Of a stretch of DNA of 64,000 nucleotides, positions 1 to 64,000 are shown piece by piece. Below the pieces are notes generated by a model. It was not told the DNA's origin. It saw only the letters and a list, made by a program, of their open reading frames with translations, and made no database searches. How positions within the stretch are numbered: position 1 is the stretch's first letter; the number at the start of each line of letters is the position of its first letter. This stretch comes from Streptomyces sp. GS7 (lineage in GTDB: Bacteria; Actinomycetota; Actinomycetes; Streptomycetales; Streptomycetaceae), in the NCBI RefSeq assembly GCF_009834125.1, contig NZ_CP047146.1:3341501-3405500 (forward strand), written 5' to 3'. The translations under genes were made by a program, and so were the position numbers.

Positions 1-1113
1 ACGCTGTCGGAACGAATATCGCAGTCCGCCTTCGACGGTTCCCGACTCCGGGTCGTCCTTCTGCTGGATCTGCAGGAAGGTGCCCAGCAGCGCTTCCTCG
101 AAGCCTACGAGCAGCTCCGCAACCAGGTGGCGTCCGTCCCCGGGCACCTCACCGACCAGCTGTGCCAGTCCATCGAGAACCCCTCCCAGTGGCTGATCAC
201 CAGCGAATGGGAGAGCGCACCTCCTTTCCTGGCCTGGGTCAACAGCGAGGAGCACGTCAAGATGGTCCAGCCGCTGCACGGCTGCGTCCGCGACACCCGT
301 TCCCTGCGCTTCAGCGTTCTGCGCGAGACCTCGAACATCGCCGGACTCGTCCCCGAGCCGCCCAAGGGCCGGCTCCAGGTCGCCCCCCGCGTCGGTGACG
401 GGGTGGTCCGGCACGCCCTGACCTTCACCGTGAAGCCGGGCAGCGAGCCGATGGTCGCCGAGATCCTCGCCGGGTACACCTCCCCGGAGTCCCGGGTCGA
501 CGACACCACCCGGCTGCGCCGCACCTCCCTCTTCATGCACGGCAACCGCGTCGTACGGGCCATCGAGGTGCAGGGCGACCTGGTCGCCGCGCTGCGCCAC
601 GTCTCCCGGCAGCCCGAGGTCCGCGCGGTCGAGGAGGCCCTCAACCCGTACCTGGAGCAGGACCGGGACCTCGAAGACCCCGACTCCGCCCGGGTGTTCT
701 TCACCCGCGCCGCGCTGCCCGCGGTGCACCACGTGGCGGCCGTCGGCCACGAGCGCGAGCGGGTGCGGCGGCACGCGCTGCTCTACCCGGCCAAGCAGGG
801 CTGCGGTATGCCGCTGGCCAAGATGCTGGCCCGTCAGGACGAGGAGGCCGCCGACGACCCGGCGTGCCCCGTCCACGGCAGCACCGTCTTCCAGCGCGAC
901 GACATCGTCGTCCGGCTCGTCGACCTGCGGGTCCCCATCGAGAGCGACCCCGTGCTGTCCCTCGGCGCGCGCGGTCCCCGCAAGGTCGCCGTGCTGCGCC
1001 GGCTGCTCGACACCGATGTGGCCGGCGGCCTGTCCGACGACCGCGAACTCGCGCACTTCCTGGCGCGCGCCGACATGGACCTCATCACCGACCGCTGGGC
1101 ACCGGGCGCCTGA
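1..1113 (+). CDS. SchA/CurD-like spore pigment protein (5'-partial)
   Basis: The frame is open from the first base, so the true start lies upstream; a methionine-like GTG at 127 is internal. The product has two ferredoxin-like/ABM-type segments (an N-terminal one with the motif [13 protein letters not shown], a second after about residue 130) and resembles WhiE-ORFI/SchA/CurD-like proteins that accompany spore-pigment type II PKS genes. Their exact role is not settled; a monooxygenase or cyclase-assisting role is usually proposed. It is the first of seven same-strand genes, followed 74 nt later by the cupin gene, which fits the usual order of spore pigment operons. Confidence 0.85.
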
Positions 1114-1187
1114 CGGCGTCCGCCCGTCCGCCCGTCGCGGGCGCACCATCCCCATCCGCCGGCACCACGCCCCTGGAGGAATCAGCC

Positions 1188-1622
1188 ATGACCACGTACC
1201 GCCCACGCATCGTGGACCTCAGCGAGACCCAGCCCAACCGCCGGCGCGGAGGTGATCTGCGCGCCATGCTGACACCCAGCGCGGTGGGCGCCACGAGCGG
1301 CTTCATGGGCATGGCTCTCGTGCAGCCCGGCGAGCGCATCGGCGAGCACTACCACCCGTACTCCGAGGAGTTCGTGTACGTCGTCCAGGGCTCGCTGGAG
1401 GTCGACCTCGACGGCGAGCCGCACCCGCTGCGCACGGACCAGGGGCTGCTGATCCCGCCGTACATGCGGCACCGCTTCCGCAACGTCGGGGACGTGGAGG
1501 CCCGGATGGTCTTCCACCTCGGCCCGCTGGCGCCGCGCCCCGAACTCGGGCACGTGGACACCGAGGGCACCGAAGAGGGATCGGCCGCGGCCCCACCGGA
1601 ACGGACGGAGCCGGTGTCATGA
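1188..1622 (+). CDS. Cupin protein of spore pigment cluster (WhiE-ORFII-like)
   Basis: This 144-residue single-domain cupin starts at an ATG placed 7 nt after GGAGGA (1175-1180); a longer in-frame extension upstream has no ribosome site. Motif 1 is visible as [15 protein letters not shown] (His54, His56, Glu61) and motif 2 as P-Y-M-R-H around residue 91-95, so a metal site is likely. Cupins of this kind sit beside the minimal PKS in spore pigment and related clusters and are thought to help cyclise or modify the polyketide. Its stop overlaps the KS-alpha start (ATGA), implying translational coupling. Confidence 0.85.
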
Positions 1623-2887
1623 TCCGCCGCGTGGCGGTCACCGGCATCGGCGTCGTCGCCCCGGGCGGCGTGGGGGTCCCCGCGTTCTGGGACCTGCTGT
1701 CCACCGGGCGTACGGCCACCCGCGGCATCACCCTCTTCGACCCCGCCGGGTTCCGCTCGCGGATCGCCGCCGAGTGCGACTTCGATCCCGCGCGGCACGG
1801 GCTGAGCGAGGAGCAGGTGAGCCGTTCGGACCGGTACATCCAGTTCGCGCTGGTCGCCGCGGAGGAAGCGATGCGCGAGGCCGGGCTGGACACCGCGAAG
1901 GAGGACCCCTGGCGGATCGGGGTCTCCCTGGGCACCGCGGTCGGCGGCACCACGCGCCTGGAGCACGACTATGTCGCGGTCAGCGAGTCCGGCCGCCGCT
2001 GGGACGTGGACCCGCGCCCCGCCGGGCCGTATCTGCACCGGGCGTTCTCGCCCAGTTCGCTGGCCTCGGCGGTGGCGGAGCAGATCGGCGCGCACGGCCC
2101 GGTGCAGACCGTCTCGACGGGCTGCACCTCCGGCCTCGACGCGATCGGGTACGCCTTCCACTCCATCGAGGAGGGCCGGGTCGACGTCTGCGTCGCCGGT
2201 GCGTCGGACTCGCCGATCTCCCCGATCACCGTGGCCTGCTTCGACGCCATCAAGGCGACCTCCGCCAACAACGACGACCCCGCCCACGCCTCCCGGCCGT
2301 TCGACGCCCGGCGCGACGGATTCGTCATGGGGGAGGGCGGCGCCGTCCTCGTCCTGGAGGAGCTGGAGCACGCCCGCGCCCGCGGCGCGACCGTCCACTG
2401 CGAGATACGGGGGTACGCCACCTTCGGCAACGCCTACCACATGACCGGCCTGACCGAGGAAGGTCTGGAGATGGCCGAGGCGATCAACCGCTCGCTGGCC
2501 CATGCGCGGCTCGACCACACCCAGGTCGACTACGTCAACGCGCACGGCTCGGGCACCCAGCAGAACGACCGCCACGAGACCGCCGCGGTCAAGAAGTCGC
2601 TGGGCGACCACGCCTACAAGGTGCCGATGAGCTCGATCAAGTCGATGGTGGGGCATTCGCTGGGCGCGATCGGGGCGATCGAGGTCGTCGCCTGCGTCCT
2701 GGCCCTGACCCACCAGGTGGTGCCGCCGACGGCCAACTACGAGACCCCGGACCCCGAGTGCGACCTCGACTACGTACCGAAGACGGCGCGCGAACTGCCG
2801 CTGCGGTCGGTGCTGTCGGTGGGCAGCGGGTTCGGCGGGTTCCAGTCAGCGGTGGTCCTGACCCGACCGGGTGGGAGGGCGAGATGA
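1619..2887 (+). CDS. Type II PKS ketosynthase alpha (spore pigment)
   Basis: At 422 residues this is a normal-length KS-alpha subunit. The catalytic Cys169 lies in [11 protein letters not shown], with His309 ([11 protein letters not shown]) and His346 ([10 protein letters not shown]) completing the triad. It performs decarboxylative Claisen condensation of malonyl units on the ACP, in a heterodimer with KS-beta encoded directly downstream. Start and stop codons overlap both neighbours by ATGA, so cupin, KS-alpha and KS-beta should be made stoichiometrically. Context (SchA, cupin, aromatase, TcmI-like cyclase) indicates the grey spore pigment pathway and not an antibiotic cluster. Confidence 0.95.
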
Positions 2888-4134
2888 TCTCCCCGCACGT
2901 ACGTCGTTCCGTCGTCACCGGCATCGGTGTCATCGCCCCCAACGGGCCGAACACCGAAGCCTTCTGGAAGGCCACCCAGGAGGGCATCAGCGTCCTGGAC
3001 ACCGTCACCCGCGAAGGGTGCGAGGACCTGCCCCTCAAGGTCGCCGGCGAGGTGCGCGGCTTCGACGCGGGCGAGCTGATCGAGGAGCGCTTCCTCGTCC
3101 AGACCGACCGGTTCACGCACTTCGCGATGGCCGCGGCCAACCTTGCGCTGGAGGACGCGCTGCTGGGCCGGGCCGACTACAACCGCTCGCCGTTCGCGGT
3201 GGGGGTGGTGACCGCGGCCGGCTCCGGCGGCGGTGAGTTCGGCCAGCGGGAACTGCAGCACCTGTGGGGCCAGGGCTCGCGCCATGTCGGCCCGTACCAG
3301 TCCATCGCCTGGTTCTACGCGGCGAGCACCGGGCAGATCTCGATCCGGGGCGGCTTCAAGGGGCCGTGCGGAGTGGTGGCCAGCGACGAGGCGGGCGGAC
3401 TGGACGCGCTGGCGCATGCCTCCCGCACCATCCGCCGCGGCACCTCCGCCGTGGTGGTGGGCGCCGCCGAGGCGCCGCTCGCCCCGTACTCGGTCGTCTG
3501 CCAGCTCGGGTACGAGGACCTGAGCCGGTCCGACGACCCGATCCGCGCCTACCGCCCGTTCACCACCGGCGCCTGCGGATTCGTGCCCGCCGAGGGCGGC
3601 GCGATGCTGGTCGTCGAGGAGCAGGCGGCGGCCGAGGAGCGGGGCGCCCGGGCCCGGGCGTTCCTGGCCGGGCATGCCGCGACCTTCACCGGCGCCGCCC
3701 TGTGGGAGGAGTCCCGCGAGGGGCTGTCCCGGGCCATCGAGGGCGCGTTGGAGGAGGCGCGGTGCGCTCCCGAGGAGATCGACGTCGTGTTCGCGGACGC
3801 GCTCGGCGTGGCCTCGGCCGACCGTGCCGAGGCGCTGGCGCTCGCCGACGCCCTGGGCGGGTACGCGGCACGGGTCCCGGTGACGGCGCCCAAGACCGGC
3901 TTCGGCCGGGCGTACTGCGGCGCTCCCGTCCTGGACATCGCCGCAGCGGTGCTCTCGATGGAGTGCAGTGTCGTGCCGCCGACCCCCAACGTCGTCGACG
4001 TCTGCCATGACCTCGACGTGGTGACCGGGAAGCCCCGCTCCGCCGATCTTCGGACGGCGCTGGTGCTGAGCCGGGGACTGATGGGCTCCAACGCGGCGAT
4101 GGTGCTGCGCCGGGGCGACAAGTCCCCCTCGTGA
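2884..4134 (+). CDS. Type II PKS ketosynthase beta / chain length factor
   Basis: The 416-residue KS-beta starts at the ATG overlapping the KS-alpha stop. It aligns along its length with KS-alpha, but the catalytic Cys is replaced: the matching segment reads [11 protein letters not shown], placing Glu169 where KS-alpha has Cys. The family normally lacks this Cys (Gln is common in antibiotic systems), and the subunit dimerises with KS-alpha to set polyketide chain length. The downstream ACP starts 13 nt after the stop, following an AAGGAG ribosome site. Confidence 0.94.
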
Positions 4135-4147
4135 GAAGGAGATTCCC

Positions 4148-4889
<742 letters not shown>

Positions 4890-4945
4890 CGGCCCGCCAG
4901 GCCGCGTTCGCACCGCCGGCAGGCGGCAACGAAGGGATCCTCCCG

Positions 4946-5278
4946 ATGCACCACGCTCTGATCGTCGCCCGGATGAAGCCCGGCTCGGCCCAGGACATCG
5001 CCGAGGTCTTCGTGGCCTCGGACCGTACCGAGCTTCCCCACCTCGTGGGTGTCAACCGGCGGTCGCTCTTCCAGTTCGGCGACGTCTACCTGCACCTCAT
5101 CGAATCCGACCGGCCGCCCGGCCCGGAGATCGCCAAGGTGCACGACCACCCCGAGTTCCGCGGCATCAGCGAGCGGCTGTCCGCGTACGTCAGCGCGTAC
5201 GACCCGGAGACCTGGCGCAGCCCCAAGGACGCGATGGCCCGGGAGTTCTACCGCTGGGAGCGCGACGGCGCCCGCTGA
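4946..5278 (+). CDS. TcmI-family polyketide cyclase (WhiE-ORFVII-like)
   Basis: This 110-residue protein has the short ferredoxin-like fold of TcmI-type cyclases, with recognisable segments MHHALIVARMKPG, GVNRRSLFQFGDVYLHLIE and the ending AMAREFYRWE. The family closes later rings of aromatic polyketides. It is the last + strand gene of the cluster and is followed by a strong hairpin at 5293-5333. The hydroxylase gene common in spore pigment loci is not in the window; it could lie upstream of base 1. Confidence 0.9.
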   Translation: MHHALIVARMKPGSAQDIAEVFVASDRTELPHLVGVNRRSLFQFGDVYLHLIESDRPPGPEIAKVHDHPEFRGISERLSAYVSAYDPETWRSPKDAMAREFYRWERDGAR

Positions 5279-5292
5279 CGGCGGCCCGGACC

Positions 5293-5333
5293 CGACCGGC
5301 GCCCTCCCCGCCACCGGGGGAGTGCGCCGGTCG
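5293..5333. terminator. Bidirectional terminator between pigment operon and O-methyltransferase
   Basis: CGACCGGCGC (5293-5302) pairs perfectly with GCGCCGGTCG (5324-5333), and inside this CTCCCC (5304-5309) pairs with GGGGAG (5317-5322) around a 7-nt loop. The 16-bp stem has one internal mismatch. It sits between convergent genes and should end transcription from both sides. Confidence 0.75.
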
Positions 5334-5362
5334 TGCCGTGCGGGCCGCGGTATCACGCACCG

Positions 5363-6391
5363 TCACTCGGGCACGGTGCACTCGAAGGCGTGCAGATACG
5401 GGTTCACGACCAGGATGTCGTGGACCAGCAGCCCGGCCTCCGCCATGTGGCTGACCAGGCTCTCCTTGGAGTGCTTGGCGCCGCCGACGTTCAGGAGCAG
5501 CAGCAGGTCCATGGCGGTGGTGAACTTCATCGAGGGGCTGTCGTCGACGAGGTTCTCGATGATCACCACCCGGGCGCCGGGCCGGGCCGCCTCGACGACC
5601 TTGCGCAGCGTCCTGCGGGTGCTCTCGTCGTCCCATTCCAGGATGTTCTTGATGATGTAGAGATCGGCCTGTACGGGGATGTCCTCACGGCAGTCTCCGG
5701 GCACGATCCGCGCCCGGCCGGCCAGCGGTCCGCCCTCCCGCAGCCGGGGGTCGGCGTTCGCCACGACCTTGGGCAGATCGAGCAGGGCGCCGTGCAGCGT
5801 CTCGTACTTCTCCAGCAGGCCGGCCAGCACATGGCCCTGGCCGCCGCCGATGTCCGCCACCGACGACACCCCGGTGAGATCGAGGAGCCCGACGATGTCC
5901 CGCGCCGACTGCCTGCTGGAGGTGGTCATCGCCCGGTCGAAGACCTGGGCGGAGTCCCGGGCGTCCTGGTGCAGGTAGTCGAAGAACCCCTTGCCGTACA
6001 GGTCGTCGAAGACGCTGCGGCCGGAGCGCACCGCCTCGTCCAGCCGGGGCCAGGCCGCCCAGGTCCAGGGCTCGGTGCACCACAGGGAGATGTGGCGCAG
6101 GCTGTTCGGTGCGTCGTCGCGCAGCAGCCGCGACATCTCGGTGTGGGCGAACTCCCCGTCCGCGGTCTCCTCGAAGATCCCGTAGCAGGCCAGCGCTCGC
6201 AACAGGCGGCGCAGCGCGCGCGGTTCGGTGTCCACCGCGGCGGCCAGCTCCGCCACACCGGCGGGCCGGTCCTCCAGCGCGTCGGCCACGCCGAGCCGGG
6301 CCGCCGCCCGTACGGCCGCCGCGCACGCGGCTCCGAAGACGAGTTCCCGCAGCCGCATGGCCGGCTGGGGAGTGGGGCTTACCGTGGTCAT
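5363..6391 (-). CDS. SAM-dependent O-methyltransferase
   Basis: The 342-residue product has an N-terminal winged-helix dimerisation domain (residues about 10-100) and a class I methyltransferase domain with the SAM motif VADIGGGQG at 178-186, as in antibiotic O-methyltransferases of the TcmN/TcmO/DnrK type. Where these enzymes usually show an IHDW catalytic-His motif, this protein reads NILEWDDE, so the His is replaced by Glu. It is convergent with the pigment genes and might methylate the pigment, but that is inference from position alone. Confidence 0.88.
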   Translation of the reverse strand: MTTVSPTPQPAMRLRELVFGAACAAAVRAAARLGVADALEDRPAGVAELAAAVDTEPRALRRLLRALACYGIFEETADGEFAHTEMSRLLRDDAPNSLRHISLWCTEPWTWAAWPRLDEAVRSGRSVFDDLYGKGFFDYLHQDARDSAQVFDRAMTTSSRQSARDIVGLLDLTGVSSVADIGGGQGHVLAGLLEKYETLHGALLDLPKVVANADPRLREGGPLAGRARIVPGDCREDIPVQADLYIIKNILEWDDESTRRTLRKVVEAARPGARVVIIENLVDDSPSMKFTTAMDLLLLLNVGGAKHSKESLVSHMAEAGLLVHDILVVNPYLHAFECTVPE

Positions 6392-6398
6392 TCCGCCT

Positions 6399-7520
6399 CT
6401 ATTCTCCCGTTGATGGTGACGCGTCCGCCGAGCACAGGCCGGCCGGCCGGGACGTGCGGCAGATGTTGCGGACGAATCGGTTCCCCCGGCCTTCCGGGTC
6501 CCTGTTGACCAGATCCGCCGGAGAGTTGCGCAGCACCACGTTGTGGCGGACGAGATTGCGCTCGTTGAGGGCGTTGACGAAGCTGTGGAAGAGCACGATG
6601 CCGCCCGAGAGCGGGGAGGCGCCGACGTTGCCCCGGACGAGATTGCGCTCGACGAGTGCTTCCTCGACGCCCGTCAGGACGATGCCGGCGCCCTTGACGG
6701 CCGGCATGCGCTTGGTCGCGGGGCAGGACTTGTTGTTCCGGGACACCTCGTTGTGCGCGACGGTCAGCGCCCCGGCCCGGGGGCGGTTCTCGTCGCCGAC
6801 GACGAACATCCCGGCGCAGTTGCCGATCAGGGTGTTGTCGCCGGCCAGCAGGTTCCGCAGGCGCCGGACGGTGAGGCCGATCCGGTTGCCGGTGAGGTGG
6901 TTGCCGGTGACCAGCGTGCCGCGGGAGTCGATGGCCCCGACGTGCTCGTCGGCGGAGTTCGCCAGGAAGATTCCCGCATCGCCGTTCCCCGCCGCGTCGT
7001 TGTCCTGCACCGCGCTGTGCACCGACTTCTCCAGCCCGATCCCCCACCGGCCGTTGTGCCGGGCGACCACGTCGTGGACCCGCAGCCCCTCGGTCCCCGA
7101 GGCCCACATGCCGTTGCGCCGGAAGCCCTTGACGGTCAGCGAGCGCACCTGGACGTCCCGGAGGGGAATGCCCGCGGCGCCGATGACGCAGATGCCGTCT
7201 CCGTTCTGCCCGCAGGCGTTGGCGGCCCGCGTCCCGCCGGGTTCGATCACCGTCCCGTCGTCCACCCCGCGCAGCGTCAGATGCGACGTGGTGATCAGGA
7301 CGCTCTCCCGGTAGACGCCGGGCAGGACGACGACCGTGTCGCCCGGGCGGGCCGCGTCCACCGCCCGCTGGATCGACTCGCCGGGATGGACGACGATCCG
7401 CCCGTCGGCGCGGTGCGGGGCGGCCTGGGCCGGCGGAGCGGCCATCGGCCATCCGGCCAGGACCGCTGCGACGCAGCCCAGGGAGACCGTCTGCCGTCGC
7501 GTCATCTGTCGTAGCGCCAT
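6399..7520 (-). CDS. Secreted right-handed beta-helix (NosD-like) protein
   Basis: The 373-residue protein begins with a twin-arginine-like or Sec signal (TRRQTVSLGC... to AQA near residue 34). The rest is a series of short turns of the type N.I.GN..GI/ V.GN that characterise parallel beta-helix repeats (residues about 40-360), preceded by the motif VHPGESIQRAVDAARPGDTV common to pectate-lyase-like exoproteins. Such proteins are extracellular carbohydrate- or surface-binding; no catalytic signature is clear. It ends 7 nt before the O-methyltransferase start, so the two probably form one transcript from upstream of 7520. Confidence 0.85.
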   Translation of the reverse strand: MALRQMTRRQTVSLGCVAAVLAGWPMAAPPAQAAPHRADGRIVVHPGESIQRAVDAARPGDTVVVLPGVYRESVLITTSHLTLRGVDDGTVIEPGGTRAANACGQNGDGICVIGAAGIPLRDVQVRSLTVKGFRRNGMWASGTEGLRVHDVVARHNGRWGIGLEKSVHSAVQDNDAAGNGDAGIFLANSADEHVGAIDSRGTLVTGNHLTGNRIGLTVRRLRNLLAGDNTLIGNCAGMFVVGDENRPRAGALTVAHNEVSRNNKSCPATKRMPAVKGAGIVLTGVEEALVERNLVRGNVGASPLSGGIVLFHSFVNALNERNLVRHNVVLRNSPADLVNRDPEGRGNRFVRNICRTSRPAGLCSADASPSTGE

Positions 7521-7561
7521 GAGGCGAAGCTATGGGCGATCACCCCCGCCCGCCACATGTG

Positions 7562-7855
7562 CTAACCCGTTGACGGCAGCGGGTGCGGCGGTCGGCCTTC
7601 CGGCCGCGCGCCGGCCGGTGGCCCGGCCTCCCCGGGCCCGTGCGCGGCGGCCGGCTCGGGACCGGCCCCCGGCTCGGGACCGGCCCCCGGCTCGGGACCG
7701 GCCCCCGGGGCGGGACCGGCCCCCGGGGCGGGGCCGGGATCGGACGGGGTGTCAGCCGGGCCGTCGGGCAGTGCCTCCGCCGTCAGCGCCACGAGGCCGG
7801 CCGGCAGGAACCACGGGAGGGGGTGGGGAACGGTCACGGATGCCCAACGCCGCAC
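7562..7855 (-). CDS. Hypothetical Pro/Gly-repeat small protein (doubtful)
   Basis: The reading frame would encode up to 97 residues: a hydrophobic N-terminal part (PLPWFLPAGLVALTAEAL) followed by tandem GPAPGA/GPEPGA hexapeptides and a Pro-rich end. The start is uncertain; a GTG within (VTVPHPLP) is also possible. It lies just downstream of the TetR gene on the same strand. The hexapeptides are a direct consequence of an 18-bp DNA tandem repeat, so the frame may be non-coding low-complexity sequence. No family recognised. Confidence 0.3.
   Translation of the reverse strand: MRRWASVTVPHPLPWFLPAGLVALTAEALPDGPADTPSDPGPAPGAGPAPGAGPEPGAGPEPGAGPEPAAAHGPGEAGPPAGARPEGRPPHPLPSTG
7653..7742. repeat. 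Tandem 18-bp repeat, about five copies
   Basis: Units GGCTCGGGACCGGCCCCC at 7653-7670, 7671-7688 and 7689-7706 are identical; 7707-7724 differs by two bases (GGGGCGGG...), and 7725-7742 is a degenerate fifth copy. Because 18 is a multiple of three, a crossing reading frame stays open whatever the copy number. Confidence 0.9.
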
Positions 7856-7898
7856 CGCCGTACGACGACACCGGCCGCCGCCCGTCCCGCCGGCTTCC

Positions 7899-8726
7899 TC
7901 ACTCCGACGGCCCCCGGGCCGGCGCCGCGCCGGACCGGGCCACCGACGCCTCGACGCCGTCCAGGACGACCGCGAGCCCGACCTCGAAGGTCCGCTTCGC
8001 CTCGCGCTCCAGATACGGCGTGCCGTCCGCCGGCGGTGCCGCGCCCTCGGTCTCCAGGCGGACCAGCAGCGGGAAGCGCTCCGCGAAGTCGGGGGCCACC
8101 TCGGTCAGCATGCCGGAGCGGGCCTGCCACCAGTCCTCGTCCGGCACGCCCGTGGCGGTCGCGGCCAGCCGGGACTCGGCGACGGTCTGTGCGGCGCCGC
8201 GGACGAAGTGGAACAGCACGCCGACGACGCGGCGCAGTACGGCGGAGTCCAGCCCGGTGGCGTACAGCACCCGCAGCAGGGACTCCAGCGCGCCGTATTC
8301 GTTGGGGCCGAGGACGGGCCGGGCCTGGGAGACCTGGAGCACCCACGGGTGGCGCAGGTAGAACTCCCAGGTGTCCGCCGCCCAGGAAGCCGCCGCGGCC
8401 CGCCAGCCCGCCGAAAGGTCGTAGCCGGTGGGGAGTTCGGCCAGCGCCCGGTCGTACATCAGGTCCACCAGCTCGTTCTTGCCGGGGACGTAGGTGTACA
8501 GCGCCATGGCCGTACGGCCCAGCCGCTCGCCGACCGTGCGCATGGACAGGGCCGCCATTCCGTCCGCGTCGGCCACCGCGATGCCCGCGTCGACGATCGC
8601 GTCGACGCTCAGCGCCGGTTTGGGCCCGCGGGGCGTACGCGTCCTCGCGGTCCGCTCGGGGGCGTCGGCGCGCCACAGCAGCGACAGCGAACGGCGGGCG
8701 TCGCCCTGGCCCGCGAATACCACCAC
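7899..8726 (-). CDS. TetR-family regulator with TetR_C_1-type domain
   Basis: The helix-turn-helix region reads ALSMRTVGERLGRTAMALYTYVPGKNELVDLMYD (given in parts: AALSMRTVGERLG, then TAMALYTYVPGKNELVD), the classic TetR pattern; the larger C-terminal domain resembles TetR repressors of resistance/efflux genes. The start chosen is GTG 8726, six bases after AAGGAG; a TTG at 8732 abuts that site directly and is unlikely. It is divergent from the siderophore-interacting protein gene, and two matching palindromes lie between them, so it probably represses both itself and that gene. Confidence 0.88.
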   Translation of the reverse strand: MVVFAGQGDARRSLSLLWRADAPERTARTRTPRGPKPALSVDAIVDAGIAVADADGMAALSMRTVGERLGRTAMALYTYVPGKNELVDLMYDRALAELPTGYDLSAGWRAAAASWAADTWEFYLRHPWVLQVSQARPVLGPNEYGALESLLRVLYATGLDSAVLRRVVGVLFHFVRGAAQTVAESRLAATATGVPDEDWWQARSGMLTEVAPDFAERFPLLVRLETEGAAPPADGTPYLEREAKRTFEVGLAVVLDGVEASVARSGAAPARGPSE

Positions 8727-8734
8727 TTGCAACT

Positions 8735-8783
8735 CCTTAGGGCGTAAAGTAATGTCGCCAGTCGAACTCTTTACGCCGTAAAG
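8735..8783. promoter_or_regulatory. Paired TetR operators in divergent promoter
   Basis: CTTTACG-C-CGTAAAG (8769-8783) is a perfect 15-bp palindrome. A second site at 8735-8749 shares the right half CGTAAAG exactly and matches five of seven bases in the left half. Both lie between the divergent TetR and siderophore-interacting protein starts, in AT-richer DNA, the usual position for autoregulated TetR sites. Confidence 0.7.
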
Positions 8784-8813
8784 ATATCATCCGCGCGTTC
8801 CCGAGGAGCTCCG

Positions 8814-9698
8814 ATGACGGCCGTGCCCGTCGCACTCATCCACGTCAGCGACGTCCGCCGGATCACCCCGCGTATGGTCCGGATCACCTTCTCCGGGGAG
8901 GGCCTCGACGCCTTCCCCACCTGGCCCGACCAGCAGCTCAAACTGCTCTTCCCCAGACCGGGCCGGCGCGTCCCCCGCCTCCCCGAGGCGACCGCGGACG
9001 GCGATGCCATGAGCTGGTACCAGGCGTTCCTCGCCATCCCGGAGGAGGAGCGGCCCTGGATGCGCAGCTACACGGTGCGTTCCTACGGCCCCGGGCGCCG
9101 GCGGTTCTCCGTCGACTTCGTGCTGCACGGGGCGCCCGGCGCGGCGCCCGCCCAGGCCGGTCCGGCGACCCGCTGGGCGGCGACCGCCTCCGTGGGCGAC
9201 ACCCTCGCCCGGTACGGCCCGGCGGCGGAGTATGCCCGGCCGCTGCCGCTCGACGCCCCCGGGCCGATCCTGCTGGCCGGGGACGAGACGGCGCTGCCCG
9301 CCATCGGCTCGCTCGCCGCGGCGCTGCCCGCGGGCGCCCGCGCGGTGGCCTACGTCGAGGTCGCCGACGCGGCGGAGGAGCAGCAACTGCCCACCCGCGC
9401 CGACCTCGTCGTCCACTGGGTGCACCGCGACCGCGCGCCGGCCGGGCGGACCGGCGTGCTGCTCGACGCGGTCCGCGCGGCCGTTCTCCCCGAAGACCCG
9501 GCCTTCGTCTGGCTGGCAGGTGAGGCGGGCGCGGTGCGCGCACTGCGGCGCCACCTGACCGGGGAGCGCGGCGTCGCCAAGGACCGGATCGACTTCACCG
9601 GCTACTGGCGGCGCAGCCTCACCCAGGACGACGCCCCCACGGAGGACGACCTCGCCGAGGCCCGGGAGAAGGCGGCGGCCTGGGGGCAGGGCGGCTGA
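8814..9698 (+). CDS. Siderophore-interacting FAD-binding protein
   Basis: The 294-residue protein has the N-terminal FAD-binding barrel with the signature RSYTVRSY (84-91) and a C-terminal NAD(P)H-binding-like domain containing GDETALPA and the closing YWRRS of the SIP family (ViuB/YqjH type). These cytoplasmic flavoproteins reduce ferric siderophores to release iron. There is no siderophore biosynthesis gene beside it; regulation would be by the divergent TetR protein instead of an obvious iron box. Confidence 0.9.
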   Translation: MTAVPVALIHVSDVRRITPRMVRITFSGEGLDAFPTWPDQQLKLLFPRPGRRVPRLPEATADGDAMSWYQAFLAIPEEERPWMRSYTVRSYGPGRRRFSVDFVLHGAPGAAPAQAGPATRWAATASVGDTLARYGPAAEYARPLPLDAPGPILLAGDETALPAIGSLAAALPAGARAVAYVEVADAAEEQQLPTRADLVVHWVHRDRAPAGRTGVLLDAVRAAVLPEDPAFVWLAGEAGAVRALRRHLTGERGVAKDRIDFTGYWRRSLTQDDAPTEDDLAEAREKAAAWGQGG

Positions 9699-9711
9699 GC
9701 CCGGCGCTCGT

Positions 9712-9745
9712 CCGGTGGGTCGCCGTTCCGACCCCGCCCCACCGG
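9712..9745. terminator. Hairpin between convergent genes
   Basis: CCGGTGGG (9712-9719) pairs with CCCACCGG (9738-9745) across an 18-nt loop, between the convergent siderophore-interacting protein and alpha/beta hydrolase genes. No T-run follows, as is usual in Streptomyces. Confidence 0.5.
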
Positions 9746-9754
9746 GGGCAGCCC

Positions 9755-10531
9755 CTAGCCGAGGCGCCGGCCCTCGTCCGCCGCCGCCCGGATCAGCACG
9801 TCGGTCAGCTCGCCGGGCCGGGACAGCATCGGGTAGTGCCCGGTGTCCAGGTCGAAGAAGCCGACCCGGGGTTCGGTGAGGATCGCGTAGCGGGGGTCGC
9901 CGGTGGCCACCAGGGCTTCCAGGGTGGCGATGCTCGTGCCGTGGGCGGTGCAGAACACGCCGGTGGCCGGCATCTCGGCCGCCGCGCCGGTGAGTCGCAG
10001 CGGCCGGGTCAGGGTGGCCAGCGGCTGCGGCGCGGCAAGCCGCTCCAGCCGCTCCCGGGCAGCGGGCGTCACGCCGGCGAGGCTGCCCCACAGCTGCTCG
10101 TCGGCGAGCGGGGGCGGCGGGAGCCGCCATCCCGCGCCGAGCTCCTCGGCCCGCCGCAGCAGCCGGTCCCGTACCACCGGGTCGGGCATCACGTCGAACC
10201 CCGTGTCGCCGTCGGCCGGCATGCCGGTGTCCAGGTAGACGACCCGGCCGACCCGGTCCGGGCGGCGGTCGGCGGCGCCCAGGGCGGGGAGCAGGCCGTA
10301 GCAGTGCCCCACGACCACCGCGTCCCTCGGCTGTTCATGGTCCAGCACCTGCACGACGTCCTCGACGTGCGTGTCCAGGTCCGTCTCCCGGCCGGCCAGA
10401 TGGCGCCGGTCGCCCATCCCCGTGAGCGTCACCGGGTAGGCGTCGTGCCCCCGCTCCCGGAGCCGCGCGGCGACCTCGCGCCAGATCCAGCCGCCGGTGT
10501 AGCCCCCCGATACCAGAACGAACGAGGTCAT
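9755..10531 (-). CDS. Alpha/beta hydrolase with Cys at nucleophile position
   Basis: The 258-residue protein is a single alpha/beta hydrolase domain similar to plant-esterase/salicylate-esterase-like bacterial hydrolases (start FVLVSGGYTGGWIW, end DTGHYPMLSRP giving the catalytic His). The nucleophile elbow reads VVGHCYG: Cys77 instead of the usual Ser. Ser-to-Cys hydrolases exist (dienelactone hydrolase type), so activity is possible but specificity is unknown. ATG start is preceded by AAGGAGCAAGG. Confidence 0.82.
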   Translation of the reverse strand: MTSFVLVSGGYTGGWIWREVAARLRERGHDAYPVTLTGMGDRRHLAGRETDLDTHVEDVVQVLDHEQPRDAVVVGHCYGLLPALGAADRRPDRVGRVVYLDTGMPADGDTGFDVMPDPVVRDRLLRRAEELGAGWRLPPPPLADEQLWGSLAGVTPAARERLERLAAPQPLATLTRPLRLTGAAAEMPATGVFCTAHGTSIATLEALVATGDPRYAILTEPRVGFFDLDTGHYPMLSRPGELTDVLIRAAADEGRRLG

Positions 10532-10807
10532 CCTTGCTCCTTGTCGTCGTGACGGTGCCCGGCTCGCCGTGGCGGACGCGGCGCGCCGGGCGGTGACCGG
10601 CCGCGTCTGCCGGGACCGTAGAAGCTCCCGCTACGGGAGATTCAAGGCCGCGGGCCGGCGCGGGGACGACCGGAGCGGCGACCGGAGTTCGTCCGGCGGC
10701 TTGTGCACCACCCGTTCAAGCCGCCGGGCCCGTCGACTACAGTTGAGGAATTCCGCTATTCAACAGATGAACGCGATGGCCGGTCGGCCTGAACGCGGAG
10801 GGCATGC
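10532..10807. other. Intergenic region with small hairpin
   Basis: This 276-nt gap separates the hydrolase start from a small + strand gene. It carries a perfect short hairpin CTCCCG-CTA-CGGGAG (10625-10639) and, near 10738-10770, an AT-richer stretch (GTTGAGGAATTCCGC) that may hold the promoter of the small gene. No other gene is supported here. Confidence 0.5.
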
Positions 10808-11008
10808 GTGGGCGGTTTCGCCGAGTCGGTTCGGGAACGGGTGCGTGCGGCACGGGCCGCCGTCGCGGCGGCGCGGACGGCGGACGACGCCTATGCCCTG
10901 GCCGTCGCGGAGGACGAGCTGGACGACGCGCTGCGGATCGCGCGCAGCGTCGGCGTCGACCCCGACGGCGGGAACGCGTCCGGTGCGCAGGGCGGGGCGG
11001 CCGAGTGA
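10808..11008 (+). CDS. Small helical hypothetical protein
   Basis: A 66-residue protein starting at GTG with GGAGGG seven bases upstream. It is almost wholly helical and charged (ESVRERVRAARAAVAAA, then DDAYALAVAEDELDDAL), resembling small Streptomyces proteins of unknown function that may form a helical hairpin. No cysteine, membrane segment or signal peptide. Function unknown. Confidence 0.65.
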   Translation: MGGFAESVRERVRAARAAVAAARTADDAYALAVAEDELDDALRIARSVGVDPDGGNASGAQGGAAE

Positions 11009-11070
11009 GCGGCGCGGCGGCGCGGGCGGCTCGCACCGCGTGCGGCGCCACCGGATCCGGGTGACCGCCG

Positions 11071-11484
11071 ATGGCCGGCGCACCGCGACGTAAAGGACCG
11101 CCGCCGTGGCGCGCGGTCCGCTCCCGCACCTGCATACCCACGGCCTCCCGTGCGGGCACCGCACGGCCCTGCCGGGGGCGCCACCACCTCGGCCCCGGCG
11201 CGCTGCGCCCGCCGCGCGGACACCGGCGCGCCTGCCCGGAGATCGCCGCCCGCCATCTGACGTCCCCGCGCTGCGGCGTCCGGCGGGCCCGGGTCACCGC
11301 CGTCCGCCCCGGCACCCGGCTGGCGCGGCTGCCCGGCACCGTCCTGGTGACCCACCGGACGGCGACGTACGAGGCGGCCCGGCGCAGCCTGTGGATACGG
11401 GTGCTGTTCGCCGTCGCGGTCACCAACCTGGTGCTGGCCTTCCTGGCGATGGTGGTCTACCTGGGACGGCACGCGGGCACCTGA
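11071..11484 (+). CDS. Hypothetical C-terminally anchored membrane protein
   Basis: The 137-residue frame has consistent third-position GC. The first half is Arg/Pro/Cys-rich (Cys21, Cys34, Cys55, Cys68 in the reading), the second half ends with one clear transmembrane helix (WIRVLFAVAVTNLVLAFLA) near the C-terminus, giving a tail-anchored topology. The exact start is uncertain because the N-terminal composition is atypical. No family recognised; it lies between the small helical protein and a convergent CDP-alcohol phosphatidyltransferase. Confidence 0.55.
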   Translation: MAGAPRRKGPPPWRAVRSRTCIPTASRAGTARPCRGRHHLGPGALRPPRGHRRACPEIAARHLTSPRCGVRRARVTAVRPGTRLARLPGTVLVTHRTATYEAARRSLWIRVLFAVAVTNLVLAFLAMVVYLGRHAGT

Positions 11485-11503
11485 CCCCCGTCGCCCCGGC
11501 CGC

Positions 11504-12223
11504 TCACCCCGGCTCCCGGGCCCGCCACAGCCACACCGCATCCCGTCCGAACGACCACACCAGCAGGGCCAGTGCCCCCGCCACCGCGCCGAACTCCGCC
11601 TCCCGCGGCACGATCCCGGCCGCCGCCACCACCAGCACGATCCCCTGGCACGCCGCCACCGTCTTGCGTGCCGTGCTGTGCGGCAGCGCGGCGCGCAGCC
11701 AGGGCAGCGCCCAGGACGCGACGACGAAGGCGTAGCGCATCGCGCCGATGGCCGTCACCCAAGGGCCCAGCGCCTTCGCGACGTACACGCTCAGCACCAG
11801 GATCAGGAACGCGTCGACCTCCATGTCGAAGCGGGCCCCCAGCGGCGTCGCCGTCCCGGTACGCCGGGCCACCCGGCCGTCCACCGCGTCCAGGACCAGC
11901 GCGACGGTGGCCAGTCCGATCAGCGCCGTCACCGCGGGCCGCCGGCCGAAGGAGTCGGCGACCAGCGCGGTCACCCCGCCGACCAGCGTGGCGCGGGCCA
12001 GGGTGACGCGGTTGGCCGGACCGAACGAGTCCGGCCAGGACCGGCACAGCGCGCGGGTGAGCGTGGCCACGGTGGCCACCGCGAAGACGGACCCCGCCAG
12101 CCACCCCGCGGTCCCCAGCCCGACCGCCCGGCACAGCGCCTCCAGCAGCACCAGCTGCGCGACCGCGCCCGCGGCGGCGTCCGGGGCGAACGGCCTTGTC
12201 CCGTACTGCCGTTGTACGGCCAT
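11504..12223 (-). CDS. CDP-alcohol phosphatidyltransferase
   Basis: The 239-residue membrane protein contains the full CDP-alcohol phosphotransferase signature from Asp112 to Asp137 (DAVDGRVAR, then Gly, then D-x3-D), with five to six hydrophobic segments around it. The family transfers a phosphoalcohol from CDP-alcohol to a second alcohol, typically in phospholipid synthesis. It is divergent from a dehydrogenase that heads an orphan pterin-like cluster, and could build a lipid-linked or phospho-diester product there; this is inference from position. Confidence 0.88.
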   Translation of the reverse strand: MAVQRQYGTRPFAPDAAAGAVAQLVLLEALCRAVGLGTAGWLAGSVFAVATVATLTRALCRSWPDSFGPANRVTLARATLVGGVTALVADSFGRRPAVTALIGLATVALVLDAVDGRVARRTGTATPLGARFDMEVDAFLILVLSVYVAKALGPWVTAIGAMRYAFVVASWALPWLRAALPHSTARKTVAACQGIVLVVAAAGIVPREAEFGAVAGALALLVWSFGRDAVWLWRAREPG

Positions 12224-12346
12224 CGTGCCTCCGGGTGCGTCTGGCGGACTCGATGGGCGCCGCGTATCGTGACGGCGTCACCAAGATCCGCACCGTGCGT
12301 TCTCCAGCATCGACGACGCATCGCAACACCGTCCAGGAGGATTACG

Positions 12347-13342
12347 TTGCCGCGCGCCGCCCGGGCATTCTGGCTCGGCTCCCCAGGTCAGGGCGAGATC
12401 CGGACCGCTGACCTGCGGCGGCCCGGCGCCGGCGAGGTGCTGGTGCGCACGCTCTACTCCGGCGTGAGCCGCGGGACCGAGAGCCTGGTCTTCCGCGGCG
12501 GCGTCCCCGCGAGCCAGTACACCGCGATGCGCGCGCCGTTCCAGGAAGGCGGGTTCCCCGGGCCGGTCAAGTACGGCTATCTCAATGTGGGCGTGGTGGA
12601 GGAGGGGCCCGCCGCGCTGCTCGGTCGGACGGTCTTCTGCCTCTTCCCGCATCAGACGCGGTACGTCGTCCCGGTGGCCGCGGTGACCCCCGTCCCGGAC
12701 ACCGTGCCCGCCGCACGGGCCGTGCTGGCCGGGACCGTCGAGACCGCGGTGAACGCCCTGTGGGACGCCGCGCCGCTGCTCGGCGACCGGATCGCGGTGG
12801 TCGGCGCGGGCATGGTGGGCTGCGCGGTCGCCGCCCTGCTGGCCCGATTCCCGGCCGTCCGCGTCCAGTTGGTCGACCCCGACCCGGCGCGGGCCGCCAC
12901 CGCGGCGGCGCTCGGGGCCGGTTTCGCGCTGCCCGCGGACGCGGACGGCGACTGCGACCTCGTCGTGCACACCAGCGCCACCGAGGAGGGACTGGCCCGC
13001 GCCCTCGAACTGCTCGCCCCTGAGGGCACGGTGATCGAGCTGAGCTGGTACGGGGACCGGCGGATCAGCCTGCCGCTGGGGGAGTCCTTCCACTCCCGGC
13101 GGCTGGTCGTCCGCAGCAGCCAGGTCGGCGCGGTCGCCCCGGCCCGGCGCGCCCGCCGCACCTTCGCCGACCGGCTCGCGCTCGCCCTCGACCTGCTCGC
13201 CGACCCGGCCTTCGACGCGCTGATCACCGGCGAATCCGCCTTCGAGGAGCTGCCGTCCGTCCTGCCGCGGCTGGCCTCCGGCGAACTTCCGGCGCTGTGC
13301 CACCGCATCCGCTACCCGGCGGCCGGGCCGCTCCCGGGATAG
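12347..13342 (+). CDS. MDR-family zinc-type alcohol dehydrogenase homologue
   Basis: The start chosen is TTG 12347, six bases after AGGAGG (12335-12340). The 331-residue protein is a medium-chain dehydrogenase/reductase with the Rossmann motif VVGAGMVGCAVAALL and a shortened N-terminal catalytic domain lacking the standard structural-zinc Cys cluster. It looks like the theronine-dehydrogenase/BchC-type subset seen beside PTPS homologues in actinomycetes. It would oxidise or reduce an alcohol on a cluster intermediate. A PTPS homologue follows 51 nt downstream. Confidence 0.85.
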   Translation: MPRAARAFWLGSPGQGEIRTADLRRPGAGEVLVRTLYSGVSRGTESLVFRGGVPASQYTAMRAPFQEGGFPGPVKYGYLNVGVVEEGPAALLGRTVFCLFPHQTRYVVPVAAVTPVPDTVPAARAVLAGTVETAVNALWDAAPLLGDRIAVVGAGMVGCAVAALLARFPAVRVQLVDPDPARAATAAALGAGFALPADADGDCDLVVHTSATEEGLARALELLAPEGTVIELSWYGDRRISLPLGESFHSRRLVVRSSQVGAVAPARRARRTFADRLALALDLLADPAFDALITGESAFEELPSVLPRLASGELPALCHRIRYPAAGPLPG

Positions 13343-13393
13343 CGGCCGGCGCCGACCGAGCCATCCGCACCGCGACACCCCCCGGAGGACACC

Positions 13394-13792
13394 GTGTTCA
13401 GCATCACCGTCCGCGACCACCTGATGGTCGCCCACAGCTTCCGCGGCGCGGTCTTCGGGCCCGCGCAGCGCCTGCACGGCGCGACCTTCATCGTGGACGC
13501 CACCTTCCGCCGCCCCGAACTCGACGCCGACGACATCGTGGTCGACATCGGCCTGGCCACCCGGGAGCTGGGCGCGGTGGTCGGCGAGCTGAACTACCGC
13601 AACCTCGACGACGAACCCGCCTTCGCCGGGACCAACACCTCGACCGAGGCCCTGGCCAAGGTCATCGCCGACCGCCTGGCCGACCGGGTGCAGGCCGGCA
13701 GCCTCGGCGAGGGCGCCCGCGAACTGGCCGGGATCACCGTGACCCTGCACGAATCCCATATCGCCTGGGCCAGTTACGAGCGCACCCTGTGA
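13394..13792 (+). CDS. 6-pyruvoyl-tetrahydropterin synthase homologue, degenerate active site
   Basis: The 132-residue T-fold protein begins at GTG after GGAGG (13384-13388). Compared with true PTPS/QueD enzymes, His14 (VAHSF) and His28 (RLHGATF) are kept but the second His of the HxH zinc motif is Ala30, and the catalytic Cys expected between them is absent ([10 protein letters not shown]). The pterin-anchoring Glu120 (TLHESHIAW) is retained. From memory, the S. coelicolor homologue SCO6650 is likewise reported to lack zinc and PTPS activity. It likely binds a pterin-like ligand but does a different reaction. Confidence 0.85.
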
Positions 13793-13811
13793 CCCGGCAC
13801 GGGGCCCGCCG

Positions 13812-14930
13812 GTGACCCGCGCCGGCACCGCGGAACCGGCCCGGGTGGTGCACGTCGTGCTGCCCGGCGGCATCGCAGACCCGGCCGCGCCGAGCGGCGG
13901 CAACACCTACGACCTGCGGGTGTGCCGCGACCTCCCGGACCGGGGCTGGCGGGTCCGCCGCCTTGCGGTGCCCGGCGCCTGGCCCCGGCCGGACCGGGCC
14001 GACGCCGCCGAACTGGCCCGCCGCCTGGGCGGGTTGCCCGACGGAGCCGTGGTCCTCCTCGACGGACTGGTGGCCTGCGGCGTTCCCGACGTCCTGGCTC
14101 CCGAGGCGGCGCGGCTGCGGATGGCCGTACTGGTGCATCTGCCGCTCGCCGACGAGACCGGACTGGCTCCCGGGGTGGCGGCGGACCTGGACGCCCGCGA
14201 GCGCCGCGCCCTGCACACCGTGCGGGCGGTGATCGCCACCAGTGAGTGGGCCGCCGACCGGATCCGCGCGCATCACGGAGTGGCGGCGTCCCGGGTCGCC
14301 GTCGCCCGGCCGGGAGTTGACGCCGCGCCGCCGGCGCCGGGCACCGACGGCGCCGGCCGGCTGCTCTGCGTCGCGGCGATCACCCCGCGCAAGGGCCACC
14401 ACCGGTTGGTGGACGCCCTGCTGACCCTCGCGGACGACGTCCCGTGGACCTGCGACCTCGTCGGCGGCACCGGACGCGACGCCCGCCATGCGGACGAACT
14501 GCGTCAGCTGGTGCGGCGATCGGGCCTCGGCGGGCGGATCCGGTTCGCCGGGCCGCGGGCCGGCGCCGAGCTGGACGCGTATTACGCCGCCGCCGACCTG
14601 CTGGTGCTCACCTCGTATGCCGAGACCTACGGCATGGTGCTCACCGAGGCGCTGGCGCGCGGTGTTCCGGTGCTGGCCACGGCCGTGGACGGGGTCCCGG
14701 AAGCGGTGGGGAGAGCCGCCGACGGGAGCGTGCCCGGACTCCTCGTACCGGACGGGGAACCGGCCGCGCTCGGTGCCGCGCTGCGGGCCTGGTTCGGCGA
14801 CGCCGGGCTGCGTCAGCGGCTGAAGATCTCGGCGCGCGGACGGCGTGCCATGCTGGAGGGGTGGGAGATGACGTCGCACAGTCTGGCGCACGTGCTGGAA
14901 CGGCTCCGGGACGAGCCCTGGAGCCGGTGA
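13812..14930 (+). CDS. GT4-type glycosyltransferase (GT-B fold)
   Basis: This 372-residue protein has the two-domain GT-B layout: acceptor domain (residues 1-180, HVVLPGGIADPAAPSGGN) and donor domain with the family GT4 signature ETYGMVLTEALARGVPV, including the E-x7-E pair. It starts at GTG 13812 after GCCGGTG-rich leader, 19 nt past the PTPS stop, and its TGA overlaps the next ATG by one base. It probably adds a sugar from a nucleotide donor to the cluster product. Confidence 0.9.
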   Translation: MTRAGTAEPARVVHVVLPGGIADPAAPSGGNTYDLRVCRDLPDRGWRVRRLAVPGAWPRPDRADAAELARRLGGLPDGAVVLLDGLVACGVPDVLAPEAARLRMAVLVHLPLADETGLAPGVAADLDARERRALHTVRAVIATSEWAADRIRAHHGVAASRVAVARPGVDAAPPAPGTDGAGRLLCVAAITPRKGHHRLVDALLTLADDVPWTCDLVGGTGRDARHADELRQLVRRSGLGGRIRFAGPRAGAELDAYYAAADLLVLTSYAETYGMVLTEALARGVPVLATAVDGVPEAVGRAADGSVPGLLVPDGEPAALGAALRAWFGDAGLRQRLKISARGRRAMLEGWEMTSHSLAHVLERLRDEPWSR

Positions 14931-15811
14931 TGGGCGGGGTCGGCAGGCCGCGGTTCTGTCCGCAGTGGCTGGAGTTGCGGGAGCGGGCCGATGCCGCCGC
15001 CCGCGCGCCGGAGCTGCTGCGGCCGCTGCGCGGCTGGTCGCCCGCCCTCGACCCGGACCGGACGCCGGACCCGGACGGTCTGGTGATCCGCGACCTGGGC
15101 TGCGGTACGGGCTCCATGGGGCGCTGGCTCGCGGTCCGGCTGCCCGGTCCGCAGCACTGGGTCCTCCAGGACCACGACCCGGTGCTGCTCTCCCGGGCCG
15201 CTGTACGGATGCCGTCAACCGCCGCCGACGGCAGGCCGGTTACCGCGGTCGTGGAGCTGGGCGACCTGGCCGCGCTGACCGCCGCCGCCCTCGCGGGCAC
15301 GTCCCTGGTCACCGCCTCCGCCCTGCTCGACCTGCTCACCCGGGAGGAGCTGGAACGGGTCGCCGAGGCGTGCACCGGGGCCCGGTGCCCGGCGCTGTTC
15401 GCGCTCTCGGTCACCGGGCGGGTCGAACTCACCCCGCACGACCCCCTCGACGCCGAGATAGCCGCCGCCTTCAACGCGCATCAGCGCCGGCTGGACGGCG
15501 GACGGCGGCTGCTGGGGCCGGATGCGGGGCCGGCGGCCGTCGAGGCGTTCGAGCGGCGCGGGGCGACGGTGGTCACCCAGGCCAGCCCCTGGCGGCTGGG
15601 CGGCCCCGAGTGCGCGCTGACCGAGCAGTGGCTGCGCGGCTGGGTGGGCGCCGCCCGCGCCCAGCGGCCGGGGCTGGCACGGGCGGCCGACGCGTATCTG
15701 CGGCGGCGGCTGGAGGCGTGCGCGGCCGGGGAGTTGGGCGTCGCGGTGCACCACACCGATCTGCTGGCGCTGCCGGGCCCGTACGGCGCGGAAGGCGGGG
15801 CCGGGGGATGA
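14930..15811 (+). CDS. Class I SAM-dependent methyltransferase
   Basis: The 293-residue protein has a clear SAM-binding motif DLGCGTGSMGRWLA (about residues 54-67) and the acidic second strand QDHDPVLL, typical of small-molecule methyltransferases. The start is the ATG fused to the glycosyltransferase stop (TGATG). Homologues with this arrangement between a glycosyltransferase and a flippase-like protein suggest methylation of the same glycosylated metabolite. Confidence 0.87.
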   Translation: MGGVGRPRFCPQWLELRERADAAARAPELLRPLRGWSPALDPDRTPDPDGLVIRDLGCGTGSMGRWLAVRLPGPQHWVLQDHDPVLLSRAAVRMPSTAADGRPVTAVVELGDLAALTAAALAGTSLVTASALLDLLTREELERVAEACTGARCPALFALSVTGRVELTPHDPLDAEIAAAFNAHQRRLDGGRRLLGPDAGPAAVEAFERRGATVVTQASPWRLGGPECALTEQWLRGWVGAARAQRPGLARAADAYLRRRLEACAAGELGVAVHHTDLLALPGPYGAEGGAGG

Positions 15812-16839
15812 ACCGGCGGGTCCGGTCCTGGCTGCGGATGCTCGGGGGACTGGGCATCCTGGCGCTGCTGGTGCGCCATCTGGGATCGGCCGCCTTCCTG
15901 GACGGGCTGCGCCGGATCGACGCCGGCACGCTGCTGGCGGGGTTCGGCATCGGTGTGCTGACGACCGTCTGCAGCGCCTGGCGGTGGTGCCTGGTGGCCC
16001 GCGGCCTGGGCCTACGGCTCCCGCTCGGCCGGGCCGTCGCGGACTACTACCGGGCGCTGTTCCTGAACGCGGCGCTGCCCGGCGGCGTGCTGGGCGACGT
16101 CCACCGCGCCGTACGCCACGGCCGCGACGCCGGGGACCTGGGGCGCGGGGTGCGGGCGGTGGCGCTGGAACGGGCCGCGGGCCAGGTGGTCCTGGTCGTG
16201 GTGGGCGCGGTGGTGCTGGCCGTGCGGCCCTCGCCCGTACTGGCGCCGATCGGCCGGGCCGCGGGCGCTCCCGGGGCGGTGCGCGGGGCGCTGCTCGCGG
16301 TGGCGGGGGCGGGTGTGCTGGGCGTCGCCGTGGCCGCGCTGCTCCGCCGCCGGCGGCGGACCAGCGGGGGCGGCGGCCGGGGCGGGGGCGCCGTCCGGGC
16401 CGCGCTGGCCGAGGCGCGGCAGGCGCTGCTCGGCCGGGCCGTGTGGCCGGGCGTCGCGGTCGGCTCGGCCGTCGTACTGGCCGGATATCTCGGGATGTTC
16501 CTGCTGGCCGCCCGGGTCGCCGGGGCGCGGGCGCCGGCGGCGGAACTGGTGCCGCTGGTCGTCCTGGCGCTGCTGGCGATGGCGCTGCCGCTGAACGTCG
16601 GCGGCTGGGGGCCGCGGGAAGGCGTCGCGGCCTGGGCGTTCGGCGCCGCCGGGCTGGGCGCGGCACTGGGCCTCACCACCGCCGTGGTCTACGGCGTGCT
16701 CGCCTTCGCCGCGAGCCTGCCCGGCGCCGGGGTCCTGGTCGTCCGGTGGGCCGCGCGGCGAGGGGCCGTCCGGCGGGTCGGGGCCGGGTCCGCGGAGCCC
16801 GGCACGGCACCCGGCGGCGTTGCCGACCCGTCCCGATAG
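15808..16839 (+). CDS. Flippase-like integral membrane protein (LPG synthase TM family)
   Basis: The 343-residue protein starts at an ATG overlapping the methyltransferase stop (ATGA). It has about seven to eight hydrophobic segments and the conserved pieces LGSAAFLDGLRRID, AWRWCLVARGLG, LFLNAALPGGVLGD and NVGGWGPREGVAAW that mark the UPF0104/lysylphosphatidylglycerol-synthase transmembrane family. Such proteins move lipid-linked molecules across the membrane. Its presence implies that the pathway product is amphipathic or membrane-associated. Confidence 0.88.
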   Translation: MNRRVRSWLRMLGGLGILALLVRHLGSAAFLDGLRRIDAGTLLAGFGIGVLTTVCSAWRWCLVARGLGLRLPLGRAVADYYRALFLNAALPGGVLGDVHRAVRHGRDAGDLGRGVRAVALERAAGQVVLVVVGAVVLAVRPSPVLAPIGRAAGAPGAVRGALLAVAGAGVLGVAVAALLRRRRRTSGGGGRGGGAVRAALAEARQALLGRAVWPGVAVGSAVVLAGYLGMFLLAARVAGARAPAAELVPLVVLALLAMALPLNVGGWGPREGVAAWAFGAAGLGAALGLTTAVVYGVLAFAASLPGAGVLVVRWAARRGAVRRVGAGSAEPGTAPGGVADPSR

Positions 16840-16881
16840 CTCCTCCGTCGAGCCGCTCCGGTGCCTTGCGCCGCGCTTCGC

Positions 16882-16957
16882 CTCGGCTCTTGGGACGGCC
16901 GCCGGAAGCCGAGCCGAGCCGCACTGTCCGCCGCGGCCCTTCCGCCCCGCGGGACAG
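16882..16957. terminator. Two hairpins between convergent operons
   Basis: CTCGGCTC (16882-16889) pairs with GAGCCGAG (16911-16918), and CTGTCC (16924-16929) with GGACAG (16952-16957) extended by CCGCGG/CGCG pairing inside. They lie between the convergent flippase-like and reductase genes and could terminate each strand. Confidence 0.45.
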
Positions 16958-16960
16958 CCG

Positions 16961-17803
16961 CTACGCTCCGGCCGCCGCCCGCAGATCCAGCTCGAAGAGC
17001 GTGTCCTCGCCGAGCAGGGCCCGCCGCAGCGGCGGGCGCAGCGCGTCCCGCATCACCGGCGTACCGGGAAACCGCAGGCCGGGGACCCCGTCGCCGAGCA
17101 GCACCGGCGCGACGGTCACATACAGCCGGTCCAGCGCCCGCGCCCGCAGGAACCGCGAGACGGTCACCCCGCCCCCCTCGACCAGCACCCGGCCCAGCCC
17201 GCGGGCCGCCAGCACCGCCAGCAGCCGCCGCGGAGCGAACGCCGCGGCGTCCGGCAGCGCCAGCACCTCGACGCCGTCCCCGACGCCCTCCGCGGCCGCA
17301 TCCGGTCCCACCACCCACAGCGTCGGCGCCGCGCCGTCGGTGAACACCTGCCGCTGCCGGGGCACCCGGCCCCGTGGATCGAGGACCACCCGGACCGGAT
17401 CGCGGCCCGCGCACGCCCGTACGGTCAGCCGGGGGTCGTCCGCCACCGCGGTGCCGGCGCCGACCAGCACCGCGTCCGCCAGGGCGCGCAGCCGGTGCAG
17501 ATGCCGGCGGTCCTCCTCGCCGGTGACGTAGTCGGCGTCGCCGGTGCGGGTCGCGATGAAGCCGTCCAGGCTCTGCCCGAGCTGCCCGAACGCCACCCGG
17601 GGGCCGGCCAGGCACAGCGGCAGATAGCGCTCGGCGAGCCAGGCCGCCCCGGGCGCGGCGGCCCCCGCCCAGCGCGCCCCGCCGGCGCCGTCCGGCACCA
17701 GCCCGGCCGCCGCCGCCTCGTCCGCCGTACGGACGCGGAGCAGCCGCTCCCAGGCCGCCGCCGGGTCGACGGCCTCGGGTGCCGCGTCGGGCGCACCGGT
17801 CAT
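16961..17803 (-). CDS. RibD C-terminal-type pyrimidine/pterin reductase
   Basis: The start is ATG 17803, overlapping the upstream creatininase stop (ATGA). The 280-residue product has only the dihydrofolate-reductase-like reductase domain of RibD ([13 protein letters not shown], then [12 protein letters not shown], then [12 protein letters not shown]); the deaminase domain is absent. In riboflavin and deazaflavin synthesis this fold reduces a ribosylamino- to a ribitylamino-pyrimidine with NADPH. Here it is coupled to a creatininase-family amidohydrolase and divergent from a GTP cyclohydrolase II homologue, suggesting sequential action. Confidence 0.9.
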
Positions 17804-18546
17804 CGGCCGCCGCCCAGCAGTTCGGCATACGCGCCGAACGCCTCGGCCAGCCCCGCCAGCAGCTGTGCGCCCTTCTCGGCGGAGGCCAGGGACGGGCGCC
17901 CGATGACGCCGGATTCCGTGTAGGCCGCCATGCCCAGGGTGAGCAGATGCGGCCGGTCGTCGGCGAGGTGGTCGGCCGAGGCGTAGCCGGGCCGGACGAG
18001 TTCGGGGTGCGCGTGCAGCAGAATCGACGTCTCGGTCTCGCCCGCGTGCATGTCGCTGTGCGCGGACGTTCGCACGCCCGCCCGGGAGCGGGCCGCGGCC
18101 CAGTCCGCCGATCCGGGAAAGAGCGCCATCCGCGTCCCGCCGCTCTCGTGGGATTCCTGAACGACGTTGCGCAGCACGTGGTTTCCGCCGTGGCCGTTGA
18201 CGAGGATCAGCGTGCCGGTGCCGGACCGGCGGAGCGAGGCGGCGATGTCCGTCACCACGGCGTGCAGGGTCCGCGCGGAAATGCTGACGGTTCCCGGCCA
18301 GGCGGAGTGTTCCTGGGAACAGGAGACGGTCAGCGGCGGCAGCAGCAGTACGGGGTGGCGCGCGGCGATTTCCGCGGAGACGGCGCAGGCGACGACCGTG
18401 TCGGTGGTCAACGGCAGGTGCGCGCCGTGCTGTTCGAAGCTGCCGATGGGCAGCAGCGCCATCTGGGGCCGTGCGGCGCGGACGTCCTCGGTGGTGTCCG
18501 CCGGCAGCAGGCCGGGCGGTGGACTCCGGTGGCCCGGAACGGTCAT
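17800..18546 (-). CDS. Creatininase-family amidohydrolase (possible FAPy deformylase)
   Basis: This 248-residue creatininase-fold protein keeps the metal ligands: Glu38 and His40 ([13 protein letters not shown]), Asp49, His119 (VNGHGGNH) and Glu170 (HAGETETS). The family includes creatininase and the archaeal ArfB enzyme, which removes the formyl group from FAPy, the product of GTP cyclohydrolase III-type reactions. Because the divergent ribA-like gene encodes an enzyme predicted to stop at FAPy, deformylation is the best guess for its role. Confidence 0.88.
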
Positions 18547-18654
18547 CGGCAGCTCCGATCGGTGTCAACCCGGCGGCGCCGGCGCCCAGTTGAGGGGGAT
18601 TTTCGCAGGCTGGATCGTGTACCGCTCGTTTCCGAACGCGGGTACGATCATGCC
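18547..18654. promoter_or_regulatory. Divergent promoter region
   Basis: The 108-nt gap between the divergent creatininase and GTP cyclohydrolase II homologue genes must hold both promoters. It contains the AT-richer segment GATTTTCGCAGG and CTGGATCGTGTACC; no clear inverted repeat was seen. Confidence 0.45.
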
Positions 18655-19359
18655 ATGACGGACCCCGATACCGCTGCCGAGGCCGGACCAGACGCCGACG
18701 CCGCTGTCGCAGGGGATGATCCCACCGCCGTCGCGCCGAGTCTGGGAGTGCAGCGGATGGTGGCCGTCCGACTTCCCACCGCGCACGGCGAGTTCCGCGC
18801 CGTCGGCTATCTCGACCGCCGCAGCGGGATCGAGCAAGTGGCCCTGGTGCGTGGCGACGTGGCGGGGGAGAAGGCGCTGACCCGTATCCATTCGGAGTGC
18901 CTGACGGGCGATGTCTTCGGTTCCACGCACTGCGAATGCGGTGAGCAACTGACCGCGGCCCTGCGGGCGATAGCGGACGCCGGGCGCGGCATCGTCGTCT
19001 ATGTCCAGGGGCACGAGGGCCGGGGCATAGGGCTGCTGGCCAAACTCCGGGCGATGAAACTCCAGGAGGACGACGGACTGGACACCGTCGAGGCGAACAT
19101 CGCGCTCGGGCTGCCCGTCGACGCCCGGGAATATCGTGCCGCGGCCGGAATCCTCCGGGACCTCGGCGTCCGGTCCGTACGGCTGTTGTCGAACAATCCG
19201 CGCAAGCGCGAGGCGCTGGAGCGCTATGGCATCGATGTCGCCGAGCGGGTCCCGCTGCTGATGCCGCCCGGTGCGGAGAACATCCGGTATCTGCGTGCCA
19301 AGCGGGAGCGCCTGGACCACGACCTTCCGCATCTGGACGGCGCCCCGGGCCCGTCCTGA
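18655..19359 (+). CDS. GTP cyclohydrolase II homologue, Tyr-to-Met variant
   Basis: The 234-residue protein has the GCH II zinc cysteines Cys82 (SECLTGD) and Cys93/Cys95 (THCECGEQ) and the GTP-binding motif HEGRGIGLL. Where E. coli RibA has Tyr105 (IRAY), this protein has Met134 (LRAMKLQ). In S. coelicolor SCO6655 the same Tyr-to-Met change is reported (from memory) to make the enzyme release the formylated pyrimidine FAPy instead of the fully hydrolysed riboflavin precursor. It is therefore probably not the housekeeping ribA but an entry enzyme for the adjacent orphan pathway. Confidence 0.92.
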
Positions 19360-19538
19360 CCGGCCCCGCCGCGGCCGTACGCGCCGGCCGGGGGGCCGCC
19401 CGGCCGGCCCGGCCGCTCACGTCCGCGAAATTCTTCTCCTTCGACATCTACACATAAAGGCGACATAAGTGCAGAATAAAGGTGCGCGGCTGATGCCACG
19501 CGGAGCGGCCTGACTTGTGGACGAAGGAGGCGAGTCGT

Positions 19539-19979
19539 ATGGCCGACGTCTCACACACCAGGGGAGATCTCGCTGGTCACCCCGACGCTTCTGAGATGAG
19601 GGCCCGAGCTGAGAGAGTGCTCGAAGGGCGTGACGTGGTGCTGGTCGACGGACCGGTGTTCCTGGTCGGTCTCTACTGCGCCGCTTCGCCGTGGATCGTG
19701 CACTACGCGGCCTCGCAACCCGCGCTGATGACCCACAACCTCATCATCGGTGTCGCGATCGCCCTGCTGGCGGTCGGGTTCACCGTCACTCCGGAGCGTA
19801 TGTACGGCCTGAGCGGCGCGATGTGCGCGATCGGCGTCTGGCTGATCGTGTCGCCCTGGATCGTCGGCACGGGCCCGGACAAGGGAGTCATCTGGAACAA
19901 CATCGTCATCGGAGCCCTGACCTTCCTCCTGGGGGCGATGTGCGTCGCGGTGGCATCGAGGAGCCGCGCTGTCACCTGA
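19539..19979 (+). CDS. SPW-repeat membrane protein
   Basis: Starting at ATG 19539, eight bases after GAAGGAGG, the 146-residue product has four hydrophobic segments and two SPW motifs (AASPWIVHY and VSPWIVGTG), the mark of the SPW repeat family. Function is unknown; homologues are common in actinobacteria. A promoter is likely in the AT-rich stretch 19430-19490. Stands alone as a gene. Confidence 0.85.
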   Translation: MADVSHTRGDLAGHPDASEMRARAERVLEGRDVVLVDGPVFLVGLYCAASPWIVHYAASQPALMTHNLIIGVAIALLAVGFTVTPERMYGLSGAMCAIGVWLIVSPWIVGTGPDKGVIWNNIVIGALTFLLGAMCVAVASRSRAVT

Positions 19980-20092
19980 TGCGCGCTCCCCACGGGGGCG
20001 TGTGGAAACCACCGGCCCGCTGCCGTACGACAGGAGAGCGACGGCAAGCGGGCCGGGCACGTGTGGGGCGGCACCCCTCGGTCCGCGGCCGG

Positions 20093-20449
20093 CTACGGCC
20101 GGTGATCGCGGTCCGGGGCGGCGGGCGGGGCGGGCGCGGCGAGCTGCCCGGCGACCCCGGCCAGCACCAGCCCGCCGGCCAGGATCAGACCGTGCGACAG
20201 CGCGACCCCGGCGACCAGGACGGCGATCGCGGTGCCCAGCATCAGCCAGACGGCGCCGCGCCGGACGGGCGGTGCCGCGCCGGCCGCCGGTATGCCCGGG
20301 TGCGGGCAGGGGGCGGCGTCGGTCCGGAACGTCTCCGCGAGGTCGCGGAGTTGGCGGTCGTCGTCGGGGGACAGGGAGCGTCCCTCCTCTCCCGGATGGG
20401 GCCGCCGGCCGCCCGTACGGGCAGGGTGCCGGCGGTCGGGTGGGGGCAT
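20093..20449 (-). CDS. DUF3040-like small membrane protein
   Basis: The 118-residue frame contains the DUF3040 opening pattern (SPDDDRQLRDLAETFRTD) followed by two membrane helices (GAVWLMLGTAIAVLVAG and LILAGGLVLAGVAGQLA). The only upstream ATG is at 20449, but the conserved part begins near residue 26, right after GGAGAGGAGGGA, so a CTG start in that place is possible. Function unknown. Confidence 0.65.
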   Translation of the reverse strand: MPPPDRRHPARTGGRRPHPGEEGRSLSPDDDRQLRDLAETFRTDAAPCPHPGIPAAGAAPPVRRGAVWLMLGTAIAVLVAGVALSHGLILAGGLVLAGVAGQLAAPAPPAAPDRDHRP

Positions 20450-20592
20450 GGCCTCGAAGATCCAGCGACATCAGGGTTACCTGACCACGGGTGACCCCTG
20501 CGTGGTGCGCACCGTCACACAGGCGTTGTTGTGCCCTGCCCGGCCCCGCCCGTAACGCCGTCGTCCGGACATCACCGGAGAGGTGAGGCGCC

Positions 20593-21389
20593 ATGCCGTA
20601 CGAGACGCCGCAGCAGCACCAGCCGCACGACGAGCCACAGCAGCACCAGCCCGCCGACGAGGCCCGCGAGGCCCCGCCATGCTGCGGGCCTGGGAGCGGC
20701 TGGACGACGGCGTGCGCACCGGCGCGCCCTCCTTCGCCACCGTCCACGGCACCGACTTCTCCGGCCACCTCGCCGAACGGCCCGCGCTGTCCGCCCAGTT
20801 CGACGCCGTGACGAGCCAGGGCACCGCGCACACCGCCACCCTGCTGCCCGCGGCCTACGCCTTCGACCGCTTCACGACCGTGGCCGACACCGGCGGTGGC
20901 GACGGCACCCTGACCGTCGCGCTCGTCCGGGCGTACCCGGCGCTGCGCGGCATCGTCTTCGACAGCGCGCCGGGTCTGGCCGAAGCCGGTCCGCGGCTCG
21001 CCCGCGAGGGGCTGGACGGCCGCTGCTCCCCGGTGACCGGGGGCTTCTTCGCCACCGCCCCCGAGGGCGCCGACCTGTATCTACTCAAGAGCGTGATCCA
21101 CGACTGGAGCGACGAGCGCTGCGCGGAGATCCTCGGCCACATCCGGGCGGTGATCCCCGACGGCGGCCGGCTGCTGATCGTCGAGCCCGCGCTGCCCGCG
21201 GCGGCCGACCCGTCCGGCCGCGGCATCAGCTACCGCAGCGACCTCGACATGCTGGTCGACGTCGGGGGCCGGGAGCGCACCCGGGACGACTTCGAGCGGC
21301 TGTGCCGCGGCGCGGGCTTCGCCGTGCGGACGGTCACCGCGCTGCCCCGGCCCGACCGCCTCTCCGTCACCGAGGCCGAGCCGGTGTGA
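20593..21389 (+). pseudogene. Truncated SAM-dependent O-methyltransferase
   Basis: A plausible start (ATG 20593, after GGAGAGG) opens MPYETPQQHQPHDEPQQHQ, but that frame is lost after about 28 codons. The methyltransferase domain continues in another frame from ATG 20679 to 21389 (236 residues) with ADTGGGDGTL and the catalytic IHDWSDE. The winged-helix dimerisation domain of about 100 residues that this family needs is missing, consistent with an internal deletion plus frameshift. A separate translation from 20679 is possible but lacks a good ribosome site. Confidence 0.65.
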
Positions 21390-21402
21390 TGCCGTGACCG
21401 CG

Positions 21403-21473
21403 TGGCCCACACGTGCGCCGACCGGGCATCTTCGGTTAAATCAAACGTGTGGGCCATGCGCCCGTGATGGCCC
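21403..21473. promoter_or_regulatory. Alternative hairpins upstream of alkylsulfatase gene
   Basis: TGGCCCACACGT (21403-21414) is exactly complementary to ACGTGTGGGCCA (21445-21456), a 12-bp stem with a 30-nt loop. The right arm also begins GGGCCAT (21451-21457), which can instead pair with ATGGCCC (21467-21473). The two structures are mutually exclusive, and the last arm ends 25 nt before the GTG of the alkylsulfatase gene. It could be a terminator for the upstream gene or a regulatory switch. Confidence 0.55.
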
Positions 21474-21497
21474 GCTGTCCGGGAGAGGTGGCGCGCC

Positions 21498-23360
21498 GTG
21501 ACCGCTGTGCCTGTGGACGAGCACGCTGTGCCCGTCGATGACCACGAAGACTTCGCCGACGCCGACCGCGGCTTCATCGCCTCGCTCGACCCGCCCCGGA
21601 TCACCGCGGCGGACGGGCGGGTGGTCTGGGACGCGGAGGACTACGCGTTCCTGGCCGGGAACTGCCCCGAGACCGCGAACGAGAGCCTGTGGCGCCAGGG
21701 GAGACTGGTGAGCCGGCAGGGCCTGTACGAGGTGACCGACGGCATCTATCAGGCGCGCGGTCTGGACCTGTCCAACATGACGCTCATCGAAGGCGATCAC
21801 GGGGTCCTCGTCGTCGACCCGCTGCTCTCCGCCGAGACCGCCGCCGCGGCCCTGGAGCTCTACCGCAAGCACCGCGGCGACCGGCCGGTCACCGCCCTGA
21901 TCTACACCCACGCGCACGCCGACCACTTCGGCGGCGGACGCGGCGTCCTGCCGCCCGGCCACCACCCCGTACCGGTCCTCGCGCCCGCCGGGTTCCGGGC
22001 GCACGTGGTCGGCGAGCAGCTCTACACGGGACCGGCGATGGCCCGGCGCGCCGAGTACATGTACGGCACCCGGCTCCCGAAAGGGCCGGGCGGCCAGATC
22101 GGCTGCGGTCTGGGCACCACCGCCTCCACCGGCACCCGCACCTTCATCCCGCCGACCGTGGACGTCACCCGCACCGGACAGGAGGAGATCGTCGACGGCG
22201 TGCGCCTGGTCTTCCAGCTCACCCCGGGCACCGACGCCCCCGCGTCGATGAACTTCGCCTCCCCGTCCCACCAGGCGCTCTGCACCGCGGAGAACGCCCT
22301 GCACACGCTGCACAGCGTCCTCACCCTGCGCGGTGCGGTCGCCCGCGACACCCGGCGCTGGTCCCACTACCTCAACGAGGCCCTGGCCCTCTTCGGCGCC
22401 GACACCGAGGTCGCCTTCGCCTCCCACCACTGGCCGACCTGGGGCAACGACCGCATCCGCGGCCTGCTGGCCAACCAGCGCGACCTGTACGCCTACCTGC
22501 ACGACCAGACGCTGCGGCTGCTCAACGAAGGGCACACCGGCCCCGAGATCGCCGAGGAGCTGCGGCTGCCCCCGGGCCTGGAGCGGCTGTGGGCGCACCA
22601 CGGCTACTACGGCTCGCTCAGCCACAACGTCAAGGCGATCTACCAGCGCTACCTCGGCTGGTTCGACGGCAACCCCGCGCACCTGTGGGAGCACCCGCCG
22701 GCCGAGCAGGCCCGGCGCTACGTGGACATCCTGGGCGGTGTGGAGGCCACCGTGGACGCGGGCAAGCGGTACGCCGCCGACGGCGACCTCCGGTTCGCCG
22801 CCACCCTCCTCGACCACGCCGTCTTCGCCGCCCCGCAGAACCTGCGCGCCCGCCGCGAACTCGCCGCCGTCTACGAGCGGCTGGGATACGGCTGCGAGAA
22901 CGGCACCTGGCGCAACTACTACCTCACCGGCGCCATGGAACTGCGCGGCGGTCCCGCCGCACCCCCGCCCGCCACCGGCCCGGAGGCCGCCGGACCCGAT
23001 CTCGTCGGGGCCCGTACCGTCGACCAGCTCCTCGACTCGCTCGCCATCCGCATCGACGGCCCCCGGGCCTGGTCGGCCCACCTCTGCATCGACCTCTACC
23101 TCGCCGACGAGGACCGCACCTGGCACCTCACCCTCTCCCACGGCGCCCTCACCCACCTCAGCACCCCCGGCCGCCCCACCGCCTCCGGCGACCGGCTGCC
23201 GGATCTGACCCTCAGCCTCACCACCACCCAGCTCCGTGACCTGCTCACCGGCGGCGGCCCGTCCGCCGTCACCCACGAGGGTGAGCCGGGGGCGGCCCTC
23301 CACGAACTCCTCGGCCTGCTCAGCACCCCCGACCCCGACTTCCCCATCGTCACCCCCTGA
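21498..23360 (+). CDS. Alkyl/aryl-sulfatase (SdsA1-like, metallo-beta-lactamase fold)
   Basis: The 620-residue protein has a metallo-beta-lactamase domain with the zinc motif YTHAHADHFGG (His138, His140, Asp142, His143), a central all-helical dimerisation region (residues about 380-500) and a C-terminal SCP2-like domain, the layout of SdsA1-type enzymes that hydrolyse alkyl sulfates such as SDS. Unlike SdsA1 there is no signal peptide, so it is probably cytoplasmic. GTG start follows GGGAGAGGTG. A STAND-type ATPase gene begins 55 nt downstream. Confidence 0.92.
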   Translation: MTAVPVDEHAVPVDDHEDFADADRGFIASLDPPRITAADGRVVWDAEDYAFLAGNCPETANESLWRQGRLVSRQGLYEVTDGIYQARGLDLSNMTLIEGDHGVLVVDPLLSAETAAAALELYRKHRGDRPVTALIYTHAHADHFGGGRGVLPPGHHPVPVLAPAGFRAHVVGEQLYTGPAMARRAEYMYGTRLPKGPGGQIGCGLGTTASTGTRTFIPPTVDVTRTGQEEIVDGVRLVFQLTPGTDAPASMNFASPSHQALCTAENALHTLHSVLTLRGAVARDTRRWSHYLNEALALFGADTEVAFASHHWPTWGNDRIRGLLANQRDLYAYLHDQTLRLLNEGHTGPEIAEELRLPPGLERLWAHHGYYGSLSHNVKAIYQRYLGWFDGNPAHLWEHPPAEQARRYVDILGGVEATVDAGKRYAADGDLRFAATLLDHAVFAAPQNLRARRELAAVYERLGYGCENGTWRNYYLTGAMELRGGPAAPPPATGPEAAGPDLVGARTVDQLLDSLAIRIDGPRAWSAHLCIDLYLADEDRTWHLTLSHGALTHLSTPGRPTASGDRLPDLTLSLTTTQLRDLLTGGGPSAVTHEGEPGAALHELLGLLSTPDPDFPIVTP

Positions 23361-23415
23361 TCCCTCCGGGGCCGGCGCGCTGTGGGCTCCCTCCGGTGTG
23401 CGGCAAACTGGGCCG

Positions 23416-25455
23416 GTGACCAGCGACATTCCCGATGAGTCGACAAGCTTTGTCGGCCGGCGAGCCGAACTGCGGCAGCTGCACAACGAGTTGACCCAGC
23501 ACCGGCTGATCACCCTGACCGGCCCCGGCGGTGTGGGCAAGACCCGGATCGCGATGCGGGCCGCCCGCGCCGCGGCGCCCCGCTTCCCGGACGGCGTCCG
23601 GTGGACCCCGCTCTGGCCGTTACGGGGCGAGCAGCTGCTCGTCGCCGCCGTCTGCGACGCCGTCGGCCTGTCCGACCACTCGGCACGGACCCCGGTGGCC
23701 GCGCTCTGCGAATGGCTCGCCGACAAGCGGCTGCTGCTGGTCCTGGACTCCTGCGAACACCTCGTCGCCGCCTGCCGCGACCTGGTCGGCGATCTGCTGA
23801 CCGCCGCCCCCGCGGTGACCGTACTGGTCACCAGCCGGCAGCCGCTGGACGTCGTCGGCGAGTGGATCACCGAGATCGACCCGCTGCCCTGCACCGGCGA
23901 CAACGACGCGCTGGCGCTGTTCACCGAACGGGCCGGCACCGCGGCCCCGGACCTCCGGCTCGGTGATCCGGCCAACGTCCGGGCCGCGGCGGAGATCTGC
24001 CGGCGCCTCGAAGGGGTCCCGCTCGCCCTGGAGCTGGCCGGCGCCCAGCTGGCACACAGCCCGCTCGACCGAGTCGCCGAGCGCATCGGATCCGGCTTCG
24101 ACGCCCTGGACGGCACCGAGACCGCCTGGACCCCGCGGCATCGCACGCTGCGCACCGCCATCGGCTGGAGCCACGAGCTGTGCGAGCCGCTGGAGCGGCT
24201 GCTGTGGGCCCGGCTCTCCGTCTTCCGCGGCACCTTCGACGCCGAGTCCGCGGGCGCCGTCTGCGCGGGCGGCCCGCTCACCGGCGACGGCGTGCGCGCC
24301 GCACTGGCCGGCCTCGCCGCCAAGTCGGTGATCCACCGCGAGGGCACGCGCTTCCGGATGCTCGACACGCTCCGCGAGTACGGCCGGATGTGGCTGGCGG
24401 AACTGGGCGAGGAGGCCGGCGTCGCCGACCGGCACGCCGCGCACTTCGTCGGCTTCGGCCGCCGCGCCGAACTCGGCTGGCTGGGCCCCCAGCAGGTCGG
24501 CTGGTACGGCCGGATCGCCGACGCGCACGTCGATTTGTGCACCGCGCTGGACCACCTGCTGCACGCCGCGCCGGAACGCGCCCAGGAACTCGGCGCCGCC
24601 ATCGGCTTCTTCTGGAGCTGCTGCGGCCATCTGCACGAGGCCCGCGACTACTTGGAGCGCGCCCTCGCCGCCCATGACGTCCCGAGTCCGGCCCGCACCC
24701 GGGCGCTGTGGGCGCTCGGCGTCGCGGTCCTCCTCCAGGGCGACCTGGACACCGCCGAGACGCTCGGCCGCCGGTGCGCCCGCGCCGCACGAGAGGACGG
24801 TGCCCCCGAGGGCGCCGACGCGACGCTCGCCGCCGGCTACCTCATCGGCCTCACCCACCTCATGGCCGGCCGCCCGCTGACCGCCTACACCGTCGCGGAA
24901 CAGGTCCTCGGCCCGCCGCCGGACGACCCGTTCGCCTCCGCCGCCCGGCTGCGCTGCCATCTCGTACGGCTCTTCGCGCTCACCGCCCTGGGCCGGCTGG
25001 CCGAGGCCCGTGACGAGGCCACCGCGCTGCGGCACGGCTGCGAGGTACGCGGCGAATACTGGTCCCGCTCGTACACCGACTACCAGCTCGCCCTGATCTG
25101 CCTCTACCAGGGCCGGCCCGAGGAGTCCGCGCGGCACGCCCGGGCCATGCTCGCCGCCAAGCAGCACATCGGCGACAACTTCGGGATCGCGCTGGGCCTG
25201 GACGTGCTGGCGGCCGCGGTCGCCGCGCAGGGCGACGGCGCGTCGGCCGCCCTCGTCTACGGCGCCGGCCAGGCCGTCTGGCGCACGGTCGGCCACCCGC
25301 AGCGCGGCACCCCGGAGTTGCGCGCGGTCCGCGAGGAGTGCGAGCAGCGGGCCCGTGCCGCGATCGGCGACGAGGAGTACGTCGCGGCCTTCCGCCGGGC
25401 CGCCGAGCAGTGCCCCGAGGTGCTGGTCGCCCGGATCGTGGCCGGGGAGCTGTGA
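23416..25455 (+). CDS. STAND/AfsR-type ATPase regulator without DNA-binding domain
   Basis: The 679-residue protein starts directly with the nucleotide-binding domain (P-loop GPGGVGKTR at 36-44; Walker B LLLVLDSCEHL at 107-117), followed by a winged-helix-like segment and a helical TPR-like C-terminal half. Relatives in the LuxR/AfsR/SARP families carry an N- or C-terminal DNA-binding domain, which is absent here. It probably acts as a signalling ATPase through protein contacts. Likely co-transcribed with the alkylsulfatase. Confidence 0.87.
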   Translation: MTSDIPDESTSFVGRRAELRQLHNELTQHRLITLTGPGGVGKTRIAMRAARAAAPRFPDGVRWTPLWPLRGEQLLVAAVCDAVGLSDHSARTPVAALCEWLADKRLLLVLDSCEHLVAACRDLVGDLLTAAPAVTVLVTSRQPLDVVGEWITEIDPLPCTGDNDALALFTERAGTAAPDLRLGDPANVRAAAEICRRLEGVPLALELAGAQLAHSPLDRVAERIGSGFDALDGTETAWTPRHRTLRTAIGWSHELCEPLERLLWARLSVFRGTFDAESAGAVCAGGPLTGDGVRAALAGLAAKSVIHREGTRFRMLDTLREYGRMWLAELGEEAGVADRHAAHFVGFGRRAELGWLGPQQVGWYGRIADAHVDLCTALDHLLHAAPERAQELGAAIGFFWSCCGHLHEARDYLERALAAHDVPSPARTRALWALGVAVLLQGDLDTAETLGRRCARAAREDGAPEGADATLAAGYLIGLTHLMAGRPLTAYTVAEQVLGPPPDDPFASAARLRCHLVRLFALTALGRLAEARDEATALRHGCEVRGEYWSRSYTDYQLALICLYQGRPEESARHARAMLAAKQHIGDNFGIALGLDVLAAAVAAQGDGASAALVYGAGQAVWRTVGHPQRGTPELRAVREECEQRARAAIGDEEYVAAFRRAAEQCPEVLVARIVAGEL

Positions 25456-25501
25456 TCGCCGCCGCCACAGCGGCCACGTTGACCGGCGGCGACCCCCGGC
25501 G

Positions 25502-26542
25502 TCAGCCGGCCGGTTCGCGGGCCAGCGCGTACAGCAGCTCGTAGGCGGTGGTCACCAGCAGGCAGGAACGGCCGCGCCGGGTGGCGAGCGCGACCAGCCC
25601 GGTCCCGGTCGCCGGGTGGTAGCCGAGGAACGCCTGCTGGCCGAAGGTCGCCCCGACGTGGAAGAGCAGCGGCCCGTGCCGCGCCGGGTGCTGGTACCAC
25701 GTCAGGGTGTGGGTGTTGCGGTGCCGCCAGCCGCGCCGCAGCAGCGGGATCTGCACCTCGCGCAGCGCCCGCGGCAGCGGGGAGCCGTCGGGGGAGAGGT
25801 GGACCTCCAGGTAGGTCAGCAGGTCGGCGGGGGTGGCGCGGACCGCCCCGGCGGCGGCGAACGCGCCCATCTCGGCGCTGCGGACCGGGGTGCTCCCGTT
25901 GGTCCGGTGGCCGATGGCGTCGGTGCCGGTCGCACCGGGCGCCAGGGAGGTGCCCGTCAGCCCGAGCGGGCCGAGGATCCGGGTGTCGAGCAGGGTGGCG
26001 TAGTCGGCGCCCGCCGCACCGCCCATCGCCGGGCCGAGCAGCGCCAGCCCGAAGTTGGAGTAGTGCCAGCGGGTCCCGGGCCGGTGCCGCGGGCGGGTGC
26101 GCGCGAAGGTGCGCAGCAGCCGCTCGGTGTCGTAGCGGGCGTAGCCGTCGTCGTACGGGCGCAGCAGCGCGCCGGCCAGCAGGTCGGCGGGGATCCGCGG
26201 CAGCCCCGAGGTGTGGGTGGCCAGGTGCCGCAGGGTGATCCGGCGGGACCGCGGGTGCGGCAGCGGCAGCCGCGGCAGGTGGGCGGTGAGCGGGTCGTCC
26301 AGCCCCAGTACCCCGGTCGCCGCCAGTTCCGCGAGCAGCAGTACGGTGAACGTCTTGGAGAGCGACCCGAGTTCGTAGCGCAGCGCATGGCGCGGGGTCG
26401 GCGGCGCCAGCGCGGTGCCGCCGCTGACCACGGTGCGCCGGCCGTGCCGGGTGACGGCCAGCACGACGTCCGGGGCGTCGATCTCGGCGACCGCGTCCGC
26501 GAGCCGGTCCGCGAGCGCCGTCGCGCCGCCTTCGGGCCGCAT
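25502..26542 (-). CDS. Class C beta-lactamase-fold serine hydrolase
   Basis: The 346-residue protein (start ATG 26542 fused to the upstream stop as TGATG) has the SxxK motif at Ser60-Lys63 (GSLSKTF), Tyr161-Ser-Asn163 (HYSNFG) and HVG in place of the KTG triad. There is no signal peptide, so it is probably a cytoplasmic esterase/peptidase and not a resistance enzyme. It ends the coupled operon that begins with a small peptide gene at 29358, and could process a product of that operon. Confidence 0.88.
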   Translation of the reverse strand: MRPEGGATALADRLADAVAEIDAPDVVLAVTRHGRRTVVSGGTALAPPTPRHALRYELGSLSKTFTVLLLAELAATGVLGLDDPLTAHLPRLPLPHPRSRRITLRHLATHTSGLPRIPADLLAGALLRPYDDGYARYDTERLLRTFARTRPRHRPGTRWHYSNFGLALLGPAMGGAAGADYATLLDTRILGPLGLTGTSLAPGATGTDAIGHRTNGSTPVRSAEMGAFAAAGAVRATPADLLTYLEVHLSPDGSPLPRALREVQIPLLRRGWRHRNTHTLTWYQHPARHGPLLFHVGATFGQQAFLGYHPATGTGLVALATRRGRSCLLVTTAYELLYALAREPAG

Positions 26543-27486
26543 CAGCCGGCGTCGGCGGACAGCACCCGGGACGTCGCCATCGCCGAGGCGAACGCGGCAA
26601 CCAGGGTGGGGTGGTGGACCTGGTCGAAGACCTCCGCCGGATCGCCCTGCGGCATCGCGCGCCGGATGGGCATCGCGCCGTCGGCGGACTGGGCGGCGGC
26701 GTAACGCTGCCACAGCTGTGCGTCCAGTGTGGGGCGCGGCAGGCAGGCGTCGACGATCAGCAGCTCGCCGAGCAGGTCCCAGTGTTCGAGCTCCGCCCAG
26801 TCCGCCATCCAGGCGGGCAGGTACCGGGTGAGGTAGTCGGCGATCGCCGGCGGGATCCGGTCGGGCGCCTCGCCCCAGTTGGTGAGGTGGAAGACGGTGT
26901 GGGTGATGTCGTACGCGATGTGCAGCCGCACCGTCCAGGGCTCGGGGAGCTGCCCCAGCCAGGTGCGCTCCAGCGCCCGGTCGAAGTCGGCGCTGGGCGC
27001 GAGCCCGAGTTTGCGCTCGGCGTTGAGCACTCCGAGCCGCCGGTTGGGCGCCATCTCCAGCGCGGTCCAGGTGGTGGTCCGCCGGGACACCTCCAGGGCC
27101 GCTTCCAGGCCGGGGTGGCGGTGGCCCAGTTCGTGGAAGGGCGCGTAGACCTCCAGTGGCACCGGCGAGTGCGGTTCGTCGTGCTGGAGGGCGGCCAGCA
27201 CGTTGCCGCCGTCCAGCAGCTCCCGCCAGGTGAAGTCCAGCAGCTGCCCGGCCCGGGTGCGCTGCCGGGATCCTGCCACGCCCTCCCGGAAGAGCACCTG
27301 CATGTTGATGGCCAACTCCCCGATGGGCTTGAGCCGTTCGATCATCGCGCTGCCCGTGGCGCGGTCCTCGGGGGCCAGCCGGAAGTGGTCACGGTGCGCG
27401 TCGATCCAGGCCAGGGCCCGGTCGCCGACGCCGTGCACCAGCGCGGCGGAGGCCGGGGACACCAGGGACGCAGCCGGCACGGTCAC
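26542..27486 (-). CDS. Protein of unknown function, paralogue A
   Basis: Start is GTG 27486, overlapping the upstream TGA (GTGA). The 314-residue protein is paralogous with the next gene upstream: shared blocks are LGVLNAER, LPEPW, THTVFHLTNWG, WDLLGELL, ACLP and WQRYAAAQSADG. The family is helical, without membrane segments or a nucleotide-binding motif. From memory it may correspond to a domain of unknown function (DUF6895); this is unverified. The paired paralogues may form a heterodimer. Confidence 0.8.
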   Translation of the reverse strand: MTVPAASLVSPASAALVHGVGDRALAWIDAHRDHFRLAPEDRATGSAMIERLKPIGELAINMQVLFREGVAGSRQRTRAGQLLDFTWRELLDGGNVLAALQHDEPHSPVPLEVYAPFHELGHRHPGLEAALEVSRRTTTWTALEMAPNRRLGVLNAERKLGLAPSADFDRALERTWLGQLPEPWTVRLHIAYDITHTVFHLTNWGEAPDRIPPAIADYLTRYLPAWMADWAELEHWDLLGELLIVDACLPRPTLDAQLWQRYAAAQSADGAMPIRRAMPQGDPAEVFDQVHHPTLVAAFASAMATSRVLSADAG

Positions 27487-28466
27487 AGCGCTGCCTCGCT
27501 TTCGCAGGGCGTCCGCCCGGCCACCGCCGCCGCGACCCCGGCCACCGGGCCGGCTTCGGCCCCGTCCGAGGCGGTACGGGCGAGGGTGCCGGCGAACGCG
27601 GTCACCAGAGTGGAGTGGTAGCAGGCCACAAACGCCTCGGCCCGGTCGGCGGGGCGCGGCGCGGCGCCCGTCTCGGGCACGCTGCCGTCGGCGGCCTGCG
27701 CGCCGGCCAGCCGCTGCCAGGCCGCCGGATGGTACGGAGCCTCGGGCAGGCAGGCCGCCACGGCCAGCAACTCGCCCACGAGGTCCCACAGTTGCTCCTC
27801 CAGCCAGTTCTCCAGCCAGGAGGGCAGCCAGAGCCGCAGATAGCCGGCCGTCTCGGGGGAGAGCCGCCGGCGGTCCCGCCCCCAGTCGGTGAGATGGAAC
27901 ACGTCGTGCGTCACGCCGTACGCCGCCTTGAGGTCCAGCGCCCAGGGCTCGGGCAGCAGTCCCAGCCCGGTCAGCGCGAACTCCGTGTCGAAGTCGGCGT
28001 GCTGGGCCAGCCCGATCCGCCGCTCCGCGTTGAGCACGCCGAGCGTACGGGTGTGGTGTTCGCGCGCCACCCGCCAGCCGCGCAGTCCGGTCGTGGTCGG
28101 CACCAGCTCCTCGACGGCCGGATGCCGCAGCCCGGACTGCGCGAACACCCCGTAGAGCTCCACGGGATAGGTGGCGAACGGCTCGCCGCGGATCAGCTCG
28201 GCGAACAGCTCCCCCTCGCGGGTCTCCCGCCAGGCGAAGGCGAACAGCCGGTCCGCCGCGGCGCGGACCTCCGGCCGCGGATGCAACCCCGCGATGAGCT
28301 GGGTGAGTTGGGCCAGTTCGCCGAGCGGTTTGAGGGTGATGTTGGGATCGGCGTCCGTCGTCGTGTTCGGCGGCAGACGGAAGTACTCCCGCATCTCCTC
28401 CAGCCACCCCAGGCTGTTCCCGACCATCCGGTCCAGCAGCCCGGGGTCGGCCCGGTCGCCGGTCAC
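27483..28466 (-). CDS. Protein of unknown function, paralogue B
   Basis: Start is GTG 28466, overlapping the upstream gene's TGA (GTGA); a TTG three bases earlier is an alternative. The 327-residue protein shares LGVLNAER, LLPEPW, THDVFHLTDWG, WDLVGELL and WQRLAGAQAADGS with paralogue A, but has a longer C-terminal tail. The conserved TH-x-VFHLT-x-WG block contains two His that could bind metal. No biochemical role known. Confidence 0.8.
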   Translation of the reverse strand: MTGDRADPGLLDRMVGNSLGWLEEMREYFRLPPNTTTDADPNITLKPLGELAQLTQLIAGLHPRPEVRAAADRLFAFAWRETREGELFAELIRGEPFATYPVELYGVFAQSGLRHPAVEELVPTTTGLRGWRVAREHHTRTLGVLNAERRIGLAQHADFDTEFALTGLGLLPEPWALDLKAAYGVTHDVFHLTDWGRDRRRLSPETAGYLRLWLPSWLENWLEEQLWDLVGELLAVAACLPEAPYHPAAWQRLAGAQAADGSVPETGAAPRPADRAEAFVACYHSTLVTAFAGTLARTASDGAEAGPVAGVAAAVAGRTPCESEAAL

Positions 28467-29164
28467 CAACCCCTCCCGTGGAACCGCCGGGCCGCCGCGA
28501 CATGCAGCGCGACCCTGGGGTCGTCGCCACCCATCTGCCGGACGAACGCCAGCCCGGCGTCCAGCCCCAGGGTGGGCGGTACGTCGGGGAGCCGGGCCAG
28601 CCAGCGGCCGACCCCGGCCGCCTGGAGCCAGTCCCTGCGGCGCACCGCCCGGACGAAGCCGCGGGCCAAGTCATCGGTGCGCGGCGCCAGTTGGTCCGCC
28701 AGGTCCGCCGCGAGGCCGGGAAGTGCCAGGGCGGCGAGCTGGGACACCCGGTGCGCCAGCTTGGGCCAGGGGTCGGTGCAGATCCAGTCGGCCCCGGCCT
28801 CGGGGGGCCGCGGCCAGGGGCGGTTGCCGACGGGGAGGTAGGCGTGCGAAGCCTCCACCAGGCCCCGGTAGCTCCACGCCGACACCGCGGAGGCATCCGC
28901 CCCCGGAGGGTAGGCCGCGAGTGTCTGCCGCACCACCGCCTCGTCGTCCGCGCCACCGGCCACCGCGCGGTGCTCCAGCGCGTACGGAGCGAGCGCGTCG
29001 GCGCCCAGTACCCGGACCGCGGCCGGCGCGAGCGGATCGCCCTGCCGCAGGATCCGGGACAGTGCGTAGGGGTCGCCCCCGCCCTGGAGGGCGAGGGCGA
29101 CTCCGGTTGCGGCATCGGCGATCACAGCGCTGAGCGGGACTGCTCCCTGCGTCTGTTCAGCCAA
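28463..29164 (-). CDS. Hypothetical protein of the peptide operon
   Basis: The start chosen is TTG 29164, seven bases after GAGGGG; a longer frame to 29251 would overlap the small peptide gene. The 233-residue protein is helical and Trp/Pro-containing (ADWICTDPWPKLAHRVSQL) and shows weak resemblance in length and spacing to the two paralogues downstream (LPDVPPTLGLDAGLAFVRQ). It overlaps the next gene by GTGA. Family not recognised. Confidence 0.7.
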   Translation of the reverse strand: MAEQTQGAVPLSAVIADAATGVALALQGGGDPYALSRILRQGDPLAPAAVRVLGADALAPYALEHRAVAGGADDEAVVRQTLAAYPPGADASAVSAWSYRGLVEASHAYLPVGNRPWPRPPEAGADWICTDPWPKLAHRVSQLAALALPGLAADLADQLAPRTDDLARGFVRAVRRRDWLQAAGVGRWLARLPDVPPTLGLDAGLAFVRQMGGDDPRVALHVAAARRFHGRGW

Positions 29165-29175
29165 CGGACTACCCC

Positions 29176-29358
29176 TCAGTGGTCGGTCTTCGGGCGAGGG
29201 GTGGGGGGCGAGATCAGCAGCAGGGCGGCCAGCAGCAGACCGTCTCCGCACTCGCGGGTGTCGCGGAAGACACCGTCCGGCTCTTCGGGGGACAGCAGCC
29301 CCTCGACTTCGGTGGTCAGGGCGGTGGTTTCGATCGGCGCCGTGCGATCCGTAACCAT
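29176..29358 (-). CDS. Small peptide heading the operon (possible precursor)
   Basis: A 60-residue product from ATG 29358, eight bases after GAAGGAG. It has an acidic first two-thirds (TTEVEGLLSPEEPDGVF), a single Cys37, a hydrophobic run GLLLAALLLI at 40-49 and the Pro-rich polar end PPTPRPKTDH. It lies 11 nt upstream of the 233-aa gene. The leader-plus-hydrophobic-core look allows a modified-peptide precursor, but a small structural or membrane-active peptide is equally possible. Confidence 0.65.
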   Translation of the reverse strand: MVTDRTAPIETTALTTEVEGLLSPEEPDGVFRDTRECGDGLLLAALLLISPPTPRPKTDH

Positions 29359-29536
29359 GCGATCAACTCCTTCGAGGAATGGGGTATCAGGCTTACATCC
29401 GCTATAAACCGCCGCAATCCGGACTAATGCCATCAGTGGATGGTTCTGGCGAGCCCCGATGCCGCGGTGTTGACGGACCGGGCGCCGACCCGTACCCCAA
29501 GTCCCCTATGAATCAAGAGAGTTGACCGATGTGGCG

Positions 29537-30313
29537 CTACGCCCTGCGGACGTACGGCGTGGTCGTGCCGAGCACGGCGAACCCCAGCCGGCGCAGAATC
29601 GGACTGCTCTGATCGGTGGCATCCACCTGCAGGTAGCGAACTCCCCGTGCGGCGGCGATTTCGGCGCGCCGGGCCACAAGTGCCCGGTAGACGCCCCGTC
29701 CACGCCAGGCGGGGAGCGTGCCGCCGCCCCACAGGCCCGCGAAGTCCGTCCCCGGCACCAGCTCCATGCGGTCCGCGGACACCGGGGTGCCGCCCGCCAT
29801 CGCCGCCGTCATGACGAGGGAGTCCGGATCCTGCGCGAGCCGGGCCAGCAGCCGCTGCCGCATTCGTGTGACGGACCTTCCGAAGACCTCTTCGTGGACC
29901 CGTACCACCAGCTCCACCCCCGCCGGACCGGTCACCGGCACGAGCCGTACCCCGGGTGGCGGACCGGCATCCGTGGCGAGGTCGCGCACCGGCGCCACCA
30001 TCAGCGCCTCCGGGGGCTCCGGTACGAACCCGGCCGCCCGCAGCCGGTCGCCGAGGTCGGCGGGGCGGTCATGGGAGTACAGCTTCCACTCGCAGTCGCG
30101 TCCGAGGGCGGCGAAGTACCGTACCTGCGCCGCGATGGCCGGGCCGGCGGTGGACGCGTCGAGACCGGACCACAGGACGCCGTTCCAGTCGTCGGGCCCG
30201 CCGACCTGCCGCACCACTGGGCCGTCCCGCTCCACCCGGGCGCCGGGGGAGTCGGCGGGCGCCTCCCGGCGCAGCTGCCGGTCGAACAGGGCGAGCACCG
30301 CATCGTGATCCAT
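29537..30313 (-). CDS. GNAT-family N-acetyltransferase
   Basis: The 258-residue protein has a C-terminal GNAT domain: substrate strand, then GGGTLPAWRGRGVYRALVARR (read as LPAWRGRGVYRAL, the acetyl-CoA pyrophosphate loop with R/Q-x-x-G-x-G/A) and LQVDATDQSSPILRRLGF. The first 120 residues are a variable N-terminal part. Substrate unknown. Downstream on its left lies about 100 nt without genes. Confidence 0.87.
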   Translation of the reverse strand: MDHDAVLALFDRQLRREAPADSPGARVERDGPVVRQVGGPDDWNGVLWSGLDASTAGPAIAAQVRYFAALGRDCEWKLYSHDRPADLGDRLRAAGFVPEPPEALMVAPVRDLATDAGPPPGVRLVPVTGPAGVELVVRVHEEVFGRSVTRMRQRLLARLAQDPDSLVMTAAMAGGTPVSADRMELVPGTDFAGLWGGGTLPAWRGRGVYRALVARRAEIAAARGVRYLQVDATDQSSPILRRLGFAVLGTTTPYVRRA

Positions 30314-30377
30314 CGGCCCATTCCAGCAGACGGCGCACAGCCCTGGCCGCCCCCGTCGCGGCGTCCTAAATTGATTG

Positions 30378-30711
30378 ATGTCAAGCGACCAAAACTCCCC
30401 GGCCAGGTCGCGGGCATCGCCGGATCGTTCATCGGGCTGGTGCCGGGCGGGCTGCTCGGCCCGGCGGACTGGCGGCTGGCCTTCCTGGTGTCGGTGCCCT
30501 TCGGGCTGTTCGGCACGGTCCGGGCGTATCCGAAGCTGCGGGACACCGGCATCCGCACCCCCGCCCGGCCCGACTGGTGCTACGGCTTCACCCGGACACC
30601 GCTGTGGGCCGGGATCTACCTGCTGCCGCTGACCCTGGGCTTCCTGGTGGCCGGCCCGGTGTCCGGATGGGCCTCCGACCGGTTCGGGCGCGCACCTTCG
30701 CCACCGGCGGG
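30378..30711 (+). pseudogene. Decayed MFS transporter fragment
   Basis: The frame reads QVAGIAGSFIGLVPGG, then PADWRLAFLVSVPFGLFGTV, then PARPDW, and then jumps to GIYLLPLTLGFLVAGPVSGWASDRFG, parts of a DHA2-type MFS protein that are normally separated by hundreds of residues. There is no start, several transmembrane segments are missing, and a frame change occurs near 30685. It is a remnant shortened by at least two deletions. Confidence 0.75.
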
Positions 30712-31160
30712 TTGCGCCAGCAGCTGCTGCCGCTGCTCCGCGGCCGGCACCCGCACCGGGACCTCACCCGAGCCGGCCGGCCGCCCTCGCGGTGCTCGCG
30801 GCGCACGGTCCGCTGCGGGTCGGCGAGCCGGCCGCCCGGATGAACATCGCGCCGTCCACCACCTCCCGCACGGTGGACCTGCTCGACGGCTGCGGCCGGA
30901 TCGCCCGCCGCCCCGACCCCGCCGGCCGGCGCGCCGGCCTGATCAGCCGGAACGACGACGGGGCCGCCCTGCTCGGCACCGTGCGCCGGGAGACCACCGG
31001 CATCCTCGCCGAGGAGATCGCCGCTCTCACCGCCGACCGCCGGCGCCTGCTCCACGCGGCGCTGCCGGCGCTGCCGGCGCTGGAGGAGTCGGCCGAGCGG
31101 ATGCGCGGCCGGACCGCCCCGCCCGCACAGCCGAACGGCCGTGCGGGGATGGCCATATGA
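30712..31160 (+). pseudogene. Decayed MarR-family regulator
   Basis: LRQQLLPLLRGRHPHRDLT (from 30712) belongs to the N-terminal helix of a MarR regulator; after a frame shift near 30770 the sequence continues as VLAAHGPLRVGEPAARMN, SRTVDLLDGCG, RRPDPAGRRAG and EEIAALTADRRRLLHAALP. A shortened translation from 30792 (122 residues) is open, but the dimerisation helix is lost. It is joined directly to the MFS remnant, so a deletion fused an MFS/MarR pair. Confidence 0.7.
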
Positions 31161-31226
31161 CGTGCCGGGCCGGCCCGCCGGGAGAGCGCGCACCGGCGGT
31201 CGCGGCCGGGGGTCTAGAGTGCGGGG

Positions 31227-31634
31227 GTGCCGTCGTACAGCATTGGTCAGGCAGCCCGGCTGCTGGGTGTGAGTTCGGAGTCCGTCCGCCGCTGGGCCGA
31301 CGGCGGGCAGCTGCGGATGGACCGGGACGGCGCGGGCAACCGCGTGATCGACGGGGTGAGCCTGGCGGCGTTCGCCAAGGACCGGGCGGCGGGGCTGCAT
31401 CCGGTGCCCGGCGAGATCCGTACGTCGGTGCGGAACGCGTTCGCCGGGATCGTCACCGCGGTCACCCTCGACGATGTGATCGCCCAGGTCGAGATCCAGT
31501 CCGGGCCGCACCGCGTGGTCGCGGTGGTCAGCCGGGAGGCCGTCGAGGAGCTGGGCATCGAGGTCGGGGTGGAGGCCACCGCCCGGGTGAAGTCGACCAA
31601 CGTCCACATCGACCGGGCGGACGAGCGCAGTTGA
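31227..31634 (+). CDS. HTH-Mop (molbindin) regulator, copy 1
   Basis: The 135-residue protein pairs an excisionase/MerR-like helix-turn-helix ([22 protein letters not shown]) with one C-terminal Mop/TOBE domain (SVRNAFAGIVTAVTLDDVIAQVEIQ split as NAFAGIVTAV and IAQVEIQSG; ending ARVKSTNVHIDR). Mop domains bind molybdate or tungstate, so it is a likely molybdate-sensing regulator. Start GTG 31227. A close paralogue lies at 38459, at the other end of the molybdoenzyme genes. Confidence 0.87.
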   Translation: MPSYSIGQAARLLGVSSESVRRWADGGQLRMDRDGAGNRVIDGVSLAAFAKDRAAGLHPVPGEIRTSVRNAFAGIVTAVTLDDVIAQVEIQSGPHRVVAVVSREAVEELGIEVGVEATARVKSTNVHIDRADERS

Positions 31635-31658
31635 GCCCGAGCGACAGCGGGGTCGTCC

Positions 31659-33179
31659 CTAGCGGCACAGCAGGGCGGCATGCAGATCGAGCTTGTGGTC
31701 CAGCCGGGACAGGTCGCGGCCGGTGAGCGTCTCGATGCGCTGGATGCGGTAGTGGACGGTGTTGACGTGCAGATGCAGCGTCTCGGCGGTTCGCGCCCAT
31801 GAGCCGTGCTGCGCGAGGAACACCTCCAGCGTCTCCAGCAGCATCCGGTGCGAGGCGCTGCGGCCGTGCGCCAGCGGGCCCAGGACCCGGCTGCTGAAGG
31901 CCCTGCGGACCTCGGCGGGGACCCCGGCGAGCAGTGCGCCCAGGGTGGTGAGGTCGTCGACACAGGTCACCCCGGCGGCCTCCGGCGCCGCCGACCGGGC
32001 CGCCGCGAGGGCGTAACGCGCCTGGTCCAGCGCGGAGTCGAGGCCCTCGGCGGTGGCCACCGGACCGCTGATCCCGGCGTGCAGCGGCGTCTGCGGACGG
32101 CAGCCGTGCAGCGCCGGCCACACCTCGGCGAGAGGGGTGCGGAGATCGGCGTCGGAGCCGGCGCGGACGACGGCCGCCGCCTCGCCGCCCGGCAGCCGGC
32201 CGGCCGCGAACGGCTCGCCGGGGGAGTGCCGCAGCGCCTCGACCAGCGCGCTCAGTGCCTGGCCGGGCTCGTCGCCGTCCAGCGCGGCGACCACCACCCG
32301 GTACGGTCCGGTCGCGGGCAACCCGCAGGCGTGCAGCGCGGTTTCGAGGGCCGCGCCGTCGGCGGCACCCGCGTCGGCGAGCGCCAGCAGCTCCTCGGCC
32401 GCCCGCCGCCGGGCCAGCTGCCGCGGGGCGCCGTGGTGCCGGTGCTGGGCGATGACCTCGGCTATCTCGTGCAGCACCCGCGGCGGCGCGTCGGCCGCGC
32501 CGGGCAGATGCAGGAACCAGCCGTCGTACGGCCCGGCGTCCCCGTCGATCCGCAGGCTGGTGCCGGCCGCCCCCGTCAGGTCCCGCGCCGCCCGGGTGGC
32601 CGGCAGGGCCGAAGCCGCCGGGGTGCGGGCGATCTCCCGGCCGGTCGCGGTCAGCACGTAGCACGCCGGGCCGCCCAGATGCGCGAACGCCCGGTCCAGC
32701 AGGGCGTCCGGGGCGGCGTCCTCGGCGAGCAGCCCGGCCAGTTCGGTCCGGACGTTCTCCGGCAGGGCGTAGTGATCGGTGGGGCGGCGGCTGAGGTCTC
32801 CCCACTGGCGCAGGTACACCGCCTCGGTGACGGCCCGGAAGGTGGTGTGCGCGGGGACCGCGAGCAGCGCGACGCCGTGTTCGCGGCAGGACTCGACGAG
32901 GACCTCGGGCACCGTGCCGTGGGTCTCCACGCCGGCCAGCAGCGCGGCCGCCCCGGCGGCGGCCAGTGCCGACACGAAGCGGTCCGCCTTGGCCCGGCCG
33001 TCCCCGGGTGCCCACCACACCAGCCCGCTCAGCACCAGCTCGCCCGGCTGGAGGAAGCGTGCCGGGTCCTCCAGGTCGGTGGCGGTGACCCCGCCGACCT
33101 CGCGGGTGAGCAGCGGGCCCTCGCCCCACAGGAGGGACAGATCGAGCGACGCGAGCTGGAGGAGATCGTGGACGTGCAT
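31659..33179 (-). CDS. PucR-family transcriptional regulator
   Basis: The start chosen is ATG 33179, eight bases after AAGGAG. The 506-residue protein has the N-terminal purine-catabolism regulator (PucR) domain (HDLLQLASLDLSLLWGEG), a GGDEF-like middle and the C-terminal PucR helix-turn-helix (GSWARTAETLHLHVNTVHYR). PucR proteins control purine degradation genes. It is divergent from a xanthine-dehydrogenase-type operon, which it probably regulates through the palindrome at 33226-33242. Confidence 0.9.
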   Translation of the reverse strand: MHVHDLLQLASLDLSLLWGEGPLLTREVGGVTATDLEDPARFLQPGELVLSGLVWWAPGDGRAKADRFVSALAAAGAAALLAGVETHGTVPEVLVESCREHGVALLAVPAHTTFRAVTEAVYLRQWGDLSRRPTDHYALPENVRTELAGLLAEDAAPDALLDRAFAHLGGPACYVLTATGREIARTPAASALPATRAARDLTGAAGTSLRIDGDAGPYDGWFLHLPGAADAPPRVLHEIAEVIAQHRHHGAPRQLARRRAAEELLALADAGAADGAALETALHACGLPATGPYRVVVAALDGDEPGQALSALVEALRHSPGEPFAAGRLPGGEAAAVVRAGSDADLRTPLAEVWPALHGCRPQTPLHAGISGPVATAEGLDSALDQARYALAAARSAAPEAAGVTCVDDLTTLGALLAGVPAEVRRAFSSRVLGPLAHGRSASHRMLLETLEVFLAQHGSWARTAETLHLHVNTVHYRIQRIETLTGRDLSRLDHKLDLHAALLCR

Positions 33180-33225
33180 GTGCTGGCTCCTTGTGCGGCT
33201 GCCGGGAACGCAACCCGGCATCTCA

Positions 33226-33242
33226 CATTCACGAGGTGAATG
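33226..33242. promoter_or_regulatory. Palindromic operator candidate
   Basis: CATTCAC-GAG-GTGAATG is a perfect 7-3-7 inverted repeat, 47 nt upstream of the PucR start and about 140 nt upstream of the xanthine-dehydrogenase-type operon, within AT-richer DNA. It is the best candidate for a PucR-binding or autoregulatory site. Confidence 0.6.
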
Positions 33243-33384
33243 CGCGTGATGGCATCGTAAATGCAAGCCTCAGAGACCCATAGTCCTCTTGGTTGATCCT
33301 CCAGGTACGGGTCGCGCCGTTGGTGCTTTTTCCGTGCTGCGGACCAGTCGTGCGGACCGCCGCCGCGTTGCTTCACTCGGCGGC

Positions 33385-34227
33385 ATGGATCTGAACACGG
33401 TGCTGGAGGTGCGCGACGCCCGGCAGCGCACCCCATGGCGCACCGGCGACGCCTGGCTGGGTGGCGGCACCTACCTCTTCTCCGAGCCGCAGCCCCACAT
33501 CCGGCGGCTGGTGGACCTGAGCCGGATGGGCTGGGAGCCGGTCCGGCAGCTCCCGGACGGCTCGCTGGAGATCGCCGCGACCTGCACCATCGCCCAGCTC
33601 TCCCGCTTCGCGGCCACCTTCCGGGCCCCGGCGGCACCCCTCTTCGAGCAGTGCTGCCGCGCCTTCCTGGCCTCGTTCAAGATCTGGAACATGGCGACCG
33701 TCGGAGGCAACCTCTGCAACGGCCTGCCCGCCGGCCCGATGATCTCGCTGACCGCCGCGCTCGACGGCAGCTGCCTGCTCCAGGCCCAGGACGGCTCGCT
33801 GCGCCGCACCCAGGTCGCCGACTTCATCACCGGCGCCGGCCGCAAGGACCTCGGCGACGGCGAGCTGCTCCGCTCGGTCACCCTGCCCGCGCGGGCGCTG
33901 ACCTGCCGGACGGCGTTCCGCCAGGTCTCCCTCTACGGCCTCGGCCGCTCCGGCGCGCTGGTCATCGGCGCCCACGACCCGCTGGACGGCTCGCTGGCCG
34001 TCACCGTCACGGCCGCCACCGTACGGCCGTTCCGCCTCTGGTTCCCGGCGCCGCCGGGCGCCGCCGCGCTGCGCGGCGCCCTGGAGCGGGCGGTCGCCGA
34101 CGACGAGTGGTTCGACGACATCCACGGACTGCCCGCCTGGCGGCGGCACATGGCGCTGCGGCTCGCCGAGGAGATCCGCTCCGAACTCACCCACGGCCAG
34201 GAACCCACCAGGGAGGGTGTCCGATGA
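33385..34227 (+). CDS. Molybdopterin hydroxylase FAD subunit (XdhB-like)
   Basis: The 280-residue protein begins at ATG 33385 (weak ribosome site; a TTG at 33289 would add 32 unconserved residues). It has the FAD-binding motifs of xanthine dehydrogenase medium subunits (WLGGGTYLFSEPQ; ATVGGNLCNGLPAGP) and a C-terminal CO-dehydrogenase-flavoprotein-like domain. It transfers electrons from the iron-sulfur subunit to NAD or O2. Its stop overlaps the next ATG by ATGA. Confidence 0.9.
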   Translation: MDLNTVLEVRDARQRTPWRTGDAWLGGGTYLFSEPQPHIRRLVDLSRMGWEPVRQLPDGSLEIAATCTIAQLSRFAATFRAPAAPLFEQCCRAFLASFKIWNMATVGGNLCNGLPAGPMISLTAALDGSCLLQAQDGSLRRTQVADFITGAGRKDLGDGELLRSVTLPARALTCRTAFRQVSLYGLGRSGALVIGAHDPLDGSLAVTVTAATVRPFRLWFPAPPGAAALRGALERAVADDEWFDDIHGLPAWRRHMALRLAEEIRSELTHGQEPTREGVR

Positions 34228-37019
34228 GCTTCGCCATCCACGTCAACGACCGGCCCTTCGACGCCGAGCCCCGCCCCGGCCAGTGCCTGCGCACCTACCT
34301 CCGCGACCGCGGCTGGTTCGGGGTGAAGAAGGGCTGCGACGCCGGTGACTGCGGGGCCTGCACCGTCCATGTAGACGGCGAGCCGGTGCACAGCTGCCTC
34401 TACCCGGCGGTACGGGCCGAGGGCCGCCGGGTTACCACCGTCGAGGGCCTGGCCGAGCCGGACGGCGAACTCCACCCTGTACAGCGAAAGTTCCTCGACG
34501 CCCAGGGCTTCCAGTGCGGGTTCTGCACGGCCGGCTTCGTGATGACGACGGCGAAGCTGACCGAGGACCAACTCGGTGACCTTCCCCGGGCGTTGAAGGG
34601 CAACCTCTGCCGCTGCACCGGCTACCGCGCGATCGAGGACGCCATCCGCGGCGCCAAGCACGTCGAGGAACCCCGCCCCGGGCAGTCGGTCGGCCGCAAC
34701 CTGGGCGCCCCGGCCGGGCCGCAGGTGGTCACCGGCACCGCCCGCTACACCTTCGACATCGAGGTCGAGGGGCTGCTCCACATGAAGCTGCTGCGCTCCC
34801 CGCACCCGCACGCGCGGATCGTCTCCATCGACACCGCGGCCGCGCTGCGCGTCCCCGGCGTGCACCTCGTCCTGACCCACCACGACGCCCCCGAGCGACT
34901 GTTCTCCTCGGCCCGGCACGAGCACCCCACCGAGGACCCGGACGACACCCGGGTGCTGGACGACGTGGTCCGGTTCGTCGGGCAGCGGGTGGCCGCCGTG
35001 GTCGCCGACAGCGAGGGCGCCGCCGAGGAGGGCTGCCGCCGCATCGCCGTCGAGTACGAGCAACTGCCGTACGTCCTCGACCCGGAGGAGGCGATGCGCC
35101 CCGGCGCCCCGGTGATCCACGCCAAGGGCCCGGAGACCCGGATCGCCCGCGCCGCGAACAACGTCGTCGGCGAGGTGCACGGTGAGGTCGGCAGCGTCGA
35201 GGAGGGCTTCGCGGACGCCGACCTCGTCTACGAGGACACCTTCCGCACCCAGCGGGTGCAGCACGCCAGCCTGGAGACCCACGGCGCCCTCGCGTACTTC
35301 GAGGAGAAGGAGGACGGCGACGGCGAGCGGATCGTGGTCCGCTCCAGCACCCAGGTCCCGTTCCTGACCCGGCGCGCCCTGTGCGCGCTCTACGACCTGC
35401 CGCAGGACGAGGTCCGGGTGGTCGCGGGCCGGGTCGGCGGCGGCTTCGGCGGCAAGCAGGAGATGCTGACCGAGGACATCGTGGTGCTGGCCGCGATGCG
35501 GCTGCACCGGCCGGTGAAGCTGGAGTTCACCCGCGCCGAGCAGTTCTTCGGCGCCACCACCCGGCACCCGTTCACCATCGGCATCAAGGCCGGCGCGAAG
35601 CGGGACGGCACCCTGACGGCCCTTCAGCTGCGGGTGGTCTCCAACACCGGCGCCTACGGCAACCACGGTCCCGCGGTGATGTTCCACAGTGTCGGCGAGT
35701 CGATGGCCGTCTACCGCGCGCCCCACAAGAAGGTCAACGCCTTCTCCGTCTACACCAATTGCGTCCCGGCCGGCGCGTTCCGCGGCTACGGCCTGGGCCA
35801 GGTCACCTTCGCGGTGGAGTCGGCGATGGACGAGCTGGCCCAGCGCCTGGGCATCGATCCGCTGGTCTTCCGGGAGCGCAACATCATCGGCCCCGGGGAG
35901 CACATGATCAGCCCCGGCGGCGAGGAGGAGGACCTGCACATCGCCAGCTACGGCCTCGACCAGTGCCTCACGGTCGTCCGCGACGCCATCGCCGCCGACC
36001 GCAGCGCCGAGGACGCCCCCGAGGGCTGGCTGGTCGGCCAGGGCACCGCGATGTCGATGATCGCCACCGGCCCGCCCGGCGGCCACTACGCCGACGCCAC
36101 CGTGACGCTCCTGGAGGACGGCACGTACGACATCGCCGTCGGCACCGCGGAGTTCGGCAACGGCACCACCACGGTCCACAAGCAGATCACCGCCGGCGCG
36201 CTGGGCACCACCGTCGACCGGATCGCCATCCGGCAGTCCGACACCGACGTGGTGCGCCACGACACCGGCGCCTTCGGCTCGGCCGGCACGGTGGTGGCCG
36301 GCAAGGCCGTGATGAAGGCGGCCAACGGGCTGGCGGAGCGGATCCTGTCGTTCGCCGCGGAGCACGCCAGGACCCCGCGGAGCCTGTGCCGGCTGCTCGC
36401 GGACGCGGTGGAGTGCGACGGGCGGACGGTCTCGCTCAAGGAACTCCACGAAGCCGCGCGGGAGAAGGAGGTGGAGCTGGCGGCGGCCGGGCACTGGGGC
36501 GGCTCACCCCGCTCGGTGGCCTTCAACGCCCAGTGGTTCCGGATCGCCGTGGACCCCGGCACCGGTGAGATCAGGATCCTGCGCAGCGTCCACTCGGCCG
36601 ACGCCGGCAAGGTCATGAACCCGATGCAGTGCCGCGGCCAGGTCGAGGGCGGTGTGGCGCAGGCGCTCGGCGCGACCCTCTTCGAACAGGTCCTGGTCGA
36701 CGGCGGCGGCAAGGTCCTCACCCCCGCCTTCCGCCGCTACCGGCTGCCCGCCTACGCCGATGTCCCGCGCACCGAGGTGCACTTCACGGAGACCTCGGAC
36801 GCCATCGGCCCGTTGGGCGCCAAGTCGATGAGCGAGAGCCCGTTCAACCCGGTGGCCCCGGCCTTCGGCAACGCGCTGCGGGACGCCACCGGAGTGCGCT
36901 TCACCGAGGTGCCCTTCCTCCGCGACAAGGTGTGGCTGGCCCTGGAGGAGCACCGCGCCGCCGGCGGAGAAGAGGGCCGGCCGGCGCGGCAGCACCCCTC
37001 GCGCGAGGGGTCGGTGTGA
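34224..37019 (+). CDS. Fused [2Fe-2S]/molybdopterin hydroxylase subunit (xanthine dehydrogenase type)
   Basis: This 931-residue protein fuses what are often two subunits. Residues 1-150 hold both [2Fe-2S] clusters (GCDAGDCGACTVH plus HSC; QCGFCTAGF and NLCRCTGY). The rest is the molybdenum cofactor domain, with VGGGFGGKQE and GAFRGYG, and the catalytic Glu in SMSESPFNP near the end. It hydroxylates a heterocycle such as hypoxanthine or xanthine, or an aldehyde. Linkage to PucR favours purines. No XdhC maturation gene is beside it. Confidence 0.92.
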   Translation: MSFAIHVNDRPFDAEPRPGQCLRTYLRDRGWFGVKKGCDAGDCGACTVHVDGEPVHSCLYPAVRAEGRRVTTVEGLAEPDGELHPVQRKFLDAQGFQCGFCTAGFVMTTAKLTEDQLGDLPRALKGNLCRCTGYRAIEDAIRGAKHVEEPRPGQSVGRNLGAPAGPQVVTGTARYTFDIEVEGLLHMKLLRSPHPHARIVSIDTAAALRVPGVHLVLTHHDAPERLFSSARHEHPTEDPDDTRVLDDVVRFVGQRVAAVVADSEGAAEEGCRRIAVEYEQLPYVLDPEEAMRPGAPVIHAKGPETRIARAANNVVGEVHGEVGSVEEGFADADLVYEDTFRTQRVQHASLETHGALAYFEEKEDGDGERIVVRSSTQVPFLTRRALCALYDLPQDEVRVVAGRVGGGFGGKQEMLTEDIVVLAAMRLHRPVKLEFTRAEQFFGATTRHPFTIGIKAGAKRDGTLTALQLRVVSNTGAYGNHGPAVMFHSVGESMAVYRAPHKKVNAFSVYTNCVPAGAFRGYGLGQVTFAVESAMDELAQRLGIDPLVFRERNIIGPGEHMISPGGEEEDLHIASYGLDQCLTVVRDAIAADRSAEDAPEGWLVGQGTAMSMIATGPPGGHYADATVTLLEDGTYDIAVGTAEFGNGTTTVHKQITAGALGTTVDRIAIRQSDTDVVRHDTGAFGSAGTVVAGKAVMKAANGLAERILSFAAEHARTPRSLCRLLADAVECDGRTVSLKELHEAAREKEVELAAAGHWGGSPRSVAFNAQWFRIAVDPGTGEIRILRSVHSADAGKVMNPMQCRGQVEGGVAQALGATLFEQVLVDGGGKVLTPAFRRYRLPAYADVPRTEVHFTETSDAIGPLGAKSMSESPFNPVAPAFGNALRDATGVRFTEVPFLRDKVWLALEEHRAAGGEEGRPARQHPSREGSV

Positions 37020-37211
37020 GCAGCGGATGACCAGGGGCGGTGTGCTCGGAGGCCGCATCGGGGAAGCCTCCGACATGCTGCCCTCTTGTCCGCTTTCCTC
37101 TCACTTACGCAAGGGAAACATACACCTGAGGATGGCATGTGTGATTGATTCACGGGACGATGGGGCATCACAGCAGGCAGCCACCCCGCGGACCGTCTCA
37201 AGGGGACCAGA
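37020..37211. other. Intergenic region before sulfite-oxidase-fold gene
   Basis: A 192-nt gap containing AT-richer sequence (37080-37150) likely to hold a promoter for the following gene. The short open frames here lack coding composition. Confidence 0.4.
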
Positions 37212-37730
37212 ATGAGCCGACTCAGCCCGCCGCCCCGCCCCGCCGCCGCACCCCTGCACGTCCCCGACGCTCCCCGGAGCTTCCTGATCAGCGGTCAGCT
37301 CCGCCGGCCGCTGGCCCTGACCGTCGCCGACCTGCGGGAGCGCTGGCCGCAGCGGCACGCCGCGGTGGTCTTCGACTGCGCCACGAACGGGCCGCAGCAC
37401 CACACCTTCGACGGGCCGCTGCTGCGGGACGTCATGGACGACGCGGGGCCTGCCTTCGACGCCCGGCGCCGCAAGGACCGCTCCCGCTACCTGCTGACCG
37501 TCACCGGCGGGGACGGGCACCACACGGTGCTGTCCTGGGCCGAGATCGACGCCGACTTCGGCGACGCGCCGATCCTGCTGGCCACGGCCCTGGACGGCCG
37601 GCCGCTGGACGCGGCGGGCAGCCAGCTGGTGGTGCCGTCCGACCGCTGCGGGGCGCGCTACATCAGCGCGATCACCGGCATCTGGTGCGGGCCCTGCCCC
37701 GCGTCCCCGGAGCCGCTGCCATGGGCTTAG
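37212..37730 (+). CDS. Molybdopterin-dependent oxidoreductase (sulfite-oxidase fold), short form
   Basis: The 172-residue protein matches the oxidoreductase molybdopterin-binding domain (FLISGQLRRPLALTVADLRE; FDCATNG; FDGPLLRDVMDDAG; LVVPSDRCGARYISAITG). The conserved Cys that ligates molybdenum in sulfite oxidases may be Cys59 (VVFDCATNG). It is much shorter than full enzymes and has no export signal, as in small homologues of unknown substrate. Its position in the molybdenum island supports cofactor binding. Confidence 0.82.
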   Translation: MSRLSPPPRPAAAPLHVPDAPRSFLISGQLRRPLALTVADLRERWPQRHAAVVFDCATNGPQHHTFDGPLLRDVMDDAGPAFDARRRKDRSRYLLTVTGGDGHHTVLSWAEIDADFGDAPILLATALDGRPLDAAGSQLVVPSDRCGARYISAITGIWCGPCPASPEPLPWA

Positions 37731-37772
37731 GGCCTGGCCCGGTCGGACAGGTCCTGAGGACCGCCCGGCGGT

Positions 37773-38201
37773 TCAGCCCCGGCCGTCGGCGGCGAGCGCG
37801 ATCTCGGTGGACTTGATCAGCGCGGTGACCTCGGCGCCGGCTGCCAGCTTCAGGTCCTCGACAGCGTCCCTGGTGATCGCCGCCGTCAGCTCGCCGCCCG
37901 CGACCGCGACCTTGACCCCCGCCATGGCGCCGCCGGTGGCCACGTCGACGACGGTGCCCGGGAGCTGGTTGCGGATGCTCACCCCGACGACCGGGCCGGT
38001 GGACAGGGCGACCTCGGTGGATTTGATGAGGGTGCGGACCGCCGAACCGGCCGTGATGCCGAGGTCCTTCACCGCCTCCAGTGTGATGGCGGCGGTGATT
38101 TCCTGGCCGCCCGCAAGACGCACTTTGACGGTCGCCATGACTTCCCCGGGGGTGACGGAGAGGACGGTGCCGGGGATCTGGTTACGGATGCTCAGGCTCA
38201 T
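37773..38201 (-). CDS. Double-Mop molbindin (molybdate-binding protein)
   Basis: The 142-residue protein consists of two tandem Mop/TOBE domains (SIRNQIPGTVLSVTPG...LIKSTEVAL and SIRNQLPGTVVDVATG...LIKSTEIAL), separated by a four-residue linker, without any DNA-binding part. Such molbindins store molybdate and buffer its level in the cytoplasm. The start is ATG 38201. It is divergent from the second HTH-Mop gene, sharing the AT-rich promoter region 38202-38458. Confidence 0.9.
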   Translation of the reverse strand: MSLSIRNQIPGTVLSVTPGEVMATVKVRLAGGQEITAAITLEAVKDLGITAGSAVRTLIKSTEVALSTGPVVGVSIRNQLPGTVVDVATGGAMAGVKVAVAGGELTAAITRDAVEDLKLAAGAEVTALIKSTEIALAADGRG

Positions 38202-38458
38202 GGGAAATGCCTCATCGCGAAGGGAAATGTCAGGAAATGTCATGCTGTCTCTTCGCTACTTTAGCCGGGCAGCCGCACGGATTCCTTTTGGCATTCGGCC
38301 TTCGCCATAGGGGCCGATAGGGCCCGCGGCGCTCGGTATTCGGGACCTCCGGCCGCCCCGGCGGGCCATTGGCCCATCCTCCAATAAGGGTGGCATCTGC
38401 TATATAGCTTCGCCTTAAGAATTGTAAATGCGAGCCAATATCTCATATCTTGTGGCAC
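38202..38458. promoter_or_regulatory. AT-rich divergent promoter region of molybdate genes
   Basis: The 257-nt gap between the double-Mop gene and HTH-Mop copy 2 is much more AT-rich than its surroundings, with TATATAGC and AATATCTCATATCTTG at 38400-38452. It should hold both promoters. No exact palindrome with ModE-like spacing was found by eye. Confidence 0.5.
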
Positions 38459-38854
38459 ATGCAGTCCTACACAATCGGCCAGGCGGCGCGTCTGCTGGGC
38501 GTCAGCCCGGACACCGCCCGCCGCTGGGCGGACGCCGGGAAGGTGGCCACCCACCGCGACGAGAGCGGTCGCCGCCTCATCGACGGCCGGGATCTCGCCG
38601 CCTTCTCCATCGAGGTCGGCCAGACCGCGAGCGGTGAGGAGGACGCCTCCTACACCTCCGCGCGCAACGCCTTCCCCGGCATCGTCACCGCCGTCAAGCT
38701 CGGCGACGTCGCCGCCCAGGTCGAGATCCAGGCCGGTCCGCACCGCCTGGTGTCCCTGCTGACCCGCGAGGCGGTGGAGGAGCTCGGCCTGGAGGTGGGG
38801 ATGCAGGCCACCGCCCGGGTGAAATCCACCAGCGTGCACATCGACCGCACCTGA
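38459..38854 (+). CDS. HTH-Mop (molbindin) regulator, copy 2
   Basis: The 131-residue paralogue of the 31227 gene, with [22 protein letters not shown] as helix-turn-helix and a single Mop domain ending [16 protein letters not shown] 38459 is chosen; a TTG at 38450 would add three residues. It lies directly upstream of modA and ModBC and is the likely local molybdate-responsive regulator of that transport operon. Confidence 0.88.
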
Positions 38855-39018
38855 GCCGCCACCCACCCCCCCCGCGGCACCACCGGCCGGTCCATCCCCC
38901 GTCGTTCCCCACGACGGGACCGGCCACCCGCACCAGCGGCGTCGCCCGTCCACGGCGCGGCTATGTCCCCAACCGCTGGGGCGACTTCGTCGCCCCGCGT
39001 CCAAAGGAGTCCCGCACC

Positions 39019-39816
39019 ATGTCCCACCTCTTCACCGCCCGCCGCGCCGCCGCCGCGATCGTCACCGCCGCCCTCGTCGTCCCGCTCGCCGCCTGCGGCG
39101 GCAGCAGCGGCAAGAAGGACGGCGGCAGCGCCTCCGGGGGCAGCACCGCCAAGACGGACCTCACGGTGCTCGCCGCCGCCTCGCTGACCGACGTCTTCAA
39201 GAAGGCCGGCGCGGTCTACGAGAAGGAGCACCCGGGCGTCAAGCTCAACTTCTCCTTCGCCGGCTCCCAGGAGCTGGCCGCCCAGGTCAAGCAGGGCGCC
39301 CCCGCCGACGCCCTGGTCACCGCCGACACCAAGACCATGGACGGGCTCCGGGCGGACGCCGGCACGCCCACCGTCATCGCCAAGAACCGCCTGGTCATCG
39401 CGACCGGTCCGGGCAACCCGAAGAAGGTCGGCAGCCTCAAGGACCTCGCCGACAGCAAGCTGAAGGTCGTGCTGGCCGCCCCCGAGGTGCCGGTCGGCCG
39501 CTACAGCAAGAAGGTGCTCGACGCCCAGGAGCTGACCGTCAAGCCGGTCTCGCAGGAGCCCAACGTCCGCGCCGTCCTCAGCAAGGTCGAACTCGGTGAG
39601 GCGGACGCCGGCATCGTCTACAAGACGGACGCCGCCACCGCCCCGAAGAAGGTCGACGCGATCGACATCCCCGACGCGCAGAACGCCGTCGCCTCCTACC
39701 CGGCCGCGACCCTGAAGACCTCCAAGCACGCGGACGCGGCAGCCGCGTTCGTGAAGTGGCTGAGCACGCCGGAGGCGCAGCAGCTGCTCCAGCAGGCGGG
39801 CTTCCAGAAGCCGTAG
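39019..39816 (+). CDS. modA: Molybdate ABC transporter substrate-binding lipoprotein
   Basis: The 265-residue protein has a lipoprotein signal ([12 protein letters not shown], lipidated Cys26) and a periplasmic-binding fold with the ModA segments [26 protein letters not shown] and [13 protein letters not shown]. It captures molybdate or tungstate outside the membrane and delivers it to the ModBC protein encoded next. ATG follows AAGGAG. A strong hairpin separates it from modBC. Confidence 0.93.
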
Positions 39817-39825
39817 CCGCCGCGG

Positions 39826-39870
39826 GCGTACGGGACGGTCCGGCTCGGGGGAGCGGACCGCCCCGTACGC
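39826..39870 (+). terminator. Intercistronic hairpin between modA and modBC
   Basis: GCGTACGGG (39826-39834) and GGTCCG (39837-39842) pair with CGGACC (39854-39859) and CCCGTACGC (39862-39870), a 15-bp stem with one 2-nt internal mismatch and an 11-nt loop. Being inside the operon, it may partly terminate or protect the modA message so that binding protein is made in excess. Confidence 0.65.
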
Positions 39871-39909
39871 TCCCGCCGTCCGCCGGCCGCACCGATCCCG
39901 GGAACCCCG

Positions 39910-41902
<1,993 letters not shown>

Positions 41903-41904
<2 letters not shown>

Positions 41905-41940
41905 CGGCGGAGCCGGCCGGATCATTCCGGCTCCGCCGTC
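41903..41940. terminator. Strong bidirectional terminator
   Basis: GACGGCGGAGCCGG (41903-41916) is fully complementary to CCGGCTCCGCCGTC (41927-41940), a perfect 14-bp stem with a 10-nt loop, beginning within the ModBC stop codon and lying before the convergent SulP gene end. Confidence 0.85.
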
Positions 41941-41980
41941 GCATTCCGTGACGCGCTGCCGCGCGCCGGGGCGCACCGGG

Positions 41981-43435
41981 TCAGGAGACCGGCTCGACCG
42001 CCCGGCGGCGGCTCCGGCGGTGCTGCTCGGCCCAGTTCGCCAGCGCGGCCTCGCAGGCGTGGTCGAGATGGCGCAGACCGCTCACGTCCAGTTCCACGTC
42101 CCGGTCGGCGGGCAGCGCCTCCAACTGGTCCAGCAGCCTGGGCAGCCGCAGGAAGGTGGCGTTGCCGACGGCCCGCACCCGGACGGGCCCGGCGGACTCC
42201 GGTGTGTGGACCTCCAGTTGGACCTGCGAGGTCTCCCAGGCGGTCTTGGCGACGGCCAGCAGCAGCCCGATCAGCACGCCCTCGAACATGTTCACCGTCA
42301 CGATGGCGACCGCGGTCACGCACAGCACCACCACCTCACCGCGGTGCTCCCGCCACAGCGGACGCAGCTCGCGCAGCGGGAGCAACTTCCAGCCCGCGTG
42401 CACCAGGACACCGGCCAGCGCGGCGACCGGCACCACACCCAGCGCGGCCGGGAACGCCGCCGCGAACAGCAGCAGCCACACCCCGTGCAGCACCCGCGAC
42501 GCCCTGGTCCTGGCCCCCGCCTGGACGTTGGCGGCACTGCGGACGATCACCGCCGTCATCGGCAGCGCGCCCAGGATCCCGCACACCGTGTTCCCGGCCC
42601 CCTGGGCCATCAGCTCCTTGTCGTAGTCGGTACGGGGCCCGTCGTGCAGCCGGTCCACGGCCGCCGCGCTGAACAGCGACTCCGCCGACGCGATCAGCGC
42701 GAAGGCGAGCACCGTGCCCAGTACGCCGACATCGGCCAGCCGGCCGATGTCCGCCAGGCCGGGCGGCTGGATCGCGTCCAGCAGACCGCTGACCCGCACC
42801 CGGGCGACGGGCAGATCCAGCGCCCAGACCGCCGTCGTGGCCAGCGCGACCGCGGCCAGCGGCGCCGGCAGCACCCGTGCCCCGCGCCGCCAGCGCGGCC
42901 ACAGCACCAGCACGGCGATGGTCCCGGCGCCGATCGCGAGCGCGGACAGCGCGGTGCCGGACCCGACGGTGTCGCCGATCAGCCGCGGCAGCGACCCGAT
43001 GTTGGCGAGGCCGCCGCCCGGCGCCCTGGCGTCCGCGAGCGCGTAGAGCTGCCCGGCGATCAGGACCAGTCCGATGCCGGCCAGCATGCCCTGGACGACG
43101 GCGACCGAGATCGCCCGGAACCAGCGCCCCAACCCGAGCGCACCCATGGCCAGTTGGAGCACACCGGCGGCCAGTACGAGGGCTCCCAGCGCGCCGAGGC
43201 CGTACTCCTTGACCGCTTCGAAGACCAGCACCGTCAGCCCGGCGGCCGGGCCGCTGACCTGAAGGCTGCTGCCGGGGAGCAGACCGGTGAGCAGCCCGCC
43301 GACGACGCCGGTGATCAGCCCCAGCTCCGCCGGTACGCCGGACGCCACGGCCACCCCCACGCACAGTGGGACGGCGACGAGAAAGACAACGAGGGAGGCG
43401 GTGAAGTCCGCCCGGAGGAACGGGAATCGCTGCAT
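41981..43435 (-). CDS. SulP-family anion transporter
   Basis: The 484-residue membrane protein begins FLRADFTASLVVFLVAVPLC and contains the SulP signature region (LPGSSLQVSGPAAGLTVLVF), about ten to twelve membrane helices and a C-terminal STAS-like domain (ELDVSGLRHLDHACEAAL). The start is ATG 43435. SulP proteins move sulfate, bicarbonate or other anions. The carbonic anhydrase gene 17 nt upstream on the same strand strongly suggests bicarbonate transport. Confidence 0.92.
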   Translation of the reverse strand: MQRFPFLRADFTASLVVFLVAVPLCVGVAVASGVPAELGLITGVVGGLLTGLLPGSSLQVSGPAAGLTVLVFEAVKEYGLGALGALVLAAGVLQLAMGALGLGRWFRAISVAVVQGMLAGIGLVLIAGQLYALADARAPGGGLANIGSLPRLIGDTVGSGTALSALAIGAGTIAVLVLWPRWRRGARVLPAPLAAVALATTAVWALDLPVARVRVSGLLDAIQPPGLADIGRLADVGVLGTVLAFALIASAESLFSAAAVDRLHDGPRTDYDKELMAQGAGNTVCGILGALPMTAVIVRSAANVQAGARTRASRVLHGVWLLLFAAAFPAALGVVPVAALAGVLVHAGWKLLPLRELRPLWREHRGEVVVLCVTAVAIVTVNMFEGVLIGLLLAVAKTAWETSQVQLEVHTPESAGPVRVRAVGNATFLRLPRLLDQLEALPADRDVELDVSGLRHLDHACEAALANWAEQHRRSRRRAVEPVS

Positions 43436-43452
43436 GACGCGCCCACCCGCCT

Positions 43453-44055
43453 TCACAGCGGGAGGAACGCGTCGGTGGCCGGCTGATGGGCGGACACCGA
43501 ACCGGTGTGCACCTCGTAGAACCAGCCGTGCAGCCGCACCTCGCCGGCGTCCAGCCGCTCCCGTACGCAGGGGTAGCCGCGCAGCCGCGCCACCTGCTGG
43601 GTCACATGCCGCTGCACGGCCGCGGCGGCGGCCGGTTCGCCGTCGGCCGGCAGGTCGTCGGACAACTGGAGCGCCAGCCAGTCCCGTACGGCGGGCGCAC
43701 CGGTCAGATCCTCGCGGCGGGCCTTGGCGCCGACCGCGCCGCAGTGCGAGTGGCCGCAGACGACGATGTCGGCCACGCGCAGCACCCGCATCGCGTATTC
43801 GATGGTGGCGGCCTCCGAACTGGCCGCCATCCCTTCCTGGTAGACGGGCACGGCGTTGCCGGCCGTGCGGAGTTCGAAGAGTTCGCCGGGTCGGGCCCCG
43901 GTGATCAGGGACGGTATGACCCGGGAGTCGGAGCAGGTGATGAACAGGGCGAGGGGGGACTGGCCGTTGGCGAGCCGGCCGAAGGTCTCCCTTTCCTCCC
44001 TGCGGTCGGCGATACGGGCCGTCAGGCCCCGGGCATGCTGGATGAAGGTCTCCAC
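43453..44055 (-). CDS. Beta-class carbonic anhydrase
   Basis: The 200-residue enzyme has all beta-CA zinc residues: Cys41 and the Asp43-Arg45 dyad (TCSDSRV), His102 and Cys105 (GHSHCGA). It interconverts CO2 and bicarbonate. GTG start lies downstream of CAGGAG. It is co-oriented and nearly contiguous with the SulP gene, so the pair should act in bicarbonate uptake or pH balance. Confidence 0.93.
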   Translation of the reverse strand: METFIQHARGLTARIADRREERETFGRLANGQSPLALFITCSDSRVIPSLITGARPGELFELRTAGNAVPVYQEGMAASSEAATIEYAMRVLRVADIVVCGHSHCGAVGAKARREDLTGAPAVRDWLALQLSDDLPADGEPAAAAAVQRHVTQQVARLRGYPCVRERLDAGEVRLHGWFYEVHTGSVSAHQPATDAFLPL

Positions 44056-44157
44056 GAGGAGGTCTCCTGCTGATGAGTGATGCCACCGTGGGGATGGCGG
44101 GAACGTGCGGCGCGAGGTGGTGGAGCCCGGCGGCGAGACCGGCCACCACGGCCGCCC

Positions 44158-44574
44158 TCAGCAGCGGAAGACGCAGTGCAGAAGCGGGAGTCGGTCCGGT
44201 CTCGATGCCGCGGCGGTGGTGAGGCCGGAGGGCTGAGGGGCCGCGGCGGCGGGGGCGCTCGCCGCATCGGCGCCGTGACCGGGCCGCGTACGGCGGGTCG
44301 GCGCCGCGTCCGCCGAGGACGACGCGGGGCGCCGCGGTCCGCCGTGCCCGGTCTCGCGCTGGGGGTGCTTCTCCTCTTCGGAACCGGCTGTGGCGGATGG
44401 TGCGTTACCCGCGGACTTGAGCGCGGAGCCGGCGGGAAGTGCGGGCCTGGCCGTGCACGGGGAGGTCGCCGCGCCCAACAGGAAGGCCAGGACGACAGCG
44501 AGGGCGGTCAGCGGCAAGCGGAGCCGGGCCGGCAGGCGGGATGTCCCCGCCGCTCCGGTGTCCGTCCGCCGCAT
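44158..44574 (-). CDS. Hypothetical secreted or anchored small protein
   Basis: The 138-residue protein has an N-terminal membrane/signal segment (LPLTALAVVLAFLLGAA), a long low-complexity Ala/Pro/Ser/Arg-rich middle and a hydrophobic Cys-containing end, LPLLHCVFRC. No domain is recognised. The region upstream (44575-44650) is a plausible promoter. Confidence 0.55.
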   Translation of the reverse strand: MRRTDTGAAGTSRLPARLRLPLTALAVVLAFLLGAATSPCTARPALPAGSALKSAGNAPSATAGSEEEKHPQRETGHGGPRRPASSSADAAPTRRTRPGHGADAASAPAAAAPQPSGLTTAAASRPDRLPLLHCVFRC

Positions 44575-44649
44575 CGCTCTCCGCCTACTCGCCGCTCGCC
44601 ACCGGCTACTCGTCTGTCGTTCGTCACTCGTCGGGTGAGGGCCGGCCGT

Positions 44650-44871
44650 TCACCGTGCCTCGGCCGGGCGGTCGCCCGCTCCCTCACAGTGCGGCATCCA
44701 GGTTTCCAGTGGGATAACAGGAAATGACACCATGTTGCGGAGATTCCCTGATTTATGCGTGCCGTCGCCGTCTCCCGCCCCGCTGAGCACCTGGGAGACC
44801 GCCGGGACGGCCAGGATCCGCCGCTGGGCCGGGATCCGCCCCGCGGCCGGGTCGAGGGTCCGGGTGCTCAT
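44650..44871 (-). CDS. Short coupled ORF at end of peptide operon
   Basis: The 73-residue frame starts with an ATG overlapping the upstream stop (ATGA), which supports translation. The first 30 codons have normal Streptomyces usage, but the second half (KSGNLRNMVSFPVIPLETW) uses AT-rich codons unlike its neighbours and overlaps a probable promoter. It may be a small accessory peptide or the truncated 5' end of a lost gene. No family recognised. Confidence 0.4.
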   Translation of the reverse strand: MSTRTLDPAAGRIPAQRRILAVPAVSQVLSGAGDGDGTHKSGNLRNMVSFPVIPLETWMPHCEGAGDRPAEAR

Positions 44872-45377
44872 GCGGCGGGCGGCTCCAGGGCTGCGATGTC
44901 CGCCAGGGACAGCCCCATGTGCCGGTGGAGGAAGCGGACGATCGTCCAGTGCGGCAGCGCGTCCTGGTCGAACGGCCCGAACTCCCGGCAGTACAAGGGA
45001 ATCCAGCGCAGCGCCTCGTCCAGCACCTGCTCACGGCCGGGGGCTTCGTGGTAGTCCTCGTAGGCGATGCTCCGGTGCTCGATGAGGAACCGGCCCGGGA
45101 GCCGCTCCTCGCACAGCGCCCGGTATTCGCGGGTCTGGAGAATGAGGTAGTGCCAGATTTCGTCGATGTCCTGCTCGACGGGGAGGAAGAGCCCGCTGAG
45201 CCGGTCGCGGTGCCGGGAGACGAGAAAGAGGTAGCGCAGGCATTCCAGCACCTGGCGCTCCACGAAATCCCGTGGTGCGTCGGTCTTTTCGGCGAAGTGA
45301 TCCACGACTTCGCGGTACATCTCCGCACCGAGCAGGTCCGTCAGCTGGTCGGTGGATGTCGGCGGGGTGCCGGTCAT
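44868..45377 (-). CDS. GRDP-like (glycine-rich-domain-protein-like) protein
   Basis: The 169-residue protein has the recognisable DEIWHYLILQTREY plus RALCEERLPGRFLIEH region (72-101), matching the D-x-x-WH-x-h-L-x-x-T-x-x-Y pattern of GRDP-like proteins. The function of that family is unknown; conserved His and Cys suggest a metal or redox site. ATG overlaps the PaaK-like stop (ATGA), so the two are made together. It follows a Cys-repeat peptide gene in the same operon. Confidence 0.8.
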   Translation of the reverse strand: MTGTPPTSTDQLTDLLGAEMYREVVDHFAEKTDAPRDFVERQVLECLRYLFLVSRHRDRLSGLFLPVEQDIDEIWHYLILQTREYRALCEERLPGRFLIEHRSIAYEDYHEAPGREQVLDEALRWIPLYCREFGPFDQDALPHWTIVRFLHRHMGLSLADIAALEPPAA

Positions 45378-46615
45378 GCTTCTCCTTGCGCGAGCCAGGC
45401 GTATTTGCCCGACCTCCCGATGGGGATGTGCGTACGGTGGTCGAGTCGGCAGAGCCGCCCGGTGAGTTCGGTGAGACCGCGCTCCAGCGCCACGGTGTCG
45501 ACCGGCCCGAGGGGCCTGCCGTTGAAGGTCGTGTACGCCAGCCGGGCCTCGGTGGCGCCGGTCGGCCGCAGCTGGTGGACGAAGACCTGCGGTGTCACCT
45601 CGCTGATGCGGCGGTCCAGGTCGCCCTGGGCGACCTGGCCGTGCCGGGTGTCCAGCAACTCCGTTTGCCGGCCGCAGAACTGGGAGATCCGTTCCGGATC
45701 GGGGGAGTCGTCCGCCGTCCGTACGAGGTCGCCCGTGCGGTACCGGATCAGCGGCATATGGGGATTGCGCACGCTGGAGACGATGAGCTGGTGGATCGTG
45801 CTGTCCGGGGCGATCGGATGGAGTTCGACGCTCATCTTGTCGAGGTGCGGCCGGTAATTCCCCCGGCGGTCGCTGGAGAAGAGATAGCCGAGTTCGGTGC
45901 TGCCGAAGAGGTCGATGATCGGGCAGGCGAAGTGCTGGTGCAGAAAGCGCCGCACGTTCACCGGAGTGTATTCGTAGGCGTGAATGATGCTGGCCGGCGG
46001 TGCGAAGTCGTCCCACAGCCCCCATTCGCCGACCTTCCGGACCAGATGCGCCAGGTGGTAGCCGGAGCAGTCGAGGTGGTACAGGCCCTGCGGATGCGCT
46101 TCCCGGGCGGCCTCGATCTCGCCGAGCATCCGCACCACGTCGTCGCGCTCCCACCGCGCCGGATCCAGCCGCAGATTGAGGTAGCAGGTCCGGTCGTCGA
46201 GCCGGCGGTCGGCCGGCGGCGGCACCGGTTCCGGCGGTACGCCGCGCTTGACGGCGTTGAGCCGCGCGACGTGCTCCGTCGCCAGCACCGTCGTCAGCGA
46301 TACCCGCCGGCAGCCGGAGGCCCAGGTGTCGGCGATGTCCGGGTGCTCGCTCCACAGCTGGTAGTAGGAGTGCAGCAGGAAGTACGGGGGCCGGATGAGC
46401 TGCATCCGGGCGTGGTGGGTGCCGGTGGAGAGCACGAACTCGGCCTCGCCGGACTCCAGCGCGGCGGCCAGGCGGGGCGTCATCCAGTTGTCGGGGAAGC
46501 CGCGTGCGATCTCCGGCTTGTCGAGGATCGGGAAGTGGCCCTTGGCCAGTGACTCGCGATAGATCGGAATGTCGCGGATCTGCTCGATGACCTCGGCGGT
46601 CGGCTGACCTTCCAT
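45374..46615 (-). CDS. PaaK-like adenylate-forming enzyme
   Basis: The 413-residue protein resembles phenylacetate-CoA-ligase-type AMP-forming enzymes: the phosphate-loop region is STGTHHAR (63-70), the adenine motif LFGSTELGYL (236-245) and the hinge-side RYRTGDLV with GRQTELLD after it. Such enzymes activate carboxylates as acyl-AMP and may form thioesters. Placed 127 nt after the Cys-repeat peptide gene and coupled to the GRDP-like gene, it may activate a substrate for peptide modification. AGAGGGA precedes the ATG. Confidence 0.85.
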   Translation of the reverse strand: MEGQPTAEVIEQIRDIPIYRESLAKGHFPILDKPEIARGFPDNWMTPRLAAALESGEAEFVLSTGTHHARMQLIRPPYFLLHSYYQLWSEHPDIADTWASGCRRVSLTTVLATEHVARLNAVKRGVPPEPVPPPADRRLDDRTCYLNLRLDPARWERDDVVRMLGEIEAAREAHPQGLYHLDCSGYHLAHLVRKVGEWGLWDDFAPPASIIHAYEYTPVNVRRFLHQHFACPIIDLFGSTELGYLFSSDRRGNYRPHLDKMSVELHPIAPDSTIHQLIVSSVRNPHMPLIRYRTGDLVRTADDSPDPERISQFCGRQTELLDTRHGQVAQGDLDRRISEVTPQVFVHQLRPTGATEARLAYTTFNGRPLGPVDTVALERGLTELTGRLCRLDHRTHIPIGRSGKYAWLAQGEA

Positions 46616-46742
46616 GGAATCCCTCTGCGCTCGAACGATGGGTGCCGCGTCCCGAATCCGGGCGCGGGGCCCGGCGTCGGGCCCGGCGGCGGGGGGAGTC
46701 GCCGCCGGACCGCCACGGGCCGCCGGGCGGCCGGGGCCGGCT

Positions 46743-46898
46743 TCAGGAAATGCAGCCGGCCTTGGGCGCCGCGCTGATGCAACCGGACTTGGGGGCGGCG
46801 CTGATACAGCCGTCCTTCGCAGCCTGCCGGGCGGAGTTGGCCGCTATCCAGCCCTGCCAGATGTCGTCCTGGGCCATCTTCTTGATGAGCTGCTCCAC
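46743..46898 (-). CDS. Candidate RiPP precursor with three GCIS repeats
   Basis: The start is GTG 46898, five bases after GGAGG (46908-46904). The 51-residue peptide has a helical leader-like part (MEQLIKKMAQDDIWQGWIAA) and a C-terminal half with three repeats of Gly-Cys-Ile-Ser: Cys31, Cys40 and Cys49, each nine residues apart, joined by AAPK spacers. Repeated Cys/Ser cores after an amphipathic leader are typical of ribosomally made, modified peptides. Longer in-frame starts lack a ribosome site. No known RiPP class is recognised. Confidence 0.78.
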   Translation of the reverse strand: MEQLIKKMAQDDIWQGWIAANSARQAAKDGCISAAPKSGCISAAPKAGCIS

Positions 46899-47298
46899 GG
46901 GAACCTCCGAAGGGTGTGGGGAAGGGGAGGCGGCGACCGGTGCCACGCCGACGACCTGCGCCGACGCCGCCCTCACCAAAAGTAAAAGGCATGCCAAGTC
47001 AATGTCAACGGCGGGCAATGTCGCGCGACGCGGAGGGGGTCGGGGTCCGCCAACTTTGGCGGGATTCCTTCGAGATGATCGACTGCGGAATTTTCTGACG
47101 GGCAGTCAACTGGACGGGCGGGCCGCGCCGCCGTATTGCGCGCCACGGCGATCGATGACCGGTTCCGTTCGGGTTCGTTCGGGTTTATTCGAGTTCGTTC
47201 GGGTGACCTGCCCAGCGGGTCCGAAGCCTCCCGGCGGCGCACGGGGAACGATCACGACCGTCCACCGACCGAACCGTCCACCCCACCGGGAGTCCGCC
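46899..47298. promoter_or_regulatory. Divergent promoter region of peptide and HypX-like genes
   Basis: This 400-nt gap separates the peptide gene (-) from the HypX-like gene (+). It is AT-richer between 46975 and 47095 (AAAAGTAAAAGGCATGCC). It contains the 10-bp tandem repeats at 47166-47205. No further gene is supported; the open frames here have no coding bias. Confidence 0.55.
47166..47205. repeat. Four tandem 10-bp repeats upstream of HypX-like gene
   Basis: CGTTCGGGTT at 47166-47175 and 47176-47185, TATTCGAGTT at 47186-47195 and CGTTCGGGTG at 47196-47205. The regular helical-turn spacing resembles binding sites of OmpR/SARP-type winged-helix regulators, one of which is encoded at 49163-49714. 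Confidence 0.7.
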
Positions 47299-49038
47299 GT
47301 GCGCATTCTGCTCATCGCGGGCGCGTTCAACAGCCTCACGCAGCGCGCCTACGCCGAACTCACCGACCGCGGACACCGCGTCGCCGTCGAGCTGGTCACC
47401 CGCGGGACCCCGCTCGCCGAGGTGGTACCGCGGCACGCGCCCGAGCTGGTCGTGGCCCCGATGCTCAAGACGGCCATCCCCCGGGAGGTGTGGTCCGCCC
47501 ACCCCTGCCTGATCGTGCACCCCGGCCCGCTCGGCGACCGCGGCCCCTCCTCGGTGGACTGGGCGGTGCACCTCGGCGCGGAACAGTGGGGCGTCACCGT
47601 CCTCCAGGCCAACGACGAGATGGATGCCGGCGATGTCTGGGCGACGGCCAACTGCCCCGTCCCCGGCGTGGGCAAGAGCGACCTCTACCGCAACGAGATC
47701 GCGGACGCGGCGATGGCGGCCCTGCTGACCGCCGTCGACCGCTTCGCGTCCGGCGGCCACCGCCCGCAGCCGCAGCACGCCCTGGCTGCCGAGCGCGTCG
47801 TCGGCCGCCCCCGGCCGCCGCTGCGCCAGGACACCCGCCGCATCGACTGGTCCACCGACCCGACCGCCACCGTGGTCCGCACCCTGCGCGCCGCCGACTC
47901 CCAGCCCGGCGTACGGGACGAACTGCTCGGTGAGACCTGGTTCCTGCACGGCGGCCACCCCGAGGACACCCTGACCGGGCGGCCCGGCGACCTGCTCGCC
48001 ACCCGTCACGGCGCCGTCTGCCGGGCGACCGCCGACGGCGCCGTCTGGATCCCCGAACTCCGCCCGCCGCGCACCCCGGGGGAGCCGGCCACCTTCAAAC
48101 TGCCCGCCACCATGGCGCTGGGCGACCGCCTCCCGCCGCTGCCCGAGGTGCCCGCCCCTCTGGAGCCCGCCCAAGGCACCCGTACCTGGACCGACATCCG
48201 CTACCACGAGGACGGACCGGCCGGATTCCTGCGCTTCTCCTTCCCCGGTGGCGCGATGAGCACCGACCACTGCCGGCGGCTGCTCGCCGCCTACGAGTAC
48301 GCCCGCACCCGGCCGACCTCGCTCCTCGTCCTCGGCGGCCGGCGGGACTTCTTCTCCAACGGCATCCACCTCAACGTCATCGAGGCCGCCGCCGACCCCG
48401 CCGCGGAGTCCTGGGCCAACATCAACGCCATCGACGACCTGGTGCACGCCGTCCTGACCACCACCGACCGGCTGGTGGTCGCCGCGCTCGGCGGCAACGC
48501 GGCGGCCGGCGGGGCGATGCTGGCGCTCGCCGCCGACGAGGTGTGGTGCCGCTCCGCGGTCGTCCTCAACCCGCACTACCGGCTGATGGGGCTCTACGGC
48601 TCGGAGTACTGGACGTACACCCTGCCCGGCCGGGTCGGGGTCGAGACCGCGGACCGCCTCATGGCGCGGGCCCTGCCGGTCAGCGCCGCGACCGGGCAGC
48701 GGCTCGGGCTGGTCGACCGGATCATCGACTGCGCCCCGGAGGACTTCGCCGACCGCACCGCGGGACTCGCCCGCCGGCTGGCCGCGGCGCCCGCCGGCCA
48801 GGCCCGGATCGCCGCCAAGAAGGCCGACCGGGAGCGGGACGAGGTGCGGCGCCCGCTCGCCGCCTATCGGGACGACGAACTGGCCCGCATGCGCCGGACC
48901 TTCTTCGACCCCGAGGAGCCCTACCACGCCCTGCGGCGTGCCTTCGTCCACAAGGAGGCCCCGGCCGGCACCCCGGCCCACCTGAACGCGGTGGCCGCCG
49001 GGACATTGGCCGAAACGGTTCGGCAGGGCACGAGGTGA
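47299..49038 (+). CDS. HypX-like formyltransferase/crotonase fusion
   Basis: The 579-residue protein starts at GTG after GGGAG. Its N-terminal half is a formyl-tetrahydrofolate-using hydrolase/transferase domain (MRILLIAGAFNSLTQ; VHPGPLGDRGPSSVDWA; DAGDVWA). Its C-terminal half is an enoyl-CoA-hydratase-like domain (ALGGNAAAGGAMLALAADEV). This is the architecture of HypX, which makes formyl-CoA and releases CO for NiFe hydrogenase assembly in air. No hydrogenase genes lie in the window, so a role with the neighbouring peptide operon is possible. Confidence 0.88.
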   Translation: MRILLIAGAFNSLTQRAYAELTDRGHRVAVELVTRGTPLAEVVPRHAPELVVAPMLKTAIPREVWSAHPCLIVHPGPLGDRGPSSVDWAVHLGAEQWGVTVLQANDEMDAGDVWATANCPVPGVGKSDLYRNEIADAAMAALLTAVDRFASGGHRPQPQHALAAERVVGRPRPPLRQDTRRIDWSTDPTATVVRTLRAADSQPGVRDELLGETWFLHGGHPEDTLTGRPGDLLATRHGAVCRATADGAVWIPELRPPRTPGEPATFKLPATMALGDRLPPLPEVPAPLEPAQGTRTWTDIRYHEDGPAGFLRFSFPGGAMSTDHCRRLLAAYEYARTRPTSLLVLGGRRDFFSNGIHLNVIEAAADPAAESWANINAIDDLVHAVLTTTDRLVVAALGGNAAAGGAMLALAADEVWCRSAVVLNPHYRLMGLYGSEYWTYTLPGRVGVETADRLMARALPVSAATGQRLGLVDRIIDCAPEDFADRTAGLARRLAAAPAGQARIAAKKADRERDEVRRPLAAYRDDELARMRRTFFDPEEPYHALRRAFVHKEAPAGTPAHLNAVAAGTLAETVRQGTR

Positions 49039-49089
49039 GACGCCCGGGCCCGGCCGGCGCCTCCCGGCAGGCACGTCCAGCGCCGGTCG

Positions 49090-49106
49090 GCTGACGCGGC
49101 GTCAGC
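49090..49106. repeat. 17-bp perfect palindrome between convergent genes
   Basis: GCTGACGC-G-GCGTCAGC lies between the HypX-like gene and the winged-helix regulator gene ends. It can form a 6-bp stem with a 5-nt loop and may act as a terminator, or be a protein-binding site. Confidence 0.5.
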
Positions 49107-49162
49107 GGGCCGTTGGTCGACCTTCCCGTCGGCCACCGGCCCGGACACCCGGTGCCGTCGGT

Positions 49163-49714
49163 TCACGGCATCGGCAGGTACTTGTACCCGATGCCGAAGA
49201 CCGTGCTGATGGACTTGCGGCGGCGCGGTCCGAGCCGCCGGCGCAGCCGGGCGATATGGACGTCGACGGTGCGGGCGCTGGACTGGCAGTCCGGCCAGAC
49301 CGCGTCCATCAGCTGCTGACGGGTGAACGCCCGCTGCGGGTGCAGGACCAGGTGGGCGAGCAGGTCGAATTCCAGCCGGGGGACGTTCAGTTGCCGTCCG
49401 TCGATGGAGACCGTCCGGGCGGCCTCGTCGATCTGGATCGGATCCGGCCGGGCGGCGCGGGCCCGGGCGGGCGCGCCGACCGCGGCCGGGCCGGGCGGCG
49501 CTTCGCAGGGTGGTGCGAGGATGATGCGGAGCTCGTCCGAGGTCGGTCGGTGCATCGATACGGGTTCCAAATCGTGCAAGGTGAGCTGCCACTTGCCGTC
49601 GGGAAGCCGATCGACCGCCAGGGGCGGGCCTTCGCCGGCGCCGGCCAATGCCGGCCGGCTGAAGTCGGCCTCCAGTCGCAACGCAAGGGGGGTCGTCGAG
49701 GAGTTCAAAAACAT
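49163..49714 (-). CDS. Winged-helix (OmpR-type DNA-binding domain) regulator without receiver
   Basis: The C-terminal 95 residues form an OmpR/PhoB-type winged helix (LEFDLLAHLVLHPQRAFTRQ; WPDCQSSARTVDVHIARLRR; GIGYKYLP). The N-terminal part (MFLNSSTTPLALRLEADFS...) does not resemble a phospho-receiver domain. The start is uncertain: ATG 49714 is chosen, but the frame is open to 49876. It is divergent from an MFS transporter and convergent with the HypX-like gene, and may control the peptide locus. Confidence 0.78.
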   Translation of the reverse strand: MFLNSSTTPLALRLEADFSRPALAGAGEGPPLAVDRLPDGKWQLTLHDLEPVSMHRPTSDELRIILAPPCEAPPGPAAVGAPARARAARPDPIQIDEAARTVSIDGRQLNVPRLEFDLLAHLVLHPQRAFTRQQLMDAVWPDCQSSARTVDVHIARLRRRLGPRRRKSISTVFGIGYKYLPMP

Positions 49715-50448
49715 GATCTGGGCCCATTCCTCTTGCAAAGCAGGCGTGTTCGGACAGACATGGCGGTGCTCGACGTTCGGGGTGCCGTTCTGCTGCGCAG
49801 CGACCGCGGCGCAGCCCACGTACGGTGCCGGGCCGGGGCGCCGGCACTCGTGATGCGGGTGCACCCATCGGGGCAATCGCTCCCAACCTGCTCGGGAGAA
49901 CGAGTGCGCCCATGCCCGTGTTCAGCCATGACGTGATGCGAAGTCACGGCTCCGGTCCGAACGAACGCTACATGTGATCGCGCGCTTCCGGATAGTAGCT
50001 TCCGCTAATTACGGTTGCTCTTGAGCCGATTTCATGTTTGTGGAGCTTCGCGCCGGGCGGCGGTGCGGTGCACCGGGTCGTGGCCGGTCCGGTGAATTGG
50101 TTTAACGAACACCCTTTACTTATCCGGCTCTTAGGCTCGCGCACGGGCGCGGTGCCGGTGTACCGCGTCGCGGTCGGCGCAGGTGGGGGAGCGGTGGCGC
50201 TGCCGCCCGGCGCGGCTGAAGTCCGCGTCAGCGTGGCCGCATTCGGCCAGTGCGCGGCGGCCGAGCCGGTGCATCACCAGGCCGGTCGGATGGGGTGCGG
50301 TACCGACGCCGCCCACCGCTCGCCGCACCCCGCCGAGGCTCCGGCCGTCCTCGCGGTTCGGCGGGTATCGGTGAGATCGCTCACACAGCGCACCGCGTCG
50401 TACCCGTAAGGGTTCAGCTGCATAAGGGCATTACATCAGGGTGAGGCC
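49715..50448. other. Long AT-richer intergenic region
   Basis: The 734-nt region may include an N-terminal extension of the winged-helix gene (to 49876). The stretches 49990-50045 and 50093-50135 (TTTAACGAACACCC, TTTACTTATCC) are clearly AT-rich and probably hold the divergent promoters of the regulator and of the MFS gene. The + strand frame 50038-50409 lacks a ribosome site and conserved features, so it is not called. Confidence 0.5.
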
Positions 50449-51879
50449 ATGGACGCACACCTGGCCGGCCGGGCGCCTCGCACCCACGCCCGCCCCGACA
50501 CCCTCCGCCCCGTCAGGGGGAAGTGGCTGCCCCTCGTGGCCGCCTGCCTCAGCACCTTTCTGCTGCTGGTCTACACGACGATCGTGACCGTGGCGCTGCC
50601 CCGGATGGCCGGCGATCTGCGGGCGGGCTTCGGCGCCCTGCAATGGATCGTCGACGTCTACACGCTCGCCCTCGCCGGGCTGCTCCTCGGCATGGGATCC
50701 CTGGGGGACGCGCTCGGCCGCAAGCGCCTCCACGTTCTCGGGCTCGCCGTCTTCACCGCCGCCACCCTCGGCTGCGCGCTGGCCGGGAACGTTCAACTCC
50801 TCATCGCCGCACGGGCGGCGCAGGGCATCGCGGGCGCGGCGATGTTCGCCACCCTCGTCCCGCTGATCGGCCTGGCCTATGAAGGACGGGACCGGGCCCG
50901 CGCGTTCGCCGTCTGGGGCGCGGTCGCCGGGGCGGCGGCGGGCATCGGCAACGTCGCCGGCGGCATCCTCACCCAACTCCTGTCCTGGCAGTGGATCTTC
51001 TACGGTGCGCTGCCGCTCTGCGCCGCCGCCCTCTGGCTGGCCACCAGGGTGCCGGCCGACCGCACCGGTACGCCGGCCCCGGTCGACTGGCCGGGAATCG
51101 CCACCTTCACCCTCGCCGCGACCGGGATCACCTTCGGCTTCGTGCGCGGCGGCGAGGCCGGGTGGGGCGACGCCGCGACACTGTTCGGGTTCGGGCTCGG
51201 TGCGGCGCTGCTGATCGCGTTCGCCGCCGTCGAGCGGGCGTCGGCGCATCCGATGATTCCCCTCGCGCTGTTCCGCAAGCCCGCGTTCGACGGGCTGCTG
51301 CTCGCGTCCGGCGCCTACTACCTCGGCGCGTTCGCCTTCCTGCCGGTGCTCTCGCTCTGGCTCCAGAACGGCGCCGGGCTCAGCTCCTTCGCCACCTCGC
51401 TCGTCATCACCGTGCAGCCGCTCGCCTTCTTCGCCACCTCCGCACTGGCCGGTGGCGCGCTGCACCGGATGCCCGCCCGGTGGAGCATCGGGGGCGGCAC
51501 CCTGCTCGTCGGCCTCGGTGATCTGGCGCTGCTGCCGGTGGCCCAACCGGGCTCCTCCTGGCCGGTGTTGCTGCCGGGGCTCGTCGTCACCGGCGTCGGC
51601 GCGGGGCTGGTGTCGCCCGTGCTGCCGGCGATCGCGATGGCCTCCGCCCCGCCGGCGCACACCGGTGTCGCCGCCGCGGCGGCCAACAGCGCCCGGCAGC
51701 TCGGACTGGCGCTGGGCGTCGCGCTGTTGGGCACCGTCTTCCACCGCTCGGTGCCGGGGACCGGGGCGGGCGCCTCGGCGGCGGCGTACGCGGACGGGCT
51801 GGGTGCGGTGTTCCTCGTGGCGGGCGCGATCGGGGCGGCCGGGGGGCTGGTGGCCTGTGTGGTGTGCGGGACGGAGTGA
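50449..51879 (+). CDS. MFS transporter, DHA2 (14-TMS) family
   Basis: The 476-residue protein has the DHA2 drug:H+ antiporter motifs: motif A as GSLGDALGRKRL, motif C-like GIGNVAGGILTQLL and the opening LPLVAACLSTFLLLVYTTIVTVALP (LLLVYTTIVTVALP shown). About fourteen hydrophobic segments are visible. It would export a small molecule by proton antiport. GGTGAGG precedes the ATG. Divergence from the winged-helix regulator suggests that it could export a product of the nearby peptide locus. Confidence 0.9.
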   Translation: MDAHLAGRAPRTHARPDTLRPVRGKWLPLVAACLSTFLLLVYTTIVTVALPRMAGDLRAGFGALQWIVDVYTLALAGLLLGMGSLGDALGRKRLHVLGLAVFTAATLGCALAGNVQLLIAARAAQGIAGAAMFATLVPLIGLAYEGRDRARAFAVWGAVAGAAAGIGNVAGGILTQLLSWQWIFYGALPLCAAALWLATRVPADRTGTPAPVDWPGIATFTLAATGITFGFVRGGEAGWGDAATLFGFGLGAALLIAFAAVERASAHPMIPLALFRKPAFDGLLLASGAYYLGAFAFLPVLSLWLQNGAGLSSFATSLVITVQPLAFFATSALAGGALHRMPARWSIGGGTLLVGLGDLALLPVAQPGSSWPVLLPGLVVTGVGAGLVSPVLPAIAMASAPPAHTGVAAAAANSARQLGLALGVALLGTVFHRSVPGTGAGASAAAYADGLGAVFLVAGAIGAAGGLVACVVCGTE

Positions 51880-52096
51880 ATATGCCAATCTCCTGTGCGC
51901 GGTGGTGGTTTGCCTTCAATCTCATAGCGGCAAAAAGGTGCGGAACCAGATATTCCAGGCGAGTGTTTTCGAAATGAGGAGGAAATGAGTAGGGTGTGGG
52001 CCGCCGCCGTTCGACCAGCGGTGGCGGTCCAGCCGAATTCGGCGCGGGCGGAATGCGCGGAAGCCGCAAGGTGCCTGCGTGGACCGGGAGGGGAAC

Positions 52097-53053
52097 ATGC
52101 CGGCCGACTCTTTCGAGGGGCACTATGTGTGGAGCCCGGCGGCCAATGACCGGGCGCTGGCGGGTGCCTGTATGGATGTCCGGGCCGGGCGGTACTTCAG
52201 CGCCCACGAGGTGCTCAAGGAGGCCCGCCGGGATTTCGAGGTACGGGCCCACCGTTCGCTGGTGCTGGCGTCCGTGGCGGCCGACTCCGATCTGGCCGAG
52301 CGCTGGCTCGACGAAGAACCCGGTCCGGAAGCGGCCCTTTTATGGGCCCGGGTGGCGATGCTCCGGGCGCTGCGTATGGCCGACGCCGGTGACCGGCGGG
52401 CGGGCGCCCTGGTACGGATAGCGCAGACGGCCTGCGAGCGTGCCGCGAAATCGGCGCCCGAGGACCCCACCCCCTGGGTCGCGCAGCTCGCCCTGGCCCG
52501 GCTCGAACGGCAGCAGGACCCCGCTCCCAAAGGGCTGTTGACCTCGCCGATGGGCCCCTGGTACCTCTTCGCGCACATCCTCCGGCTCGACCCGTGGCAC
52601 CGCGAGGCGCACCACCGCTTCCTCTCGTTCTTCTTCACGCGCCACGGCGGCTCCTCCAGCGCGAGCTGGGACGTCGCCGCCTTCCTGAGCCAGCGGGCCG
52701 CCGCGACCTCGCCGCTCCGGCTGCTGCCACTGGTGGCGCTGGTCGAGGACTACAACCCCGACGCCCTGCTGGCGGACCGCACCTGGGAACAGCCGCAGTG
52801 GATCACCACCGCCATGGGGATCTACCACAACTGGTTTCCGCAGGTGGCCGGTTACCGCTTCACCCCGGTGCTCGATCTCGCATATCTGGCCCATGCGCTC
52901 TACATGGCGAAACACGAATTCGAGGCCCGCGAAGTCCTCACCGCCATGGGGCGCTATGCCTCCCGAATGCCCTGGAGCGTCTTCGGCGATCCCGAAGAAC
53001 AGCTCACCAAAGCCCGCCGATCCTGCGGTCTCCCCGTTCCGCACGCTATGTGA
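52097..53053 (+). CDS. Hypothetical helical protein linked to amino-acid permease
   Basis: The 318-residue protein starts at ATG 52097 close to GGGAGGGG; a GTG at 52079 is the alternative. It is helical, TPR-like (GALVRIAQTACERAAKSAP; LDLAYLAHALYMAKHEFEAREVL in part: YLAHALYMAKHEFEAREV), without signal peptide or membrane helices. It has characteristic Trp-rich pieces GPWYLFAHILRLDPWHREAH and YHNWFPQVAGYRF. Family not recognised. The permease follows 60 nt downstream. Confidence 0.72.
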   Translation: MPADSFEGHYVWSPAANDRALAGACMDVRAGRYFSAHEVLKEARRDFEVRAHRSLVLASVAADSDLAERWLDEEPGPEAALLWARVAMLRALRMADAGDRRAGALVRIAQTACERAAKSAPEDPTPWVAQLALARLERQQDPAPKGLLTSPMGPWYLFAHILRLDPWHREAHHRFLSFFFTRHGGSSSASWDVAAFLSQRAAATSPLRLLPLVALVEDYNPDALLADRTWEQPQWITTAMGIYHNWFPQVAGYRFTPVLDLAYLAHALYMAKHEFEAREVLTAMGRYASRMPWSVFGDPEEQLTKARRSCGLPVPHAM

Positions 53054-53113
53054 CGCGCCGACCGACTGTTTCGACGATCTGTCGGATCTCCCCCCACCAG
53101 AAAGGTTGCGGTA

Positions 53114-54667
53114 GTGCCCGAGCGTACCTCGTCCCCAACTCGCGCGAAAAACCGCTCGAAAATCCCCGACAATGCGGATCCCGTCGCTCTCGACGATGAC
53201 GCGACGCTGCATGCCATGGGATATCCGCGGAAACTCACCCGGAGATTCCGCGCGTTCGACAATTTCGCCATCTCGTTCACGATCATCAACATCATCTCGG
53301 GCATCTTCTCGTCCTTCGGCTTCGGTATGGGCGCCGGCGGTCCGCGCATTCTGGTGTTCGGCTGGATCGGCGTCTCGGTCATGGTGCTGTTCGTGGGTGC
53401 CGCGATGGGCGAGATCGCCTCCGCGTACCCGACCAGCGGTGCGCTCTACTTCTCGGCCGGCAAGCTCGCCAAGCGGCACCAGGGCGCCTGGTCCTGGTAC
53501 ACGGGCTGGCTCAACTTCGTCGGCCAGGTCGGCGGCACCGCCGCCACCAACTTCGCCGCGGCCACCTTCATCCAGGCGTTCATCGCCATGCAGTGGCCGT
53601 CCTACGCGCCCACCGCACCGCAGACGGTGGCCATTACCGCGGCCATATTGCTGGTGCAAGCCCTGGCCAACACCTACACCGTGCGGCTGGTCGCCGTGGT
53701 GAACCGGATTTCGGTGTGGTGGCTGCTGGTCGGCATGGTGGTGATCGTCGTCGCGCTGGCGCTCATTCCGACGCACCATCAATCCCCGTCGTTCGCCCTG
53801 CACTTCGCCAACAACACCGGCTTCACCAACGCCATTTACGGCGGAATGCTCGGACTGCTGGTCACCAGCTGGACGTTCACCGGTTTCGACGGCAGCTTCC
53901 ACATGTCCGAAGAAACGGTGAAGGCGACCGTCAACGCGCCGCGTGGCATCATGCGTGCGATCGCCTACTCCGCGATCACCGGCCTCATCCTCATGCTCGC
54001 TCTGGTGTACGCCATCCGCGACTATGACCACGAGGCGAAGGCGGACGCTCCGCCGGTGCAGATTCTCGTCGACGCACTCGGCGTGGACACCGCGAAGTTC
54101 CTGCTGCTGATCGTTATCGGCGCCATGCTGTTCTGCGGACTCGCCAACATGACCAGCAATACCCGGCAGATCTTCGCCTTCTCCCGCGACGGCGCGATGC
54201 CCGGCTCCCGTTGGTGGCATTCGGTCTCCGCGCGCACCCGCACCCCCGTCAAGGCCGTCTGGCTCGCCGCGGCCTGCCCGCTGGTCCTGGTGGTGCCCGG
54301 CTGGTGGTCGCACACCGCCTTCACGGCGGTCGTCAGCGTCAACGTCGTCGGGCTCTTCCTCGCCTACGGCGTGCCCATCTTCCTGCGGCTGCGGCTGGAC
54401 GACTTCCCGGCCGGACCGTGGAACCTGGGCCGCTACGGCAAGCCCGTCGCCGCCGTCGCCGTCCTCTGGATCGCCGTCAGCAACGTGCTCTTCATGCTTC
54501 CGCAGGCGTACCCGGTCACCCCGGAATCCTTCAACTACGCCCCGATCGCGCTGGCGGTGGTCCTGCTGATCGCCACCGTCTGGTGGTTCGCCACCGCCCG
54601 CCGCCGGTTCCAGGGCCCGGTCAGCTACGGCAGCCCCGACGAAGTCGCGGCCATGGACCTGATCTGA
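53114..54667 (+). CDS. APC-superfamily amino acid permease
   Basis: The 517-residue protein has the APC core of twelve membrane helices, with FAISFTIINIISGIFSSFG and GAAMGEIASAYPTSGALYF in the first two helices, typical of GABA/choline-type (ACT) permeases of actinobacteria. It starts at GTG 53114 after AAAGGTTGCGG. It should import an amino acid or amine by proton symport. The neighbouring hypothetical protein and GNAT gene (35 nt downstream) probably share its transcript. Confidence 0.9.
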   Translation: MPERTSSPTRAKNRSKIPDNADPVALDDDATLHAMGYPRKLTRRFRAFDNFAISFTIINIISGIFSSFGFGMGAGGPRILVFGWIGVSVMVLFVGAAMGEIASAYPTSGALYFSAGKLAKRHQGAWSWYTGWLNFVGQVGGTAATNFAAATFIQAFIAMQWPSYAPTAPQTVAITAAILLVQALANTYTVRLVAVVNRISVWWLLVGMVVIVVALALIPTHHQSPSFALHFANNTGFTNAIYGGMLGLLVTSWTFTGFDGSFHMSEETVKATVNAPRGIMRAIAYSAITGLILMLALVYAIRDYDHEAKADAPPVQILVDALGVDTAKFLLLIVIGAMLFCGLANMTSNTRQIFAFSRDGAMPGSRWWHSVSARTRTPVKAVWLAAACPLVLVVPGWWSHTAFTAVVSVNVVGLFLAYGVPIFLRLRLDDFPAGPWNLGRYGKPVAAVAVLWIAVSNVLFMLPQAYPVTPESFNYAPIALAVVLLIATVWWFATARRRFQGPVSYGSPDEVAAMDLI

Positions 54668-54701
54668 CCCCCAGCACCCCACCAGAAGGGACGCACCCCA
54701 C

Positions 54702-55589
54702 ATGCGACCGCTCAGCGAAACCCCGCAGCAGCCCCCGCGGACACCGGGTGAACTCACCGTCACCGCAGCCCCGTTGGACCTCTGGCACGACGTGGTGCGG
54801 TGGACCGCCGACGAAGGCTGGAACCCCGGCCGCGGCGACATCGCCTGCTTCCACCCGACCGATCCCGACGGCTTCTTCCTCGGCCGCCGCGACGGGCAGA
54901 CGCTCTCGGCCGTCTCCGTCGTCAACTACTCGGACCGCTACGCCTTCCTGGGCTACTACCTCGTCGCCCCCGGCCACCGCGGCGAGGGCCACGGCCTGGC
55001 CACCTGGCGCGCCGCCGTCCCGCACGCCGCCGGTCGCACGGTCGGCCTGGACGCGGTCCCCGCCCAGCAAGCCACCTATCGGCGCGCCGGGTTCACCCCC
55101 GCCCACGACACCCTCCGCTACACCGGCCGGCCCACCCCCTCCGGCGCGACCCCGCCCGAGGTCGTACCGGTCACCGCCGCCCACCTCGACGCCGTCGCCG
55201 CCTACGACCGCCGCTGCTTCCCCGCCGACCGGCGCGGGTTCGTCGCCCGCTGGCTGACGGCCGACGGCCACACCGCCCGGGTCTTCCTGCGGGACGGCGC
55301 GGTCGCCGGCTACGGAGTGATCCGGCCCGCCCGGTCCGGCTACCGCATCGGCCCGCTCTTCGCCGACACGCCCCGGGTCGCCGAAGCGCTCTTCGACGCG
55401 CTCACCGCCCCGCTCGACCCGGCCGACGAGGTCACCATGGACATACCCGAACCCCGCGGCGACGCCCACGCCCTCGCCACCGCCCGCGGTCTGACCCCCA
55501 GGTCGCACACCGTGCGGATGTACACCGGGCGGGTCCCGGCGGCGGACGAGGAGCGCACCTTCGGCGTGACGAGTCTGGAACTGGGTTAG
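54702..55589 (+). CDS. Double-domain GNAT acetyltransferase
   Basis: The 295-residue protein has an N-terminal GNAT domain with the acetyl-CoA loop VAPGHRGEGHGLATW and a C-terminal GNAT-like domain (GYGVIRPARSGYRIGPLF), as in the DUF1248/YitH group. ATG follows AGAAGGGA 35 nt after the permease stop, suggesting acetylation of an imported amino compound. Substrate unknown. Confidence 0.88.
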   Translation: MRPLSETPQQPPRTPGELTVTAAPLDLWHDVVRWTADEGWNPGRGDIACFHPTDPDGFFLGRRDGQTLSAVSVVNYSDRYAFLGYYLVAPGHRGEGHGLATWRAAVPHAAGRTVGLDAVPAQQATYRRAGFTPAHDTLRYTGRPTPSGATPPEVVPVTAAHLDAVAAYDRRCFPADRRGFVARWLTADGHTARVFLRDGAVAGYGVIRPARSGYRIGPLFADTPRVAEALFDALTAPLDPADEVTMDIPEPRGDAHALATARGLTPRSHTVRMYTGRVPAADEERTFGVTSLELG

Positions 55590-55615
55590 GGCAGAGCCAG
55601 GACCTGTGCCCGCGC

Positions 55616-56122
55616 TCAGGCGCCCACGGCCCCGTCGACGCCCTCCCGCAGGAAGTCGGCGTGGCCGTTGTGCCGGGCGTACTCGTGGATCATGTGCAGC
55701 ATCACCAGGCGGAGCGAGACCTCCTCGCCCCACCTGGGCTGGTAGGCGGTCACGTCGAGCGAGGCCGCCGCCCGTTCGATGCGGCGGGCGTGGGCCACCT
55801 CGGTCTGCCAGGCGTCGAACGCCTCGGCACGGGTGGCCCCGCTCGCGTCGTACGCCACCTGGTAGTCGCCCTCGGCGGACCAGACGAGCGGGATGTCCTC
55901 CCCGTTGATCACCCGGCGGAACCAGGCCCGTTCGACTTCGGCCATATGCCGCACCAGACCGAGCAGCGTGAGCGTCGACGGCGGCATCGAGCGGCTGCGC
56001 AACTGCTCGTCGGTGAGGCCGTCGGTCTTCATGGCGAGGGTGGCGCGGTGGAAGTCGAGATAAGCCCGCAAGGTCTCCCGCTCACCGGCGAGCCGGGGCG
56101 GATCGATGCGTTCGGTGGTCAT
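55616..56122 (-). CDS. DinB/DUF664-family protein
   Basis: The 168-residue four-helix protein matches DinB-like mycothiol-dependent enzymes: R-x-Y-L-D-F-H-R-A-T-L-A-M-K near the start, LLGLVRHMAEVERAWFRRV with a metal-binding His, and LHMIHEYARHNGHADFLRE with two further His. Such proteins act as thiol S-transferases or detoxification enzymes. It is convergent with the GNAT gene, with only 26 nt between. Confidence 0.9.
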   Translation of the reverse strand: MTTERIDPPRLAGERETLRAYLDFHRATLAMKTDGLTDEQLRSRSMPPSTLTLLGLVRHMAEVERAWFRRVINGEDIPLVWSAEGDYQVAYDASGATRAEAFDAWQTEVAHARRIERAAASLDVTAYQPRWGEEVSLRLVMLHMIHEYARHNGHADFLREGVDGAVGA

Positions 56123-56224
56123 GGGAGGCGATCGTAGCGGCGGGCGGACGCGCCGGAACCGCCGGCCGCCGCTCGGCGGCCGGCGCCCGGGCCCCTCCGT
56201 GGACGGTCCGCCGCGGCGCCGCCG

Positions 56225-56416
56225 TCAGGGGAGGTACCGCTCGATGGCGGCGCGCCCCTTCTCGTCGATCAGGCGCTGGGCCCACTCCAGGCTCTGGGGC
56301 GTCGGCTCCCGCCCGGACGCCCGCACCAGATCCTCCGCGTCGAAGGGCCGCTCGCTACCGGTGTACAGCTCGGCCGGCCGCCGCTCGGCCGGGGTCTTGC
56401 CGCCATTGGTCGTCAC
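56225..56416 (-). CDS. Small hypothetical protein
   Basis: The 63-residue protein starts at GTG 56416 after GAGGAGGACCT. It is charged and soluble (SERPFDAEDLVRASGREPTP; WAQRLIDEKGRAAIERYLP), a type found in many Streptomyces genomes. No function known. Confidence 0.7.
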   Translation of the reverse strand: MTTNGGKTPAERRPAELYTGSERPFDAEDLVRASGREPTPQSLEWAQRLIDEKGRAAIERYLP

Positions 56417-56525
56417 AGGTCCTCCTCTGTCCGCGCCCGCCGAGTCGCCGGGACCTCGCTGGTTCCATCATGGGGCGGGCACCCAGGACCCGCACGGCGT
56501 GCGCCGGGCCGCCGGCCGCCGCCGG

Positions 56526-58949
56526 TCAGCCCCCGGGACGCGGCGCCCCCGGGTACCCGGGCGGAAACTCCTGTTCGGTCCAGATCGTCTTGCCGAACGG
56601 CGTGTACCGCGTGCCCCAGCGCTGGACCAGCCGGGCCACGATGAACAGCCCCCGCCCGCCCTCGTCGTCGCTCGCGCTGTGCCGCAGATGCGGAGCGGTG
56701 TGGGCGGTGTCCGACACCTCCGTCAGCAGCGTCAGATCGCGCAGCAGCCGCAGATGCACCGGCCCCGACGCGTGCCGCACCGCGTTGGTGACCAGCTCGC
56801 TGACCACCAGCTCGGTGGCGTACGACAGCTCCGCAAGGCCCCACTCCCGCAGCTGCCGGGTGGCCAGCTCCCGGGCCGTGCCCACCGCGGCCGGCTCGGC
56901 GGGCAGCTCCCAGGCGGCCACCTGCCGGGCGTCCAGCTCCCGGGTGCGCACCAGCAGCAGCGCCGCGTCGTCCGGCGCCGCCCCGCCCGGCAGCAGCTCC
57001 GCCAGCGTCCGGTCGCACAGCTCCTCCAGCGGCCGCCGGTTCTCGCGCAGCACCCCGCCGAGGAGGCCCAGCCCCGCGTCGAGGTCCCGGTCGCGGGTCT
57101 GGAGCAGCCCGTCGGTGAACAGGGCGAGCAGACTGCCCACCGGCAGCTCGGTCTCCCAGCACTCGAACGGCAGGCCGCCCAGCCCGAGCGGCGGTCCGGC
57201 CGGCAGATCCGGGAAGGTCACCCGGCCGTCGGGGGCCACCACCGCCGGCGGCGGATGCCCCGCGCGCGCCATCGTGCAGTGCCGCGACACCGGGTCGTAC
57301 ACCGCGTACAGGCAGGTCACCCCGGTCGCCATGTCGTCCGGGCCGGGCTCCGCGGCGTCCCCGGCGGCGCGCTCCTCCGGTGTCTGCCCCACCAGGTCGT
57401 CCAGCCGGCCGAGCAGTTCGTCGGGCGCCAGGTCCAGCCGCGCCAGCGCCCGTACGGTCGTCCGCAGCCGCCCCATCGTGGCCGCCGCCTGGAGGCCGTG
57501 GCCGACCACGTCTCCCACCACCAGGCCGACCCGCGTCCCGGACAGGCCGATGACGTCGAACCAGTCGCCGCCGACCCCGGCCCGGTCGTCGCTCGGCAGA
57601 TAGCGGTAGGCCATGTCGACCGCCGACTGGTCGGGCAGGCGCTGCGGCAGCAGATTGCGCTGGAGGGTCAGGGCCGCGGCGTGCTCCCGGGCGAAGCGGC
57701 GGGCGTTGTCCAGCGACACCGCGGTGCGCAGGACCAGCTCGTCGGCGAGGTCGATCTCGCCGCGGTCGAAGACCGCGGGGCGCGTGCCGCGGGAGAAGGT
57801 GACCAGCCCCATCTGCCGCCCGCCGGTCCGCAGCGGTACGACCATGGTCCGCTCGTCGCGGATCATCCCGCCCGAGGACAGACTCCGGTACTGGAGCGTG
57901 CCCGGCCGGTACACCACCGGGTACGGCGCACGCGGCGGCTCGTCCGGCCGGTCGGCCGCGGAACGGGCCGCCACCCGCACCAGCGCCGGGACCCCGCTCC
58001 CACCCGGATCCGGGTCCCCGCCCTCCAGCACGGACCGCACCAGGTCGACGGTCACCTCGTCGGCGAACACCGGCACCGCGACCTCGGCGACCTCGCGCGC
58101 GGTGACGGTCATGTCGAGCGTGGTGCCGATCCGGCTGCCGGCCTCCACCAGGAGGTTCAGCCGGCGCTGCGCCCGATAGCGGTCGGTGATGTCGAAGGAG
58201 TCCTCGCACACCCCCAGCACCCGGCCGTCCGGATCCTGCAGTCGGTAGTACGAGCAGGACCACACGTGCTCGGTCCCCGGGTCGGTCGGCTGCTCGCCCA
58301 CGAAGTGCAGGTCGACGATCGCCTCACCGGTCGCCAGCACATGGCGCATCACCTCGTCCAGCCCCTGCGGATACCCCTCGGTCACGAACCCGCCCGGATA
58401 CAGCTCGTCCGCCCGCTTGCCGATCAACTGCCACAGCGGCAGCCCGATCTCCCGCCCGTACGAGGAGTTGAACCACGTCAGCCGCAGATCGCCGTCGTAG
58501 ATCGCCAGCCCCACCGGCGACCGGGTGGCCAGCCCGTGCAGCATCGCCTGCCGCGACTCCCACTTCCGCAGGTTCTCCAGTGCCGCCGCCACCAGCACCC
58601 GGGCCGGCCGCGCCCCGTCGGCCGAGGCGGCGGCCGGCGGGACGTCGTGCAGCGCGCACACCGTGACCGCCACCGGCAGCGACCGGCCGTCCGCGTGCCG
58701 CGCCGTACGGACCTCGATGTCCCGCCCCGGCAGCGACGACGGCTCCCCGGCCACCCCGGGCGACACGGACGGCAGGAACGTCGCCAGCGGCCGCCCGACG
58801 ATGTCCTGCGGCGCATAGCCCAGCAACTCCCGGGCGGCCGGGCTCCACCCGATGACCCGGCCCAGGGCGTCCAGAACCGCGGTGGCCGCCCTGGTGACGT
58901 CGAGGGGACCACGGAAGTCGGCGCTCTCCGCCGCGTTCCATGTGTTCAT
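56526..58949 (-). CDS. PAS-GAF-PP2C phosphatase with HATPase kinase domain
   Basis: The 807-residue protein has, in order, two PAS domains (to about residue 260), a GAF domain (300-440), a SpoIIE/RsbU-type PP2C phosphatase (GVGGDWFDVIGLSGTRVGLV; GHGLQAAATMGRLRT) and a C-terminal HATPase_c anti-sigma kinase domain (SELVTNAVRHASGPVHL; DEGGRGLFIVARLVQRWG). Such proteins tune partner-switching of alternative sigma factors in response to redox or light. The start is ATG 58949; 58985 is an alternative. The VOC gene diverges from it. Confidence 0.93.
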   Translation of the reverse strand: MNTWNAAESADFRGPLDVTRAATAVLDALGRVIGWSPAARELLGYAPQDIVGRPLATFLPSVSPGVAGEPSSLPGRDIEVRTARHADGRSLPVAVTVCALHDVPPAAASADGARPARVLVAAALENLRKWESRQAMLHGLATRSPVGLAIYDGDLRLTWFNSSYGREIGLPLWQLIGKRADELYPGGFVTEGYPQGLDEVMRHVLATGEAIVDLHFVGEQPTDPGTEHVWSCSYYRLQDPDGRVLGVCEDSFDITDRYRAQRRLNLLVEAGSRIGTTLDMTVTAREVAEVAVPVFADEVTVDLVRSVLEGGDPDPGGSGVPALVRVAARSAADRPDEPPRAPYPVVYRPGTLQYRSLSSGGMIRDERTMVVPLRTGGRQMGLVTFSRGTRPAVFDRGEIDLADELVLRTAVSLDNARRFAREHAAALTLQRNLLPQRLPDQSAVDMAYRYLPSDDRAGVGGDWFDVIGLSGTRVGLVVGDVVGHGLQAAATMGRLRTTVRALARLDLAPDELLGRLDDLVGQTPEERAAGDAAEPGPDDMATGVTCLYAVYDPVSRHCTMARAGHPPPAVVAPDGRVTFPDLPAGPPLGLGGLPFECWETELPVGSLLALFTDGLLQTRDRDLDAGLGLLGGVLRENRRPLEELCDRTLAELLPGGAAPDDAALLLVRTRELDARQVAAWELPAEPAAVGTARELATRQLREWGLAELSYATELVVSELVTNAVRHASGPVHLRLLRDLTLLTEVSDTAHTAPHLRHSASDDEGGRGLFIVARLVQRWGTRYTPFGKTIWTEQEFPPGYPGAPRPGG

Positions 58950-59154
58950 GGCATCTGTCCAGCCCGGTTCCGTACCTTCAAGCATCGAGCCGGGGCCGGA
59001 CCCGCACAACCGGCCCCGCCCCGAGCGGGGGACCACCGGGCCGCGGCCGTCCCTTGGTGCGGGCCGGGCGGGTCGCTGGCACAGTGGGGAGGGGCGCCGG
59101 CCCGACGACACGCCGGCCGGTCGGGCAGCACCGAGCAGCTGGAGGCAGATGGCC

Positions 59155-59949
59155 ATGCCGTCCTCACGCTCCACCACTCCGGTACGCGGCGCGCCCTGCT
59201 GGGTGAGTCTGATGACCCGCGATCTGCCGGCCGCGCAGGCGTTCTACGGCACCGTGCTGGGTTGGCGGTTCCGGCCGGCCAGCCTGGGGGAGGAGTTCTC
59301 GGTCGCGCTGCTGGACGGGGAACCGGTCGCCGGAATGGGCGCGCTGACGCCCAGTTTTCAGGTCGCGGTGGCCTGGACCGCGTACTTCGCCGTGGAGAAC
59401 GCCGACGACACCGCCGCGCGGATCCGGGAGCGCGGCGGCACCGTGGCGGTCGGGCCCCTGAAGCTGGGACCCGGGCGGGCCGCCCTCGGCGCGGACCGGG
59501 ACGGTGCCGCCTTCGGCTTCTGGGAGGGCCGGACCACGGCCTGGTCCGTGGGCCTGGGCAGCGCTCCGGCGGTCCTGGAGCTGCGCACCCGGGACGCGTT
59601 CGCCGCCGCCATCTTCTACGCGGAGGTCTTCGACTGGGCCGCCGAGCGGCCGGGCGGCTGCCAGGTGACGTACGAGCACGACCAGGTGGTCGTCCACGAC
59701 GGCACGCACACCGTCGCGCTGCTGCGCGGCGGCGCTGTCGAGGCGGCGCCGGACCCCCGGGTGCGCCCGCAGTGGCATGTGCACTTCCGGGTGCGGGACA
59801 TCGGGGCGGTGCGCGATGCGGCGGTGGCCGCCGGCGGGACCGCCACGCCGGTGACCGCCACGCGGGACGGCACGGGCAGTCAGGCGCTGATCCGCGACCC
59901 CGACGGCGGCCTGTTCACGGTGACGTCCCCCGTGCAGGTTCCGGTCTGA
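59155..59949 (+). CDS. VOC-family (glyoxalase/bleomycin-resistance) protein
   Basis: The 264-residue protein consists of two tandem VOC modules (first CWVSLMTRDLPAAQAFYGTVLGWRF in part: RDLPAAQAFYGTVLGWRF; second ELRTRDAFAAAIFYAEVFDW and LIRDPDGGLFTVTSP). ATG 59155 lies nine bases after GGAGG; an ATG at 59149 is too close to that site. Metal ligands are not all evident, so the activity (hydroxylase, lyase or resistance) is unknown. Confidence 0.87.
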   Translation: MPSSRSTTPVRGAPCWVSLMTRDLPAAQAFYGTVLGWRFRPASLGEEFSVALLDGEPVAGMGALTPSFQVAVAWTAYFAVENADDTAARIRERGGTVAVGPLKLGPGRAALGADRDGAAFGFWEGRTTAWSVGLGSAPAVLELRTRDAFAAAIFYAEVFDWAAERPGGCQVTYEHDQVVVHDGTHTVALLRGGAVEAAPDPRVRPQWHVHFRVRDIGAVRDAAVAAGGTATPVTATRDGTGSQALIRDPDGGLFTVTSPVQVPV

Positions 59950-60144
59950 GGGCAGGGGACCTCGACGCCCGGAGCCCGGCACGGGAACCCGGCGTCGGAG
60001 CCCGGGACGGGGACCCGGCAGCACCCGGCCCCCCGAACTCCGCGGCCATGACCGGGCACTTGGGGCGTCCCGGGGGAGCGGCCCCCGCCGCCCTGGTCAT
60101 GGCGGGCGGGAGCCGTATTGCGGTGAACTCCCCCTCGGTGTACG

Positions 60145-61755
60145 TCAGTTCATCGATCCGCCGCTTCCCGTGCCGGGGTCGGCGCCGCTGCCGGTACCCG
60201 GGTCCTGGGCTCCGGTTCCGGGGTCCTGGGCTCCGGTACCCGGGTCCTGGCCGCCGGTACCGGGATCCTGCGCGCCCGCGCCGGCCGTCGAGCCCGGGTC
60301 CTGGGTCCCCGCACCGGAGCTGCCGGCCCCGCCGGAGGCGCCCCCCGCGTCGCCGCCTCCCGCGCCGTTGCCGCCTCCTGCGCCGTTGGCGCCACCCGCG
60401 CCGTTGCCGTCGCCGCTCCCGGCGCCGATCTGCGCCCCCGTGGCCTGGAGCGCGGCGGTGACCGGCTGGAAGAACGTCTGACCGCCACGCTTGCAGTCGC
60501 CGCTGCCGCCGGAGGTCAGCCCGACGGCCGCGTCGCCGGCGAACATCGAGCCGCCGCTGTCGCCGGGCTCCGCGCAGACGTCCGTCTGTATGAGGCCGTT
60601 GACGATGTCGCCGTTGCCGTAGTTGACCGTCGCGTCCAGGCCCGTGACGGTGCCGTCGTGGAGCCCGCTGGTGGAGCCCGACCGCTGGACCTTCATGCCG
60701 ACGGCCGCCTCCGCGGCCTTGGTGATCTGCTGGGTGCTGCCGTTGCCCAGGTCGACCGCGCTCTGCGGCTTCGTACCGGGGTCGTTGTAGGTGACCAGTG
60801 CGAAGTCGGTCTTCGGGAACTGGGAGTTGCTCACCGTACCCAGTGGCTGGCCGCCCTGGTCCGCCGACCAGGTCTTGGAGTCGTTGCCGCAGTGACCGGC
60901 CGTCAGGAAGGCGGGTGCTCCCTTGACCGTGACGTTGAAGCCCAGGGAACAGCGGGCGTTGCCACCGAAGATGGCGCTGCCGCCGATCGGGCCCGCGGCG
61001 CCACCGCCGCCCTGCCCGCCGCCGTTCTGTCCTCCACCGCTCTGTCCTGCGCCGCCGTTCTGTCCTGTACCGCCGCCGTTCTGTCCTGTGCCGCCTCCGC
61101 TCTGACCGGCGCCACCGTCGCTCTGCCCGGCACCGCCGCCATTCTGTCCGGCACCGCCGTCCGCCGAACCGCCCGTCGAACTCCCCGCTGCGCCCCCCGC
61201 GTTGCCGCCCGCCGGGCCACCCGTGCTCCCGCCGTCGTACCGCTGGAACACCCCCTGGGACCGCTGGACGGTGACCATGCCCGCGCCCATGGCCGCGGTG
61301 GCCTTGGTGAGCGTGGCCATCTTTGCTCCGGTGACCGTCCGGTCGGCGGTCACCACGATCTTGTTGGTCTTCGGGTCGATCGACCAGGCCGTGCCCGGCA
61401 CCGAGGCGCTGTCGCGCAGCGTCTTCGTGCCGGCCTGCAGCGCGGTCAGGCTGTTGTGGACGACCTTGGCGACGGCGCCCTTGGCCGTGACGCGCTGCGC
61501 GGCGTCCTGGGAGAGGACGTTCACGACGAGGTGGCCGTTCGCGCCGTCCAGGTACCAGCCGGCGGTCCGGTCCCCGAGGTCCGCCTTGAGCGCCGCCGCC
61601 AGCTGGGTGGCCGCGTGGCTGCTGAGCGTCCTCGGAGCCGCCGGCCGGTCCGTGCTCGCATGGGCGTTGGGCAGCAGGACGGCCGCGCCCACGATGGCGG
61701 CCGCGGCGGCGCCGGCCATGACGCCGGTCCGCTTGTTCACATGTCGGTGGCTCAA
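60145..61755 (-). CDS. S1-family (streptogrisin-like) secreted protease with Gly-rich linker and tail
   Basis: The start chosen is TTG 61755, eight bases after GGAGG. The 536-residue product has a signal peptide (to about 33), a pro-domain (35-170), an 84-residue Gly/Gln/Ser-rich linker (174-257), a chymotrypsin-like domain with His288 (TAGHCG), Asp317 (KTDFAL) and Ser400 (GDSGGS), disulfide Cys pairs 269/289 and 394/421, and a Gly-rich tail with QDPGTG repeats (about 445-536). In classical streptogrisins the pro-domain joins the mature enzyme directly. Confidence 0.9.
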   Translation of the reverse strand: MSHRHVNKRTGVMAGAAAAAIVGAAVLLPNAHASTDRPAAPRTLSSHAATQLAAALKADLGDRTAGWYLDGANGHLVVNVLSQDAAQRVTAKGAVAKVVHNSLTALQAGTKTLRDSASVPGTAWSIDPKTNKIVVTADRTVTGAKMATLTKATAAMGAGMVTVQRSQGVFQRYDGGSTGGPAGGNAGGAAGSSTGGSADGGAGQNGGGAGQSDGGAGQSGGGTGQNGGGTGQNGGAGQSGGGQNGGGQGGGGAAGPIGGSAIFGGNARCSLGFNVTVKGAPAFLTAGHCGNDSKTWSADQGGQPLGTVSNSQFPKTDFALVTYNDPGTKPQSAVDLGNGSTQQITKAAEAAVGMKVQRSGSTSGLHDGTVTGLDATVNYGNGDIVNGLIQTDVCAEPGDSGGSMFAGDAAVGLTSGGSGDCKRGGQTFFQPVTAALQATGAQIGAGSGDGNGAGGANGAGGGNGAGGGDAGGASGGAGSSGAGTQDPGSTAGAGAQDPGTGGQDPGTGAQDPGTGAQDPGTGSGADPGTGSGGSMN

Positions 61756-62089
61756 TTCACTGACCTCCAGGGACGCACAGGGTGGGGGGACACGGGCTGC
61801 CGTGGTGCGTCGAGCCGGCACCCGTGCGTTGCCTCCCTTCCTACGCAGCCCCGCCCGCCCCGGGCCCGTGGCACTCAAGCTGTGATGAATTCCGACGTTC
61901 ACCGCTGCGAAGCCCTACACTCCCCGGCCCGTCCGCCCGGCCGGGCGTGAAGGGCAGCTGTCGCCGCGCTTAAGAAATCCTCGATGGACCGCACGCCCGC
62001 CGTAGGGGAGATTTCTGGCCGGGGAACGGGCGGCCGGATCGGGCCCCCGCGACGGCGCGGCAACCTCTTCACGTACGGGAGCTCTAACG
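61756..62089. promoter_or_regulatory. Divergent promoter region of protease and tdh genes
   Basis: This 334-nt gap between divergent genes must hold both promoters. An inverted repeat AGAAATC (61973-61979)/GATTTCT (62010-62016) with a 30-nt spacing lies on the tdh side. No glycine riboswitch-like structure was recognised. Confidence 0.45.
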
Positions 62090-63118
62090 GTGAAGGCACT
62101 GGTCAAGCAGAAGGCGGAGCCGGGACTCTGGCTCACGGACGTGCCGGAGCCCGCGATCGGCGCGGGGGACGTGCTGATCAAGGTGCTGCGCACCGGCATC
62201 TGCGGCACGGACCTGCACATCCGGTCGTGGGACGGCTGGGCCCAGCAGTCCATCAACGCCCCACTGACAATCGGCCACGAATTCGTCGGCGAGGTCGTCG
62301 AGACCGGCCGGGACGTGGCCGAGATACACGCCGGGGACCTGGTCAGCGGCGAGGGCCATCTGGTCTGCGGCAAGTGCCGCAACTGCCTGGCCGGGCGCCG
62401 CCACCTGTGCCGGGCCACGGTCGGGCTCGGCGTCGGCCGGGACGGCGCGTTCGCCGAGTACGTGGCGCTGCCGGCGGCCAACGTGTGGGTGCACCGGGTC
62501 CCGGTCGACCTCGACATCGCCGCGGTCTTCGACCCCTTCGGCAACGCCGTGCACACCGCGCTCTCCTTCCCCCTGGTCGGCGAGGACGTACTGATCACCG
62601 GGGCCGGGCCGATCGGGATCATGGCGGCGGCGGTCGCCCGGCACGCCGGCGCCCGCAACGTGATGATCACCGACGTCAGCGAGCAGCGCCTCGAACTGGC
62701 CCGGAAGGTCGGCGTCAGCCTCGCCCTCGACGTCGGGCGGTCCTCGATCGCGGACGGCCAGCGCCAACTGGGCCTGCGCGAGGGCTTCGACGTCGGCCTG
62801 GAGATGTCCGGCCGCCCCGAGGCGCTGCGCGACATGATCGGCAACATGACGCACGGCGGCCGGATCGCCGTACTGGGCCTGCCGTCCCAGGAGTTCCCGG
62901 TCGACTGGTCCCGGATCGTCACCTCCATGATCACCATCAAGGGCATCTACGGCCGGGAGATGTTCGAGACCTGGTACGCGATGTCGGTCCTGCTCGAAGG
63001 CGGCCTCGACCTCGCACCGGTGATCACCGGCCGCTATCCGTACCAGGAGTTCGACGCCGCCTTCGCCGAAGCGGCCGGCGGCCAGGGCGGCAAGGTCATC
63101 CTCGACTGGGCCGCCTGA
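62090..63118 (+). CDS. tdh: L-threonine 3-dehydrogenase
   Basis: The 342-residue MDR enzyme has the catalytic zinc Cys in GICGTDLHI, the GHEFVGEV motif, the structural-zinc Cys cluster ([16 protein letters not shown]), the threonine-dehydrogenase region [11 protein letters not shown] and the NAD-binding [12 protein letters not shown]. It oxidises L-threonine to 2-amino-3-ketobutyrate, the substrate of the KBL enzyme encoded 41 nt downstream. The start is GTG. Confidence 0.95.
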
Positions 63119-63159
63119 TCCCCGGCCCGGTCCCCCCAACGCACCCCTAAGGAAGGCCC

Positions 63160-64000
<841 letters not shown>

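Follow-up and report, generated by a model that had tools for sequence, protein, structure and literature searches.

What happens to a short ribosomal peptide whose gene lies beside an enzyme of the kind that activates small carboxylic acids? The question is raised by a group of minus-strand genes in Streptomyces sp. GS7, within a window of 64,000 nt that is the whole stretch of DNA analyzed here (NZ_CP047146.1 positions 3,341,501 to 3,405,500; GCF_009834125.1). The first gene, A (46743..46898), encodes a precursor-like peptide that, as a preliminary description of this locus had claimed, is 51 residues long and is served by a good ribosome-binding site: it starts with GTG, is preceded by GGAGG (46904..46908, minus strand; in 47 of 48 loci a GGAGG lies no more than 25 nt away), and carries cysteines at positions 31, 40 and 49. 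It is followed by B (45374..46615), a 413-residue PaaK-like adenylate-forming enzyme, by C (44868..45377), a 169-residue helical GRDP-like protein, and by a 73-residue short ORF, P0004 (44650..44871). The overlaps described earlier are present in the window, where ATGA joins both B to C and C to the short ORF; the B-C overlap occurs in 6 of the 47 loci having both genes. Between A and B, a minus-strand intergenic stretch (46616..46742) can form a GC-rich hairpin, with a z of -0.68 in the window, which is within chance, and of -2.28, -4.53, -4.17 and -3.21 in four relatives.

We propose, at roughly even confidence, a RiPP-like cluster: B would activate a carboxylic acid, which B and C together would attach to every KxGC[IV]S unit of the peptide, and an MFS pump would export the product. 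The peptide has the organization of a gene-encoded precursor: a conserved leader, in which L4, W14, W17, N21 and S22 are invariant, is followed in the window by three KxGCIS units that form a core under separate constraint. Across 97 distinct peptides, GC[IV]S is found in 292 of 296 units, at 2-4 copies per peptide, with a Lys two residues before the Gly in 290 units. In the four deviant units, Cys is replaced by Arg twice and by Tyr once, and Ser by Cys once; beyond this set, one further unit, in P0362, reads GCIN. When 48 peptides selected without regard to the motif were aligned, pN/pS was 0.063 for Cys-Ile-Ser versus 0.688 for the spacer, and an alignment-free estimate from 24 peptides of 51 aa gave 0.15 and 0.69. 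This low ratio, combined with the position of the peptide beside B across loci, argues that the motif is more than a chance pattern. The even nine-residue spacing of cysteines, emphasized in the preliminary description, holds for the window peptide and for 155 of 199 intervals among the 97 peptides, and with intervals ranging from 7 to 14 residues it is common, not required; we therefore reject a fixed spacing as functional.

The three genes are inherited as a set. Of 392 genomes of the genus, 49 encode B, one of them as a decayed copy; with that copy excepted, B always has a ribosomal peptide gene next to it wherever the contig is long enough to show one. Among the 48 loci first fetched apart from the window, the peptide frame adjoins B in 47, the exception (L091) retaining only a C-terminal part of B. 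From genome contigs, 80 loci were kept, overlapping in strains with the 48, of which all have the peptide and 79 have C; besides Streptomyces, they include Kutzneria and two Paraburkholderia. A, B and C thus recur together, with repeat number varying and Cys-Ile-Ser constant, which is the pattern the preliminary description had expected of such a system, and the candidate maturation enzymes B and C are co-inherited with their precursor. Because the 48 sequences in the peptide profile were taken from genomes included in its search, their own matches arise by construction; the informative result is that outside those genomes the profile gave no strong matches and two weak ones (G003 and G202). 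A search for B in 72,556 plasmid records returned no match.

Upstream of the peptide gene, alignment of upstream regions identified a promoter-like element, TTGAC-N5-CTTGG-N6-YTTTAC (46982..47008, minus strand). In 61 genomes it occurs five times, always ahead of the peptide gene, and the reversed control gave no match. The exact element is absent in two of the seven operon-bearing genomes of that set, and is present in 25 of the 48 loci and 38 of the 80. The earlier operon account missed this element along with an MFS exporter and the carbonic anhydrase and SulP neighbors described below.

The assignment of B as PaaK-like is borne out by a predicted structural model, which has the PaaK fold and keeps the adenylation residues. 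D296 and K404, the invariant Asp of an adenylation motif and the C-terminal Lys, do not vary in 68 sequences. B shares fold and adenylation motifs with PaaK phenylacetate-CoA ligases but differs in its P-loop, STGTxHARM, and scores far under the TIGR02155 cut-off (19.2 bits against 646.3); against NF045666, the DVU_1553 family of AMP-dependent CoA ligases, it likewise falls short (34.1 bits, cut-off 300). The PaaK-family ligases NatL2, ClxA and AjiA1, about 15% identical to B, couple small aromatic acids, whereas B neighbors the gene of a ribosomal peptide. CoA may yet be a substrate of B.

For C, the preliminary label of GRDP-like stands as a remote similarity and no further: the best match to PF07173 has an E of 0.097, is found in 2 of 63 members, and lies under the Pfam gathering score. 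In a single hhalign comparison, C and four proteins that its own profile had selected aligned at a probability of 94% (P 1.2e-7); two of those four were scanned, with no Pfam match. A segment of the form D-x-x-W-H-x-x-[IL] ... T-x-x-Y-x-x-x-C ... H is common to C and the profile-found bacterial proteins, while C differs from GRDP-like proteins in having its own conserved C-terminal region, tied to B and the peptide. PF27765 is precomputed on 118 of 120 C homologues among the matches listed (371 found). A profile search beyond the family in 396 genomes of the phylum gave 6 weak matches besides the protein's own genome, a search for solved structural relatives found none, and in Pfam and NCBIfam neither B nor C matched any family known for RiPP maturation. 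In two strains B and C are fused, which indicates that the two proteins belong together.

The short ORF, by contrast with its listing as an operon component in the preliminary description, is no separate gene. Over its first 33 residues it shares 70% identity with the N-terminal end of an MFS exporter of L050, and about 1.24 kb of L050 sequence lacks a counterpart in the window, where 28 nt stand instead; the ORF is an MFS gene remnant continued by post-deletion sequence, and we exclude it as a fourth component or second precursor. An MFS gene is present in most loci and missing from the window and some others, so the cluster can do without export by this pump. In Kutzneria L165, what follows A-B-C is a GDSL-lipase/FG-GAP protein, with no pump at that place, and the Paraburkholderia copies have a different exporter, a hint that the product has a use of its own.

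From these features we can outline a putative pathway for a compact, horizontally transferred, RiPP-like cluster. A would be the precursor, with a leader of about residues 1-22, including two invariant Trp, and 2-4 K-x-G-C-[IV]-S core units. B would use ATP to convert a small carboxylic acid to an acyl-adenylate in the manner of the PaaK family and pass the acyl group to each core unit, most likely to the Cys thiol, in the place normally taken by CoA, with Ser as the alternative acceptor. C, in the same complex, might present the leader or catalyze a follow-up step joining Cys and Ser, and the product, either intact or cleaved close to the constant Lys, would be exported by the MFS pump where one is kept and may be bioactive. 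Weighing against this pathway, no peptidase was seen among the recurrent neighbors that were identified, leader removal perhaps falling to a housekeeping peptidase, and no acid-making enzyme was seen traveling with the cluster. The preliminary view of a new RiPP-like modification system is upheld as far as the co-inheritance of A, B and C and the B-C fusion; the modification itself is one that we infer.

A different reading, which we consider rather unlikely, makes the peptide a reusable template: its Cys thiols would be loading sites, as on a ribosomal multi-arm carrier; B would attach an acid there in thioester linkage, C would pass it on or set it free, and the exported product would be a small molecule. 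Membership of B in an acyl-activating family is consistent with this, as are the two different kinds of MFS pump that accompany the cluster, a repeat number that varies while each unit stays fixed, and the lack of a peptidase among the identified recurrent neighbors (none in the largest neighbor groups by sequence reading or Pfam scan, group 6 having no Pfam match). However, Ser is about as conserved as Cys, with the one Ser-to-Cys change in 296 units and the GCIN of P0362, and a pure thiol arm would not need it; nor were further linked biosynthetic enzymes found. Quite improbable, in our judgment, is a lanthionine-like route without LanB, LanC or LanM, in which B acylates Ser, C aids elimination, and Cys adds to the resulting dehydroalanine to give a small thioether ring per unit. 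The near-invariance of Cys and Ser at i and i+2, with almost only Ile or Val between them, and the joint action of B and C suggested by the fusion would fit such a route, but a ring closed between i and i+2 would be small, no known elimination domain was matched by C, and the four deviant units each change one side, with the Cys/Ser pair never lost together.

The neighbors bear on a further explanation, to which we give little credence: that the Cys motifs bind metal or serve redox and yield no natural product. A beta-carbonic anhydrase (PF00484; 43453..44055) and a SulP-family anion transporter with a STAS domain (PF00916, PF13466; 41981..43393, start codon provisional) lie on the minus strand of the window, and one or both are near 51 of the 80 loci, in four relative arrangements. 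Together with the operon's own promoter element, they could reflect a shared stress or bicarbonate/sulfate response. Against this, 29 of the 80 loci, including both Paraburkholderia and Kutzneria, show neither gene within the sequence covered, the genus has many carbonic anhydrase-SulP pairs with no operon beside them, and a conserved acyl-activating enzyme and exporters would be left unexplained. The carbonic anhydrase tree mixes operon-linked with unlinked genes, so we regard this gene as a recurrent neighbor and not as an operon-specific, defining part. Very improbable is adenylation by B of the peptide's own carboxylate, for example at a C-terminal Ser, for ligation or cyclization: ANL enzymes do act on carboxylates and the C-terminus is AGCIS, TGCIS or SGCIS in 88 of the 97 distinct peptides, but internal units are equally conserved without a constant carboxylate, and other C-termini include GCISR (3), GRIS (1) and GRAS (1).

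Returning to the loading of core units by B and C, the cluster resembles multi-core RiPP systems in its short peptide, conserved leader, variable linker and repeated core, and in its co-inherited linked enzymes and, mostly, an exporter; it differs in that the enzymes are PaaK-type and GRDP-like, and in that its modification is a predicted one. The microcin C and bottromycin clusters also combine a short ribosomal peptide, an adenylating or ATP-using enzyme and an MFS exporter, but they rely on an E1-like adenylase and YcaO proteins in place of ANL enzymes, and they have no Cys repeat. Members of the ANL superfamily have a central part in the chemistry of non-ribosomal peptides and fatty acids, and we know of none shown to act on a ribosomal peptide; the results of our literature search contained none either. 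Nor did those results describe the cluster, which is undescribed as far as searched, and PMC7794033 contains none of the six terms sought in it. We tentatively suggest, at somewhat below even confidence, that this is an unrecognized class of ribosomal peptide in which a PaaK-fold ligase and a GRDP-like partner, separate or fused, charge the repeated K-x-G-C-[IV]-S units with a carboxylic acid. If so, acyl-adenylate chemistry would be linked to peptides encoded by genes, whether in a new class of RiPP or in a ribosomal small-molecule carrier. On this reading, the carbonic anhydrase and SulP genes next to many copies may serve as a source of bicarbonate, or may shield the producer should the product act on CO2 handling. 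With three short genes and natural variation in repeat number, the chemistry is directly testable by co-expression, and the natural B-C fusion is a ready single-enzyme construct. One other neighbor, a HypX-like gene (47305-49038), lies on the same side each time in 12 of 49 loci, and we treat it as local synteny.

Three minus-strand genes of the window make up the operon: A, a 51-residue precursor-like peptide (46898-46743, GTG start, GGAGG at 46908-46904), B, a 413-residue PaaK-like adenylate-forming enzyme (46615-45374), and C, a helical, weakly GRDP-like protein of 169 residues (45377-44868). The peptide sequence matches the preliminary description, with cysteines at 31, 40 and 49, and the predicted co-occurrence of peptide, B and C in other genomes is borne out. 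Among 392 genomes of the genus Streptomyces, B was matched (E <= 1e-20) in 49, the window's own included; it is near-full-length in 48, with residues 299-410 only in genome G327. We fetched the 48 other loci and compared them with the window, giving 49 loci in all: A is present in 48, missing from the G327 locus (L091), and C is present in 48, missing from L049, where the contig ends. L091 is a decayed copy: it lacks the peptide, and its matches are confined to part of an MFS gene and the C-terminal parts of B and C. A profile of A was made from the same peptides that it then retrieved, so that its informative part is strong matches without B; it matched 51 of the 392 genomes, 49 strongly (E <= 2.4e-20) and two weakly (E 4e-4 and 5e-4). 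The 49 comprise the 48 genomes with A beside B and G105, whose contig stops 30 nt past the peptide gene, and no strong match without B was found among the 392 genomes where the contig permitted a view of B. A genome_contigs search gave 129 B relatives, and in the best 80, whose strains overlap with the 48 loci, A is present in 80/80 and C in 79/80, the one locus without C (L179) having B at a contig end. In a set of 150 genomes of the family, eight match: six of the genus, again counting the window's own, and two from other genera, one strong and one weak.

The 128 loci yield 97 distinct A peptides, with two intact units in 6, three in 83 and four in 8. Units were located by the pattern G[CYR][IVA][SC], which misses deviants such as GCIN in peptide P0362. 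The 296 units comprise 276 GCIS, 16 GCVS and one each of GRIS, GRAS, GYIS and GCIC, in keeping with the expectation of a variable repeat number and a constant Cys-Ile-Ser. Lysine stands two positions before the glycine in 290 of the 296, units are spaced by 9 residues in 155/199 intervals (7-14 in the rest), and leader positions L4, W14, W17, N21 and S22 are invariant. Across an alignment of 48 peptides, pN/pS is 0.06 for Cys-Ile-Ser, 0.24 for KxGCIS, 0.41 for linkers, 0.52 for the leader and 0.69 for the spacer; in 24 unaligned peptides of 51 residues, some with other spacing, it is 0.15 for Cys-Ile-Ser and 0.69 for the spacer. This pattern indicates strong selection on the amino acids of the core.

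Outside Streptomyces, the 80 loci include Kutzneria viridogrisea (L165), whose peptide has two units, and Paraburkholderia polaris and domus (L181 and L189, 8690-12280 in each), whose peptides have four and whose B proteins are 65 and 63% identical to that of the window. Both Paraburkholderia copies are followed by the same downstream genes: a different MFS gene (PF07690) after C, presumably of the DHA2 type, and genes for a Cys/Met-metabolism enzyme, an amidotransferase/phosphoribosyltransferase and a Mur-ligase-family protein. Operon G+C there is 0.596 and 0.589, below the 0.62-0.63 of the flanks, which fits horizontal transfer.

B and C function together. They form one open frame with a common stop in L087 (the same contig as L190) and L088, L190 being the only fusion among the 79 genome_contigs loci with C, and the unfused genes are adjacent in the remaining loci. 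The ATGA overlap of B and C described earlier is present in the window and is seen in 6/47 loci holding both genes. The GRDP likeness of C proved faint, PF07173 being reached at E 0.097 only, by 2/63 members. Four bacterial proteins with a D..WH motif align to C at a probability of 94%, although the same profile had served to pick them. A precomputed PF27765 label is carried by 118 of the best 120 of 371 C homologues, and some of these 120 bear the source name 'glycine-rich domain-containing protein'. The predicted model of C (pLDDT 78.9) is helical except for isolated bridges, and a search of the PDB with it found no relative. Many polar residues of C, including H76, H101, H143, C89, D72 and E73, are invariant, which fits an enzyme without proving one. 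One bacterial protein sharing the D..WH segment found in C (L103, 1207-2082, plus strand) has a Gly/Cys-rich C-terminal tail, and tails of this kind could be substrates fused to GRDP-like proteins.

Most Streptomyces loci have an MFS gene 3' of C, with family matches in 34/49 loci and, at a looser cut-off, 60/80, both counts taking in partial and displaced copies; in L067, L133, L134 and L177 the gene is found on the opposite side, past the carbonic anhydrase and SulP genes. The window keeps 33 codons of this gene, and its DNA aligns to L050 on either side of ~1.24 kb that is absent. This deletion accounts for the 73-residue frame after C (44871-44650, minus strand), previously read as an operon member, and makes the window strain an incomplete example; L050, with a B 94% identical, is a better one. 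A second type of MFS gene is intact in the window (50449-51879, plus strand); it begins ~3.8 kb from the B start on the opposite strand, occurs partly or whole in L050, L052, L113, L114 and L124, and might compensate for the loss of the exporter.

The cluster combines a constant leader and unit, a copy number free to vary, an enzyme that activates acyl groups, a partner that can be fused to it and a pump; we propose that this pattern is best explained if the leader directs the loading of every unit with an acyl group. Since internal units have no constant carboxylate, the acid that B would activate is most likely a small molecule, and as neither Cys nor Ser varies, the acyl group may finally bridge the two or close them into a ring, assisted by C. 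A full-text literature search, with most subscription journals and preprints outside its reach, found no description of the operon, and a term look-up in the decRiPPter paper (PMC7794033) showed none either. The 120 of 188 peptide homologues listed are named 'hypothetical', 'uncharacterized' or not at all, P0363 also being labelled with a linalool-dehydratase domain; the window's A matches that model at E 0.066, which we take as chance.

Upstream of A sits the element TTGAC-N5-CTTGG-N6-YTTTAC, with five matches in 61 genomes, all upstream of the peptide gene; a reversed control gave none in the same genomes. The exact element was not found in two of the seven operon-bearing genomes of this set (G017 and G035) or in the Kutzneria and Paraburkholderia loci, and is present in 25/48 and 38/80 loci. 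A hairpin 3' of A is stronger than shuffles in 4/5 loci tested, the window being the exception.

A beta-carbonic anhydrase gene lies near 34/49 loci and a SulP gene near 33/49, and one or both occur at 51/80 and neither at 29/80 within the available sequence, the counts of loci with these genes being lower bounds because some contigs are short. Their arrangements are downstream on the same strand (29), upstream opposite (15), upstream on the same strand (6) and downstream opposite (1). The pair also occurs apart from the operon, and in a carbonic anhydrase tree the operon-linked genes are split among several groups, interspersed with unlinked ones. That the same neighbours come together repeatedly in differing arrangements suggests a functional or regulatory link. 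A 138-residue ORF (44158-44574, minus strand) has a signal- or TM-like N-terminus and the C-terminus LHCVFRC. Within one group of operon-linked carbonic anhydrase genes, many members are preceded by this tail in nearly constant form (39 records with 26 distinct 3' ends, window and L046 duplicates counted) and some lack it; none of the unlinked genes checked had it ahead of them. The ORF may encode a second peptide, or it may serve the carbonic anhydrase-SulP pair as a leader ORF. Pfam scans covered six of the other recurrent neighbour groups, namely an amino-acid permease, a regulator, an F420-dependent reductase, an ABC transporter, the binding protein of that transporter and a group that matched no Pfam family; none of the six occurs in more than 11/49 loci. 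The window also holds a HypX-like fusion of formyltransferase and enoyl-CoA hydratase domains (47305-49038, plus strand), a gene that is divergent from the peptide gene in 12/49 loci.
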